A stretch of 64,000 nucleotides of DNA. Source: Luteimicrobium album (GTDB taxonomy: Bacteria; Actinomycetota; Actinomycetes; Actinomycetales; Cellulomonadaceae). Below the pieces are notes generated by a model. That model did no database searches. It was not told the origin of the DNA and saw nothing but the letters and a program-made list of their open reading frames with translations. This document shows, piece by piece, positions 1 through 64,000 of the stretch. The first letter of the stretch is position 1. The number at the start of each line of letters is the position of its first letter. The translations under genes and the position numbers were made by a program. The stretch spans positions 2,604,001 to 2,668,000 of the forward strand of contig NZ_BSUK01000001.1 of assembly GCF_030161555.1 (NCBI RefSeq), given 5' to 3'.

Positions 1-2145
1 CGGGGCGAGCGGTGGGATCGCGAGCCAGGAACGGGCGTTCCGCGCCGCCGTCGGGCGGGCCGCCGCGACGACCGCGGACGACCTGACGCCCCGCCGCCGC
101 CCCCACCCTGCCCCCGACCTGTCAGAAAGTGGTGTACGGATACGGGACGCGCGTTCTGACACGGCGGAGTTCGAGAACGCGGCTGACACCGACCCCGCCG
201 TCGCGGCGTCCCGCACCTGGGCCGCCGAGATCGTCGCGCGCGACCCGGCCGAGGCGGGCGCCCCGCGCGCCGTCCCCCTGACGACGACGGCGCAGGTCGA
301 TGAGGTCGTGGCCCGCGCCGCCCGGCTCGCGCCCGGCTGGGCGGGCACCGCGCCGTCCGAGCGGGGGCGCGTCCTCCGCGCCGCGGCCCGGCACCTCGAG
401 GCGGCGCGCGCCGACCTCGTCGCCGCGATGGTCCACGAGCCCGGCAAGACGGTCGCCGAGGCGGACCCGGAGGTCAGCGAGGCCGTCGACTTCGCCGCCT
501 GGTACGCCGGTTCGGCCGAGCGACTCGACCCGGCCCACCCCGACGCCGTCCCCGGCGCCGTGTTCGAGCCGCAGGGCGTCACGCTCGTCACCCCGCCCTG
601 GAACTTCCCCGTCTCCATCCCGGCGGGCGGCGTCCTCGCGGCGCTCGCGGCCGGTTCGCCCGTGATCGCGAAGCCCGCCCACCCGACGCCGCGGTGCTTC
701 GAGGTCGTCGTCGACGCCGCCCGGGCGGCGCTCGCGGAGTGCGGCGCCGAGCCCGACCTCGTCCAGCTCGTGCGCGTCGCGGACGGCGAGGGCGACGACA
801 CCCCGGCCGGCGGCTCGTCACGCACCCGGACGTGACGCGCGTCGTGCTGACGGGCTCGATCGAGACGGCCCGCCTGTTCGCGTCCTGGCGCCCGGAGCGC
901 GAGGTCCTTGCGGAGACGTCGGGCAAGAACGTGATCGTCGTGACGCCTGCGGCCGACCCGGACCTGGCGGTCGCCGACGTCGTGCGCTCGGCGTTCGGGC
1001 ACGCCGGGCAGAAGTGCTCGGCGGCGTCGCTCGTCATCCTCGTGGGTGCCGCGGGGGACCGCCGCACCCCGACCGGCGCGCGGCTGCGCCGTCAGCTCGT
1101 GGACGCGGTGGGCTCGCTCGCGGTCGGGCTGCCGACCGACCTGGGCACGGTCATGGGGCCCCTTACCGAACCGGCCGAGGGCAAGCTGCTGCGTGCGCTC
1201 ACGACCCTCGACCCCGGCGAGCGCTGGCTCGTGCGGCCCCGGTCCCTCGACGACGGTCGCCTGTGGACGCCAGGCCTCAAGGAGGGCGTGGCGCCGGGCT
1301 CGTGGTTCCACCGGACCGAGTGCTTCGGGCCGGTCCTGGGCGTCATGACGGCTGCGACGCTCGACGAGGCGATCGACCTGCAGAACGCCGTCGACTTCGG
1401 GCTGACCGCCGGCATCCACTCGCTCGACGAGGACGAGATCGACCGCTGGCTCGACCGCGTCGAGGCGGGCAACGTCTACGTGAACCGCCACATCACGGGC
1501 GCGATCGTCCGGCGCCAGCCGTTCGGTGGCTGGAAGGCGAGCGTCGTGGGGCCTGGGGCGAAGGCGGGCGGCCCGCACTACGTCGCGCAGCTCGGGGCGT
1601 GGCGGGACGCGCTCGCGCCCGACGGCGGCCCCGTGCCCCCGCGCGACGACGAGCCCGAGGCGTGGCTCGCGTGGGCGGAGGCGGACGACCGCCGTGCGTG
1701 GGACTCCGTCTTCTCGCGCGCCCACGACCCGTCCGGCCTGCGGGCCGAGGAGAACAGCCTGCGCTACCGCCCGGTCGACGTGCTGACGGTGCGCGTCGGC
1801 GAGGGCGCGCGCGGGGTGGAGATGCGGCGGGTGCTCCACGCGGCGCGGACCGCCGGCGTCCCCGCGGTCGTGAGCGCCGCGCCCGGCGTCGCCGTCCCGG
1901 GGGCGGGGACGCCCGAGACCGACGAGGCATTCGCGGCGCGGGTCGCGGCCGGCGAGGTGACGGGGCGGGTGCGTGTCGTCGGGCGGGCACCCGGTCTGCG
2001 CGAGGCCGCCGTTCGCCGGGCGGGACTCGTGACCGTGCTCGACCGCCCGGTGGTCGCGAGCGCCGAGCGCGAGCTCCTCGCCGTGCTGCGCGAGCAGGCC
2101 GTGAGCCGGACGCGGCATCGCTACGGGCACGTGCAGCCCCGCTGA
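1..2145 (+). CDS. putA: Bifunctional proline dehydrogenase / L-glutamate-gamma-semialdehyde dehydrogenase (PutA-type), C-terminal part
   Basis: This is the 3' part of a PutA-like enzyme that oxidises proline to glutamate; the proline dehydrogenase half lies outside the window. The visible part is the linker and the aldehyde dehydrogenase domain. The substrate-binding stretch VTPPWNFPVSIPAGG is followed by the catalytic Glu in LAETSGKN, the catalytic Cys in GHAGQKCSA and the C-terminal ECFGPVLG and RQPFGGWKAS motifs. The reading frame shifts near 801-804; one extra C in the CCCC run restores the reading DDTPGRRLVTHPDV, so a sequencing error is likely. The frame is open from base 2 through the palindromic element at 120-161, which adds about 14 residues between the two catalytic halves. 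The stop is at 2145. Family assignment is firm; single-chain PutA is inferred because the 5' end is missing. Confidence 0.85.
120..161 (+). repeat. 42-bp palindromic element, copy 1 (inside putA)
   Basis: The ends TGTCAGAA and TTCTGACA are inverted repeats and the core GGTGTACGGATACGGGAC resembles copies 6 and 7. This copy is single, with no partner 62 bp away on either side. Its length is 14 codons, so it does not disturb the putA frame; the encoded peptide is close to LSESGVRIRDARSD. It sits in the poorly conserved linker of the enzyme. Confidence 0.85.
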
Positions 2146-2226
2146 GCACGCCGAGGGTGACGCCCTGTTCGCCGACAGTGACGTGTCGCGACACGACCCG
2201 CTCCGACGTCGCACTCGGCGGACGAC

Positions 2227-3405
2227 TCAGGCCCGGTCGACGCTCGCCAGGGCGACGCCCCGGAACGCGGCCAGCCGCTCGGCCGCGTCCTGGACGCCCG
2301 CCCACGTGGCGTCGTCGAGCGGGGCCCAGGTCTCGACGCGCACCGTGAGCCGTTTCCCGGAGGTCCGGGGACGCCACGCGCCGAGCACCTCGCCGTCCGC
2401 GACGACGGCGCCGGGCCGCCCGAGCGTGCGCCACAGGGACTTCTGCGCGGCCGGGTCAGGGACGAGCGTCGCGCGGTCACGGAGCTGCAGGTACGGGTCG
2501 AACGGCCCGAGCAGGTGGACGGCCGGGTCGCCCGGCCCGCGCGGGTCGGCGTCCCGGTCCCCGCGCGGGCCGGCGAGGTCGTCGGCGAGCACGAACCGCG
2601 GCTCGGGCCTGCCCCGCAGGAGCGTGGGCTCGACGCCCGTCACCTCCACCTCGACGGCGTCGCCCGGCCAATGTTCCTGGACAGTGCGGGCGGGCGCGTC
2701 GAGGTAGGCCGCGACCTCGCGCACCGTCGCCGGCCCGAAGAGGTGCAGGTACGCCCGGACGACGTCGAACCGCGGCTCGGCCTCGGTGCCGGGGCGTGCG
2801 TACGCGGGCGGCTCGAGGCCGGGGACGTGGCGCAGGACGGGCGGCGACGTGCCGGGCTCGAGCTCGAGCCCGCCCTGGAGCGCGGCGAGCCGGAACGGCA
2901 GCTCCCACGAGTGAGTCGCCTGGCACGGGTTGCACCAGCGGACCTGCTCCGGCCGCAGCCGCTCGGTGAGCCGCGTCGACAGCTCGCCCTTCACGGTGGG
3001 CTCGCCGACGATCTCCCGTTCGAGGGCGGCGATCTCGCGGAGCGGGTCGAGGACGGGGACACCGGCCTCGCGCAAGGGCTTCGCGGCGTCGAAAACGCGC
3101 TTGGCGGCGTCGTCGGCGGAGAACGGGGCGGTGGCGACGGCGACGGCCGCGAGGTCGCGGCGCCGGTAGGCGTGGGGAGCCCCGCGCAGCGTCCAGGCGA
3201 GGGCGAGGCCGTCCCACGGGTCGTCGCCGAGCGCGAGCCCACGGACGACGAGCGCCCACAGCGCACCGTCGCCGCCCGTGTCCTGGACGCCGAGGTCGAG
3301 GACGGCGAGGGCGTCCGGGTCGTGGACGGAACCGGGTGGGGCGTCGAGCCCCTGCGCGTGCCGGCGCCGGGCGAGGACGTCCTGGCGTGTCAGTGCGTCG
3401 ACCAT
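2227..3405 (-). CDS. Winged-helix DNA-binding protein of the HTH_42 / AlkZ-YcaQ-like family
   Basis: The 392-residue product resembles the HTH_42 (DUF1006) family, which includes the DNA-crosslink glycosylases AlkZ and YcaQ and many uncharacterised actinobacterial relatives. The N-terminal segment ALAVLDLGVQDTGG aligns with the region that carries the catalytic Q-x-Q or Q-x-D motif in characterised members; here it reads VQDT, so glycosylase activity cannot be assumed. The C-terminal half has the expected LLGPFDPYLQLRDR and RTSGKRLTVRVE motifs. It converges with putA and lies upstream of nothing obviously related. Family placement is good, function uncertain. Confidence 0.8.
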   Translation of the reverse strand: MVDALTRQDVLARRRHAQGLDAPPGSVHDPDALAVLDLGVQDTGGDGALWALVVRGLALGDDPWDGLALAWTLRGAPHAYRRRDLAAVAVATAPFSADDAAKRVFDAAKPLREAGVPVLDPLREIAALEREIVGEPTVKGELSTRLTERLRPEQVRWCNPCQATHSWELPFRLAALQGGLELEPGTSPPVLRHVPGLEPPAYARPGTEAEPRFDVVRAYLHLFGPATVREVAAYLDAPARTVQEHWPGDAVEVEVTGVEPTLLRGRPEPRFVLADDLAGPRGDRDADPRGPGDPAVHLLGPFDPYLQLRDRATLVPDPAAQKSLWRTLGRPGAVVADGEVLGAWRPRTSGKRLTVRVETWAPLDDATWAGVQDAAERLAAFRGVALASVDRA

Positions 3406-3454
3406 CTCGGCAGCCTACGGACGCCTGCCGACACGTGCAGGGGCGTCGTGGGCG

Positions 3455-4284
3455 TCAGCGCCGGACGACGAGCAGGCGCGTCGCCATCCACGGCCCGGAC
3501 CACCACAGCCGCCACCCGAGCCCACGGTCCGTCTCGACGTGCGCCCCCGCTGCTGCCGCCACCGTCGCGTACTCCCGCACGCGGGAGATGTCGACGACGA
3601 CGAGCCGGCCCCCGGGCCGCAGGACGCGCAGGGCCTCCCGGACGGCGTCGGCGCGGCCCTGCGCCGTCGGGACGTTGTGGATCGCGAGGCCAGCGGTGAC
3701 CAGGTCGAACGTGTGGTCGTGGAACGGGAGCCGCGTCATGTCGGCGGTGTGCAGGGCGACCGCACCCGCGGGCCGGCCGGTGGGGTCGGAGTCGGGCGAC
3801 GCCTCGGGGACGCCGTTCGCGGCGAGGTTCCTGCGGGTCGCTGACGGGTCGTTGCCGGACTGGTCGACGGACCGCCACAGGTCGACGCCGTCGACGCCCC
3901 CGCGGGGCAGGCGCGACGCGAGGGCGACGGTGACCGCGCCTCGCCCGCAGCCCAGGTCGAGCGCGTGCTCGTCGCCCCGCAGGTCGAGGTCGTCGAGCAC
4001 CTCGGCCCACACCTCGTGCTTGCCGCGCCGGCTCGCGTGCACGTAGAGCCAGCCGCCCACCGTCCAGACGACGAAGCCGACCCAGGTGTACAGCAGCCAG
4101 ATCAGCAGCCCGACGCCGATCCCGTCGGAGGCCCGAGCAGCCACGACGACGGTGACGATCCCGCCCGCGAGGAAGAGGAGCGCGAGCCCGAACCAGAGGA
4201 CGGGGATCCAGGGTGCATCGATCCCGTAGTCGCCGACCGGACGCCTGACAAAGGGGTGCTCGTCGGGGGCGCAGCGTCAGCCAT
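3455..4284 (-). CDS. Membrane-anchored class I SAM-dependent methyltransferase
   Basis: The N-terminus has two hydrophobic segments (WIPVLWFGLALLFLAGGIV and VGLLIWLLYTWVGFVVWTVG) and is followed by a Rossmann methyltransferase domain with the SAM-binding motif ALDLGCGRGAVTVALA and the later LRPGGRLVVVDIS strand. The uninterrupted frame starts only at a GTG at 4144, which would lose the first membrane segment. An ATG at 4284 gives MADAAP and joins the same protein if one C is added to the CCCCC run near 4268, so I take 4284 as the real start. The methyl acceptor is unknown. The gene lies on the same strand as its neighbours but nothing ties it to a pathway. Confidence 0.75.
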
Positions 4285-4332
4285 AGCCCGCAGGCTAGCC
4301 CCTCGGGGCAACCGGGTGGCCCGACCGACGTC

Positions 4333-5354
4333 TCAGACCGAGGCGCGCTCGACGAGCTCGGCGGGGTACAGGATGGGACGGGTCGCACGGCCGCGCCCCT
4401 CGAGCTCGTCGAGCAGGACGTTCGTCGCGGTGCGCGCCATCTGCTCGACGGGGTTGCGCAGCGTGGTGAGTGGCGGGGTCGTGGCGGCGGCGACGCCGAG
4501 GTCGTCGAAGCCGATCACCGACACGTCCCCGGGCACGCTGCGCCCGGCAGACTGGAGCACGCGCAGCGCGCCCTGCGCCATGAGGTCGGAGGCCGCGAAG
4601 ACCGCGTCGAGGTCGGGGTGGTCGTCGAGCAGCCGCTGCATGGCGATCGCACCCCCGTGAGGGTGAAGTCGCCGTCGGCGCTGGCGTTGACGGCGAGCCC
4701 GGCGTGGGCGAGTGCGGCCCGCCAGCCCTCGAGCCGGTCGTGGCCGACGGACATGTCGAGCGGGCCCGCGATCGTGGCGATGCGGGTGCGTCCGGCGTCG
4801 ACGAGGCGCTGCGTGGCACGCCGGGCGGCGGCGACGTTGTCGACGTCGACGTAGACGAGGGACTCGGCCTCGACGGCGGGACGGCCGATGAAGACGGCCG
4901 GGAGGCGAGCGGCGAGGATCGCGTTCTCGAGCTCGTCGCCCTGGTGGTGGGACGCGATGATCGCTCCGTCGACGTGCCCGCCCTTGAGGTAGCGGGCGAT
5001 GCGGCCCGCGTGCTCGCCGGGCCGGGCGATCAGCAGCACGAGCTGGAGGTCGGTGGGGTCGAGCGCGTGCCCGACGCCGCGCAGCGTGCCCGCGAGGAAC
5101 GGGTCGGCGAGCACGCGCCCGTCGGGCTCGGGGATGACCAGCGCGACCGAGCCGGTGCGCCGGGTCACGAGGGACCGCGCCGCCCGGTTCGGCGTGTAGC
5201 CGAGCCGGGCGACGGCGGCGTCGACGGCGGCCTGGGCCTCGGGGGAGACACGGTCGCCGCCGTTGATGGCGCGCGACGCGGTCGAGCGCGACACACCCGC
5301 GGCATGCGCGACCTCGTCGAGGGTCGGTGCCGTGCTGGGGCGGTCGATGCTCAT
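4333..5354 (-). CDS. cebR: LacI-family transcriptional regulator, CebR/CelR-like
   Basis: The protein has a LacI helix-turn-helix at its N-terminus (PTLDEVAHAAGVSRSTASRA, then the hinge NRAARSLVTRRTGSVAL) and a periplasmic-binding-like effector domain ending at PILYPAELVERASV. The frame breaks near 4657, where one additional G in a GGGGG run restores TLTGGAIAMQRLL. I chose ATG 5354 (MSIDRP) because the helix-turn-helix begins soon after it. The gene lies directly downstream of a cello-oligosaccharide transport operon on the same strand, as in other actinobacteria where CebR or CelR represses that operon until cellobiose relieves it. The two operators at 10363-10400 fit this. The symbol is inferred from context. 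Confidence 0.8.
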
Positions 5355-5396
5355 CCGTGCATCATCCCGTCGTCCGAGTCCCGGGAACAACCGGTG

Positions 5397-6949
5397 TCAC
5401 TCCTGCGTGTCGGGAGCGAAGCCCAGGGCGGCCAGGCTCGCGGCGGGAAGGGGCGGGATCACGTTGCCGCGAGCGACGTCCGCGTACCACCGGCCCGAGG
5501 CCTTGACCGTGCGCTCCTGGGTCTCGTAGTCGACCCGGACGACGCCGAAGCGCTTCGAGTAGCCCCACGCCCACTCGTAGTTGTCGAGCAGGGACCACGC
5601 GAAGTACCCGCGCACGTCGGCGCCCGCGGAGATCGCGTCGTGGATGGCCCGCAGGTGCAGGTCCACGAACGCGAGCCGGTCCTGGTCGTCGACCGAACCG
5701 TCCGCGGCCACGACGTCGTCGTAGGCCGCGCCGTTCTCGGTCACGTAGAGCGCGATGCCGCGCTCGCCCGTGTATTCCTCGTGGACCCGGGTCAGCACCC
5801 GCGTGAGCCCCTCGGGCTGCACCTCCCAGTCCTGCGCGGTGACGGGGAGCGGGCGCGGGTGCACCTGCACGCCGTCGGCGGCGGGGTACGGGGACGACGT
5901 CGGGCGTGAGACCGGTGCGCTGCCGTGCAGCTCGCGCTCCGGGGTCCGGTAGGAGACGGCCTCGCCGTGGTAGTAGTTCACGCCGAGGGTGTCGATCGGC
6001 GTCGAGATCACCGCGAGGTCGCCGTCGTGCACGACGTCGTCGACGGCCCCGTCCAGCCCGACCTCGGCGAGGTCGGTCAGGAGGTCGGCGGGGTAGGCGC
6101 CGCGCAGGATCGGGTCGAGGAAGACCCGGTTGAACTGCGCGTCGATCCGGCGGGCCGCGTCGCGGTCGCGCTCGTCCGTCGGGTCGACCGGGTCGGTGAC
6201 CGTGAGGTTGAGCGTGATCCCGAGGTTCGCGCCCGGCGCCCGACGGCGCAGCTCGGCCGTCGCGAGCCCGTGGCCGAGCATGAGGTGGTGCGCGGCGGCG
6301 AGCCCGGCCTCGCGGGAGCGGCGCCCGGGGCGTGCGCGCCCGCCGTGTAGCTGAGGAACGACGAGCACCACGGCTCGTTGAGCGTCGTCCACACGCCGAC
6401 CCGGTCGCCGAGCGCGTCGTGCACGTCGGCGGCGTACTCGGCGAACCGGTACGCGGTGTCGCGGTTGGTCCAGCCGCCGTGGTCCTCGAGGGCCTGGGGG
6501 AGGTCCCAGTGGTAGAGCGTGACCCAGGGGAGGATCTCGTGGTCGAGCAGCTCGTCCACGAGGCGCGAGTAGAAGTCGAGGCCCTTCGGGTTCACCGGGC
6601 CGCCGTCGGGCCGCACGCGCGACCACGACGTCGAGAACCGGTAGGTGCCGAGGCCCAGGCCCGCCATGAGGGCCACGTCGTCGGCGTAGCGGTGATAGTG
6701 GTCGCACGCGACCTCGCCGTCCTCGGCGTCCACGACCGCCCCCGGGACGCGGGCGAACGCGTCCCAGATCGAGTCGGTGCGCCCGTCTTCGTGGGCCGCC
6801 CCCTCGATCTGGTAGGCCGCGGTCGCCGCGCCCCAGAGGAACCCGTCGGGCATCCGCACGGTCGCGTCGTGCGGGGTCGCCGCGGTCAGCGGCACGCCCG
6901 GCACGGCGGACGAGGTGAGCGGGTGGGTGGTCGTGGGTCGCGGGGTCAT
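5397..6949 (-). CDS. bglC: GH1 beta-glucosidase, intracellular
   Basis: This is a glycoside hydrolase family 1 enzyme of about 517 residues, which would hydrolyse imported cellobiose or cello-oligosaccharides to glucose. The acid/base Glu lies in [10 protein letters not shown] and the nucleophile Glu in [12 protein letters not shown]; the N-terminal [15 protein letters not shown] is diagnostic. No signal peptide is visible, so it acts in the cytoplasm. A frameshift near 6331 (one base missing in a GGG/CCCC stretch) splits the frame; restoring it reads [19 protein letters not shown]. The ATG at 6949 overlaps the stop of the upstream permease (ATGA), so it is translationally coupled to the transporter. 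The symbol follows the Streptomyces cebEFG-bglC arrangement. Confidence 0.9.
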
Positions 6950-7863
6950 CCCTTGACGGCTCCTTGCATGATGCCGGCCACGAGCTGGCGCCCGGCGAGG
7001 ATGAACACGATGATCAGCGGCACGGTCGTGAGGAACACGCCCGCCATGACCAGCGAGAAGTCGGTGTGGAAGCTGCCCTGCAGGAGCTTCACGACGACGG
7101 GCAGCGTCGCGTTGTCCTGGGAGAGCACGATGGACGGCCAGAAGAAGTTCGTCCACTGCTGGATGAACGTGAACAGGGCCAGCATCGCGGCCGCAGGACG
7201 CGCGGCGGGCAGGGCGATCGACCAGAACGTGCGGATCATGGACGCGCCGTCCACGCGCGCGGCCTCGATGAGCTCGTAGGGCAGCGCGGCCTCGAGGTAC
7301 TGCGTCATCCAGAACACGCCGAACGCGGAGACTAGCGCCGGGACGATGACGGCCTGGATCTGGTTCTGCCAGCCCAGGTCCGTGACGATGATCCAGAGCG
7401 GGATGACACCGAGCTGGGTGGGGACCGCGGTCGTCGCGATGACGAACACGAGGAGCCCGCGACGTCCCTTGAACCGGAGCTTCGCGAACGCGAAGCCGGC
7501 GAGCGTCGAGAAGAGCACGACGGAGAACGCGGTCACGACCGAGATGATGATCGAGTTCGACAGCGCCTTCGTGAAGTTGAACGACCCGCTGTTGATGACG
7601 TCGCTGAACCGGTCGAAGATGCTCGCGTCCGGGAGCCACTGCGGGATGACGTGCTTCGAGATCGTCTGCTGGTCGGACGAGCCGAGCAGCAGCGTGTAGT
7701 ACAGCGGCGCGATCGAGACGACCACGACGACCGCGAGGATCGTGTAGGTGAGCCAGCGGGGGCGACGCTCGGCGCCGAAGCCGGTGCTGCCGCCGCTGCG
7801 GCGCGCTGCGGCGCGGGCCGCACCCTTGCCGGCGGTCTGGGCGGTCATGGGGACGGAGCTCAT
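6946..7863 (-). CDS. cebG: Carbohydrate ABC transporter permease (MalG/CebG type)
   Basis: The 305-residue inner-membrane permease has about six hydrophobic segments and the EAA loop [20 protein letters not shown], which contacts the ATPase. With the preceding gene it forms the membrane channel of a sugar importer. No ATPase gene is in the operon; a shared MsiK-type ATPase encoded elsewhere is expected, as in Streptomyces. The start ATG overlaps the stop of the upstream permease (ATGA at 7860-7863), and its own stop overlaps the start of the beta-glucosidase. Confidence 0.9.
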
Positions 7864-8900
7864 CGGACGGCTCCCTTCCGGTCGGTCGAGCTGCGTCGTC
7901 CGCGGCCCTGCTTGCTCGTGCCGCGGCGCGCCTCGGACGTGGAGATCCGCGAGGACACGAAGTAGTTGATGAGCGCGAAGATCACGATGACGACGAACAG
8001 CAGCCAGGCGACGGCCGCGGCGCGGCCGAGGTTCTGCTGCGGGCCCCAGCCGAGGTTCCACAGGTACATCGTGGTCGTCTCCCACTGGTGGCTCGGGCCG
8101 CCGGTGCCGTAGACGTCGAACGTGCGCGGCTCGTCGAAGATCTGCAGGCCGCCGATGGTCGACGTGATGACCACGAAGATGATCGTGGCGCGGATCTGGG
8201 GGAGCGTGATCGAGAAGAACTGGCGCATCCGCCCGGCGCCGTCGATGACGGCGGCCTCGTAGAGGTCGGTCGGCACCGCCTGCATCGCGGCGAGGAAGAT
8301 CAGCGTGTTGTAGCCGATCCAGCGGAAGTTCACCATGGTCGCGATCGCGGACCAGCTCGCGAAGGTGTTGCTGTGCCAGCCGATCTTCGGGAGCCCGATG
8401 GCGTGCAGCGCGGTGTTGATGACGCCGTACTGGTCGGCGAAGAGCTGACCGAAGATCAGACCGACCGCGACGGGCGCGACGATGTAGGGGATCAGGACGC
8501 CCATGCGCCAGAACGTCTTGGCGCGGATGTTCTGGTTGAGGATCGCCGCCAGGACGATCGCGATGATCACCTGCGGCACGCTCGACAGCAGGAAGATCAT
8601 GAAGGTGTTGCGCAGCGAGAGCCAGAACTCGCTCTGCTGGAAGATCGCGGTGAAGTTGTCGAAGCCGGTGTAGCCCGCCTCGCCGCCGATGAGCGTCCAC
8701 TTGTGCAGCGACACCCAGCCCGTGTACAGCAGCGGGAACAGGCCGGTGATCGCGAAGATGATGAAGAACGGCGAGATGTACAGGTAGGGCGAGACCTTCA
8801 CGTCCCAGCGGCTGAGCCTCTGGGAGAAGCCGACCCGCCGGCGCCGCTTCTCGGGCGGCCCGACGCGCGGCGGCGTGGGTGCGGTGGTCAGGGCGGTCAT
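7860..8900 (-). CDS. cebF: Carbohydrate ABC transporter permease (MalF/CebF type)
   Basis: The product has 346 residues, several transmembrane segments starting with [20 protein letters not shown], and the EAA loop [19 protein letters not shown]. It is the first of two permeases between a lipoprotein substrate-binding gene and a GH1 glucosidase, all on the reverse strand. The gap to the binding-protein gene is 85 bp and holds a strong stem-loop. The cello-oligosaccharide substrate is inferred from the glucosidase, the LacI regulator and the operators. Confidence 0.9.
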
Positions 8901-8937
8901 GATGCTTCCTCTGGGACGTGGCGGACGACGGGCCGGA

Positions 8938-8967
8938 GGCCCGGTCCGGCGTGCGCCGGACCGGGCC
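8938..8967 (-). terminator. Intercistronic 13-bp stem-loop between cebE and cebF
   Basis: GGCCCGGTCCGGC and GCCGGACCGGGCC are perfect inverted repeats with a 4-base loop. There is no T run on either side. In sugar-import operons a hairpin behind the binding-protein gene commonly protects or partly terminates the transcript, giving more binding protein than permease. That role is inferred here. Confidence 0.65.
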
Positions 8968-8985
8968 CCGTGCGTGCGAGGTGTG

Positions 8986-10326
8986 TCAGCCGAGGCCGAG
9001 CGCCTTGTACGCGTCGACAGCGGCGTTCCAGTTGCTCTCGACGCTGCCCTTGCCCTGGACGTCGTAGGCGACCAGCGCGTCGGTCACGGCCTTGTTGATC
9101 GTGAAGTAGTTCGGGCCCTTGAAGGGGGTCACGGTCACGGCCGCGGCACGGTCGGCGAAGATCTTGCCGACGGGCGCGTTGTTCATGAACTTGTTGGTCG
9201 AGTCGGCGACGGCCGAGTCCTTCTGGGCCTCGACCTGGCTCGGGTAGTTGTTGGCCTGCTTGTACGCCGCGAGCTGCTGCTCGGGCGCGGTCAGCCAGGC
9301 CGCGAACTCCTTGGCGGCCGCGGTGTGCTTGCCGGCCGCGGGGACGACCAGGAACGAGCCGCCCCAGTTGCCGCCGCCGCCGGGGAAGACGTTGGCGATG
9401 TTCCAGCCCTTGACGCCGCCGGAGTTGGTCTCGATCGACGCGGTCATCCACGGCGGGCAGGCCATCGTGGCGAACGCGTCCTTCTGGAAGGAGGCGGTCC
9501 AGTCGGGCTGCCACTCCTGGTTGTGCGCCGACAGGCCCTTGTCCTTGGACTCGGTGGCGACCTTCTCGAAGAGCGCCTTGATGTCGGCGTTCGAGGAGAG
9601 GTCCTTGGGCGTGCCGTCCGAGTTCTCGTACGGGTTGGCGAGCTGGCCGACCATGGCCTGGTAGGTGCCGTCCGGGCTGTCGTACCAGGCGACCTTGCCC
9701 TTCGACGCGGCGACGAACTGCTCGCCGACCTGGAAGTACTTGTCCCAGGTCGCGTCCTTGCCACCGAGGAGCTCGGCGACCTTGTCGGGGTCGGACGGCA
9801 GGCCGTACTTCTCGAAGAGGTCCTGGCGGTAGCAGATGGCCTCGGGGCCGATGTCGGTGCCGTAGCCGAGGAGCTTGCCGTCGGGCGCGGTGGCCTGCTT
9901 GGCCTTCCAGTCGAGCCAGCGGCCGTCGAGGCTCTTGTCGGACAGGTCGGTGAACTTGTCCTCGTACTGCAGGACGGTCGGCATCCAGTCGATGTCGACG
10001 GCCTGGACGTCCGCCAGGCCGGCGCCGCCGGCGGCGAGCTTGGTGGTGAAGTTGGCCTTGGCGTCGTCGGACGTCGCGGCGATCTCCTGCTTGACGGTGA
10101 CGTTCGGGTGAGTCTTCGTGTACGAGTCCAGGAGGTCCTGGGTGTAGCCGAAGTTGTTGAACGTGGCGACCGTGAGAGTGATCTTCTCGTTGGCGTCCTG
10201 GGTCTTCGAAGAGCCCGAGCCGCCGTCATCTGAGCTGCAGGCAGTGAGCGTGAGCGCCAGGGCGGCGACGGACGCTCCGGCCACGATGATGCGGCGGGCG
10301 GGGCGTGACGGACGGTGCGTCAGCAC
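8986..10326 (-). CDS. cebE: Extracellular sugar-binding lipoprotein (CebE type)
   Basis: This 446-residue solute-binding protein begins with a lipoprotein signal peptide; the lipobox is LTAC in ALALTLTACSS, so it would be anchored to the outside of the membrane. The mature part has the family-1 extracellular solute-binding fold signature (KITLTVATFNNFGYTQDLL). An ATG at 10401 is in frame, but I chose GTG 10326 because AAGGGAG stands just upstream and the signal peptide then begins correctly; the extra 25 residues would also overlap the operators. It is the first gene of the transport and glucosidase operon. Its ligand is inferred to be cellobiose or cello-oligosaccharides. Confidence 0.88.
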   Translation of the reverse strand: MLTHRPSRPARRIIVAGASVAALALTLTACSSDDGGSGSSKTQDANEKITLTVATFNNFGYTQDLLDSYTKTHPNVTVKQEIAATSDDAKANFTTKLAAGGAGLADVQAVDIDWMPTVLQYEDKFTDLSDKSLDGRWLDWKAKQATAPDGKLLGYGTDIGPEAICYRQDLFEKYGLPSDPDKVAELLGGKDATWDKYFQVGEQFVAASKGKVAWYDSPDGTYQAMVGQLANPYENSDGTPKDLSSNADIKALFEKVATESKDKGLSAHNQEWQPDWTASFQKDAFATMACPPWMTASIETNSGGVKGWNIANVFPGGGGNWGGSFLVVPAAGKHTAAAKEFAAWLTAPEQQLAAYKQANNYPSQVEAQKDSAVADSTNKFMNNAPVGKIFADRAAAVTVTPFKGPNYFTINKAVTDALVAYDVQGKGSVESNWNAAVDAYKALGLG

Positions 10327-10362
10327 GGTGACTCCCTTGTCGATGGGTTGTTCCGATCGGGT

Positions 10363-10376
10363 TGGGAGCGCTACCA
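10363..10376 (-). promoter_or_regulatory. CebR/CelR-like operator, proximal
   Basis: TGGGAGCGCTACCA matches the known actinobacterial CebR/CelR consensus TGGGAGCGCTCCCA at 13 of 14 positions. It lies 37 bp before the chosen cebE start. Confidence 0.85.
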
Positions 10377-10386
10377 CCTCGGAGGG

Positions 10387-10400
10387 TGGGAGCGCTTCCA
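10387..10400 (-). promoter_or_regulatory. CebR/CelR-like operator, distal
   Basis: TGGGAGCGCTTCCA is a second 13-of-14 match to the CebR/CelR consensus. Its start is 24 bp from that of the first, a little over two helical turns. The pair suggests cooperative repression of the operon. Confidence 0.85.
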
Positions 10401-10643
10401 TCCGAGGACCAACGGTCGTGCCGAACCCCGCCCGATGTCAAGCGCCTGTCGGGCGCCGTGACCGCCCCGCAACCTGAGCGAGAGGCAAAGGTGCTGGTCA
10501 GGGCGCTGGACATCCGCGCGTCGAGTCCGAATCGTTATCCCCGACACACGGCGGCGCGGGGCCCGGGGACGAGTGCTCGACGGGCAGCGGAGGCTGTGGA
10601 ACGCGTCGCGCGTGCGCGTGCGTAGGCTGGGGTCGTGCCAGCC

Positions 10644-12106
10644 ATGAGCGACCTCATCACCTCCGACGTGGATCTCACGCCCGCCGACGCCGAGTGGTTG
10701 CACCTGCTCGTGGGGGACTGGCAGGTCGTGTCCGACCTCGCGTTCGCCGACCTCGTGCTGTGGGTGCCCACGCGCGACGGCTCGTTCGAGGCGATCGCCC
10801 AGGCGCGGCCCTCGACCGGCGCCACGGTGCACTACGACGACGTCGTCGGGACGCGCCCGCCCGAGGGTCAGCTCCCGCAGCTCACCAAGGCCCTGACGAC
10901 GCGCGAGATCCACCGGGCGCGCGAACCGCGCTGGCTGGGTGCCTACGCGGTCCGCGAGGAGGCGATCCCCGTCGTCCATGACGGGCGCGCCATCGCCGTC
11001 CTCGCCCGGCAGACGAACCTCGGCTCGGGCCGGACCCCAGCCGGCTCGAGCTCAACTACGTGGAGGCCGCCGACGACATCGTCGCGATGATCGCGCGCGG
11101 CGAGTTCCCGTCGCCCGGCGCGGCGACCGGCCAGCGGCGCGGCGCCCCGCGCGTCGGCGACGGGCTGCTGCGCCTCAACTCGGAGGGCGAGGTGCTCTAC
11201 GCGAGCCCCAACGCGCTGAGCTGCTTCCATCGGCTCGGCGTCATCGGGCCGCTCGTGGGGCGTGCGCTCATCGAGATCACCACCGACCTCATCGAGCACC
11301 AGCCCCAGTCGACCGTCGACGAGGCCATGCCGCTCGTCGTCATGGGCCGCGCGCCGTGGCGGACCGAGATCGAGGCGCGCGGCGTCATGCTGTCGCTGCG
11401 AGCGCTCCCGCTCACCGAGCACGGCCAGCGGATCGGCGCGGTGCTGCTGTGCCGCGACGTCACCGAGCTGCGGCGACGCGAGCGCGACCTCATCACCAAG
11501 GACGCGACGATCCGCGAGATCCACCACCGCGTGAAGAACAACCTCCAGACCGTGGCCGCGCTGCTGCGGCTGCAGGCCCGGCGCATGGACGTGCCCGAGG
11601 CGAAGGAGGCGCTCGAGGAGGCGATGCGGCGTGTCGCGACCATCGCGATGGTCCACGAGAGCCTGTCGCAGACGCTCGACGAGGAGGTCGAGTTCGACGA
11701 CATGGTGTCGCGCGCGCTGCGCCTCGCGGCCGACGTCGCGTCGGCGGACACCCACGTCCGCACGGTGCGCGAGGGCGGCTTCGGGCTCGTGCCGGCGCAG
11801 GACGCGACCCCGCTCGCGCTCGTGCTGACCGAGCTGGTCACGAACGCCGTCGAGCACGGCTTTCCCGGCCGCCCGACGGGCACCGTCGAGATCGTCGCCG
11901 AACGGTCCGAGAACTCGCTCAAGGTCGTGGTCCGTGACGACGGCGTGGGCCTCGTCGACGGCAAGGGGCCGATGTCCGGGCTGGGGACGCAGATCGTCAA
12001 CACCCTCGTCTCGAACGAGCTCGGCGGCACCATCACCTGGAAGGACCGCGAGGGCGGCGGCACCGTGGTCGAGCTGGAGGTCCGCCTGCGCGTCGGGGGC
12101 AAATGA
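10644..12106 (+). CDS. pdtaS: PdtaS-like sensor histidine kinase
   Basis: The soluble kinase has an N-terminal GAF domain (VVSDLAFADLVLWV), a PAS domain (LNSEGEVLYASPNALSCFHR), a HisKA_2 dimerisation domain with the phosphorylated His in IREIHHRVKNNLQTVAALL, and an HATPase domain (LTELVTNAVEHGF, DDGVGL). This order and the motifs match mycobacterial PdtaS, which signals to an ANTAR RNA-binding regulator. No pdtaR-like gene is in the window. A frameshift near 11037 (one C missing from CCCC) is bridged as RTPSRLELNYVEAADD. I chose ATG 10644; an in-frame GTG at 10635 is possible. Confidence 0.9.
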
Positions 12107-12137
12107 GCCCGCCCGGCGCCGTCGGGCCCGGACGCGA

Positions 12138-12172
12138 CGAAGGCCGTCACCCCCGAGGGGTGACGGCCTTCG
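12138..12172. terminator. Bidirectional terminator between pdtaS and whiB1
   Basis: CGAAGGCCGTCACCCC and GGGGTGACGGCCTTCG form a perfect 16-bp stem with a 3-base loop, between two convergent genes. Confidence 0.85.
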
Positions 12173-12187
12173 TGCGGCGTGGTGGTG

Positions 12188-12436
12188 TCAGCCGGCGCGG
12201 CGGGCGCGCGCGGTGCGGCGCTTCAGCGCACGACGCTCGTCCTCCGACATGCCGCCCCAGACGCCCGCGTCCTGACCCGACTCGAGCGCCCACTTCAGGC
12301 AGGTGTCGACGACCTCGCACCGGCGGCAGACGGCCTTGGCCTCCTCGATCTGCAGCAGGGCCGGACCGGTGTTGCCGATCGGGAAGAAGAGCTCCGGGTC
12401 CTCGTCGAGGCATGCGGCACGGTGACGCCAGTCCAT
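12188..12436 (-). CDS. whiB1: WhiB1-type iron-sulfur transcriptional regulator
   Basis: This 82-residue protein is very close to mycobacterial WhiB1. Four cysteines at about residues 9, 37, 40 and 46 ligate a [4Fe-4S] cluster; they are followed by the WhiB signature GVWGGMSEDERRALKRR. WhiB1 proteins bind the primary sigma factor and control essential genes. ATG 12436 is preceded by AAGGAG with good spacing. It is monocistronic and convergent with pdtaS. Confidence 0.95.
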   Translation of the reverse strand: MDWRHRAACLDEDPELFFPIGNTGPALLQIEEAKAVCRRCEVVDTCLKWALESGQDAGVWGGMSEDERRALKRRTARARRAG

Positions 12437-12741
12437 CTCACGCTCCTTGTGGGCGGGGGAGATCCCTCGACGAGCAGGCCGGTGGGCGCGACAGAGCAAA
12501 GCCAGAGGGGCTTGGTGCGGGTGACGCAGAAGGTGCGTCGTGTCGAACGTCCGGGCGAACTCGCTTCTGGGTTCTGCGGGGGTTGTTGACTCTGAAATCA
12601 AGTCTCCCCGGAGGAGGCGCCCGGCACAAGAGTTACGACAAGGTTTCTTCGGGGTGACCGCGAGATCTTGGTCACATGTCCCACATCGTCGTCGCCGGCG
12701 GTTCCTCCTCGCCGCATGGACCCGTGCGGGACAATGGTCCG
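12437..12741. other. Intergenic leader of whiB1 and the divergent membrane gene
   Basis: These 305 bp must hold the whiB1 promoter on the reverse strand and that of the next gene on the forward strand. I see an imperfect TTGA/TCAA dyad near 12587-12603 (TTGACTCTGAAATCAAG) but no convincing promoter pair and no RNA gene. Confidence 0.4.
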
Positions 12742-13166
12742 GTGAGCACCCCCGCCCCGGCACCCGGCCGGCCCGAGCGTCCCTGGACCCTCCGCTGCCT
12801 CGTCGGGGGAACCCTGCTCGAGGCGGTCGGCCTCGCGGTCGGGGGGTCGTCGTCCTCGTCGAGCTCGTGCGCGGGAAGTCCGACGCCGCCGGCACGAGCA
12901 TCGCGCTCGTCGTCCTCGCGCTGGCCCTCGCCGCCCTCCTCGGTGCGGCCGGCCGGGCGCTGCACGGGGGTGCGCGGTGGGCGCGGTCGCCCGTCGCGAC
13001 CTGGCAGATCCTCCAGGGGCTCGTCGGGGTGACGTGGTGGCAGGAGACCCGGTCGCCGTGGGCCGGGCTGCTCGTCCTCGTGTCCGTGGTGCTGCTGGTC
13101 CTCCTCATGGTCCCGAGCGTCGTCGCGCTCACCACCGACCGGGCTCCGCGGGACGGCGACGCGTAG
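12742..13166 (+). CDS. Small membrane protein of unknown function
   Basis: A protein of about 142 residues with four predicted membrane segments (for example LVLALALAALLGAAGRAL and LLVLVSVVLLVLLMVPSVV). The frame is broken near 12843, where one more G in GGGGGG joins LEAVGLAVGG to VVVLVELVRG; the two halves then form one coherent hydrophobic protein. GTG 12742 is the best start. I do not recognise the family beyond a general actinobacterial membrane protein. It is followed after 20 bp by another membrane protein, possibly co-transcribed. Confidence 0.65.
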
Positions 13167-13185
13167 CTTCGCTAGCCTCGCTCAG

Positions 13186-13686
13186 GTGACGCACACCCTT
13201 CTCGAAGGCTGGTCCGACTTCGGCGTCGCCGCGGCCGGCGCGACCGCGGCGCTCGCGGGGCTGCTCGTCGTCGCGATGTCGGTGAACGTCGCCGAGATCA
13301 TGGGCTCGAAGGTCACCGTGGCGGGCGCCCGCACGACCATCGCGTCGCTCGTCCTCGCGATCGCGGCGTCCCTCCTGATCCTGCCCGCCGGCCAAACGCT
13401 CGGCGGCCTGGGCATCCCGGCCCTGGTCCTCGCCGTGGCGGCCTCGTTCGTGCAGGTGGCGGCCATCCGCACGCAGGGGCACGCCGAGGCGGAGGGCATG
13501 ACCACCGGGGTCCGGGCCGTGAGCATCGGCCTCGCGGCCGCCGAGCACGTCCCGTTCCTCGTGGGCGCGGTCCTGCTCGTCGCCGGCGTCGACGCGGGCC
13601 TGTGGTGGCTCGTGGTCGGGATCGTCGCCGTCGTCGTCTCCTCGATGGTGAACGCCTGGGTCCTGCTCATCGAGGTCCGCCGCTAG
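13186..13686 (+). CDS. Hypothetical five-helix membrane protein
   Basis: A 166-residue protein made almost entirely of about five hydrophobic segments, beginning WSDFGVAAAGATAALAGLLVV and ending with a short charged tail (VLLIEVRR). The start is GTG 13186. The sequence gives no catalytic motif and I assign no function. It converges with the ABC exporter permease, separated by a hairpin. Confidence 0.7.
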   Translation: MTHTLLEGWSDFGVAAAGATAALAGLLVVAMSVNVAEIMGSKVTVAGARTTIASLVLAIAASLLILPAGQTLGGLGIPALVLAVAASFVQVAAIRTQGHAEAEGMTTGVRAVSIGLAAAEHVPFLVGAVLLVAGVDAGLWWLVVGIVAVVVSSMVNAWVLLIEVRR

Positions 13687-13701
13687 CGCGACGGCTGGAG
13701 C

Positions 13702-13730
13702 CGGGCGGGGAGGTGTGCCCTCCCCGCCCG
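13702..13730. terminator. Hairpin between convergent genes
   Basis: CGGGCGGGGA pairs with TCCCCGCCCG (10 bp, 9-base loop), centred between two converging stop codons. Confidence 0.7.
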
Positions 13731-13737
13731 ACGGTGG

Positions 13738-16326
13738 CTACTCGACGGCGAGCGCCGCCACCGGCGACGTCCTGGCCGCGCTCCGCCCCGGCAGCGCGGA
13801 CGCAGCGAGCCCCGCGACGAGAGCGACCACGAGGACGACGCCGATCGTGGACCACGGCACCACGAGCGGCGTGGACCCGAACGAGCCGAGGGCCGCGGCG
13901 GCCCCCGCCCAGCCGTACGCCACACCGAGGACGATCCCGACGACGGCGCCGACGCCCGCGATGAGCATGCCTTCCTGCGCGAGCATCCACCGGAGCTGGC
14001 CGCGCGTGAGCCCGATCGCTCGGAGGGTCGCGGACTCGCGCCGCCGCTCCAGGACGGACAGGGACAGGGTGTTGGCGACCCCGACCAGCGCGATCACGAC
14101 GGCGACGGCGAGCAGGCCGAGGACGATCGCGAGGATCGTGTCGACGACCTTCTCCATGTCGGCGTGCTGGGCGGCGGGCCCCACGACGCTGATCGAGGAG
14201 TCCTGGTCGGCGACCGCGTCCTGGACGGCGGCGAGCGTGTCGGCCGCGTCGGCGTGGTCCGCGAAGGCGAGCCACGCGGTGTCGGGGGCGACGTGCGGCG
14301 CGACCCGCGCGAAGACCGCAGGCGTCACGTAGGCGCCGACGTCGCCGAGATCCACGACGCGCACCTGGAGCCGCACGGACGGGCCGGTCGGGTCGCCGTC
14401 GTCGTCCGCTGCACGCAGCGTCACGGTGTCGCCGTCCTCGAGCTTGGTCGACCCGAGGTCGCGCGATGCGGGGTTGACCGCGATCTCGCGGTCGTCCAGC
14501 CCGGCGAGCGCCTCCGGCGTGCGGAGCACCTCGCGGCCGGCGGCGGGCTCCACGCCCTCGAGCTCGATGCCCGACGACGTGCCTCCCGACGTGAGCGTCG
14601 CGTTGGCCCGGCTGACCGGGACGACCCGGCGCACGCCGTCGACGTCGGCGAGCGTCGACTGCAGGGCCGAGGTCATCTCGCCCGGCCCGTCGCCCGACCC
14701 GTACGACGTGACGATCGCGTCGACCGGGTAGTGCTCGTCGAGCGTGGAGCCGAGCGCGACGCGTGCGCTGGCCGCACCGGTGGCCATCATGGCGACGAGG
14801 GTGACGCCGATGAGCAGCGCGGTGCTGGTCGCCGTCGTGCGGCGGGGGTTGCGGAGCGTGTTGGCGGCCGCGAGCCGTGAGCTGGCGCCGGCCTTCCCGA
14901 GCGCGGTGCCCGCAGCGTGGACGACGCGCGGCATCCAGAACACCGACCCGACGAGGATGCCGACGAAGGAGACGGCACCGCCGAGGACGCCGAGCGCCAG
15001 CCCGATCTCGGGCGAGCCCTGGGTCCCGGCGAGGACGGCGACGGCGAGGAGCAGGAGCCCGCCGACGGTCGCGAGGAGCGCGAGCGTACCGCGGACGCGA
15101 CCGGCCCGGCTGGTCAGCGTCGGCGCCTCGGCCGGGCGCAGCGCCGCAAGGGGCGCGACACGTGTCGCGGTGCGTGCGGGCGCGAGGCTCGCGACGATCG
15201 TCACGACGGTCCCGACCACGAGCGGGACCACCACCGCGACGGGGGAGACGTCGATGGAGGACGGGAGCGGCGTCGTCGTGCGGCTCCTCAGCACGGTGAG
15301 GACGAGCTGTGCGAGGCCCGTCCCGAGCACCACGCCGACGGCCGACCCGACGAGCCCGAGGACGCCGGCCTCGAAGACGACCGACCGACCGAGCTGGCCC
15401 TTCGACGCGCCGACGCAGCGCAGGAGCGCGAGGGTGCGGGCGCGCTGCGCGACGAGCACCTGGAACGTGTTCGCGATGACGAGCGCCGCGACGACGAGCG
15501 CGATCGCCGCAAAGGTGAGGACCACGTAGGTGAAGACGTCGTCGTCGCCGGTCGCCTGGGCGGCCAGCTCGCGGGCCAGGGCGTCGCGCGTGAGGACGCG
15601 GGCGCCGTCGGGCAGGGACAGCGCGCTGAGCGCGTCGCTCGCCTGGGCCGTGGAGGCGTGGGCGTCGAGGGCGACCAGGACGGCGGGGTACGTGACGGTC
15701 GCACCCGGCCCGGCCTCGACGTCCTGCCAGTGCCGGAGCGTCGAGGCGGTCACGATCCCTGCGCCGCCCGACGCGGTCCAGGCGCCGTACGGGTCGTCGA
15801 GGGTCCCGACGACCCGCAGCCGGCGGCTCTCGGCGGGCGGCTGGGCTCCCTGGGAGTCGTACGCGCCCGTGACGGTCACGGTGACCGTGTCGCCGACCTC
15901 GACCCCGAGGCGCTCCGCCTGACCGACGGGCAGGGCGACCTCGTCGTCGGAGGCCGGGAACGCGCCGTCGTGCACGCGCTGGGGCTCGAGCCGGGTGTCG
16001 CTCGGGAGGCCCGTGAACGCGCTGTTGAGGGTCTTGCCGTGGGCGGCGACGTCCTCCCAGCTCATCGCGCGGGGTGCCGCGGCAGCGACGCCCGGGGTCG
16101 CCGCGACGTCCGCGACGTCCTTCGCCCCCAGCTGCTCGCCGTCGGCGGTCACCACGAGGTCGGCGCGCGCGTACGGGGCGGCGACCGAGTCGGTCGTGGC
16201 GGTGCGGATGAGGTCGGACGCGACGAGGGTCGCGGCGACGAAGCCCGTGCCGATCGCGATCGCGATGCCCGCGGCGGCGAGCCGTGCGACGCTGCGGCGC
16301 ATCTGCGCGAGCGTGAGCCGGATCAT
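13738..16326 (-). CDS. ABC transporter permease with two FtsX/MacB-like domains
   Basis: This 862-residue membrane protein has an N-terminal helix ([21 protein letters not shown]), a large extracytoplasmic domain and two FtsX-type four-helix units, near residues 260-410 and 730-860. Such duplicated permeases work with one MacB-like ATPase in lipoprotein, peptide or antibiotic efflux and sensing. Its ATG at 16326 overlaps the restored stop of the ATPase gene. It probably forms one functional unit with the two-component system at 18.7-20.8 kb, now separated by the DUF559 gene. Confidence 0.88.
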
Positions 16327-17148
16327 CGGGGGCCACCGTGGCGTCGTCGAGCGAGCGCAGGGCGTCGAGGCCGGCGAGCGCGGCCTCGGGCGTCGGGTCC
16401 TGGATGTCGCCCGCGACGCGGCCGTCGGCGAGCAGGACGACACGGTCCGCGTACGCGGCGGCCGAGGGTCGTGCGTGACCATGACGATCGTGCGGCCGAG
16501 CTCGCGCACCGAGCGGCGCAGGAAGCTCAGCACCTCCGCGCCGGAGCGCGAGTCGAGGTTGCCCGTCGGCTCGTCCGCGAACACCACCTCGGGCTTCGTG
16601 ATCAGGGCGCGCGCGATCGCGACGCGCTGCTGCTGGCCGCCCGAGAGCTCCGACGGGCGGTGCGTGAGGCGCTGCCCCAGCCCCAGCGTCTCGACGAGGA
16701 TCTCGAGCCACGCCCGGTCCACGGCGCCGTTCGCGAGCTCGACCGGGAGCGTGATGTTCTGCTCCGCCGTGAACATGGGCAGCAGGTTGAACGACTGGAA
16801 CACGAAGCCCACCCGCTCGCGGCGCAGCAGCGTGAGCTCCTTGTCGGTGAGGTGCGTGACCTCCGTGCCGCCCAGGTACGCGCTGCCGCTCGTCGCAGAG
16901 TCGAGGCCCGCGAGCAGGTGCATGAGCGTCGACTTGCCCGAGCCCGACGGCCCCATGATCGCCGTGAACGCGCCGGCCTCGAAGTCCACGTCGACGGCGT
17001 CGAGCGCGCGCACCGCCGCCTCGCCGCGGCCGTACGTCTTGGTCAGGGCGCGGGCCCGGACCGCGACCGGGCTCGCGGGAGGCTGCAGCACGGACGCCGC
17101 GGGCGGGGCGGACGTCGTCGTCGGGGCGGGCTGGTCGGACGGGGCCAC
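16323..17148 (-). CDS. ABC transporter ATP-binding protein (MacB/LolD-like)
   Basis: The ATPase carries Walker A (GPSGSGKST), the Q-loop [10 protein letters not shown], the signature [15 protein letters not shown], Walker [14 protein letters not shown] and the H-loop MVTHDP. GTG 17148 is preceded by GAAGGAG. Two single-base losses disturb the 3' end: one near 16468 (restoring [19 protein letters not shown]) and one in the CCCCC run near 16329, after which the protein stops at a TGA overlapping the permease ATG. A Pro/Ala-rich N-terminal tail of about 30 residues precedes the domain. It supplies energy for the downstream permease. Confidence 0.88.
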
Positions 17149-17313
17149 GGTGGCTCCTTCGGTCGGTGCAGGGTCTGGACGGGCCGGGGCGGGCCGTGCC
17201 CTCGACGCTACGGAAGGCGCCGAGGCGCCCGCGTCGCCCGGCGGTCGGGTCGATCGACGGCGGGGGTCATCCTCAGGTCGTACCCGGTCCGTGCCCGCAC
17301 CCACCCAGCGTCG

Positions 17314-17355
17314 TGTCAGAACGTGCTTCACGTATACGGGTGCCAGGTTCTGACA
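17314..17355 (+). repeat. 42-bp palindromic element, copy 2
   Basis: The ends are TGTCAGAACGTG and GGTTCTGACA; the core is CACGTATACGGGTG. It is the left half of a dimer, with 20 bp to copy 3. Confidence 0.9.
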
Positions 17356-17375
17356 CGTCCGTCGCGCACCCGGGT

Positions 17376-17417
17376 TGTCAGAACGAGAGTCCCGTATACG
17401 GGCGCTCGGGTCTGACG
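17376..17417 (+). repeat. 42-bp palindromic element, copy 3
   Basis: The ends are TGTCAGAACGAG and GGGTCTGACG, and the core is the perfect palindrome CCCGTATACGGG. The right arm carries the variant GTCTGACG also seen in copy 7, the right half of another dimer. Confidence 0.88.
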
Positions 17418-17618
17418 GCCCGACGACGGAGCCCGGTCCGGGCGGTGACCTCACCTCGGATCGGGGTGGGGTCGGGTCCCGGTGGTGGCCGCCACCGGGG
17501 CGCACGCGAGTCGTCCCACGGGGCGGAGGCTGCGCACAAGCGAGCGTTGCGGGTGGTCGTCCACAGGCCACGACACCCCACCCCCGAGCGACCGCCCGAC
17601 CCACCACCCTTGGGATCC

Positions 17619-18606
17619 ATGACCGGTCGGCCCGACGTCCTCGACGTCGTCCCCGGGCTGCGCGAGCTCGCGGCCCGTCAGCACGGCGTGTGCTCCCGCC
17701 GTCAGCTCGCGGCCCTCGGCGTCACGGCTCGCCACGTCGACTATCAGGTGGCGGCCCGGCGCTGGCGGCTCGTCGCGCCTGAGATCCTCGTCCTGCACTG
17801 CGGACCGCTGATCCGTGAGGCGCGGTACTGGGCCGCGGTGCTCGGGGCGGAGACCGTCCCGGTGGCGCTCGCGTGCTGGACGGCGCTCGAGCTGCACGGG
17901 CTTCGCGGCTGGCATCGCGAGCCGGTGCACGTCGTCGTCCCGCGAGGCGACAAACCGGCTCGGTTCCCGTGGCTCGTCGTGCACGAGTCCCGCCGGCACG
18001 ATGCGGGAGACGTGACGGTCAGTGCCGGGCTCCCCGCGCACGGGATCGAGCGGGCCGCGATCGACGCGGCGGCGTGGCAGCGGTCGTGGCGCACCGCCTC
18101 GGGGCTGATGGCGGCGGTGGTCCAGCAGCGGCTCACGACGCCCGACGCTCTGCTGGGCGAGCTCGAGCGCGCAGGGCCGGATCCGGCACCGGCGGACGAT
18201 GCAGCTCGCGCTGCTCGACGTGATCGGTGGCGCGCAGTCGCTCGAGGAGATCGACTTCGCCCGGCTGTGCCGGCGCGCCGGGCTGCCGGAGCCGTCGCGG
18301 CAGGAACGTCGTCGGGACGCCCGCGGCAAGGTGCGTTTCCTCGACGTGGAGTGGCGGCTGCGGGGAGGTGGACGGCTGGTCGTGGAGGTGGACGGCGTCG
18401 GGCACATGGAGCGCGAGCAGTGGTACGACGACCTGCTGCGCGACGCCGAGCTCGGGTCGGACAGCCGCACGGTGCGGATCCGCATCCCCGCGGGGGCGGC
18501 ACGGCACGAGCCGGAGCGCGTGCTCGCGATCGTCCGGGGCCACCTCGCCGCCCTCGACCGCCGACCTGTCAGAACGTGGGACCCGTATACGGGAAGCTCG
18601 TTCTGA
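17619..18606 (+). CDS. DUF559-domain protein with AbiEi-like N-terminal winged helix
   Basis: The protein, about 329 residues, has an N-terminal AbiEi-antitoxin-like winged helix (RQHGVCSRRQLAALGVTARH) and a C-terminal DUF559 domain of the Vsr/PD-(D/E)XK nuclease fold. The candidate active-site strand is RLVVEVDGVGHMEREQW, followed by the conserved D..LRDAEL. A frameshift near 18172 separates the halves; the restored join reads QGRIRHRRTMQLALLD. ATG 17619 is the best start. Such genes are abundant and of unknown role in actinobacteria. The last codons and the TGA stop lie inside palindromic element 4. The gene runs opposite to both neighbours and splits a two-component system from its likely ABC exporter. 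Confidence 0.75.
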
Positions 18607-18608
18607 CA
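18567..18608 (+). repeat. 42-bp palindromic element, copy 4
   Basis: This is the most symmetric copy: TGTCAGAACG and CGTTCTGACA are 10-bp inverted arms around the palindromic core CCCGTATACGGG, with 5-base spacers on each side. It overlaps the end of the DUF559 gene and supplies its stop codon. Confidence 0.92.
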
Positions 18609-18628
18609 CGAGGGTGGCGATGCTGACC

Positions 18629-18670
18629 TGTCAGAACATGAAGGCCCCCGACGTGCCTCACGTTCTGACA
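18629..18670 (+). repeat. 42-bp palindromic element, copy 5
   Basis: The arms TGTCAGAAC and GTTCTGACA are intact, but the centre has diverged (GGCCCCCGACGTGCC). It stands 20 bp after copy 4 and 15 bp before the stop codon of the response regulator on the other strand. Confidence 0.88.
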
Positions 18671-18685
18671 GGTCCAGGGACAGGG

Positions 18686-19428
18686 TCAGTCCGGGGAGCC
18701 CGGGCGCACCAGACCCGCCTCGTACGCCGTGACGACGGCCTGCACGCGGTCGCGCGCGCCCAGCTTCGCGAGGATCCGCCCGACGTGCGTCTTCACGGTC
18801 GCCTCGGCCACGAACAGCTCGGCGGCGATCTCCAGGTTCGACCGGCCGCGCGCCATGAGGACCAGCACCTCGCGCTCGCGGTCGGTGAGCTGGTCGAGGG
18901 CGTGCTGCGCGTCGGGGTCGACGGCGGCGTCGGCGGGCAGGGCGGTCACGAGGTGCTCGAGAAGCCGGCGCGTCGACGACGGCGCGATGACCGCATCCCC
19001 GGCATGGACGGTCCGGATCGCGGCGAGCATCTCCTCCGGGGTGCGTCCTTGAGGAGGAACCCGCTCGCGCCCGCCCGGATCGCCTCGAGCACGTACTCGT
19101 CGAGGTCGAACGTGGTGAGCACGATGACCCGCGGGACCGCGGCACCCGTCTCGGCGGCGCCGGCCGTGAGCTGCGCGGTGGCGCTGAGACCGTCGAGGGT
19201 GGGCATGCGGACGTCCATGAGGACGACGTCGACGGGGTGCGACGCGAGGAGCCGCAGCGCCTGCGCACCGTCCCCGGCCTCGACGACGACCTCCAGGTCG
19301 GGCTGCGAGTCGATGACCATGCGGAACCCGGCACGGACGAGCTGCTGGTCGTCGACGAGCGCCACCCGCACGGGCGCACCGCTTCCCGCGCCCGCACCCT
19401 CGGTCGGACCGTTCCCCTGAGCGCTCAC
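18686..19428 (-). CDS. NarL/LuxR-family response regulator
   Basis: An N-terminal receiver domain (VALVDDQQLVRAGFRM, phosphoacceptor Asp in VLMDVRMPTLDG, FLLKDAP) is followed by a LuxR helix-turn-helix (LTDREREVLVLMARGRSNLE). A frameshift near 19043 is bridged by one C as KDAPPEEMLAAIRTV. The start GTG overlaps the stop of the histidine kinase gene (GTGA at 19425-19428), so the two are translationally coupled. The likely target is the ABC exporter encoded further along the same strand. Confidence 0.9.
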
Positions 19429-20773
19429 GTGCCGGACTCTACCGGGGTGCCGCCGTCGGGCTCGGGGACGGCGAAGCCGCCGTCAGGCAGCCGGGACGGG
19501 AGCTCGAGGTGCACGCGGTAGCCGCCGCCCGGGCGCGGCCCGGTGGCCACGGTCCCCCGAAGACGGCGGCCCGCTCGCGCATCCCGAGCAGCCCGTACCC
19601 ACCGCCGTCGCTCGCGGCTGCCGCCCCGCGGCCGTCGTCCTGGACGTCGAGCACGACGGCGTCCGCGTCCCACCGCAGGACCACGGTCACGTTCGGCGAC
19701 GGGCCGGCGTGCTTGAGGACGTTGGTGAGCGCCTCCTGGGCGACGCGGAAGATCGTGAGTGCCGCACCCGGCGGGAGCTGTCGCGGCGTGCCGACCCGGA
19801 CGAGCGACACGCGGGGCCCGCCGGCACGTACCTGCTCGACGAGCGCCTCGAGCCCCTCGACCGACGGTTGCGGCGCGAGCGCGGTGGGTGCGCTCGGTAC
19901 GGCGGGTGCGTCTGCGGGCCGAGGGGCGCGCCCTGCTCCGCGGCCACCTGCGGCTTCCCCGCCCCCGACGACGACGCCGCCGGGCGCCGGCGGGCCGTCC
20001 GTGTCGGCGCGCAGCACGCCGAGGATGCGCCGCATGTCGGCGAGGGCGGCGCGGCCGGTCTCGGCGATCGTCGTGAGCGACCGCTCGGGGGCGGTGGGGT
20101 CGGTGGCGGCCGCGTACCGGCCGCCGTCGGCCTGCGCGATCATCACGGACAGCGAGTGCGCGACGATGTCGTGGAGCTCGCGTGCGATCCGGGTCCGCTC
20201 GGCGGAGGTCGCGAGCCGGGTCTGCTGGTCGCGCTCGACCTCGAGCCGCTCGGCGCGGTCGCGCAGGGCCTCGAGGGTCTCGCGGCGCGACCGCCGGACG
20301 AGGCCGAACGCCCACACGGCCAGGAGGACGACGCCGCCGAAGACCGCGAGCACCACGGCCTGGCGCGCGGCGGCGGTGGCTCCGAGGCCGCGGTCCGCCA
20401 TGAGCGCGGAGGCGACGAGGACGCCGAGGAGCCCCGTGCCGATGGCCGTCCGGTGCGCCCAGCGGGGCCCGACGACGGTGACGGAGTACAGCGCCACGGG
20501 CACCGCGACGACCGAGGCGACCGACGCGCTCTGGTCGACCATGAGCTGGACCAGGGCCAGCGCGTAGACGGTGGCGACCGAGGCGGCCGGCCGGGTCCGC
20601 CGCCACGCGAGCGCGACGCACAGCGCGAGCGCGAACCAGACCCCGCCGTGCGTGGACATGCCCTCGGCGGCGCTCGCCGCGACGAGGAACAACGCGAGGG
20701 CGGCCGCACCGGTCGCGTCGACGCCGAACCGGTGCTGCTCGGTCCAGCGCGTGGCGTTCTCGTACCAGCCCAT
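19425..20773 (-). CDS. NarL-type sensor histidine kinase (DesK-like)
   Basis: Several N-terminal membrane segments (for example AALALFLVAASAAEG, VASVVAVPVALYSVTVV, VVLAVFGGVVLLAVWAF) are followed by a HisKA_3 domain with the phosphoacceptor His in RTRIARELHDIVAHSLSVM and an HATPase domain (FRVAQEALTNVLKHA, GYGLLGMRERA). A Gly/Ala/Pro-rich insert of about 40 residues sits between them. A frameshift near 19557 is repaired by one G, giving VFGGTVATGPRPGGGYRV. ATG 20773 is chosen because MGWYENATRW leads directly to the first helix. Confidence 0.88.
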
Positions 20774-20945
20774 CGCCTCAGCGTAGGATCGGCGAGGCGG
20801 ACGGCGCGTCCGCCCGGGGGCGACCCGTCGGCGTGCCACGTGCTCCTGCGGGTGTACGGGACGTCAGGTCGCGGCCCCGGGACGGTACGGACGAGTTCCC
20901 GCGAAACGGGAGACTCCGGTCCGGGGGATGCTCTAGCATGGCCTA

Positions 20946-21632
20946 ATGACCAACGTCTTGCTGGCCGAGGATGACACGGCGATTGCCGAGCCTTTGGCAC
21001 GTGCGCTGACGCGCGAGGGATACAACGTCGTCGTGCAAGGCACCGGGCAAGGTGCCATCGACTCCGCGGAGGCCGCGGACGTGGTCGTCCTCGACCTGGG
21101 TCTGCCGGACATGGACGGGCTCGACGTGGCGCGGGCGATCCGCGGCGCCGGCATGACCACCCCCATCCTCGTCCTCACCGCGCGTGCCGACGAGGTGGAC
21201 CTCGTCGTCGGTCTCGACGCGGGCGCCGACGACTACGTCACCAAGCCGTTCCGGCTCGCCGAGCTGCTCGCGCGCGTCCGGGCGCTGCTGCGTCGCACGC
21301 ACGGCGACGCGGGGCCGGACGAGGAGGAGCTCGTCGCGCAGGACGTCGTCGTCGACGTCTCCGCGCACCGCGCCTTCCAGGGCGACCGGGAGCTGCACCT
21401 CACGACCAAGGAGTTCGACCTCCTGCGCGTCCTGGTGCAGAACGCGGGCAGCGTCGTCGTGCGCGACACGCTCATGCGCGAGGTCTGGGGCGCCGAGCCG
21501 GCCGGCTCGACCAAGACGCTCGACATGCACGTCTCCTGGCTGCGTCGCAAGCTCGGCGACGACGCGAACTCGCCGCGCTACGTCGCGACGGTCCGCGGGC
21601 TCGGCTTCCGGTTCGAGACCGGAGGACACTGA
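20946..21632 (+). CDS. OmpR/PhoB-family response regulator
   Basis: The 228-residue regulator has a receiver domain (NVLLAEDDTAIAEPL, phosphoacceptor in VVVLDLGLPDMDG, Lys in YVTKPF) and a C-terminal winged helix (LTTKEFDLLRVLVQNAG, LDMHVSWLRRKLGDD, VRGLGFRFE). It lies 61 bp before a cognate sensor kinase. The signal is not evident. Confidence 0.93.
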   Translation: MTNVLLAEDDTAIAEPLARALTREGYNVVVQGTGQGAIDSAEAADVVVLDLGLPDMDGLDVARAIRGAGMTTPILVLTARADEVDLVVGLDAGADDYVTKPFRLAELLARVRALLRRTHGDAGPDEEELVAQDVVVDVSAHRAFQGDRELHLTTKEFDLLRVLVQNAGSVVVRDTLMREVWGAEPAGSTKTLDMHVSWLRRKLGDDANSPRYVATVRGLGFRFETGGH

Positions 21633-21693
21633 GGCGGGGGACACGGGCACGACGACACACGTGCCCCTCGGTCGCGTCGGGAAGGTCTGAGCC

Positions 21694-23031
21694 GTGCGTC
21701 AGCGGATGCTGCAGGCCACCGTCGCCGCAGTGGCGGTGGCGGTGCTGCTGCTGGGATTCCCCTCGCGTTCTTCGGCGCCCAGTACGTCCACGACAACGAC
21801 CTGGACAGCCTGGAGCGCCGCGCCCAGACGTTCGCGCGGGCGGTCGACCGGGCCATCGCCAACGGTGACGAGGCGCTGGCCTCGGACGCGAGCGTGGCCG
21901 TCGCGACCGGCGGTCACAACCAGGTTCCCGCCCACGCGACCGTCGTCTACAACGGGCGGACCCTGGCCGCGGGCGACGAGATCCAGGGCCGTGTCGAGCA
22001 GCGGGCGGTGCGGACGTCCGAGGGGCCCTCGTCACGCTCGAGGTCTCGTACTGGGCGCTGTACTGGCAGTCGATGCGGATCGTGCTGTTCGTCGTCGCCG
22101 CCGCCCTCGTGGCGATCCTCGCGGGCGTCGCGATGGCCGTGATCCAGGCGAACCGGCTCTCCGCACCCCTGGTCTACCTGGCGGCGTCCGCCGAACAGCT
22201 CGGCTCGGGACAGGTGCGCCCGCAGATGGAGGAGTCGGGCGTCGAGGAGCTCGACCTCGTCGCCGCCGAGCTCGCACGCACGTCCGACCGGCTCGCGAGC
22301 CGCCTCGCGACCGAACGCCAGTTCGCCGCCGACGCCTCGCACCAGCTCCGTACCCCCTGACGGCCCTGTCGATGCGGCTCGAGGAGATCTCCCTCATGTC
22401 CGACGACCCGGCCGTCCAGGAGGAGGCCCGCATCTCGCTCGAGCAGGTCGAACGGCTCGTGACCGTCGTCGACGACCTCCTCACGCGGTCGCGCCGCGCC
22501 CAGGGCGGCACGACGGAGGCGGTGCGGCTCGTCGAGGTCGTGCGTCAGCAGGAGGAGGAGTGGCTGCCGAGCTTCGAGTCCGCCGGACGCCGGCTCGTCG
22601 TGGACATCCCGCTCGACACCTACGTCCTCGCCACGCCCGGCGCGCTCGCGCAGGTGCTCGCGACGCTCGTCGAGAACTCGCTCACGCACGGCGGCGGCAC
22701 GACGACGGTGCGCTCACGCCCGGGACGCTCGGGGTCCATCGTCATCGAGGTCGCCGACGAGGGCGAGGGCGTGCCCGACGAGCTCGCACCGAACATCTTC
22801 GAGCGCGAGGTGACGTCGGGGAAGGGCACGGGGCTCGGGCTCGCGCTGGCGCGGGACCTCGCGGCCGCGGACGGCGGCCGGCTCGAGCTGTCGCAGCGCC
22901 GCCCGGCGGTGTTCTCGGTGTTCCTCGCGGGCGTCCCGCACACGCTCGACCCGCGCGTGGTGCTGCCCGCCGGGGCGACCGTCTCGAGCGCGCGGGGCCG
23001 CAAGGGCAAGCGCAGGTCCGACGGCGCCTGA
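21694..23031 (+). CDS. Sensor histidine kinase, HAMP type, partner of the OmpR-type regulator
   Basis: The restored kinase has two membrane helices (VAAVAVAVLLLGFPLAFFG and MRIVLFVVAAALVAILAGVA) around a short sensor domain, a HAMP linker, the HisKA H-box FAADASHQLRTPLTALSM and an HATPase domain (LVENSLTHGG, DEGEGVPDE, GTGLGLALARDL). Three single-base losses break the frame, near 21763, 22022 and 22355, each in a run of four or five C or G. The start is GTG 21694. The C-terminal tail is rich in Arg and Lys. The gene ends just before a hairpin. Confidence 0.85.
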   Translation: MRQRMLQATVAAVAVAVLLLGFPSRSSAPSTSTTTTWTAWSAAPRRSRGRSTGPSPTVTRRWPRTRAWPSRPAVTTRFPPTRPSSTTGGPWPRATRSRAVSSSGRCGRPRGPRHARGLVLGAVLAVDADRAVRRRRRPRGDPRGRRDGRDPGEPALRTPGLPGGVRRTARLGTGAPADGGVGRRGARPRRRRARTHVRPAREPPRDRTPVRRRRLAPAPYPLTALSMRLEEISLMSDDPAVQEEARISLEQVERLVTVVDDLLTRSRRAQGGTTEAVRLVEVVRQQEEEWLPSFESAGRRLVVDIPLDTYVLATPGALAQVLATLVENSLTHGGGTTTVRSRPGRSGSIVIEVADEGEGVPDELAPNIFEREVTSGKGTGLGLALARDLAAADGGRLELSQRRPAVFSVFLAGVPHTLDPRVVLPAGATVSSARGRKGKRRSDGA

Positions 23032-23060
23032 CCGGCCCCTCGCGCGAGGCAGGCGTCCGC

Positions 23061-23086
23061 GCGGGGTACTTCGCGAAGTACCCCGC
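23061..23086. terminator. Perfect 26-bp palindrome between convergent genes
   Basis: GCGGGGTACTTCG is followed directly by its exact complement CGAAGTACCCCGC. It lies between the stops of the sensor kinase and the GtrA gene, and is a likely bidirectional terminator without a T run. Confidence 0.75.
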
Positions 23087-23094
23087 CGGGAGGC

Positions 23095-23682
23095 CTACTT
23101 CGGGGGAGCCTGGTCGCCCGTGAAGACGAGGTGGCGGTACGCGAAGTACCGGAAGACGGTGCCGAGCCCGATGCCGAGGAGGTTCGCGACGTTCTTCGCG
23201 AGCGGCGAGTCCAGCCCCAGCGGGTAGACGAACAGGGCCAGCACGCCGATGCCGATGAGCAGGCCCCCGACGTTCACGACGAGGAAGCCGGCGAGCTCGC
23301 GGGGCCGGTTCTCGGTGCGCCGATCGGAGAACGTCCACAGCCGGTTGCCGATCCACGCGACGAGGGTCGCGACGGCGACGGACACGACGCGCGCCGTCAG
23401 GGGCTTCTCGGCGAGCAGGTGGCCGGGGCCGAACTGCAGCAGGTTGAAGAGGCCCATGTCGACGACGAACGACACGGCGCCGACGGAGCCGAACTTCGCG
23501 AGCTCTGCCAGACGCTCGCGACCCGGGCGGCGCACACCGGTGTCGGCGGCGACGTGCGCGGCGTCGGTGACGGGCGCCTCGGACGCGGCGAGCACGAAGG
23601 GGACGGCGGCGTGGCGCTCGGCCTCGGGTGTGCCGGTCCGGCCCGCACCTCCGGCGGTGGCGTCGGGCATCGCGTCGGTCAT
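23095..23682 (-). CDS. GtrA-family membrane protein
   Basis: This 195-residue protein has a disordered N-terminus of about 60 residues, then four membrane helices with the GtrA signature (KFGSVGAVSFVVDMGLFNLL, NRLWTFSDRR, FRYFAYRHLVF). GtrA-like proteins are thought to flip or chaperone polyprenyl-phosphate-linked sugars for cell-wall or glycan modification. ATG 23682 is preceded by a plausible GGA-rich site. It is divergent from purK, 80 bp away. Confidence 0.88.
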   Translation of the reverse strand: MTDAMPDATAGGAGRTGTPEAERHAAVPFVLAASEAPVTDAAHVAADTGVRRPGRERLAELAKFGSVGAVSFVVDMGLFNLLQFGPGHLLAEKPLTARVVSVAVATLVAWIGNRLWTFSDRRTENRPRELAGFLVVNVGGLLIGIGVLALFVYPLGLDSPLAKNVANLLGIGLGTVFRYFAYRHLVFTGDQAPPK

Positions 23683-23762
23683 CCTGGAACCGTAGCGCAG
23701 CAGCCTGTGACCTCCCGTCCTACGGGCGGAGGGGGCGCGGGGGTCCGATAGGCTCAGGGACC

Positions 23763-25006
23763 GTGTCAGCACCAGTCGTGGCCGTCGTCGGCGGCGGGCA
23801 GCTCGCCCGCATGATGGCACCCGCAGCCGCCCGTCTGGGCGTCCGCCTGCGGGTGCTCGTGGAGTCGCCGGACGGGTCCGCGGCCCAGGTCCTCGCGGAG
23901 GCCCCGGTGGGTGCCGCCGCGGACGAGGCCGCGGTCCGTGCGCTCGTCGCCCCGGAGGACGGTGACGCGGCCGCCGTCCTCACGTTCGAGCACGAGCACG
24001 TGCCGTCCGCGCTCCTCGCCGCGCTCGAGGAGGAGGGCGTCGCGGTCCGTCCGGGCCGGGACGCGTTGCGGCACGCGCAGGACAAGATCGTCATGCGGAC
24101 CCGGCTCACGGCCCTCGGCGTCCCGTGCCCGCGCTGGGCGCCCCTCGACGTCGACGCGGCAGAGGGCGCGCGCGAGCTCGCCGCGTTCCTCGAGGAGGTC
24201 GGCGGCGAGGCGGTCGTGAAGACGAGCCGCGGAGGCTACGACGGGAAGGGCGTGCGCGTCGTGCGCACCCCGGACGACGTCGCGGACTGGCTCGCGGCCG
24301 CGCAGGACGGCGGACCGCAGCTCCTCGTCGAGGAGAAGGTCCCGTTCCGCCGCGAGCTCGCCGCGCTGGTGGCGCGGCGCCCGTCGGGGAGGTCCGGGCG
24401 TGGCCGGTCGTCGAGTCGGTGCAGCGCGACGGCGTGTGCGCCGAGGTCACGGCGCCCGCACCCGACCTCGACCCGGCCCTCGAGGCGCGGGCGCGCGAGG
24501 TCGCGGTGGCGGTCGCCGAGGGGCTCAGTGTGACGGGGGTGCTCGCCGTCGAGCTGTTCGAGGTCCCCGGCGAGGCCCCGGGCGAACCCGGGCGGGTGCT
24601 CGTCAACGAGCTCGCGATGCGCCCGCACAACTCGGGTCACTGGACCATCGACGGGTCGGTGACGAGCCAGTTCGAGCAGCACCTCCGGGCCGTCCTCGAC
24701 CTGCCGCTGGGCGACACCGCACCCGTCGCGCCGTGGACGGTCATGGCGAACGTGCTCGGCTCGGAGCGTGCGGAGCTCACCGACGCGCTGCCCGCGGTCC
24801 TCGCCGACGGCGTGGCCCGGGTCTGGCTGTACGGCAAGGACGTGCGTCCGGGGCGCAAGCTGGGGCACGTGAACGTGAGCGGCGACGACCTCGGGACGAC
24901 GCGCGAGCGCGCCCAAGCGGCCGCGGCGCTCCTGCGCGGCGACGACGACGCAGCCGCCGACACCCCGACCACCACGACGACCGAGACGAGCGAGGAGCAG
25001 GCATGA
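23763..25006 (+). CDS. purK: 5-(carboxyamino)imidazole ribonucleotide synthase
   Basis: PurK converts AIR, bicarbonate and ATP to N5-CAIR in purine synthesis. The ATP-grasp protein starts with [14 protein letters not shown] and has [15 protein letters not shown] and [19 protein letters not shown], all typical. A frameshift near 24376 is bridged as [15 protein letters not shown]. The start is GTG 23763. The tail is Thr/Glu-rich ([14 protein letters not shown]). The TGA overlaps the ATG of purE (ATGA), so the two consecutive pathway enzymes are coupled. Confidence 0.92.
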
Positions 25007-25569
25007 GCGAGCAGGCCGCAGGTGACGGGACGGCGCAGGAGGCGGCGCCGCTCGTCGGGATCGTCATGGGGTCGGACTCCGACTGGCCCGTGATGCAGGC
25101 CGCCGCGGACGCGCTCGCGGAGTTCGGCGTGCCCGTCGAGGTCGACGTGCTGTCCGCGCATCGCATGCCGACCGAGATGATCGAGTACGGCCGGGCGGCC
25201 GCGGACCGCGGCCTGCGTGTGATCGTCGCGGGCGCCGGCGGTGCCGCGCACCTCCCGGGCATGCTCGCGTCGGTCACGCCGCTGCCCGTGATCGGTGTGC
25301 CCGTGCCGCTCGCCCACCTCGACGGCATGGACTCGCTGCTGTCGATCGTCCAGATGCCGGCGGGCGTGCCCGTGGCGACGGTGTCGGTCGGCGGGGCACG
25401 CAACGCGGGGCTGCTCGCGGCGCGCATCCTCGGGGCCGGCTCGGGCGACGACGCGGCCGCGCTGCGCGACCGGATGTCCGCGTTCCAGGAGCGCCTCGGC
25501 GACCAGGCCCGGGAGAAGGGCGCGCGCCTGCGGGCGTCGCGCTCGGGGCGCGTCGGCTTCGGCGCCTGA
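25003..25569 (+). CDS. purE: N5-carboxyaminoimidazole ribonucleotide mutase
   Basis: PurE isomerises N5-CAIR to CAIR, the step after PurK. The 188-residue class I enzyme shows [13 protein letters not shown], the catalytic loop SAHRMP, and the [11 protein letters not shown] and PVIGVPV motifs. The start overlaps the purK stop. Confidence 0.95.
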
Positions 25570-25583
25570 CCGTCGAGGCCGGG

Positions 25584-26955
25584 TCAGCCCTTCGACGACG
25601 TCTCGGAGTTGACCGTGCCGGCCTTGAGCTTGCCGTTCATGACGTTCTTGAAGAACGTCGGCGCCTTGTCCGGGTCGAGCCGCACGCTCGAGCCGACGCC
25701 GCCCGGCCGGTAGTCGCGGTCCGAGATCGGCGGGAGCCCCGTCACGCCGTCCTTGCCGTTCGCGGCCTTGAACGCCATCGCGAGCTTCGCGAGGTCGACG
25801 ACGTTCGTGTCGTCGTCGACCTTCAGCACACCCGTGCCCGCGTCGATGAGCTTGACCTGCGTGGCCGGCTTGAAGAGCAGGCTGGGCTTGGCGGCCTTCT
25901 GCGAGATCGCGTCGACGAGCTGGCGCTGGCGCTCGGTCCGGCCGAAGTCGCTGGTGGGGTCCGAGTAGCGCATCCGCGAGAACGCGAGCGCCGTCTTGCC
26001 GCCGACGTCGTGGCAGCCGGCCTTCCACTTGAGCTCGGACTTCTTGTCGTCGACGTCGTAGTCGAGGCACAGGTGCACGCCGCCGACGGCGTCGACGAGA
26101 CCCTCGACTCCGCCGAACCCGACTTCGGCGTAGTGGTCGACGTGCATCCCGGTGAGCTTCTCGACGGTCTTGACGAGCAGCGGGGCGCCACCGAACGCGT
26201 AGGCGGCGTTGATCTTGTTGCTGCCGTGCCCGGGGATCTTCACGTAGGAGTCGCGGGGGATCGAGATCAGCGACGTCGTCCCGGAGTCCGGCACCTGGAG
26301 CAGCATGATCGTGTCGGTGCGCGCCCCCGAGGTGCCGTCCTTGACGACGCCGTCGGAGCGCGAGTCGGAACCCGCGATCAGGTAGGTGGTGCCCGGGGTG
26401 TCGTTGGCGTCCGAGAGCGCGTCGACGTGGTCGAGCTTGCCGTTGGCCCACGCGACGAGGCCGATCGGCCACGCGATCATCCCGACGACGAGGACGCCGG
26501 CGACGATCGCGGCGATGCGGCCCTTGCGCAGGCGGATCCGGCCCGGTGCGGCGGCGCCGGGGGCGGTCCCGGCGGGTGAGCCCTCGCCCGGCCGGCGCCC
26601 GGCGCCGCCACCACCGGCGGCGGCGCGCTGGGGGCGCGTGCGGTGGGGGACGTCCGCGGACGGCGCTCGTCGGTCGCCGTCGCGCGCGGGGCCCGGGTGA
26701 CGCCGGCGCCCGCGGGCGGGATCGTCGGGGGCGCCCGGAGCCGCTGCGTGCCCGGCCGCCGCTGCGGTCGACGGGGACGGGGCCGCTCGACTGCCGCGTC
26801 ACCCGGGACGCGGGCCGTGCGGGCGGGGGAGGAGGGGTGTCGCCACCGGTGCCGTCGGGCCCGACCTTGATGACGCCGTCTGCCGCGTCGGGGCGCGACC
26901 CGCGCCCCGACTGCGGGGTGAAGCTCGGCGGCAGAGACCGGGGGTCGGGCGTCAT
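25584..26955 (-). CDS. LytR-CpsA-Psr (LCP) family glycopolymer ligase, second copy
   Basis: LCP enzymes transfer glycopolymers from a polyprenyl carrier to peptidoglycan outside the membrane. A long Pro/Gly/Arg-rich cytoplasmic tail (MTPDPRSLPPSFTPQSG) leads to one membrane helix (RIAAIVAGVLVVGMIAWPIG) and the extracellular domain with YLIAGSDSRSDG, LISIPRDSYVKIPG and AFSRMRYSDPTSDFGRTERQ. At least one frameshift lies in the GC-rich tail, somewhere in 26590-26850; its exact place is unclear because two frames are both plausible. ATG 26955 overlaps the stop of the preceding LCP gene. Confidence 0.82.
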
Positions 26956-28265
26956 GACGTGCAGGCCCCCTTGGAGCTCACGACGTCGGCCGCGGTGATG
27001 CCGTCCTTGTCCCGGTCCTTCGGGGTGGCGGGAGTGGTCGGCTTCTTCGTGGTGCCCGACGACTTGTCGGAGGTGCCGGACGTCGCCTTGCTCGTCGCCT
27101 TCGCGGTCGCCGACGCCTTGGCCTTCTTCGCCGCCTTCTCCTCGGCCGCGGTGAGCGGCTTGTCCTCGGCGAGCTTGTCCCAGATCTCGGAGGCGGCGGG
27201 CTCCGTCCAGACCAGGCGGTTGTGGTTGGCGGGGTACGGGCCGTTGGGGATCGTCAGGAAGGTGACGTCCGACGACGACATGTGTCGCAGGCTGAGGCCG
27301 AGCCCGACGAGGCTGGTCACCGAGCTGAGGTTGAGCCCGCCGTCGGTCTTGGACGTGTGCAGCGACTTGGTCGCGGCGTCGAGGAACTTGAAGAGCTTGG
27401 GGGCGTCGGTGAGGAAGTTCTGGGCGAAGACCTTGTTGGAGATCGCGCCCATGAGCTCCTGCTGACGCTTGATGCGGCCCGTGTCGGAACCGTCGCCGAT
27501 ACCCTCGCGGGCGCGGGCGTAGCCGAGCGCCTCCTTGCCCTTGAGCGTCTGGTACCCGGCGTCGAGGTCGAGGTCGGCCTTGGGCACGACCGTCTTCGTG
27601 GGGATGCACATGGGCACCCCGCCGAGCGCGTTGATCATGCCCTCGAAGCCGCTGAAGTCGAGCACCACGTAGCCGTCGAGCGTGATGCCCGTCGTCGACT
27701 CGACCGTCTGCCACGTGCACGCGGCGCCGCCGGCGATCTGGGCTGACGCGTCACCGCCCTCGGCCTTGGCCTTGTCCGCGCCGAACGAGAAGGCCGCGTT
27801 GAACATCGTCGCGGGCGCGGCGCCCGTCGAGTGGCCCTTCGCGTCGATCTGGCACGCGGGGATGTCGACGATCGAGTCGCGCGGGATGGAGACCGCCTCC
27901 ATGCGCTTCCGGTCGGCCGAGATGTGCAGGACGATCGTGGTGTCGGAGCGCTGGCCGCCGTTGTCGTCCTTGACGATCTTGCCGTTCGCGCCGCCGCGGG
28001 AGTCGGAGCCGAGGATGAGGATGTTGAGGTCGTGCCCGGCGTCGGGGTCGCTCGGGTCCTTGGTCTTCTTGTCCTTGGCGGCGAGGAACGTCGTGTCGTT
28101 CGAGTCGATGTTCCCCTGGTAGTGCCGGACGAACGCGTAGGCGCCGCTGCTGACCCCCGCGATCGCCGCGACGAGGACCAGACCCATGACCTTCGCGACG
28201 ACGTGCGTGCGCAGGAAGCGGGCGTGTCGGGGGGCGCCCTTCTCGGCGGCGTTGTTCGTCGTCAC
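26952..28265 (-). CDS. LytR-CpsA-Psr (LCP) family glycopolymer ligase, first copy
   Basis: The 437-residue protein has one N-terminal helix (VVAKVMGLVLVAAIAGVSSGA) and an LCP domain with NILILGSDSRGG, the Arg/Asp pair in VSIPRDSIVDIP and GYARAREGIGDGSDTGRIK. A Lys/Ala/Thr-rich tail follows, ending GACTS. GTG 28265 is the chosen start because the helix follows within about 20 residues. With its overlapping neighbour it forms a tandem LCP pair, possibly one enzyme each for different cell-wall polymers. Confidence 0.9.
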   Translation of the reverse strand: MTTNNAAEKGAPRHARFLRTHVVAKVMGLVLVAAIAGVSSGAYAFVRHYQGNIDSNDTTFLAAKDKKTKDPSDPDAGHDLNILILGSDSRGGANGKIVKDDNGGQRSDTTIVLHISADRKRMEAVSIPRDSIVDIPACQIDAKGHSTGAAPATMFNAAFSFGADKAKAEGGDASAQIAGGAACTWQTVESTTGITLDGYVVLDFSGFEGMINALGGVPMCIPTKTVVPKADLDLDAGYQTLKGKEALGYARAREGIGDGSDTGRIKRQQELMGAISNKVFAQNFLTDAPKLFKFLDAATKSLHTSKTDGGLNLSSVTSLVGLGLSLRHMSSSDVTFLTIPNGPYPANHNRLVWTEPAASEIWDKLAEDKPLTAAEEKAAKKAKASATAKATSKATSGTSDKSSGTTKKPTTPATPKDRDKDGITAADVVSSKGACTS

Positions 28266-28369
28266 GGGATGTGATCCTAAGCGGAGCGCTGCGCAGGCCC
28301 CGCGCGGCGTGGGAGCGCGTGCGGTGGAGGGATTGTGGAGAAGGGCCTGCTCCTGACCGCGCCAGCATC

Positions 28370-29512
28370 TCAGCCGAGGCGCAGGCGGTCGAGCACCCCG
28401 TCGAGCCGCGTGTCGTCCGCGCCGCGGGAGAGCTCGCCGGCGGCGGTGTCGGCCCGCTCCTTGGCGGCGACGATCCCGTCCCGGCCGAGGCGCCGCACGG
28501 AGGCCGCGCAGGTCGCCGCGAAGACGTCGACGGCGACCGCGCCCAGGCCGTACGACCGTACGAGGCGCTCGGCCTGGGCCGCCGGTCCGACGGCGAGCGC
28601 GCACCTCGCCTGCACCGCGGCGAGCAGGAAGGACGGCAGCGCGGCGCACGCCTGCGTCGTCGTCGGCGGGACCCACCAGGTGGCCACGTCGTAGCCGTGC
28701 AGCGCGGCGGGCAGGTCGTCCGGGTCGGGCGCGGGCAGGATCCGCACCTGCGCGAGCTCGGCGGCCCGCTCGTGCAGCCGGCGCAGGACGGTGTCGTCGG
28801 GCCCGGGGGCGAGCAGCAGGTCGAGGCTCCAGCCGTCCCCGAGCGCGCGCATGGCCTCGACCGTGGTCTCCAGCCCGACGCCGGCGCGGGCCACGCCCGC
28901 GCGGACGAGCCGGACCGGGTCGCCCACGGGCGTGGGCGCGAGGTCGGCCCGGGGCCAGGTGTCCTGCACGACGACGACGTCGGGCTCGAGCCCGGGGACC
29001 TCGCGTCGCACGAGGTCGGCCAGGGCGCCGGACGCGGCCGTCACGGCGGCGCACCGGGGGAGGTCTTCGTGCAGCACCCGGAGCAGGGCGTCGCGCTCGA
29101 GCGGGGCGAACGGTCCGTGCGCGCCCGCGTCGGGCCAGGCGCGCACGTCCGCCCAGACCGCGGCGCCGTCGGCGAGGTGCCGCGCGACCGGGAGGGTGTC
29201 GGCGCCCACCGCGACGACGACGTCCCACCGGTCGCCCGCGAGGGCGGCGGCCGTGGCGCGGGCAGCGGCGGAGCGCAGCAGCGGGGAGACGCCGCGGGCC
29301 AGCCAGCCCGTCGCGACGGCGGTGGCGGGCGGGTGCGGGCTGTCGGCGGGGCCGAGCGTCACGTGGCGGAGCGCGTCGGCGACGACGGATCCGTATCCGG
29401 CGGTGGTGACGTCCGCCGTGCGGGCCAGGGCGTGGACGAGGCGCCGGACGCGCACGTCGTCCTGGTGGCGGGTGAACGCCACCACGAGGACCCGCGGCCG
29501 GCCGGTGCTCAT
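28370..29512 (-). CDS. Glycosyltransferase, GT4-like
   Basis: The 380-residue protein begins RPRVLVVAFTRHQDDVRVRR and has a two-Rossmann GT-B-like pattern, with an acceptor half up to about residue 180 and a donor half containing ATWWVPPTTTQACAALPSFLLAAV, the expected site of the nucleotide-sugar loop. No signal peptide is present. The start ATG overlaps the stop of the TIGR03089 gene. The donor and acceptor are unknown; the LCP genes next to it suggest a role in a surface glycopolymer. Confidence 0.75.
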   Translation of the reverse strand: MSTGRPRVLVVAFTRHQDDVRVRRLVHALARTADVTTAGYGSVVADALRHVTLGPADSPHPPATAVATGWLARGVSPLLRSAAARATAAALAGDRWDVVVAVGADTLPVARHLADGAAVWADVRAWPDAGAHGPFAPLERDALLRVLHEDLPRCAAVTAASGALADLVRREVPGLEPDVVVVQDTWPRADLAPTPVGDPVRLVRAGVARAGVGLETTVEAMRALGDGWSLDLLLAPGPDDTVLRRLHERAAELAQVRILPAPDPDDLPAALHGYDVATWWVPPTTTQACAALPSFLLAAVQARCALAVGPAAQAERLVRSYGLGAVAVDVFAATCAASVRRLGRDGIVAAKERADTAAGELSRGADDTRLDGVLDRLRLG

Positions 29513-30335
29513 CGCGTCCGCGGCTCGTCCGCGCCGTCGGCGAGGAGCACGTCGACCCGTTCGCCGGCGACGAGGCGCTCCCAGCGTGCGGGGTCGGAGG
29601 TGGCGAGGGCGGCGACGTCGGGCGTCACGGCGACGAGCGAGCCGTCCCGCGCCCACGTCGCGACGGCGTCGAGGAGGAACGCGCCGGGCTCGCGCGCGAC
29701 GACGAGGGTCCGCGCGCCGGGGGCGGGTGCCCCGGCGGCTCCGCCGAGCGCGTGGTCGACCAGCGCGGCGTGCGTGACGGCGCCCTCGGCCATCACGAGC
29801 GCGGGTGCGGCCGGGTCGGTCGGCGGCGCGTACCCGAGGACGTCGCCGTAGGTCATGACGGAGGCCGCCGCGTCGAGGACCCCGGGAGGCAGCGCAGCAC
29901 CGAAGCTGCGGGCGAGCGGCGCGAGGCTCACGGCGACGACGTCGGCCCCGCGGCCGGCCCACCGCTCGGGGTCGTCGGTCGCGACGACGGCGCCGGGGGT
30001 GCGTCACGGCGAAGGTCCACGCAGGCGCCCACGCGCCATGCGGCCAGTGCCCAGGTGATACCCCGCCAGTGCGCAGGAAGATCGAGCGTCAGCGTGCTTT
30101 CCGGACCGAGATCGAATTCCTCCACGAGGAGGTTCGCCGTCTTGGTGATCCAGTTGCCGAGAACGGCACCGGAGAGCTCGATCCGCTCGCCGCCGTCGGC
30201 GTACCAGGTGAGGCGTGGCGCGCCGCCCGCCGCGGCGACCCGTGTGAGCAGCGCGGACGCGCTCTGACCCGTGCTTCCTGGCCGACCGGAGGACGAGGCG
30301 ACGGTGCTGGTCGAGGGGGTGGCGGCGGGCTCCAT
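29509..30335 (-). CDS. TIGR03089 family protein (actinobacterial, AMP-binding-like)
   Basis: The restored protein of about 275 residues matches the TIGR03089 family, a short actinobacterial group related to the N-terminus of AMP-binding enzymes (RLTWYADGGERIELSGAVLG, WRGITWALAAWRVGACVDL). It lacks the complete adenylation core, so enzymatic activity is doubtful. A frameshift near 29998 is repaired by one C, reading RRDAPPGAVVATDDPERW. It is the first gene of a coupled reverse-strand run leading to the glycosyltransferase. Confidence 0.75.
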
Positions 30336-30439
30336 GCCCTCAGCCTAGAGGTGGTGAGAACGCGCCGCCCGCGTCCTGCGACACGCCGATCTGCACGTGA
30401 ACTTCACCCCTCGTCCCCGGAGCGCTACCACATTTCGGC

Positions 30440-30469
30440 TTGACGCTCACGGATGACACGCGTGTAATT
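30440..30469 (+). promoter_or_regulatory. Possible whiB2 promoter
   Basis: TTGACG and GTAATT are separated by 18 bp in a locally AT-richer stretch, about 50 bp before the whiB2 start. This is a pattern match only. Confidence 0.4.
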
Positions 30470-30516
30470 CTACCAATGCAGTTTCTTCACGAGGACCGCA
30501 GGTAAAGGGGCGAAAC

Positions 30517-30885
30517 ATGTGGAACCTTCTCGACGGGGACGGCGGCGATTTTCCGTCCGACGCGACGACGAGCTACGGCGCCGAGGCGGCGCCCGCGCAG
30601 CTCGTCCACCACGACCTGGGCCTCGCCCCGGTCGTCTCCCTCTTCGGTGACGCCGAGGAGGACTCCCTGCTCAGCTGGCAGGAGCGGGCGCTGTGCGCCC
30701 AGACCGACCCGGAGGCGTTCTTCCCCGAGAAGGGCGGCTCGACGCGCGAGGCCAAGAAGGTCTGCTCCGGCTGCGAGGTCCGGCAGGAGTGCCTCGAGTA
30801 CGCGCTCGCGCACGACGAGCGGTTCGGCATCTGGGGCGGCCTCTCCGAGCGTGAGCGCCGCAAGCTGAAGCGCCGCGCGATCTGA
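30517..30885 (+). CDS. whiB2: WhiB2/WhmD-type iron-sulfur regulator
   Basis: The 122-residue protein has the four cluster cysteines (RALCAQTDPEAFFPEKGG, then CSGCEVRQEC) and the GIWGGLSERERRKLKRR motif. A longer acidic N-terminus than WhiB1 and the neighbourhood (DUF5719, metallopeptidase, DUF3499, manB) identify it as the WhiB2 group, linked to septation and sporulation in relatives. ATG 30517 follows an AGGGG-like site. Confidence 0.92.
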   Translation: MWNLLDGDGGDFPSDATTSYGAEAAPAQLVHHDLGLAPVVSLFGDAEEDSLLSWQERALCAQTDPEAFFPEKGGSTREAKKVCSGCEVRQECLEYALAHDERFGIWGGLSERERRKLKRRAI

Positions 30886-30983
30886 ACCCGCGCTGACGAG
30901 ACTCGCGCCGACGCGAGGGGTCGCCGCGCCGACTCCCTGACGTCCCACGGTTCCGCTCCGGCCCGTCGCATGATGGCGGAGCC

Positions 30984-33900
30984 ATGAACGACGCGAGTGC
31001 TCTGTCCACGGCGCCGGCGGACGCCGGCGCGTCGGTCGTGTCCGCCGTGACGGGCACGGTCCCCGTCGTCGCGAGCGTGACCGCCGTCATCGTCACGCGC
31101 GGCGCGAACCCCTGGTTCCGGCGGACCCTCGCGGCGGTCCGGGCGCAGCACCGTGCCCCCACCCGCCTGGTCGTGGTCGACGTCGCGACGTCGACGGCGA
31201 CGAGCGGCTACGCCGACCTCCAGCTCGGCGACGCCCGCTTCGTCGCGGCGCCCCGGGCGCGCACGTTCGGCGAGGGCGTCGCCGCGGCGCTCCGCGAAGA
31301 GCCCGACGGCCAGTGGCTGTGGCTCCTGCACGACGACTCGGCTCCCGACGCGGGCGCGCTCGGCGCCCTCCTGCGTGCCGTCGAGCACTCGTCGGCCGTC
31401 GCGGTCGCCGGCTCCAAGCAGCGCCGCTGGACGACCCGTGACCCCCGCCCCGCGACCCTCGCCGACGACGGCCGGCAGATCCCTGAGCTCGTCGAGGTCG
31501 GGGTCACCACGTCCCGGGCCGGGCGCCGGGTGTCCGTCGTCGAGCCCCACGAGATCGACCAGGGGCAGCACGACGCGCGCGACGACGTGCTCGGCGTCGG
31601 GCTCGCCGGCGCGCTCGTGCGCCGCGGCGTCTGGGACGAGCTCGGCGGGACCGACCCCGAGCTCGGCGCGTTCGGCGACGGGCTCGACCTGTGCCGGCGG
31701 GCCCGTCTCGCCGGGCATCGCGTCGTGGTCGTGCCGCGCGCCGTCGTCGAGCACGCGCAGCTCAGCCTGCACCGGGTGGACCCGGCCGACCCGGCGGCCG
31801 CGCTGCGGGTCGACGACGACGACCTCGAGGACGCCGCGGACGAGTCGTTCGGCGCACGGCGCCGCAGCGAGCTGCACCTGCGGCTCGTGGGGGCGCCGCT
31901 CCTGTTCCTGCCCGTGCTGGCCGTCTGGCTCGTGGTGTGCGCACCGTTCCGCGCCATGTACCGGCTTGCGCTCAAGCAGCCCGCGCACGCGCGGGACGAG
32001 CTCCTCGCCCCGCTGCTCGTGCTGGTGCGGGTGCCCGGCCTCGTGCGGGCGCGCCGTTCCGTGCACCGCACCTCGACCGTCCCGCGCCGGGCGGTCCGCC
32101 CGCTCCAGCAGGACTGGCGCGAGGGTGCGGCGCAGCGGCGCGACCGCCGGCTCAGCGCCGCCGAGCAGCGCCGCTCGGCGTTCGCGCCGAGCGAGCTCGA
32201 GCGGGCAGAGCTCGCGCAGCTCGCGACCCGGCGGCGCGTCACCCTCGGCGTCGTCGCGCTCGCCCTCGTGGTGCTCACCGGGCTCGTGTTCGCGTCGCTC
32301 GCGGGCGCGCTCGCGTCCGGGGAGCGGCTCGTGGGCGGGGCGCTCCTGCCCGCGTCGTCGAGCTGGGGTGAGCTCTGGTCGGCCGCGACGAGCGGGTGGG
32401 TGCAGTCCGGGTTCGGCCACGCGGCGCCCGCCGACCCCGTGCTCGCGGTCGTGCTCGGTGCGTCGGTCCTCACGTTCGGGCACGTGCAGGTCGCCGTGAA
32501 CCTCCTGCTGGCGACATCGTTCCTCACGGCCGGCCTCGGCGCCTGGTTCGCGGCCGGCGCCCTGACCCGGTGGATCCCGGCCCGCGCCTGGGCGGCGCTC
32601 GTCTGGGCCGCGTCGCCCGCGCTGCTGCTCGCCGTCGGGCAGGGGCGGCTGGGGGCGCTCGTCGCGCACGCCGCGCTGCCCTGGTTCGTGCTCGCGACGC
32701 TGCGGGGCGTCGGGGTCGTGGTGGACGACCGCATCGCACCCGCGGCCGGCCCGCTCGACGCCGCGGGCCGCGGGCCGGCCCGGCGGCTCGCGACGCCCTC
32801 GCTCGGGGCCCTCGCGGCGGCCGCCCTGCTGCTCGTGCCCGTCGCCGCCGGGACGCCGGCGCTGCTCGCGGTCTGCGTGGTCGCGGTGGTCGTCGCGGCG
32901 CTCGCGACCGTGGTCACGTCGGCGCGCCCCCGCCGGTACGTGCGGCTCCTGCTCGTGCCCGTCCCGGCGCTCGTCGTGCTCGGGCCGTTCCTGTGGCACG
33001 TCGGCCGGACGTGGGGACGCGAGGGCGGCGGGTGGCGCCTGCTGCTCGCGACATCCGGGAACCCCACCGGGTATGACGCCGTCGAGCCCTGGCAGAGTGC
33101 GCTCGGCTGGCCTGCCGACCCGGCGTCCGCGCTCGGGGCCCCGGGGACCTGGGCGACCGCGGTGTCGGTGGCGCTGGTCGGCTCGGTGGCCGTCGTGGCG
33201 CTCGTCGCGGTGGTGCGCTCGCGCCGGCCCGTCGCGGCCCGGGTCGGCTGGGTCGTCGCCGCGGCCGGGCTCGCGATCGCCGTCGTCGCCCCGTCGGTCA
33301 CGGTCGCGACCAGCGCTTCGGGCCTCGTCCGCGCGTGGCCGGGGGCGGGGACGAGCCTCGTCGTGGCCGGGCTCCTCGGCGCCGCGCTCCTCGGCCTGCC
33401 CGAACGGACCGTCCTGCGCGGCCGCTACGACGAGCCGCACCGGGGCAGGCAGGTGACCCGGGCGGCCGTCGTCGGGCTGGCGCTCGCCGTGCCCTGTGCG
33501 ACCGTGGGGACCTGGGTCGCGCAGCAGGTCGACACCACGCACCACACGGTCGGCGACCTCACGCTCGCCGGGACGCCCGTGGTCCCGCCGGTCGGGCAGC
33601 AGATGCAGGCCGCCGGCGCGCGCCTCCTCCTGCTCGACGCCGTCCCGACGACGGGCGCCGTCCCCACCGTCCGCTACACCCTGATGCGCGCCGACGGGAC
33701 GCAGCTCGTCGACTCGTCGGTCGTCGTCGACGGCCGAACGGCCCGCGCGGCCCTCGACGGGACCGCCCCGGCGTCCGCCAGCCCGGAAGCGCGGCTCGCG
33801 CAGGTCGTCGCCCAGCTCGCGGGTGACGGCGTCGCGCCGTCGTCGCGGGGGCTCGCGGACGCGATGTCCGACCTCGGCGTGGGGGGCGTCCTCCTGCCGG

Positions 33901-34403
33901 CCGACGGCACGACCCGCGGGTCGGCCCGCACCGCGCTGACCGCACGGCTCGACACCGTCCCGGGCCTGGCCCGCGTGACCGAGGGTCAGGACTCCGTGCT
34001 CTGGCGCGTCGACCTGTCGGGCACGAGCGCGGCGCAGACGTCCACGGGCGGCGCGTGGGCGACCCTGCGCGACGCCGACGGGAAGGTGCTCCGCTCGCTG
34101 TCGTCGCTGGACTCGGGCGTCGACGCGACGCTCCCCGCCCGCGACGCGGCCACGACGCTCGTCCTCGCCTCGCACGCGCACCGGCACTGGCAGGCGACGC
34201 TCGACGGGCGCACGCTCGCGGCCACCGGAGGCGACGACACGTGGCAGCAGGAGTTCGCCGTGCCCGCCGGGAAGGCCGGCCATCTCGTCGTCACCTACGA
34301 CGCGCCCCACCGTGCGCTCTGGCTCTGGTCCTCGGGCGTGCTCCTTCTCGTGGTGGTGCTGCTCGCGCTGCCCGTGCGCCGTCGGCGGGTGGTGCTGCGA
34401 TGA
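30984..34403 (+). CDS. Large GT2-family glycosyltransferase with multi-span membrane domain
   Basis: This 1139-residue protein begins with a GT2 domain (VTAVIVTRGANPWFRRTL at about residue 32, the DxD-like LLHDDSAPDAGALG near 113, LSLHRVDP at 255). About a dozen membrane segments follow, between residues 290 and 860, and then an extracytoplasmic domain ends in a last helix (LWSSGVLLLVVVLLALPV). This architecture is conserved downstream of whiB2 in actinobacteria and is presumed to act in cell-wall glycan assembly. The stop overlaps the next ATG (ATGA). Confidence 0.85.
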   Translation: MNDASALSTAPADAGASVVSAVTGTVPVVASVTAVIVTRGANPWFRRTLAAVRAQHRAPTRLVVVDVATSTATSGYADLQLGDARFVAAPRARTFGEGVAAALREEPDGQWLWLLHDDSAPDAGALGALLRAVEHSSAVAVAGSKQRRWTTRDPRPATLADDGRQIPELVEVGVTTSRAGRRVSVVEPHEIDQGQHDARDDVLGVGLAGALVRRGVWDELGGTDPELGAFGDGLDLCRRARLAGHRVVVVPRAVVEHAQLSLHRVDPADPAAALRVDDDDLEDAADESFGARRRSELHLRLVGAPLLFLPVLAVWLVVCAPFRAMYRLALKQPAHARDELLAPLLVLVRVPGLVRARRSVHRTSTVPRRAVRPLQQDWREGAAQRRDRRLSAAEQRRSAFAPSELERAELAQLATRRRVTLGVVALALVVLTGLVFASLAGALASGERLVGGALLPASSSWGELWSAATSGWVQSGFGHAAPADPVLAVVLGASVLTFGHVQVAVNLLLATSFLTAGLGAWFAAGALTRWIPARAWAALVWAASPALLLAVGQGRLGALVAHAALPWFVLATLRGVGVVVDDRIAPAAGPLDAAGRGPARRLATPSLGALAAAALLLVPVAAGTPALLAVCVVAVVVAALATVVTSARPRRYVRLLLVPVPALVVLGPFLWHVGRTWGREGGGWRLLLATSGNPTGYDAVEPWQSALGWPADPASALGAPGTWATAVSVALVGSVAVVALVAVVRSRRPVAARVGWVVAAAGLAIAVVAPSVTVATSASGLVRAWPGAGTSLVVAGLLGAALLGLPERTVLRGRYDEPHRGRQVTRAAVVGLALAVPCATVGTWVAQQVDTTHHTVGDLTLAGTPVVPPVGQQMQAAGARLLLLDAVPTTGAVPTVRYTLMRADGTQLVDSSVVVDGRTARAALDGTAPASASPEARLAQVVAQLAGDGVAPSSRGLADAMSDLGVGGVLLPADGTTRGSARTALTARLDTVPGLARVTEGQDSVLWRVDLSGTSAAQTSTGGAWATLRDADGKVLRSLSSLDSGVDATLPARDAATTLVLASHAHRHWQATLDGRTLAATGGDDTWQQEFAVPAGKAGHLVVTYDAPHRALWLWSSGVLLLVVVLLALPVRRRRVVLR

Positions 34404-36055
34404 GCCGGCTGTGGCGGAGGACGCTGCTCGGCGGCACCGGGATCGTGGCCGTCGCGCTCGTCGCGGGCGGGGCGGCGCTCGTGCCCCACGTCCTGCCCGA
34501 CCTGACCGCCCCCGCCTCCGACCGGCTCGCGCACCGGACCTCGACCGTCGACGTCGCGCCCGGCGACCGGATGCTCGTCTGCCCCGGGCCCGCACGGCTC
34601 ACCGACCCCGACTCGGGCGGCGACGCCCAGTTCCGCGCCTCGCCCGTGCCCACCACGACGCGGCTCGGCGCCCTCGCGCTCGCGTCCGGCGCCGGCACGC
34701 TGCAGCAGCTCGACGGCTCGAAGGTCGCCACGCTCGCCGCGTCGCCCGGCGGGGACGCCGCGAGCGTGCTGCGCCAGGACACCGTCCCCGGCGGGCTCGC
34801 GCTGCGCGCGCCCGCCCCCGACACCGGCGCCGACCGGGTCGCCGCGAGCGTCGCCTCGACCACGACGTCCGGCGACCTGCGCGGCCTCGTCGCCGCGAGC
34901 TGCCAGACCCCCGGCACCGTCGCGTGGCTCGCCGGCGGCGACACCAAGGTCGGGAGCAGCACCCAGCTCGTCCTGCAGAACCCCGGGCTCACGCCCGCGA
35001 CCGTCAGCGTCCGCGCGTGGGGACCCGACGGCGAGATCCCGCTCGCGAGCTCCGCGTCGCTCGTCGTGCCCGCGGGCAAGGAGGTCGTGCGGCTGCTCGA
35101 GGCGGCGGCCCCCGGCGTGGACCGGCTCGTCGTCCAGGTCAAGGCGTCGGGCGGGCTCGTGAGCGCGTACCTGCAGCACTCGACCCTCTCCGGCATCGTC
35201 CCGCAGGGCGTCGACGACGTCGTGCCCGGGTCCGCGCCCGCCCAGCACCTGGCGCTCGCGGGCGTCGTGAGCCGCGGCGAGGCCATCGCGGACACGCGCG
35301 CCCCCGTGCTGCGGCTCCTCGCTCCGAGCAAGGCCGCGAAGGCCACCGTGAGCCTGTGGGGGCCGTCGGGGCGCGTGCACCTGCGCGGGGCCGAGCAGGT
35401 CGCGCTCGACGCCGGCCAGGTCGTCGACGTGCCCCTCGGCGGGCTGCCCGCCGGGACGTACACCGTGACCGTCGACGCCGACCAGAAGGTGGTGGCGGGC
35501 ATCGTCGAGCAGCGCCCCGGGACGACCGGGGCCGCCGGTCAGCCCGCGCCGTCGGACCCGCACACCGCGTGGGACCGGGCCTGGGTGCCCGCGCAGGCGG
35601 TGCCCGACGCCCCGCCCGCGGGGTCGCCGGACGCCGGCGAGGTCGCGCTCCCGGCCGGCACGTCGGACGCCGTCGTGCTGACGGCGCTCCCCGCCGACCG
35701 CTCGACCGACGCGAAGGTCTCCGGTGAGGCGAAGGCGACCGTGCGGCTCTTCGACGCGAGCGGCGCGCAGATGCTCAGCCGTCCGACGACCGTCGCGGCG
35801 GGCACCAGCGCGGTGCTCGACGTCGGGGCGCTCGCGCCCGGCAAGGACGTCGCCGGGGTCGCCGTCGACGCGGTCACCCCGAGCGGCGGGGCGACCGTCG
35901 CCTGGGGCGTGGTGACCTCGGTGGGGGCTGCGTCGTCGGGCGTGCCGACGGGCGGGGCGTCCGGGCAGCTCGTCTCGGTGCTCGCGCCCGTGCCGAGCGT
36001 GTCGTCCGGCGGGACCGTCGCGGCCCAGGAGGACCCGACCCTCGGCCTGCCCTGA
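34400..36055 (+). CDS. DUF5719 family secreted/anchored protein
   Basis: The 551-residue protein has one N-terminal membrane helix (GTGIVAVALVAGGAALVPHV) and a long beta-rich extracytoplasmic region with repeated strands such as STQLVLQNPGLTPATVSV and VSLWGPSGRVHLRG. It matches the DUF5719 family, found next to the large GT2 protein in many actinobacteria. No catalytic motif is evident. It ends 7 bp before a palindromic-element dimer. Confidence 0.8.
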   Translation: MSRLWRRTLLGGTGIVAVALVAGGAALVPHVLPDLTAPASDRLAHRTSTVDVAPGDRMLVCPGPARLTDPDSGGDAQFRASPVPTTTRLGALALASGAGTLQQLDGSKVATLAASPGGDAASVLRQDTVPGGLALRAPAPDTGADRVAASVASTTTSGDLRGLVAASCQTPGTVAWLAGGDTKVGSSTQLVLQNPGLTPATVSVRAWGPDGEIPLASSASLVVPAGKEVVRLLEAAAPGVDRLVVQVKASGGLVSAYLQHSTLSGIVPQGVDDVVPGSAPAQHLALAGVVSRGEAIADTRAPVLRLLAPSKAAKATVSLWGPSGRVHLRGAEQVALDAGQVVDVPLGGLPAGTYTVTVDADQKVVAGIVEQRPGTTGAAGQPAPSDPHTAWDRAWVPAQAVPDAPPAGSPDAGEVALPAGTSDAVVLTALPADRSTDAKVSGEAKATVRLFDASGAQMLSRPTTVAAGTSAVLDVGALAPGKDVAGVAVDAVTPSGGATVAWGVVTSVGAASSGVPTGGASGQLVSVLAPVPSVSSGGTVAAQEDPTLGLP

Positions 36056-36062
36056 CCCGACC

Positions 36063-36104
36063 TGTCAGAACGTGGTGCACGGATACAGGGACCTGGTTCT
36101 GACA
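36063..36104 (+). repeat. 42-bp palindromic element, copy 6
   Basis: The ends are TGTCAGAACGTG and GGTTCTGACA and the core is CACGGATACAGG. It is the left half of a dimer between two convergent genes. Confidence 0.9.
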
Positions 36105-36124
36105 CGAACAGGGCGGCGGGCGGT

Positions 36125-36166
36125 TGTCAGAACGTGGTGCACGGATACGGGACCCTCGGTCTGACG
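36125..36166 (+). repeat. 42-bp palindromic element, copy 7
   Basis: The ends are TGTCAGAACGTG and CGGTCTGACG and the core is CACGGATACGGG. It follows copy 6 after 20 bp and stands 9 bp before the stop codon of the metallopeptidase-like gene. Confidence 0.9.
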
Positions 36167-36174
36167 GGTCGCGG

Positions 36175-36672
36175 TCAGTCGCCGTCGTAGCGCGGGTCGA
36201 TCTCCTCGGGCGTGCGCGCCAGCAGGTGCGCCACCTGCTCGACGACGACGTCGCGCACCAGGTCGGCGAGGTCGTCGTCGTCGATCGCGCGCGCCTCGAC
36301 CGGCCGGCGGTACACCACGACGCGTGCGGGCTGCCCCGACTCGGCCGGGAAGCACCGCCCCAGGGGGACCGACTCCTCCCAGGGCGCCGGGTCCGACGGC
36401 GGCACGTCCTCGACCGCGAACTCCGTGCCCTCGAGCTGGGCGCCCCACCGCTCCTCGAGGCGCTCGACCGTGCCGAGCACGAGGTCGTCGAACCGGTCCG
36501 CACGGGTGCGCGCCGCCGGCAGGCCGGGCGGGAGCAGCGGCCCGCGCGGCCCCCGGCCACGACGGTCGCGGCGACGCGGGAACGGGCGCGCGGCTGCGCC
36601 GTCGGCGGGCACGGGCAGCGACCGGGCGGCTGCGCCGTCAGAGGGGCCGGGGAAGGCAGCGGAGGAGGTCAC
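36175..36672 (-). CDS. Metallopeptidase-family protein lacking the HExxH motif
   Basis: The 165-residue product belongs to the small zincin-like family found next to DUF3499 and whiB2 (Rv3259-like in mycobacteria). The helix that carries HExxH in true zincins reads DVVVEQVAHLLAR here, so the first zinc-binding His is absent and only Glu remains in place. It may be a non-catalytic fold. The first 60 residues are Arg/Pro-rich and disordered. It converges with DUF5719 and is divergent from DUF3499. Confidence 0.75.
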   Translation of the reverse strand: MTSSAAFPGPSDGAAARSLPVPADGAAARPFPRRRDRRGRGPRGPLLPPGLPAARTRADRFDDLVLGTVERLEERWGAQLEGTEFAVEDVPPSDPAPWEESVPLGRCFPAESGQPARVVVYRRPVEARAIDDDDLADLVRDVVVEQVAHLLARTPEEIDPRYDGD

Positions 36673-36767
36673 CCTCCGAGCCTAGCGACGTGCGTCGCAG
36701 CGGTGCGGGCGGGCGGAAGCAGCGCGCCTCGACCACGACGGCCCGGACCAGGAGTACCGTTCCCTCC

Positions 36768-37112
36768 GTGCAATCGGTCAGGCAGTGCTCGCGGACGGCG
36801 TGCACCGGAGCAGCGGTCGCGACGCTCACGTACGTGTACGCGGACTCCACCGCGGTCCTCGGGCCCCTCGCGCACTACGCCGAGCCTCACAGCTACGACC
36901 TGTGCGCCGACCACGCCCAGAAGCTCACGGTGCCACGAGGCTGGGACGTCGTGCGGCTCGCGGACCGGTTCGAGGAGCCGCCGCCCAGCCCCGACGACCT
37001 GTCGGCGCTCGCGGAGGCCGTCCGGCGCGCGGGGGCCGCGCAGGCCGCGGAACCCGACCCCACGCCCGACGGCCGCCGCGCCCACCTGCGCGTGCTGCGC
37101 GAGGCCGACTGA
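36768..37112 (+). CDS. DUF3499 family zinc-ribbon-like protein
   Basis: This 114-residue protein is of the DUF3499 family, with a Cys-rich N-terminus (RQCSRTACTGAAVATL) and a second metal-ligand pair in YDLCADHAQKL, suggesting a zinc-binding fold. Function is unknown, but the gene normally lies next to manB in actinobacteria. Here about 12 kb of inserted DNA separates it from manB. The start is GTG 36768. Confidence 0.88.
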   Translation: MQSVRQCSRTACTGAAVATLTYVYADSTAVLGPLAHYAEPHSYDLCADHAQKLTVPRGWDVVRLADRFEEPPPSPDDLSALAEAVRRAGAAQAAEPDPTPDGRRAHLRVLREAD

Positions 37113-37212
37113 CCGTCGTCGGGGCCGTCGCCGGATCCTGCGGTTCAGCCCGCGTTCACCGCGCGGTGCCAGGGTGTGAGGATTGCGAACTGTTCGCGTG
37201 TTTGTCAGCGAT

Positions 37213-37243
37213 TCTCAGTGGTGATGTGGCGGTCTCAGTGGTG
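37213..37243 (+). repeat. Two 11-bp direct repeats before tnpA
   Basis: TCTCAGTGGTG occurs at 37213-37223 and 37233-37243, 20 bp apart, at the tnpA start. They may be binding sites for the MerR-like domain of the recombinase. Confidence 0.45.
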
Positions 37244-37824
37244 CGAGGTAGTCGGATTGGGCTCGTGAGCAGAGTGTCCACTATCAGACGGCGTGGAAGT
37301 GGGCGCGCGAGGGGAACATGCCTGTCTCGGTCGTGAAAGCGGCGACTGGCTGGTACCTCGTCCTGAGCCAATCGGCCGGCCGAGGAGGCCGGACGGTGGG
37401 GTACTGCTGGGTCTCGGGTGCGGATCAGGAGGCGGATCTGGAGCGTCAGGTCGGCCGCGTCACGCTCGGGGCATTGGAGCGTGGGCTGCGCCTGGACTCG
37501 GTGGTGCCCGAGGTGGGTTCCGGGTTGAACGCCCGCCGGGTGAAGTTCTCCCGACTGCTCGCGGACCGCCGGTGAGGCGATCGTGGTTGAGCATCGTGAC
37601 CGTGCTGCCAGGTTCGGGGTGGAGCACCTGCAGGCGGCGCTCGGAGCGGCCGGGCGCGGACTGGTCGTGCTGGACTTGGCCGAGGTCGACGACGACCTGG
37701 TACGGGACCCGACGGCGATCTTGACCTCGTTCTGCGCGTGCCCGAGGGACGCCGCTCCGCGCGCGGGCAGGCGGATGCTGCGGTGGCGGCGATGTCGGCA
37801 CCGGGTGGGAGGGTGGGCCCGTGA
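37241..37824 (+). pseudogene. tnpA: IS607 serine recombinase TnpA, frame-disrupted
   Basis: The restored protein of about 195 residues has the N-terminal MerR-like helix-turn-helix (SDWAREQSVHYQTAWKWARE) and the resolvase catalytic domain (GYCWVSGADQEADLERQV, IVVEHRDRAARFGVEHL, LAEVDDDLVRD). Frame changes are needed near 37250, 37575 and 37755-37770. The nucleophile Ser is kept in WVSG, but the Arg found in YARVS of active enzymes is Trp here. Its TGA overlaps the tnpB start (GTGA). Some shifts may be sequencing errors, but the Arg loss suggests real decay. Confidence 0.75.
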
Positions 37825-39023
37825 CGTTGCAGGGGTTCCGGGTCGAGCTCGCACCCGACGCTGCCCAGGGGTCCCGGTTGGCGCAGCACGCCGGTCTGCA
37901 CCGGGTCGTGTTCAACCACTGCCTCGCACACGTGGTGGCGGTGATGGGACAGCGCGCCGCGGAACGCACCTACGGTCTTCGCGACGACGAGCTGACGCCC
38001 GCGATGGGCTGGTCGGCGCCCGCGCTCGAGAAGTACTGGCGGGCCACCCACCGCCAGGCCTACCCGTGGTTCAGCGATGAAGGGCTGTCCTCGCGGGTGC
38101 CGAAGGAGGCGTGCCGGGCATTGGCGGCCGCACTGGGCAACTGGGCCAAGTCCAAGACGGCGGCTCGTAAGGGTCGACGGGTCGGGTTCCCTAGGTTCCG
38201 GCGACGCAAGGACGGCGCGAGTTGCCGGTTCGACGCTCACACCGCCCACCCCGCCACGTCGCGGTTGGTGCACGTCCCGACGATCGGCAAGGTCTCCACG
38301 CGTGAGGACATGGGGTGGCTCACCGACCGCATCGCCGACCGGCGCGCCCGCGTCCTGGGCTCACGGTTCGAACGGCGGGCGGGAAGGTGGTGGGTCGCGT
38401 TCCAGGTCGAGGTGGACCGCACCGACATCAACGCCCGCCACAGGGCGCCCACCGGCGGCCCGGTGGTCGGGATCGACCTCGGGATCACGACGTTCGCGAC
38501 GATCGCGGCCGATGACGGCACCGTGGTCGAGGTCCCGAACCCGCGCCACCTCGGGCACAAGCTGCGCCGGCTGCGGCGCGCGAACAAGGCCCTCGCCCGT
38601 AAGCAGAAGGGCTCGAAGAACCGGGCCAAGGCTGCCGCCGCTGTCGCGAAGGTCCACCTGGAGGTCGCGCACGCCCGGGCGGACTTCCTGCACCAGCTCA
38701 CCACGTCGTTGACGAGAACCAAGTCGACGATCGTGATCGAGGACCTGTCCGTGGCGGGCATGGTCAAGAACAGGCGCCTGGCGCGGCACATCGCCGATGC
38801 CGGGTGGGCCGAGTTCCGTCGCCAGCTGACCTACAAGGCCACCTGGTACGGGTCCAAAGTGGTCGTCGCGGACCGGTGGTTCCCCTCGACCCGCACCTGC
38901 CCGACCTGCGCCGCGGTCAACCACGACCTGACCCTCGCGGACCGGATCTGGACCTGCCCCTGCGGGACCGTCCACGATCGTGACCGGACGGCCGCGATCA
39001 ATCTCCTACGCCTTGCCGCGTAG
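37821..39023 (+). CDS. tnpB: TnpB RNA-guided endonuclease of an IS607-like element
   Basis: The 400-residue protein is an uninterrupted TnpB. The RuvC-like catalytic residues are present: Asp in VVGIDLGITTF (about residue 217), Glu in VIEDLSVAGM (about 306) and Asp in HDRDRTAAINLL (about 385). A zinc ribbon lies between the last two (CPTC, then CPCG, with a C-x-C second pair). TnpB proteins are guided by an RNA from the element's right end and cleave DNA next to a short motif. The start is GTG 37821. The gene looks functional although tnpA does not. Confidence 0.92.
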   Translation: MTLQGFRVELAPDAAQGSRLAQHAGLHRVVFNHCLAHVVAVMGQRAAERTYGLRDDELTPAMGWSAPALEKYWRATHRQAYPWFSDEGLSSRVPKEACRALAAALGNWAKSKTAARKGRRVGFPRFRRRKDGASCRFDAHTAHPATSRLVHVPTIGKVSTREDMGWLTDRIADRRARVLGSRFERRAGRWWVAFQVEVDRTDINARHRAPTGGPVVGIDLGITTFATIAADDGTVVEVPNPRHLGHKLRRLRRANKALARKQKGSKNRAKAAAAVAKVHLEVAHARADFLHQLTTSLTRTKSTIVIEDLSVAGMVKNRRLARHIADAGWAEFRRQLTYKATWYGSKVVVADRWFPSTRTCPTCAAVNHDLTLADRIWTCPCGTVHDRDRTAAINLLRLAA

Positions 39024-39130
39024 ACCAAGCACACGGTCGCCGGGCAGTTCCCCGGAGACCCGAAACGCCTGTCGAGGCCACGCAAGTCCCCGCACCCGCG
39101 GGGCAGAGGCCGATGAAACAGGAAGAGAGA
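38900..39130 (+). ncRNA. Putative omega-RNA of TnpB
   Basis: In IS605/IS607 elements the guide RNA comes from the tnpB 3' end and the right end. Here CCCCGC/GCGGGG forms a hairpin at 39088-39103, followed by GATGAAACAGGAA and then a second stem GAGAGTC/GACTCTC (39127-39145). The guide would start at the element boundary, around 39130-39141. Limits and the guide start are inferred. Confidence 0.45.
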
Positions 39131-39140
39131 GTCACCGAGA

Positions 39141-39485
39141 CTCTCCGAACGGTACCGCCTCTACGCGGACGCGTCGCTCGTCGTCGGGATGCGTGGGCAC
39201 GCCGCGATGATCCCGTTCGGGCTCGGGACGCCCGTCCTCAGCATCGTCTCCCACCCCAAGGCCCGGTACTTCCTCGAGGACCTCGGGCGGACCGAATGGG
39301 GCTTCGAGGTGAACGACGACGGGCTCGCCGATGAACTCTTGGAACGTTCTTCCGAAGTGCTCGCTCGCGAGGCCGAGTACCGCCAGGACGTGAGTAATCT
39401 CCAGGCAGACCTGTGGGAGCACGTCCGCGCCGCGGGGCGCCGCGTGCTCCCCGACCCGCACGCAGCGGCCCCGTCGGACGCCTAG
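39141..39485 (+). pseudogene. Polysaccharide pyruvyltransferase, C-terminal remnant
   Basis: The stretch SERYRLYADASLVVGMRGHA, IPFGLGTPVLSIVSHPKARYF and the following helices match the donor-binding C-terminal half of polysaccharide pyruvyltransferases; the intact paralogue at 44338-45750 has STRGHGAMVPFGAGSLVVPI in the same place. The N-terminal half is missing and the IS607-like element abuts the break. No N-terminal part is found left of the element, so the insertion was accompanied or followed by a deletion. Confidence 0.8.
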
Positions 39486-39515
39486 CGGACCCGGCGGCCG
39501 ACCGACCGCAGCACG

Positions 39516-41363
39516 ATGACGGAAAGGCCCTCCGGGGCCGGGAAGGGCAGGCCCGTGGAGGTTCTCAACCGGCTGGACGTCACGCGTCCCGTCGTCCTCG
39601 TGACGGCGCGCGTGTCGCTCGAGGAGATCGACTACGCGAGCCTCCCGGCCGACGCGTACGTGTTCCGCGAGGGCGACGTGTCGGCCGAGGACCACTTCTG
39701 GTTCGGCCGGGCGATCGCCGCCTGGTTCGTGGCACCGCGGCAGGCCGCCCTGCAGAAGGTCCGCGCCACGGTCTACCGCGGCGACTACGAGATCGGGGCC
39801 GTGCTCACCGACCTGCGCCGCGCGCAGCAGCTCGTCGGGCACACCCTCGAGAGCATGGTCCGCGCCGGTCAGGTCGAGGACTGGGCGGACTACCTCGTGC
39901 GGACGCCGACGACGGCCGCCGTCCTCGGCGACCCGCACCCGCCGAGCATGCTCACGGTCATGCTCGGCACCGCCCTGTCGCTCGGCTTCGAGCGCGTGGT
40001 GGTGCTCGACGGCCAGGCCGACGGCACCTACGTCGGCAAGGTCCGCCGCTCGATCCTGACCGAGGACGCCGTCGGCGCGGGCCTCCGGTCGACGAGCCGC
40101 GTCGCCTACTCCTACGAGCTGGGTCACCTCAAGCGGCTTCGTGACGGGTTCCCCGGGGCGGAGATCGTCGACGGCGCCGCGAGCGAGCCGCTCAAGCAGT
40201 TCGTCTCGCACGCCCCGGCCGTCGCCGGCGCGCGCATCACGCCCGAGGCCAAGCCCGACGCCGACCTGGCGCCGCACCAGCTCTACGCGCTGCGGCAGAC
40301 GCCGTCGGGCGAGCGGCGGGTCGCGTACGTGACCTACTTCGACGACGACGGCTACTTCTGGGGGGCGCTCGCCATGGCGCGCTCCCTGGCGAAGGTGTCG
40401 TCCTACCCGCTGCTCGCGCTGGTCCCGGCGGGGTACCGGCTGCCGGACGTGCCGTTCCTGCCGGAGAACCTCACGGTGGTGCGGGCGCCCCGGATCCGCA
40501 ACGCGCTGTTCGCCGGCAAGCACCAGGGCCGGTTCGAGTACACGTTCTCCAAGCTCGGGGTCTTCGCGCTGACGTTCCTGGACCGCGGCGTCTACCTCGA
40601 CGCCGACACGGTCGTGCTCGACGGGCTCGACGACCTGTTCGACGGCGACGGCCTGTCCGCGGCGCCGGACTTCGGCTTCACCCTGAACCGCGAGATCTTC
40701 AACAGCGGCGTCTTCGCGTTCACGCCGGACGCCGATGTGTTCCGAGACATGATGGCCAAGAACGGCACGCTGGAGTCGTACGACGGCGGCGACCAGGGGT
40801 TCCTCAACAGCTATTTCCCCGAGATCGACTGGCTCGACAGCGCGTACAACACGCTCTGGCGGATGCTCGACTCGAACCCGGGCGTGGTCGGGCTGGGCGA
40901 CGTCAAGGTGCTGCACTTCGTGGGGCCCAAGCCGTGGAACCGGGACCCGGAGCTGCCCGAGTCGCTCGTGGGGCTGTGGATCGATCAGCTCGGGCCGGAC
41001 TACCTGGGCTACCTGACGCTGTGGCAGCTCGCGCGCGAGCGGGCGCGGGTCGGGGCCGCCGCGTCGGCGCCGCGCGCCGCCGACGCCGAGCCCGGGTCGA
41101 CGACGGCGCTCCCGGTGGGTGCGCCGGCCACCGCGGCCAGCACCAAGCGGTGGCTCGTCGCGCGCGAGCTCATGGAGGCGGGCCGGCTCGACGACGCCGA
41201 GCGGGTCGCGCTGCGCAACCTCGAACGCTGGCCCGGGTCGGTGCGCAACCTGCGGGTCCTGGCGCAGGTCCAGCGGCGCCGCGGGCAGCGCCGGGCGTCG
41301 GCGGGCACGTGGGCGCGGATGTGCACGACCGCCGGCCGGCGCGCGGTGGGGCTCGGCGCATGA
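39516..41363 (+). CDS. Fusion of a GT42 sialyltransferase-like domain and a GT8 glycogenin-like glycosyltransferase
   Basis: The 615-residue protein has two domains. Residues 15-240 resemble the GT42 alpha-2,3-sialyltransferase fold: EIDYASLPADAYVFREGD, EDHFWFGRAIAAWFVAP and VMLGTALSLGFERVVVLDG align in order with Campylobacter Cst-type enzymes. The GNGPSL nucleotide-binding loop of those enzymes is VTARVSL here. Residues 265-520 are a GT8 domain with VAYVTYFDDDGYFWGAL, the DxD in VYLDADTVVLDGLDDLF, FNSGVFAF and LHFVGPKPW. A TPR-like tail follows. The start may be GTG 39555, behind GGAAGGG. The stop overlaps the next ATG. GT42 similarity is by eye. Confidence 0.75.
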   Translation: MTERPSGAGKGRPVEVLNRLDVTRPVVLVTARVSLEEIDYASLPADAYVFREGDVSAEDHFWFGRAIAAWFVAPRQAALQKVRATVYRGDYEIGAVLTDLRRAQQLVGHTLESMVRAGQVEDWADYLVRTPTTAAVLGDPHPPSMLTVMLGTALSLGFERVVVLDGQADGTYVGKVRRSILTEDAVGAGLRSTSRVAYSYELGHLKRLRDGFPGAEIVDGAASEPLKQFVSHAPAVAGARITPEAKPDADLAPHQLYALRQTPSGERRVAYVTYFDDDGYFWGALAMARSLAKVSSYPLLALVPAGYRLPDVPFLPENLTVVRAPRIRNALFAGKHQGRFEYTFSKLGVFALTFLDRGVYLDADTVVLDGLDDLFDGDGLSAAPDFGFTLNREIFNSGVFAFTPDADVFRDMMAKNGTLESYDGGDQGFLNSYFPEIDWLDSAYNTLWRMLDSNPGVVGLGDVKVLHFVGPKPWNRDPELPESLVGLWIDQLGPDYLGYLTLWQLARERARVGAAASAPRAADAEPGSTTALPVGAPATAASTKRWLVARELMEAGRLDDAERVALRNLERWPGSVRNLRVLAQVQRRRGQRRASAGTWARMCTTAGRRAVGLGA

Positions 41364-44321
41364 GGACGCTGCACCTGGTCACGGGCCTGTACTCGGCCGT
41401 CAACTCGTTCGCCTCGCGGTACGTCGGGCCGGGCGACGACCATCACGTCGTCGTCCTGTTCTCCGACCCGGCCGACGAGCCGGTCCTGCGGAGGCGGATC
41501 CGCCGGCTCCGGGGCGTCAAGAGCGTCGCGTTCCTGCGCGACCCGGCGCGGTACCTGGAGATCCTCGCGGACTCGGCGCGCATGGCGAGGCTGTGCGGAG
41601 GCGAGGCGCCGCAGCAGCTGCGGATGTTCCTGTCCCACTCGCACTGGCTGCTCGACGCGCTCGCGAGCGCGTTCCCCGAGGCGGGCGTGAGCCTGTTCGA
41701 GGAGGGCATGGCCGGCCTGTACCCGGACAACCTGCGTCCGCTGCAGTTCCTCGACCGCGTGGTGCGGGTCGAGTACCACCATTACCTCGGGGCGTTCGCG
41801 CCGCTCTCGGCGCTCGACCACCCCGAGCTGTTCGAGGAGATCGACGCGACCGCGTTCACGGGCGTCTTGGAGCGGGCGTGCGGGCGGCACGACGCCGGGC
41901 TCACGCCGGACACGGTGGTGCTCGTCGAGCAGTACTTCGACCGCAAGGGCGACTCGGTGTCGACCGAGGAGCTCGTCGCCGTCTACCGGCGGACCGTGGA
42001 GGACCTCCTCGCCAAGGGGTACCGGGTCGCGTACAAGCCGCACCCGCGGCACGCGTCCGCGGTCTACGACGCGATCGCGGCGTCGCTGCCCGAGGCGGCC
42101 GCCGGCGGGCTCACCCTCATGACGGACCGCGACCTGCCGCTCGAGGTCCTGATCGCGACCTCGCGGCCGGCCGCCGTCGTGGCCGTGAACTCGACGCTGC
42201 TGCTCACCGCCCCGCACCTGCTGGGCGTCCCGTCGTTCCTAATGGACGTCGACTTCGGGCTCCGGATGTCCGCGAGCCTGGGCGCGGAACGCACCGGGCA
42301 GCTCGCGAACTACCTGGCCCTGCGCGACCGGGTCCCGAGCGTCGACCGGCTGCCTGCCGTCGACTCCGGCGTGGACCCGTGGACCGTGCTGGAGCGCCAG
42401 GTCGACTCGGTGCCGCCCACGACCGAGGACCCCTTGCTGGCGGCGGTGCACGGCGTCGGCGGGGCTGTGACGCCGGGCCTGCCCGAGGCGTTCCGGACGC
42501 TCCGCACCTCGATCGCGCCCTACGTCTCCTTCGACGTGTTCGACACGCTCGTCGTGCGACCCGTCTCGCGCGCGTCGGACCTGGTGAGCGTCCTCGACCG
42601 CGAGCTCGCGCCCGACCTGCCCCCGATGGCGCGGTTCAGCAACGCGCGCAACGCCGCGGTGGAGACGCTCCGCACCGCCGACCGCGCCGCGGGTGCCGAG
42701 CGCGACGAGTACCCGATGGAGGCCGTGGCCGAGCAGACCGCGCGCCTGCTCGGCGGCGCGACGCACGGCAAGGCGCTCCTCGCCGCGGAGGTCGCGCTCG
42801 AGGAGCAGCTCCTGGCCCCGCGCGCCCTCGGGGTGGCGCTGATGCTGTTCGCGCAGCGCCTGGGCCGGCGCGTCGGCCTCGTGTCGGACACCTTCTACTC
42901 CGCGGCCGAGCTGCTCGACCTCGTCGGGCCGCTCCTGCCCGTCGAGCCCGCGTTCGTCTTCGCGTCCGCCGACGCGGACGCGACCAAGGCGGGTGGCGAG
43001 CTCTTCGACGTCGTCCTGCGCGACCTCGGGATCGCGCCGGACGCGCTCCTGCACGTCGGGGACAACCCGCTGTCCGACGTCGAGCGGCCCGCCGAGCGTG
43101 GCATCGCCACGCTGCACGTCCCGTCCGCCTTCGACGCCGCCCGGCGCACCCACGCGCTCGGCGGGCTCTGGAAGGGGTGCGCGAGGAGAAGGGCCTGTCC
43201 CTGGTCAAGGGGTCGTCGCGCAGCGGTTCTTCGACAACCCGTTCGTCGCGTTCCCGAAGGGCGGCGTGTCGCTCGGCAGCCCGTACGCCCTCGGCTACGG
43301 GATCGCGGGCCCCGCGCTGCTGGGCTGGACCCTCTGGGTCGCGCGCCAGGTCCGCGACCTCGCCTACGACGACGTCTCGTTCCTCGCGCGCGACGGGTAC
43401 GTGCCGCACGGCATCTACGAGCGGCTGCGCGCGAGCGACCCGGACCTGCCGCCGGCCCGCTACCTCCTGGCGTCGCGGCGTGCGGCCTTCCAGGTGTTCT
43501 CGGGGGACCCGGCGCACGTCGCAGGCACCCGCTTCGTGCACGGGCTCAACCCCGCCAACACGCCGCGGACTCTGCTGACGACGCGATTCGGGCCGGGCGT
43601 CGTGTCTCTGCTCGAGCCGGCGCTCGCGCGGGCCGGCGTCCCCGCCCTCGACGCACCCCTCGGCCGGGAGCACGCGGCGGCGCTCACCGCCGTGCTCGTC
43701 GAGCACGCCGAGGAGGTCGCGGCCGCGTGCGCCGAGCGCAGCGCCGGGGCGCGCCGGTACTACGCCGAGCGGCTCGCCGGCGCGGAGCGTCCGGTCGTCG
43801 TCGACCTCGGGTACTCCGGGTCGTCGCAGCGGGCGATCATGGCGAGCCTGGGGCGGCGCGTGGACGGGCTGTACTTCACGGGCATGGAGCACGCGCTGGA
43901 GTACGCGGTCATCACCGGTGCCCGGTTCGAGCCGTGGTCGCAGGACCGCACGTTCTTCCGCCACGGCACGGTGCTCGAGTACCTGCTGACGCCGGTGGCG
44001 CTTCCCGAGTGCCACGGGTTCGGACCGGACGGGCGCCCCGTGCTCGGGCCGACCGTCGCCACCGACCGGCGCAACGCGGAGATCCAGCGGGGGATCGGGG
44101 ACTTCGTCGACGACGTCTTCGCGCGCTTCGGCGCGCGGGTCCCGCTGCTGGCGATGCGCCCGGACTCCGCGACCTGGGCGCTCGCGCAGCTCATCGCGGC
44201 GCCGTCGGCCACCGACGCGCGGATGCTCGCGGGTGCCCTGCAGGACGACGCCGCCGGGTCGGGCACGACCGGGCTCATGGACGCGTGGCAGCCGGGGCGC
44301 GACGCGCTCGCGGCTGCCTGA
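41360..44321 (+). CDS. Multidomain capsule-type protein: polysialyltransferase-like, HAD-like and C-terminal domain
   Basis: The restored protein has about 987 residues. Residues 1-340 resemble polysialyltransferase/GT52-type enzymes (LHLVTGLYSAVNSF, GVSLFEEGMAGLY, VAYKPHPRHAS, VAVNSTLLLTAPHLLGV). Residues 388-600 are a HAD-like domain with the nucleophile motif YVSFDVFDTLVVRP and LLHVGDNPLSDVERP. Residues 615-987 (FFDNPFVAFPKGGVSLG, DVSFLARDGYVPHGIYERL, VVVDLGYSGSSQRAIM) form a domain that accompanies HAD units in capsule genes. Two bases are missing, near 43177 and 43213, each in GGGG. It is coupled to the preceding gene. Confidence 0.7.
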
Positions 44322-44337
44322 GACGAGGGAAGATCGC

Positions 44338-45750
44338 ATGACGACGCCCCCAGCCCCGCACGAGCCCGTCCGGCTGTTCTCGTGGCAGCTGTACACCCAC
44401 AACAACTACGGCGACGCGATCCTGGCCGAGGCGATCCGGTACCTGTTCCACTCGTTCGGCGGCCGGCGGTACTTCCGGGTCGAGGACGGCGCGGACAACC
44501 GGTTCACGATCGGGCCGGGGCTCGTGGAGCGCGCCAACACCTTCGACGCGGGCCTGATCGCGGGCGGCGGGATCATCATCCCGCGCAACCACGAGCTGTC
44601 GGGGTGGGCCTTCAGGTCGAGCGTGGAGACCGCCCGGGCGATGCGGCGGACCATCGTCTTCGCCGTCGGCTTCAACCTGTACCGCAACCACACGGGCCTC
44701 GCGCCGGTGTTCAAGGAGCACTTCGAGGCCGTCATCGAGGACTCGCCCTTCGTCGGTCTGCGGAACCACGGCTCGATCGAGCGGCTCAAGGAGATCGTCG
44801 ACAAGCGGTTCCACGACAAGATCGTGTTCCAACCGTGCCCGACGACGTTCGTGCGGCACCTCGTGGACGGCGCCGGCGACCCGCACGCGGTGCCGGAGAA
44901 CGCGCGCCGGGTGACCCTGCAGGTGACCCGTTCGCCGTCCGAGACGGACGACCGCGTCGCCGAACAGGTCCTGCGGGCGTGCCGGTCGCTCAAGGCGGCC
45001 GGGTACGAGATCGAGCTCGCGTCGTTCTTCGCGAAGTTCGACACCGCGGTCCCCGACTACCTGCGCGCGCACGGCTTCGACGACTTCACGTTCGTCGAGA
45101 TGAACACCGACGGCCGCGACATGCTGTCAGGGCCGCGGTACTTCTCGCAGGTCCCGATCGTCGTCTCGACGCGCGGGCACGGGGCGATGGTCCCGTTCGG
45201 CGCCGGGTCGCTGGTGGTGCCGATCGACACCTCCCCGAAGATGGTCTACTTCGCGCGGGAGGTGGGCGTCGACGACCTGCTGATCGACGTCGACGACCCC
45301 GACCTGGCTGCTCGCATCGTGGCGAACGTCGAGCGCTGCCACGACGAGTACGACGTCATGCAGGGCCGCGCGACCAAGGAGCGCGAGCGGCTCTACGACG
45401 TCTCCCTGGACAACCTCGCGCGGATCCACCACCTCCTCACCGGACAGATGCCGGACGAGCGCGAGTGCGTGCCGCTGGGCGAGCTGGAGGTCTGGTTGTC
45501 GAGCCGCCTGCACGCCAAGACCATGGCGCTCGAGAGCCGCACCCGCCGGCCGGGCGGCCGGGCCGGGATCGCGCGCACGTGGCTCCGCGACCGCCGGGAG
45601 GAGTTCTACGCCGAGGGCGACGTGGCGCGCGCGAAACAGGTGCGCCGGGCCCTGGAGGTCGTGAGCGACCCGACCGCGCCGGCGACGACCGTCGGCCGAG
45701 GCGCGCGGTACGTGCGCCGTCGCCTGGGGCTGGGCGAGGCGCGGCGCTGA
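44338..45750 (+). CDS. Polysaccharide pyruvyltransferase family protein
   Basis: The 470-residue protein matches the CsaB-like pyruvyltransferase family, which adds ketal pyruvate from phosphoenolpyruvate to surface polysaccharides or performs related transfers. The N-terminal Rossmann part has YTHNNYGDAILAEAIRYLF and AGGGIIIPRNHE; the C-terminal part has PIVVSTRGHGAMVPFGAGSL. An Arg-rich C-terminal extension of about 80 residues is not usual for the family. It lies 16 bp after the fusion protein gene in a forward operon. Confidence 0.85.
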   Translation: MTTPPAPHEPVRLFSWQLYTHNNYGDAILAEAIRYLFHSFGGRRYFRVEDGADNRFTIGPGLVERANTFDAGLIAGGGIIIPRNHELSGWAFRSSVETARAMRRTIVFAVGFNLYRNHTGLAPVFKEHFEAVIEDSPFVGLRNHGSIERLKEIVDKRFHDKIVFQPCPTTFVRHLVDGAGDPHAVPENARRVTLQVTRSPSETDDRVAEQVLRACRSLKAAGYEIELASFFAKFDTAVPDYLRAHGFDDFTFVEMNTDGRDMLSGPRYFSQVPIVVSTRGHGAMVPFGAGSLVVPIDTSPKMVYFAREVGVDDLLIDVDDPDLAARIVANVERCHDEYDVMQGRATKERERLYDVSLDNLARIHHLLTGQMPDERECVPLGELEVWLSSRLHAKTMALESRTRRPGGRAGIARTWLRDRREEFYAEGDVARAKQVRRALEVVSDPTAPATTVGRGARYVRRRLGLGEARR

Positions 45751-45762
45751 CGAGGAGGGGCC

Positions 45763-46920
45763 ATGGGGGAAGCACCTGAGGACCGGGGTGCCGTGAGCGG
45801 CGGGCGCGTGCGCCGGACGCTGACGCGCTGGGCGGACGCCGTGGCGGGGGACGAGCTGCGCCGCCTCGTCGACCGGCGCGTGCAGCTCGCGCTCGACGCC
45901 CGCGACGCCGCGTCGCGCGCGGCGGCGCCGGCGCCCGCAGCACCGTCGCCGCGCCGGGGCACCCGCGAGTCCGTCGCCGCGCACGCGGCACGGCCCTGGC
46001 TGGCCACCGGCCGCTCGGTCCACACCCGCGTCCAGTCGCCCGAGCTGCGCGCGCTGCGCCGGTGCCACCCGTACACGGGTCCGGTCCTGGTCCAGGTGGG
46101 CGAGGGACGGCCGGCGTGGATGTGGTTCGACGAGGACGACCTCGTCGCCGCGGTCACGTTCTGGTTCGGCCCCAACGCCTACGAGACCCTCTCGACCGCG
46201 GTGTTCTCGACGCTGGCCGCCCGCGCGGAGCTGGTGCTCGACGTCGGCGCGCACACCGGCATCTTCTCCCTCGTCGCGGGGGCGTCGTCTCCCGACGTCG
46301 TGGTGCACGCGTTCGAGGTCGTCGACCGGATCGCCCGGCGCACCCGGACGAACGTGCGCCTCTCGGGGCTCGAGACGCGCGTGCACGTGCACGCCGTCGG
46401 CGTCTCCTCGGAGCCCGGCGTCCTGACCCTGCACCACAACGACGCCGTGCCCCTGGCCACGGGGTCGTCCTTCGAGCGGTTCGCCGACCGGGACGCCGCC
46501 AAGGGCGCTGCGACGTCCGAGGTCGAGGTCACGACGCTGGACACCTGGTGGGCCGCGGAGGGCAGGCCGCACGTCGCCCTCATGAAGCTCGACGTCGAGC
46601 GGCACGAGTCCCACGTCCTCGCGGGCGCGCGCGAGCTGCTCACGGCCGAGCAGCCGGCGCTGCTCGCGGAGGTGCTCTCGCGCGACGACTTCGCGACCCT
46701 CTACGCGCTGCTCGGCGAGCGCGGCTACACGCGGGCCTGGCACGTGGACGACGACGCCGGGCTGGCCTACCCGGTCGGGTCCGACCTCACGTATGCGTCG
46801 GGCGCGGAGTACGTGTACCGCCGCTACCACAACGTCCTGTTCACGGGCGAGCGTCGCGCACCCGTCGCTGCTGAGGCGGTCGCACTCCTCGGCGCCACGG
46901 GGCCTGCGCCCGCCGGGTGA
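45763..46920 (+). CDS. FkbM-family methyltransferase
   Basis: The 385-residue protein has a FkbM-type SAM-dependent methyltransferase domain in its second half (LVLDVGAHTGIFSLVAG near 157, MKLDVERHESHVLAGARELL near 273). The N-terminal 110 residues are Ala/Arg-rich and not recognised. FkbM proteins O-methylate sugars or polyketides; here a surface glycan is the likely substrate from the neighbouring genes. It is the last gene of the capsule-like operon. Confidence 0.85.
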   Translation: MGEAPEDRGAVSGGRVRRTLTRWADAVAGDELRRLVDRRVQLALDARDAASRAAAPAPAAPSPRRGTRESVAAHAARPWLATGRSVHTRVQSPELRALRRCHPYTGPVLVQVGEGRPAWMWFDEDDLVAAVTFWFGPNAYETLSTAVFSTLAARAELVLDVGAHTGIFSLVAGASSPDVVVHAFEVVDRIARRTRTNVRLSGLETRVHVHAVGVSSEPGVLTLHHNDAVPLATGSSFERFADRDAAKGAATSEVEVTTLDTWWAAEGRPHVALMKLDVERHESHVLAGARELLTAEQPALLAEVLSRDDFATLYALLGERGYTRAWHVDDDAGLAYPVGSDLTYASGAEYVYRRYHNVLFTGERRAPVAAEAVALLGATGPAPAG

Positions 46921-46968
46921 CCTCGCCTCCAGACCGGCGAACTGCGCCTCCGGTGGTTCGTCGCTGAG

Positions 46969-46984
46969 TTGAAGAATTCTTCAA
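46969..46984. promoter_or_regulatory. Perfect 16-bp palindrome, ArsR-type operator
   Basis: TTGAAGAATTCTTCAA is a perfect dyad 60 bp upstream of the arsR start. Its left half TTGAAG can serve as a -35 box, with CATTCT at 46992-46997 as a -10 box after 17 bp. Binding there would block the promoter. Confidence 0.8.
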
Positions 46985-47044
46985 TCGCTGACATTCTCAC
47001 TCGGGGCGCCCGCCCAGAATCCCGCGAGCCGCACGAGGTTGCTC

Positions 47045-47383
47045 ATGTCCCGACCGCTCTACGAAGCCAAGGCAGAGCTCTTCCGCACGCTCGGCCACCC
47101 CGTCCGCGTCCGCATCCTCGAGCTGCTCCTCGCCGGGCCGCGGCCGGTCCGGGACCTGCTCGCCGACCTCGAGCTCGAGCCGTCCAACCTCTCGCAGCAG
47201 CTCGCGGTGCTGCGTCGCGCCCGGCTCGTCACCTCGACCCGCGACGGTGCCTCGGTCACCTACGCGCTCAGCGCCCCCAACGTCGCGGAGCTCATGCTGG
47301 CCGCGCGGGAGCTGTTGACGTCCGTGATCCTCGGGCAGGAAGAGCTGCTCGCCGACCTGCAGACCGAGCTCGGCGCTCGATGA
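47045..47383 (+). CDS. ArsR-family transcriptional repressor
   Basis: The 112-residue winged-helix protein has the ArsR signature (AELFRTLGHPVRVRILELLL, LEPSNLSQQLAVLRRARLV, STRDGASVTYALS). No Cys-pair metal site is present, so the effector is probably not a thiophilic metal. ATG 47045 was chosen over TTG 47039. Its stop overlaps the start of the sulP gene, and an ideal palindrome lies upstream, so it most likely represses its own operon. Confidence 0.88.
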   Translation: MSRPLYEAKAELFRTLGHPVRVRILELLLAGPRPVRDLLADLELEPSNLSQQLAVLRRARLVTSTRDGASVTYALSAPNVAELMLAARELLTSVILGQEELLADLQTELGAR

Positions 47384-49089
47384 GCCGGGTCGCGGACGTC
47401 GTCGCGACGCTGCTCCCCGCTCGGGCGGACTGGGAGGCGGCGCGGCGCAACCCCGGACGCGACCTCCTCGCGGGGGTCACCGTGGCCGTGGTCGCCCTGC
47501 CGCTGGCGCTCGCCTTCGGCGTCGCCTCGGGTCTGGGGCCGGCCGCGGGGCTCACGACCGCCATCGTCGCCGGTGCGATCGCGGCCGTCCTCGGCGGGTC
47601 GAACCTCCAGGTCTCCGGGCCGACCGGCGCGATGTCGGTGGTCCTGCTGCCGGTCGTGCACAAGTTCGGTCGCGAGGGCGTCCTCATGGTCGGGCTGCTC
47701 GCCGGCGTCGTGCTCGTCGTGGCAGCCTTCGCGCGTCTCGGGAGGCTCGTACGGCTGCTGCCCGTGTCGCTCGTCGAGGGGTTCACCGCGGGCATCGCCG
47801 TCGTGATCTTCCTCCAGCAGGTGCCCAACGCTCTCGGCGTCGAGGCGCGAGGCGGCGCCGTCTGGTCGACGGCCGCGTTCGCTGCCGTCGACTTCTTCAG
47901 GACCCCGCACGTGGTCACGCTCGTCGTCGCGCTCGCGGTCGCGGTCCTCATGCTGGTCGGTCAGCGGTTCGCGCCCCGAGTGCCCTTCTCGATGGTCGGC
48001 GTGGTCCTCGCGACCCTCGCGGTGGTCGGTCTGCACCTCGACGTCGCGCCCATCGGCGACCTCCCGCGGCAGATCGGTACCTTCGACGCGAGCTTCGTGG
48101 ACCTCGGCGCGATGGGCACGCTCGCCGCCTCCGCCGTCGCGGTCGCCGCGCTCGGGGCGCTCGAGAGCCTCCTGTCAGCGACCGTGGCGGACGGCATGAC
48201 CGTCGACGAGCGCCACGACCCCGATCGCGAGCTCTTCGGCCAGGGCATCGCGAACGTCGTGACGCCCTTCCTGGGCGGAGTGCCCGCGACGGGCGCCATC
48301 GCACGGACCGCGGTCAACGTGCGGACCGGTGGCCGTTCGCGCACCTCGGCGTTCACCCACGCCGTCGTGCTCGCGGTCCTCGTGCTCGCCTTCGCGCCGC
48401 TCGTGGGGAGGATCCCGCTTGCCGCCCTCGCCGGGGTGCTCCTGGCCACGACGATCAAGATGGTCGAGGTCGGCTCGCTGCGGGCTGTCGCGCGGGCGAC
48501 CCGAGGGGACGCGCTGGTGCTCGTCCTCACCTTCGTGGTCACCGTCGCGGTGAATCTCGTCACCGCGGTCCTCGTGGGTCTCGCGGTGGCCGTCGTGCTC
48601 GCGCTGCGCAGCGTCGTCAGGGCCGCCCGGGTCGAGACGCTCGAGGCCGGTGACGGAGTACCCCATCCCGACACGCACACCACCGAGGAGCTCGCGGTCC
48701 TCGACGAGCACATCGTCGTGTACCGGTTCGACGGGCCCCTCTTCTTCGCGGCCGCGCACGAGTTCCTGCTCGAGCTCACGCGGGCCGCCGCAACTCCGGT
48801 CGTCGTCCTCCGCATGTCGCGGGTCACCAGCCTCGACGCGACCGGTGCGAGCGTCCTGGGCGACGCGATCGACCGGCTCGAGGCCCGCGGCTCGGTGGTC
48901 CTCCTCTCGGGGACCAAGGCGCACCACGACGCCGTGCTCGACCGGCTGTCGGTCGCCCAGCACCTGCGTGACGCGGGCCGCGTGTTCGCCGACACACCGA
49001 CCGCCATCGCGTACGCCCGCACCCTGGTCGGGCAGCGCGTCGACTCACGACCCGAGGGCGGTCAGGAGACCGATACCCTCGTCGGGTGA
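47380..49089 (+). CDS. SulP-family inorganic anion transporter with STAS domain
   Basis: The 569-residue membrane protein has the SulP transporter core (GRDLLAGVTVAVVALPLALAFG, NLQVSGPTGAMSVVLLPVV, GGVPATGAIARTAVNVR) with 10 or more helices, and a C-terminal STAS domain from about residue 437 (DEHIVVYRFDGPLFFAAAHE, SRVTSLDATGASVLGD). Members move sulfate, bicarbonate or related anions; the sequence does not tell which. It is coupled to arsR in front, and its TGA overlaps the GTG start of manB. Confidence 0.9.
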   Translation: MSRVADVVATLLPARADWEAARRNPGRDLLAGVTVAVVALPLALAFGVASGLGPAAGLTTAIVAGAIAAVLGGSNLQVSGPTGAMSVVLLPVVHKFGREGVLMVGLLAGVVLVVAAFARLGRLVRLLPVSLVEGFTAGIAVVIFLQQVPNALGVEARGGAVWSTAAFAAVDFFRTPHVVTLVVALAVAVLMLVGQRFAPRVPFSMVGVVLATLAVVGLHLDVAPIGDLPRQIGTFDASFVDLGAMGTLAASAVAVAALGALESLLSATVADGMTVDERHDPDRELFGQGIANVVTPFLGGVPATGAIARTAVNVRTGGRSRTSAFTHAVVLAVLVLAFAPLVGRIPLAALAGVLLATTIKMVEVGSLRAVARATRGDALVLVLTFVVTVAVNLVTAVLVGLAVAVVLALRSVVRAARVETLEAGDGVPHPDTHTTEELAVLDEHIVVYRFDGPLFFAAAHEFLLELTRAAATPVVVLRMSRVTSLDATGASVLGDAIDRLEARGSVVLLSGTKAHHDAVLDRLSVAQHLRDAGRVFADTPTAIAYARTLVGQRVDSRPEGGQETDTLVG

Positions 49090-50554
49090 CGCGCATCGAC
49101 CTGTCCTCCCTCATCAAGGCCTACGACGTCCGCGGGACCGTCCCCGACCAGCTCTCGCCCGACGTCGCCCGCGCGATCGGCGCGGCGTTCGCCCGGGTGG
49201 TGGTGCTCCCCGAGGCGGGGGAGAGTGCCCGGCCGAGCGCCGTCGTCGGGCACGACATGCGCGAGTCCGGGCCCGAGCTCGTCGAGGCGTTCGCCTCCGG
49301 GCTGACCGACGCGGGCGTCGACGTGGTCCGCATCGGCCTGTGCTCGACCGACGGCCTGTACTTCGCGTCCGGGTCGCTCGGTGTTCCCGGCGCGATGTTC
49401 ACCGCGAGCCACAACCCCGCCGTCTACAACGGCATCAAGCTGTGCCGTGCGGGCGCGCGACCCGTCGGGCAGGACACCGGCCTCGCGGAGATCCGCGAGC
49501 TCGCGGGCGACTTCCTCGGCGACGGGCTGCCCGAGCCGGCCGACGCCGCCGGGACCGTCACCGAGCGCGACATGCTCGCCGACTACGCGGCGTTCCTGCG
49601 CGGGCTCGTCGACCTCTCCGGGATCCGCCCGCTCAAGGTCGTCGTCGACGCCGGGAACGGCATGGGCGGGTACACCGTCCCCGCGGTCCTCGGGACGGGC
49701 GCCGGGCTGCCCGCGCCCCCGCTCGACGTCGTGCCGCTGTACTTCGAGCTCGACGGCTCGTTCCCCCACCACGAGGCCAACCCCTCGAGCCCGCGAACCT
49801 GCGCGACCTGCAGGCCGCCGTCGTCGAGCACGACGCCGACCTCGGGCTCGCGTTCGACGGGGACGCCGACCGGTGCTTCGTCGTCGACGAGCACGGCGAC
49901 CCCGTGTCGCCGTCGGCCATCACCGCGCTCGTCGGGCTGCGGGAGGTCGCCAAGGAGCTCGAGGCCGGCCGCACGCCCACGGTGATCCACAACCTCATCA
50001 CGTCGCGCGCCGTCCCCGACCTGTTGCAGGCCGCGGGCGCGGAGACCGTCCGCACGCGCGTCGGCCACTCGTTCATCAAGGCGCAGATGGCCGAGCACCA
50101 GGCCGTGTTCGGGGGCGAGCACAGCGCGCACTACTACTTCCGCGACTTCTTCTTCGCGGACACCGGCATGCTCGCCGCGATGCACGTCCTGGCCGCGCTC
50201 GGCTCCCAGCCGCACCCGCTGTCGGCGCTCGCCGACGCCTACCAGCCGTACGTGGCGAGCGGCGAGATCAACTCGCGGGTCGCCGACGTGTCGGCCGCAC
50301 GGGCGCGCGTCGTCGAGGCGTACGTGACCCAGCAGGGCGCCGGGCCCGTCACGACCGACGAGCTCGACGGGCTCACCGTCTCCCACTGGGACTCCACGCC
50401 CCAGTGGTGGTTCAACCTCCGCGCGTCCAACACCGAGCCGCTGCTGCGGCTCAACGTCGAGGCCGCCGACGAGGACATCATGGAGAAGGTCCGCGACGAC
50501 GTCCTGTCGCTCGTCCGGGCCGAGGCCGACGACACCCCCGAGGAGCAGGCATGA
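49086..50554 (+). CDS. manB: Phosphomannomutase/phosphoglucomutase
   Basis: The enzyme interconverts mannose-6-P and mannose-1-P (or the glucose phosphates) for GDP-mannose and cell-wall glycans. The phospho-serine loop is AMFTASHNPAVYNGIK, the metal loop is AFDGDADRCFVVD, and the sugar-binding loops GGEHSAHYYFRDF and RASNTEPLLRLNVE are intact. A frameshift near 49792 is fixed by one C, giving EANPLEPANLRDLQ. GTG 49086 overlaps the sulP stop. In relatives it sits directly behind DUF3499. Confidence 0.92.
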
Positions 50555-50745
50555 GCACCCCCATCCCCCTGGACGCGTGGGCCCGTGACCTGCTGCGCTG
50601 CCCCGTGACGGGCGCGACGCTCGTCGACGGCGTCGGGCCGGACGGCGAGCCCGAGCTGCACTCCACGGACCCCGAGCGGCCGCTCGCGTACCCCGTGCGC
50701 GACGGCATCCCCGTGCTGCTGGAGTCGGACGCGCGACCGCTGTAG
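50551..50745 (+). CDS. Trm112-like small protein
   Basis: The 64-residue protein has the Trm112/UPF0434 pattern, with LLRCPVTGATLVDG in the first half and AYPVRDGIPVLLESDA in the second. Only one Cys of the possible zinc site remains. In eukaryotes such proteins activate methyltransferases; the bacterial role is unclear. It overlaps the manB stop by ATGA, as is usual in actinobacteria. Confidence 0.85.
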   Translation: MSTPIPLDAWARDLLRCPVTGATLVDGVGPDGEPELHSTDPERPLAYPVRDGIPVLLESDARPL

Positions 50746-50872
50746 GCGCCCAGCGCCGGTCCCGCCTGGTGGGATCGCAGGCCGTCCCGAGATGCGTGCC
50801 ACCGCACGACCCCGCACCCTGGTGTGCGGCGTGACGTGCGCAGAACGGGCACGAGGGGACGAGGGGGTCGCC

Positions 50873-53486
50873 ATGGGTGGCGTCGAGCCTGCGAGCACGC
50901 GGGGGCGAGCGGCGGCCGGAGCACGCCGGGCGACGGTCCGGTTGACGGTCGCGGCGGTGCTCGCGGGCGGGGCGGTGGTCGCGCCCGTCGCGACCCTGCC
51001 CGCACCCGCGGCGCACGTCGTGACACCGCACTCCGACACCGTCCACGTGCGGGGTCACGTGGACCGCACGGCGCTGCGCGACCGCACGGCGCTGCGGCCC
51101 GCGGAGCGGGACGAACCCGCCCCCAGCGGCGGCGCGCAGGATGCCGGCGCCCTGGCCGTGCTCGGGACGAAGACCGTGACCCAGCACTTCCTCGTCGCGG
51201 GCGTCACCTGGGCGCCCGGCTCGCCGAAGGTCGTCGAGGCGTCCGTGCGGGTCCTCGAGGACGGCACCTGGTCGGCCTGGACGGAGCTCGACGTCGACGA
51301 CGTCGGGGTGCCCGGAGAACGTCCCGGGACCGACCCGCTGATCACGGGTGGCGCGGACGGCGTCCAGGTCCGGATCCTCACCGCGGACGGCACCGCGCCC
51401 GACGACGTCCAGGTGGACGTGATCGACCCGGGCACCCAGGCGTCGGACGCGACGGTCGCGCGGGACGCCGCGCCGGCCGCGAGCGCGTCGGCGGCGACGG
51501 GCTACGAGATCCAGCCCAAGATCGTCACCCGCAAGCAGTGGGGCGCGGACGAGAAGCGCGCGTCGTCGTGGCCGGAGGTCTCAGCGAAGCTCCAGGCCAT
51601 GTACGTCCACCACACGGCGGGCACGAACAGCTATTCGAAGGCGCAGGCGCCGGCGATCGTGCGCGGCATCTACGCGTACCACACGGGCGCGCGGAACTGG
51701 CCGGACATCGGCTACCAGTTCCTCGTCGACAAGTACGGCACCATCTACCAGGGCCGGCAGAACGCGATCGACGACAACCCGCTGGGGGCCCAGGCCGGCG
51801 GCTACAACACGGGCACGATCGGGGTGTCCGCGATGGGCAACTACCAGACGGCCCGTCCGTCCGCGGCCCTCCTGACCGGGATCGAGAAGGTGCTCGCCTG
51901 GAAGGGCTACGAGTACGGGCTCAACCCGACGGGCCACACGACGCTCGTGACGGGCTCGAGCACGGGCAGCGTCCCCAAGCACAAGGCCGGCATCAAGGTG
52001 AAGGTCCCCGTCATCCTCGGGCACCGGGATACGAACGGGACGGCGTGCCCGGGCACGTACCTCTACCAGAAGCTCCCGACGATCCGGAAGGCCGTGAAGG
52101 CGCGCGTCGACGCAGCCGGGAAGAAGTACGGCGCGGTGAAGTACACGACGGCGGCGCCGACCGTGGTCAAGGCGACGGCGAGCCAGGCGCCCGTCCAGTG
52201 GGCGGCGTCGACGGCGTACTCCTGGAAGGCCGTCCCGGGCGCCAAGAAGTACCAGGTCCTCACCAGGGCGGCGACGCGCGGCGCGACGACGTCGCTCGCC
52301 GACACGCGGTACTGGACCGTCCTCAAGACCGTCACCACCACGCACGCGGTGATCACGACGGCCTCGGGCTCGACGAGGCTCGTGGCCGTGCGCGCCGTCG
52401 ACGCCAACGGCCGGCTGGGGCCGGTGCGCACGCACACCCAGGCGACCAGGCCCGTCTCCCCGGGCATGGTCACGCGCTCGCCCTCGTGGAAGACCGTCAA
52501 GAACGGCGGCTACTACCGCGACGCGGCGTGGCGTTCGACGAGCCCGACCGCCAGCCTGACCGTGACGGGGCTGAAGGACGTCCGCCAGGTGGTGCTGCGG
52601 GCACCCACCGGACCGACCGAGGGACGCCTCGAGGTGCGGTCCGGCACCGCCCGGCTGGGCGTGCTCGACCTGCGCAGCACGACGGCGCACGCGGCGTCGG
52701 TCCTCGTGCTGCCGCTCGCGAAGACGATCAGCGGCACGATCACGCTCGTCGCGCTTGATCGCAAGCCCAAGCTCGTGAGCGGGCTCGCCTTCCCGCGCAC
52801 GAAGGCCGCCCAGGCGGGCGGGGTGTCGCACGCCGCCCACGCCGCCACCCCCGGGCGGTCGCGCTCCCGGCGAGCGCCGCCGTCCGGCCCGGCACGGCCC
52901 AGATCTACACGTGGAAGGCGTCGAAGGGCGCGACGCGGTACGAGGTCTGGGATCGGTCCGCGGCCCACGGCAAGGGTGCGGAGCGTGGCACCGCGTCGCC
53001 ACCACGACCAGCACGCACGCCCGGCTGTCCATGAAGGGCACGGGCGTCACGTGGGACGTCGCGGTCCGGGCCGTCGGGCCGGGCGGGTCGAGCGCGTTCG
53101 CGCACTACCGGACGGTCACCCGGCCCGTGAGCTCGGCGCTGCTCAAGAAGTCGACCGGCTCGTTGCGCTGGGCGAAGAAGTCGGACGGCCGCTACTACCG
53201 CGACGGCGCCTACCAGACGTCCGCCAAGGGCGCCACGATCATCATCAGCACGGCGAGGAGCGTCAAGCGCGTGCGCCTGATCGTGCGGACGGGGCCCGGG
53301 GAGGGGCGGCTCGCCGTCTACGTCGGCGGGGTTCGGGTGGGTACGCGCTCCACCGCGGCCTCCCGGACCACCTGGGCGAAGCAGCTCGACGTCGTCCTCT
53401 CCCGGGCGCGCTCCGGGACGGTCGTGGTGAAGACGCTCGACCACAAGCCGGTCCGCGTGTCGGCGGTCGGGCTCGGGCGCAGCTGA
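50873..53486 (+). CDS. Secreted PGRP-type N-acetylmuramoyl-L-alanine amidase
   Basis: The restored protein has about 871 residues. A signal peptide (VRLTVAAVLAGGAVVAPVATLPAPAAHV) leads to a beta-rich N-domain and an Amidase_2/PGRP domain near residues 215-395, with the zinc ligands in MYVHHTAGTNS and ILGHRDTNGTACPG; it would cut the glycan-peptide bond of peptidoglycan. Two homologous C-terminal modules follow, each with a KSDGRYYRDGAY or KNGGYYRDAAW element. Frameshifts lie near 52855 and 52985. ATG 50873 is preceded by GAGGGGG. Confidence 0.87.
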
Positions 53487-53493
53487 CCGCGCG

Positions 53494-53519
53494 GCACCCG
53501 GGCCCGGCCCGGGGTGCCC
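53494..53519 (+). terminator. Hairpin behind the amidase gene
   Basis: GGCACCC and GGGTGCC pair around a GC-rich bulged inner stem, just after the stop at 53486. Confidence 0.55.
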
Positions 53520-53570
53520 GACGGCGCAGCCTAGGATGTGGGGGTTGTCCGTCCGGTCCTGAGGAGCTGC

Positions 53571-54571
53571 GTGGAAGCCGTGCCTGCCCGTGTCGTCGCC
53601 GTCGTGGTCGCGTACAACCGGCGGGACCTGCTCGCCGCGGCCCTCGACGCGATCGCGGCCCAGACCCGCCCGCTCGACCACGTCGTCGTCGTCGACAACG
53701 CGTCCACGGACGACTCGCTGACGATCGCCCGCGAGCACCCCAGCGCGCCCGAGGTGCTCGCGCTGGCCCGCAACACGGGCGGCGCGGGCGGCTTCGCGGC
53801 CGGGCTCGCGCACGCCGTGGCGCCGTCGGACGGGGCCGCCCCGGCGGACCTGGTCTGGCTCATGGACGACGACACGATCCCCACGCCGACGGCGCTCGCG
53901 GAGCTCCTCGTGGCGCGCGACGCGTTCGAGGCGGCGGGCGGGGAGCCGGTCGCGGTCGCGGGCTCGAAGGCCGTGTGGACGGACGGGCGCGAGCACCCCA
54001 TGAACACGCCGCGGCGCCGCCCGCGCGCCGACCAGGACGAGGTCCGGCGGGCCCACGTCGCGGGCGCGGTGCCGGTGCGGTCGAGCTCGTTCGTGTCGAT
54101 GCTCGTCGACGCGCGGGCGGTGCGCGAGGACGGTCTGCCCGCCGCCGACTACTTCATCTGGAACGACGACTTCGAGTTCTCCACCCGCCTGCTGCGCCAC
54201 CGGCCGGGCCTGTACGTGCCGGCGAGCGTCGTCGAGCACCGGACGGCGAAGTTCGCGGGCACCGACGTCGACCCGGGTCCCCGGTTCTACAACGAGGTCC
54301 GCAACAAGGTCTGGATGTTCTCGCGGTCGCGCGCGTTGGGGCCCGTGGACACGGCCGCATACGGCGCGTCGACCCTGGTCCGGTGGGGGCGAACCGTCGC
54401 ACGCTCGCAGGACCGCCGGACGCTGCTCGCGTCCGGCTGGAAGGGCCTGCGCGACGGCGTCGCGAGCGCCCCGCGGCCCGCGGACGCCGTCCTCGAGGGC
54501 CTGGGCCCGGTCGAGGCGGAGGCCCGCGCGGTCGAGGCCGCTGCGGGGCGGCCGGTCGCCGGAGGGCGCGC

Positions 54572-54575
<4 letters not shown>
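53571..54575 (+). CDS. GT2 glycosyltransferase, GlfT1-like
   Basis: The 334-residue cytoplasmic enzyme has VVAVVVAYNRRDLLAAALDA, VVVDNASTDDSLTI and the metal-binding DxD in LVWLMDDDTIP, with FIWNDDFEFSTRLL downstream, all as in GlfT1-type galactofuranosyltransferases. The glf gene two positions later supports a UDP-galactofuranose donor. GTG 53571 was chosen because GAGGAG stands 6 bp before it. The stop overlaps the next gene's ATG. Confidence 0.85.
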
Positions 54576-57720
<3,145 letters not shown>

Positions 57721-57808
57721 TGAGCAGCTCCCGGCTGCCCACAGGATGTAAGATCCGGGCGGCCCGCAGTCCAGCGTGGTTCAGGTCCTCTTCTTCGGAG
57801 ATCGCACC

Positions 57809-59451
57809 ATGCGGAACCGCCGCCTCGCCGCCTCCCTGCTCATCCTGGTCGCGGGCGTCCTTGCGCCCGCAGTCGTCGTGCCGACGGCGGCAGTCGCCGA
57901 CGACACGGCCCCCGTCCAGGAGACGTGCACCCAGCCGTACGTCGTGACGTTCACCCAGACGAAGTCCTACGGGCGGCAGTTCGCAGGCAGCGGCACCGTG
58001 TCCACGTGCGCCACCGGGGACCCGGCGACGTCCGGCAGCGTGTTGCTGAGCGATCCGACTGACCGCGTGGTTCTCGCGACCGCGACCGTCGCGTCGGGCA
58101 GGTACAGCTGGGCGGACGCCGCCGCCCCGGCGTACGGCAGCACGAACGACCTGGATCTCACCTACGACCCGGGCAACGGGGAGTCCGTGCAGTCGGTTCC
58201 GGTCACTGTGACGACCACCGTGCCGATCGTCCACGTCGATCTCAGCGCGTGGATCCCGAGCAGCGGGCCGGCCGACACGCCGGTCCGAGCCACGGTGACA
58301 GTGTCCACGTTCGACGCGAAGCACACCTTCCTGCCCTGGGCGACTGTCCTCGCGCCGACGGGGACCGTCGACATCCTGCGGAACGGCTCGGTGGTCGGCC
58401 ACGTCGATCTCGCGGGCACCTCCGTCACCTTTCCGGAATGGGGCGCGAAGAGCGTCGGGTCGACCACGCTCGCGGGCGTGCGTCCGACCGACAGCCTGAC
58501 GGCGGTCTACCACGGCGACGTCGGCTATCCCGGGGCTTCGACCGACGCACCCCAGCCGGTCAAGGACGAAAGGGCGCCGACGACCCTCACGATCACCGGC
58601 CTCACGGTGAGTGGGCTCCACGCGGAGGTCACGGCGGGCCTGACAGCGGGGAGGAACGCGGCCGGTTCGTCTCCAGAGGTCGGCGAGGTACCGCTCGTCG
58701 TCTCCGTCGACGGTCACAAGGCGGCAACCTTCAGCACCTATCCGTGGTCCCAGACGTCGAGCTGGGGGTTCTCGCTGCCGGGCGGTGCCCACACGGTAGC
58801 GGTCGCGTTCGCAGGTAACGGCACGCTCCAACCGTCGTCGGCCAGTCGGACCGTCACCGTGCCGCGTGTGCCCACCCGTACCACCCTCGCCGACCTATCC
58901 GGTGGCAGCTTTGGGCCTGTGCCACGCGGTGCGACCGAGCGGCTCCAGGTGTGCGTCCGCAGCGGCAGCACGATGGTCAAGGCCGGCGTGCGCCTGCAGC
59001 GCAGAGTCGGCGGTGCGAAAACCTGGAAGACCGTGACGTCGAAAACGACCTCGGGGGCACCGGCTGCGCGACGTTCGCGACCCGGCAGTACGCCTCGACG
59101 GTCTACCGTGCCGTCGTCGTCGGCGACACCAGCTTCCTCGCTTCGACCTCGTCATCGTGGAGCGTGCGGACCGAGCGTCGCGTGAAGGTCTCGAAGAAGG
59201 CGGTGGCTCACACCCGGCGCGTCACGATCACGGCGACGTCCTACCCTTCCGGGTCGATGCGCCTGCAGGAGCTGACGGCGCATGGCTGGCGAACGCGCTC
59301 GACCAAGACGCCGAAGGCCGCTGTCGGCGCGGTCGGCAGGTCGACGTTCACTGTCACGCGCTCGACCAACGGCAGCCGCGTGTTCAGGGTCGTCGTGGCG
59401 TCGGACAAGGTGGGAACATCGGCCACGAGCGCGCACGTGATCGTGGGCTGA
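57809..59451 (+). CDS. Secreted protein with Ig-like repeats, function unknown
   Basis: A signal peptide (LAASLLILVAGVLAPAVVVPTAAVA) leads to a protein of about 547 residues made of several beta-sandwich-like modules rich in Thr, Ser and Val (DSLTAVYHGDVGYPGASTD is typical of Ig-like repeat proteins). No enzyme motif is seen. A frameshift lies near 59055. ATG 57809 was chosen over GTG 57776, because the signal peptide starts there. It separates rmlB from the other rml genes and ends 9 bp before the likely rmlC stop. Confidence 0.75.
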
Positions 59452-59460
59452 GGCTCGAGG

Positions 59461-60073
59461 TCAGGGAGGGTCACGACGAACGCCTCGACGTCCTCGAGCC
59501 GGGGGAGCAGGCCCTGCTCCCGCGCCTCGACGAGCGTCGGTGCCGCCTCGTCCTTGTCCGAGAGGAGCGGTGTCAGCGGGCTGCCGTCGCGTGCGGTCGT
59601 CGGCCACGCGACGCCGACCTCCGGGTCCAGCGGGTGGATGCCGTGCTCCCGGCCGGGAGCGTAGGGCGCCGAGCACAGGTAGAGCACCGTCGAGTCGTCC
59701 TCGAGCGACATGAACGCGTGCCCCAGGCCCTCGGACAGGTAGATCGCGCGCCGGTCGACGTCGTCGAGCAGCACGGAGTCCCACCGGCCGAACGTGGGCG
59801 AGCCGACCCGGATGTCGACGACGACGTCGAGCACCGCTCCCTTGGCACACGTCACGTACTTGGCCTGGCTGGGCGGGACGTCGGCGAAGTGGATGCCCCG
59901 CACGACGCCCGCGGCCGACACCGAGAGGTTGGCCTGCTGCAGGTCGAACCGATGCCCGGCGGTAGCCGTGAAGGGCGCGTCCTTGAACCACTCGAGGAAG
60001 ACGCCTCGGGGGTCGCCGAACTGCTGGGGGTCACCTCGAAGGCGCCGGGGACGGAGAGCTCTCGGACATCCAC
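59461..60073 (-). CDS. rmlC: dTDP-4-dehydrorhamnose 3,5-epimerase
   Basis: RmlC epimerises the 4-keto sugar at C3 and C5. Typical motifs are QQANLSVSAAGVVRGIHF (catalytic His), YVTCAKGAVLDVVVDIRVGS and RRAIYLSEGLGHAFMSLED. A frameshift near 60022 (one C missing from CCCCC) separates VPGAFEVTP from QQFGDPRGVFLEW. Read without change, the ORF runs on to 59241 across the convergent gene, about 70 residues longer than the family. One more missing C near 59465 would place the stop at 59461, which I prefer. The start is GTG 60073. Confidence 0.87.
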
Positions 60074-60106
60074 AGGCCGAGCCTACGGCCGGGTAGCCTC
60101 GGGATC

Positions 60107-60953
60107 GTGCGGTGGATCGTGGTCGGCGCGGCCGGCATGCTCGGGCAGGACGTCGTCGCTGCGGCTCGCGTGGCCGGACACGACGTCGTCCCGCTGACGC
60201 GCGCCGAGCTCGACGTGACCGACGCCGCCGCCTGCCGCGACGCGCTCGACGGCGCGGACGTCGTCGTGAACGGGGCCGCGTACACCGCCGTGGACGCCGC
60301 GGAGGAGCACGAGGCCGACGCCTTCACGGTGAACGCGGTCGGGGCCGCGAACCTCGCGCGGGCAGCGGCCGCTGGGGCTGCCCGGCTCGTGCACCCGTCG
60401 ACGGACTACGTCTTCGCCGGCGACGCCGACGCTCCGTACGCCGAGGACGCGCCCGTTGCCCCCGCTCGGCCTACGGGCGGACCAAGGCCGCAGGAGAGTG
60501 GGCCGTGCTCGCCGCGAGCCTCGACCATCTCGTGCTCCGCACGGCCTGGCTCTACGGGGCCGGCGGCGGCAACTTCCCCAAGACCATCGTGCGGGTGGCG
60601 CGCGAGCGCGGGGGCGTGGACGTCGTCGTCGACCAGCGCGGGCAGCCCACCTGGACGCGTGACGTCGCGGACCTCGCGGTCCGGCTCGTCGCCGCCGAGG
60701 CGCCCGGCGGGATCTACCACGCGACGTCGTCGGGGGACGCCACGTGGTTCGACTTCGCGCGCGCCGCGGTCGCGTCGGTGGGCCGCGACCCGGAGGCGGT
60801 GCGCCCGACGACGTCCGAGGCGTTCGTCCGCCCCGCCCCCGCCCGGCCTACTCCGTGCTGGGGCACGACGCGCTGCGGCGGGTCGGCGTCGAGCCGATCG
60901 GCGACTGGCGCGAGCGCTGGGCCGAGGCGGCCCCCGCGGTCCTCGCGAAGTAG
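60107..60953 (+). CDS. rmlD: dTDP-4-dehydrorhamnose reductase
   Basis: RmlD makes dTDP-L-rhamnose with NAD(P)H. The protein has WIVVGAAGMLGQDVV, VNGAAYTAVDAAEE, LVHPSTDYVFAG and YGRTKAAGEW (catalytic YxxxK), and DQRGQPTWTRDVADL. Two frameshifts, near 60465 and 60843, are in C-rich runs; the restored protein has about 282 residues. GTG 60107 is the best start, divergent from rmlC. It converges with rmlA. Confidence 0.92.
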
Positions 60954-60995
60954 TACGGCCGCCGGTATACCGCGCGAGGTATACCGGCAGCCGTA

Positions 60996-60997
<2 letters not shown>
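60952..60997. terminator. Bidirectional terminator between rmlD and rmlA
   Basis: AGTACGGC and GCCGGTATACC pair with GGTATACCGGC and GCCGTACT, a 19-bp stem with single-base bulges and a 6-base loop. The stop codons of both convergent genes lie at the edges of the stem. Confidence 0.8.

Positions 60998-64000
<3,003 letters not shown>

Follow-up and report, generated by a model that had tools for sequence, protein, structure and literature searches.

A gene of Luteimicrobium album whose predicted product fuses an AbiEi-type DNA-binding region (approximately residues 12-190) to a Vsr-like (DUF559) nuclease domain lies between pairs of short palindromes, further copies of which are scattered over the same genome, and alignment and pattern searches across related genomes show that groups of such genes pair with palindrome families. 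Gene and palindromes together suggest a selfish DNA system of a kind not yet described, similar to the known REP palindromes. The window, that is, the whole stretch of DNA that was analysed, covers 64,000 bp (positions 2604001-2668000) of the 4.18-Mb genome (G000), which consists of a single contig, and has a G+C content of 73.7% (Table 1).

Table 1. Features of the analysed window, with positions counted from its first base
Feature	Position	Strand	Remarks
FtsX-type permease, same module	13741..16326	-	domain match
ABC transporter ATPase (part used as query)	16459..17148	-	left neighbour of insertion
42-bp palindromic element, upstream pair copy 1	17314..17355	.	exact arms; 58.1 bits
42-bp element, upstream pair copy 2	17376..17417	.	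two arm mismatches; 62 bp from copy 1; 27.9 bits
AbiEi-DUF559 (Vsr-like) gene	17619..18606	+	two frames: first part from 17619, second from ~18175
42-bp palindromic element, downstream pair copy 1	18567..18608	.	exact arms; 60.9 bits
42-bp element, downstream pair copy 2	18629..18670	.	exact arms, centre poorly symmetric; 46.5 bits
Response regulator (receiver + LuxR-type domains)	18686..19428	-	frame-split; right neighbour of insertion
Histidine kinase (HisKA_3, HATPase_c)	19439..20776	-	domain matches
Dispersed single element copy	120..161	.	pattern matches
Dispersed element pair 36063-36104 + 36125-36166	36063..36166	.	single GGC-type copy at same place in G002

Location of the gene in a two-component/ABC transporter module

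An earlier note on this DNA had described the gene as bracketed by two element dimers, and pattern searches bore this out (17314-17417 and 18567-18670); domain matches likewise agreed with its description of regulator, kinase, ATPase and permease as all lying on the minus strand around a plus-strand gene. Its statement that the dimers have the same orientation is meaningless, since the elements are palindromes. The upstream pair sits between the divergent starts of the AbiEi-DUF559 gene and the ATPase gene, and the stop codon of the AbiEi-DUF559 gene (TGA, 18604-18606) falls in the right arm of the first downstream element.

The same junction was compared at 30 ATPase loci, where the DUF559 gene was present in two, those of L. 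album and its sister species (G002). At 20 of the 30 loci the regulator and ATPase genes are adjacent and on the same strand with no DUF559 match between them, which is the module order that the earlier note had expected in relatives; the gap is 41-270 bp in 18 of these and 683 bp (G005) and 823 bp (G022) in the others. The regulator is absent from the locus in the remaining eight. Because 20 relatives have the regulator-ATPase junction without the gene, the gene looks inserted there, to judge by gene order. Two genomes outside the 30-locus sample, G033 and G035, carry the gene at this junction as well, and no case of the gene being kept here without the elements was found, L. album, G002, G033 and G035 all carrying them. 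In G007 the junction is free of the gene, the ortholog being on another contig, and no module match was found in the fetched flanks of the orthologs of G005, G024 and G029; four of the eight close orthologs described below are without a nearby module.

The proposal of a 1.36-kb inserted cassette thus stands as far as the gene is missing at the junction in 20 relatives, but not as far as spacing is concerned, which alone is no mark of a cassette: a spacing of 1.2-1.45 kb was considered as such a sign and rejected, other L. album element pairs so spaced enclosing other open reading frames (identified by eye). No AbiEii nucleotidyltransferase toxin gene lies beside the gene at this locus, its neighbours being the response regulator and the ABC ATPase.

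Domain architecture of the predicted protein

The window protein matched AbiEi_4 (E=8e-4) and DUF559 (E=0.03) in Pfam, both more weakly than the curated cut-offs, and its family identity rests on the matches of its relatives. The G002 ortholog has 316 aa in one frame, and AbiEi models cover its residues 14-192. The PADLOC AbiEi model PDLC02228 matched all 23 aligned family members (set A2); Pfam at E 0.01 identified AbiEi_4 in 13, DUF559 in 4 and MTES_1575 in 4 of them, no Y1 (HUH tyrosine) transposase, and only AbiEi, DUF559 and MTES families. NCBIfam had no useful family for the protein. The family profile matched 3hrl (NGO0050) with E=2e-5 over profile positions 201-304, which form the nuclease region, and 6y8q, an 'abortive phage infection protein' (the streptococcal AbiEi), with E=0.01 over positions 12-119. 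Residues E210 and D242 are invariant across the 23 members, and the family has the acidic active-site residues, family profile and predicted fold of Vsr-like PD-(D/E)XK nucleases.

The structure model used was that of the Frankiaceae relative of L050 (mean pLDDT 61.6, residues 62-143 below 50), and the L050 prediction is fair mainly in the nuclease part. The best match of the predicted nuclease fold was I-Bth0305I (Z 11.1, rmsd 2.7, 93 aligned), a member of the Vsr-related EDxHD group, followed by 3hrl (Z 10.1, rmsd 3.3, 90 aligned), on a scale on which unrelated ribosomal proteins score up to Z 9.0 in the same comparison. Foldseek with the predicted structure found nothing at or below E 0.001.

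The window gene is split where its frame changes, close to codon 187. Since the G002 protein is in one frame and the window's response regulator gene is split by a frame change too, an assembly error and decay both fit and cannot be told apart. The frame changes in both genes, together with a genome completeness given as 81.6% despite the one contig, suggest that the assembly contains many small indels.

No extra copy of the gene was found by tblastn of the window protein against 27 other L. album regions (26 with elements and one with a second DUF559 gene). Viral contigs gave 55 pattern matches and no relatives; phage records gave one partial match (56% of the query, 40% identity, E=4e-16) and plasmid records gave one match (27% identity, E=2e-6).

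Palindromic elements dispersed in the L. album genome

The near-palindromic element is 42 bp from end to end. The pattern TGTCAGAAC-N{20,40}-GTTCTGACA matched 33 places in the 4.18-Mb genome, all of them 42 bp long when 38-58 bp was permitted, and the reversed control pattern matched none; with a 24-base spacer and up to three mismatches there were 49 copies and again none for the control. A covariance model of the element gave 96 matches over the two strands at E 0.1. The search pattern itself fixes the outer 9 bp of each arm. The inner arms are variable yet symmetric, with 82.5% of cells pairing versus 24-41% when the partner was slid by 1-3 columns. Neighbouring elements form 12 pairs spaced 61-63 bp. 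The 49 elements have 98 flanks; counted outwards from the 42-bp palindrome, 75 of these have G as their fourth base and 74 have T or C as their first, so that the conserved unit may extend to approximately 50 bp, like the f38 palindromes described below.

Longer arrays and wider occurrences of related elements were also noted. Five consecutive elements of the TGTCAG type with a 62-bp period lie at G007:C12:169624-169913. The AAC-type 42-bp element (L044-L152) occurs, among the matches listed, in Oerskovia, Actinotalea, Microlunatus speluncae, Puerhibacterium and several actinobacterial MAGs; three such elements with 104-bp spacing are among the matches listed for M. speluncae (L102).

The symmetry, well above that of the slid controls, and a rough survey based on open reading frames, in which 15 of 37 element places start at most 50 bp from, or overlap, the end of an open reading frame, could both be accounted for if the palindromes were intergenic hairpins such as transcription terminators, with the gene beside them either fortuitously or through a tolerance of such places for insertions. 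We consider this highly improbable: nothing within the window matched Rfam at gathering thresholds, the gene and the ATPase gene start on either side of one element pair and read away from it, and terminators would be neither confined to gene-bearing genomes nor enriched in the flanks of one gene family.

Association of the elements with close orthologs and with the family class-wide

Close orthologs, defined by at least 50% identity over the N-terminal part, were found in 8 of 59 relatives, L. album included, and TGTCAG-N30-CTGACA elements of 42 bp lie on both sides of the gene in all eight, in agreement with the expectation that DUF559 genes lie beside elements. Seven of these flank calls passed the dyad filter (0.6 or more); G002 was missed by it and was added by reading its flanks, which hold 42-bp TGTCAGGC elements. 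Element pairs on both sides are plain in L. album, G005, G007, G024 and G029. The inner element sequence varies between genera, and between L. album and G002.

The whole-genome counts of the same pattern follow the presence of the gene. The eight genomes with an ortholog have 42 (L. album), 20 (G002), 30 (G005), 87 (G007), 12 (G024), 22 (G029), 23 (G033) and 104 (G035) copies, and the 51 without one have 23 (G032), 13 (G009), 9 (G004), 2 each (G019 and G028), one (five genomes) and none (41 genomes). Thus 12-104 copies are present in all eight ortholog genomes and at least 9 in three of the 51 others (Fisher p 7e-8, with kinship not removed). The flanking and dispersed copies are of the same type in the five genomes with listed places (L. 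album, G002, G007, G024 and G033); for G005, G029 and G035 the dispersed copies were counted only. The TGTCAG palindromes of G004, G009 and G032, in which no close ortholog was detected, may be either remnants after gene loss or partners of a diverged gene. A gene with 46% identity over the N-terminal part in a Frankiaceae MAG (L050, apparently identical with contig G204:C99) is likewise flanked by elements, one to either side.

A profile of the 23 members matched 248 of 296 genomes sampled across the class (E 1e-15), with about seven candidates scored per genome. From the listed matches 80 were taken, leaning to the strongest profile matches, and three were dropped for short flanks, leaving 77 genes. 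The longest word common to the two 500-bp flanks was at least 16 nt in 41 of the 77 genes versus 26 of 1506 mismatched pairs; among gene-sized control places it reached this length in 10 of the 399 taken from 400 kb of G002, in 3 of the 712 from L044-L152 and in none of the 63 from the window. Strong palindromes were present in both flanks of 31 of the 77 genes versus 0 of 77 after shuffling, which preserved base composition only, and 0 of 199 control places. The wider association of DUF559 genes with elements that had been proposed therefore holds for all eight close orthologs, but not throughout the more distant members, 36 of 77 of which fall below the 16-nt threshold for a shared flank.

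In the 59-genome set, the flanks of the distant members L164, L168, L170, L179, L180 and L182 share words of 19-52 nt. The AbiEi-DUF559 relatives L165, L181 and L182 (G058) are without the ExD nuclease motif; despite this loss the flanks of L165 and L182 still share 33 nt and 52 nt, respectively.

Other gene groups and their palindrome families

A second 42-bp family, CGTCCGCACTC-N20-GAGTGCGGACG, has 26 copies in G007, 23 copies in G021 and none in the other 57 genomes; among the matches listed all are 42 bp except one of 47 bp, when 28-58 bp was permitted. The second gene of G007 (L174) and a gene of G021 (L161), which are 63% identical, are both flanked by CGTCCGCACTC palindromes. In a third group, family f38, the palindromes beside the genes are of a TGATCA type and 49-50 bp long (46-52 bp permitted). 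The pattern TGATCATC-N{6,36}-GATGATCA was present in 20 of 22 f38 genomes, in up to 91 copies, and in 0-2 copies in 14 others searched; the f38 genomes G295 and G303 have the genes and no copy of this palindrome.

One genome can hold several such pairings. In G208 each of four paralogs adjoins a palindrome with an inner sequence of its own. Two of them have it on both sides: AACCTT beside C3:2881987-2882928, with six more copies elsewhere, and AACCGT beside C4:2108104-2109027. The other two have the palindrome on one side, namely AATGATCC at C4:473920-474849, with one more copy, and AAGGATC at C3:116829-117773. Across the 22 of 50 loci that had both a usable TGATCA palindrome and an open frame, half-site similarity tracks similarity of the AbiEi part (rho 0.32, a value reached in 2 of 2000 permutations) and, a little less, that of the nuclease part (rho 0.23, reached in 39 of 2000), shared ancestry not having been removed.

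The second DUF559 gene of L. album (L043:1954-3360, approximately 2725453-2726859 of G000:C1) is bordered on each side by an inverted-repeat pair of another kind, formed by GTAGCCGCACCAGCCACC and its inverse and approximately 127 bp end to end. This arm pair recurs in L027 at 3920-4036, and a single arm occurs in L031.

These distributions bear on the possibility that a Vsr-type homing endonuclease lands at element pairs, the palindromes being unrelated host repeats that serve as its target and the gene alone being mobile. The likeness of the nuclease part to the homing endonuclease I-Bth0305I, the position of the gene between elements, and the occurrence of orthologs both with and without the adjoining module agree with this idea, which we nevertheless regard as quite improbable, as genomes that lack the gene seldom contain the palindrome families, which is unexpected for host repeats, the gene subclades pair with palindrome families, and full element pairs rather than half-sites are present on both sides.

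Comparison of element sites with the sister species

The L. album genome has 37 element places, 16 of which have a clear orthologous interval in the compared part of G002 and 21 of which do not. G002 has an element, intact or degenerate, at 15 of the 16 intervals (14 by pattern and one by eye). At eight of the 16 the arms are of the GGC type in G002 where they are of the AAC type in L. album, and pairs and singles interchange at four. Site 3019429 has a perfect GGC-type element in G002 and a degenerate GGC-type element in L. album. At site 2441082 the pair is missing in G002, and since a short GTCAG-CGG-CTGAC stretch remains there, a deletion in G002 and an insertion in L. album both fit and cannot be told apart. 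No clean insertion with defined ends was seen among the 16 resolved sites.

As 15 of the 16 sites are occupied in both species and eight have the other arm type, the element places are old and their arms rewritten together, and conversion looks commoner than jumping. The gene itself differs between the two species more in its AbiEi half (74% identical, dS 0.67) than in its nuclease half (92%, dS 0.26), with dS of 0.12 in part of the neighbouring ATPase gene and 0.19 in part of the regulator gene. For G005 and G029, whose genes both lie beside TGTCAGTAC elements, dS is 0.51 in the AbiEi half and 0.48 in the nuclease half. The contrast, drawn from a single genome pair of each kind, is consistent with the DNA-binding half having been replaced when the palindrome type changed.

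The wholesale switch of element types at the same sites also weighs against regarding the palindromes as operators through which the AbiEi-nuclease represses itself and perhaps other genes, with the dispersed copies as its regulon, the flanking pairs as autoregulatory sites and no copying of elements. The promoters of AbiEi-type antitoxins are reported to contain paired inverted repeats that the antitoxins themselves bind (PMC7319586), the element is close in length to such an operator, a pair precedes the gene, and AbiEi models match all 23 members scanned. Elements are found behind the gene too, one of them containing its stop codon, and the rough survey mentioned above places 15 of 37 within 50 bp of, or overlapping, open reading frame ends; furthermore, it is not evident what a fused nuclease domain would do in plain repression. 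An operator function of this kind therefore appears unlikely.

Proposed mechanism

We lean, with modest confidence, towards a two-part selfish system comparable to the REP/RAYT 'REPtron' with a different enzyme, in which AbiEi binds, the nuclease cuts and repair copies. Two AbiEi-type N-terminal regions would bind the inverted half-sites of one palindrome, and the C-terminal Vsr-like nuclease would nick or cut at the element or at its cruciform. Repair from another copy would restore or spread the palindrome; it would keep the copies of a genome alike and doubled at fixed spacing and would occasionally reach new intergenic places. Each protein lineage would serve its own palindrome family, and a replacement of the DNA-binding half would bring with it a change in the genome's palindrome type. 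Binding, cutting, copying by repair and the setting of palindrome type by the DNA-binding half are steps that we infer. The AbiEi studied in one report binds two 23-bp inverted repeats lying 3 bp apart, 49 bp in all (PMC7319586), and the elements are near this length, at 42 bp (perhaps 50 bp with their edges) or 49-50 bp. The suggestion of the earlier note that the protein moves or maintains the elements would be compatible with such a system, and the comparison with the sister species speaks more for rewriting at existing sites than for frequent movement.

A more far-reaching version, which we offer tentatively and judge to have slightly less than an even chance, is that a large class of palindromic repeats in actinobacteria has AbiEi-Vsr fusions as its dedicated enzymes, which would be a second solution, unrelated to RAYTs, to the task that these perform for REPs. 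One protein would then correspond to one palindrome, read as an AbiEi half-site pair, and a swapped binding half would rewrite the palindromes in place by cut-and-repair conversion, in a bacterial analogue of PRDM9-like target turnover.

Relation to known systems and significance

REPtrons, as described in one account, consist of a RAYT (TnpA-REP) gene flanked by short REP palindromes that are dispersed in the same genome as singles, pairs and arrays, with more than one gene-palindrome pair per genome (PMC3733652). The system described here likewise has a chromosomal gene for an enzyme of a DNA-cutting type, flanked by palindromes that are dispersed in its own genome as singles, pairs and arrays, and more than one such pair occurs in one genome. 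It differs in having an AbiEi region and a Vsr-like nuclease instead of a Y1/HUH transposase in the 23 members scanned, and in having symmetric elements of 42 or 49-50 bp with edges without GTAG or CGTC tags: in the ten-base flanks of the 49 L. album elements, GTAG occurs in 0 of 98 versus 1.0 expected from random ten-base stretches, and CGTC in 8 versus 11.6. Lacking both the Y1 transposase and the GTAG/CGTC tags, the system is kept apart from REPtrons. With enzyme, element anatomy and tag all different and the logic alone shared, we consider it new in kind; classified by logic alone, it would be a REPtron variant.

AbiE type IV systems share with it the AbiEi region, present in all 23 members, and a comparable 49-bp paired inverted-repeat site in the AbiE system studied (PMC7319586). 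Unlike in those systems, AbiEi is here fused to a nuclease, there is no toxin gene at this locus, and the sites are genome-wide and on both sides of the gene. The nuclease region, with its E and D invariant in 23 members, resembles by profile and predicted fold the Vsr-like/DUF559/MTES_1575 proteins, NGO0050 (3hrl) and I-Bth0305I; unlike those nucleases, the family has an AbiEi region attached and is associated with palindrome families. One DUF559 protein, VsrA of Caulobacter, has been tied in one report to cytosine methylation (PMC12907096). A search of titles and abstracts, which had bioRxiv and most subscription journals outside its scope, found no link between DUF559 or Vsr-like proteins and dispersed palindromes.

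In Pfam the nuclease part is labelled either as being of unknown function or as restriction-enzyme-like, and the pairing supplies the genes of this family with a testable partner. It would also account for families of intergenic palindromes, and it offers many natural gene-palindrome pairs from which the reading of DNA by AbiEi may be learned. Should the copying prove real, systems that spread palindromes have arisen at least twice, with unrelated enzymes.
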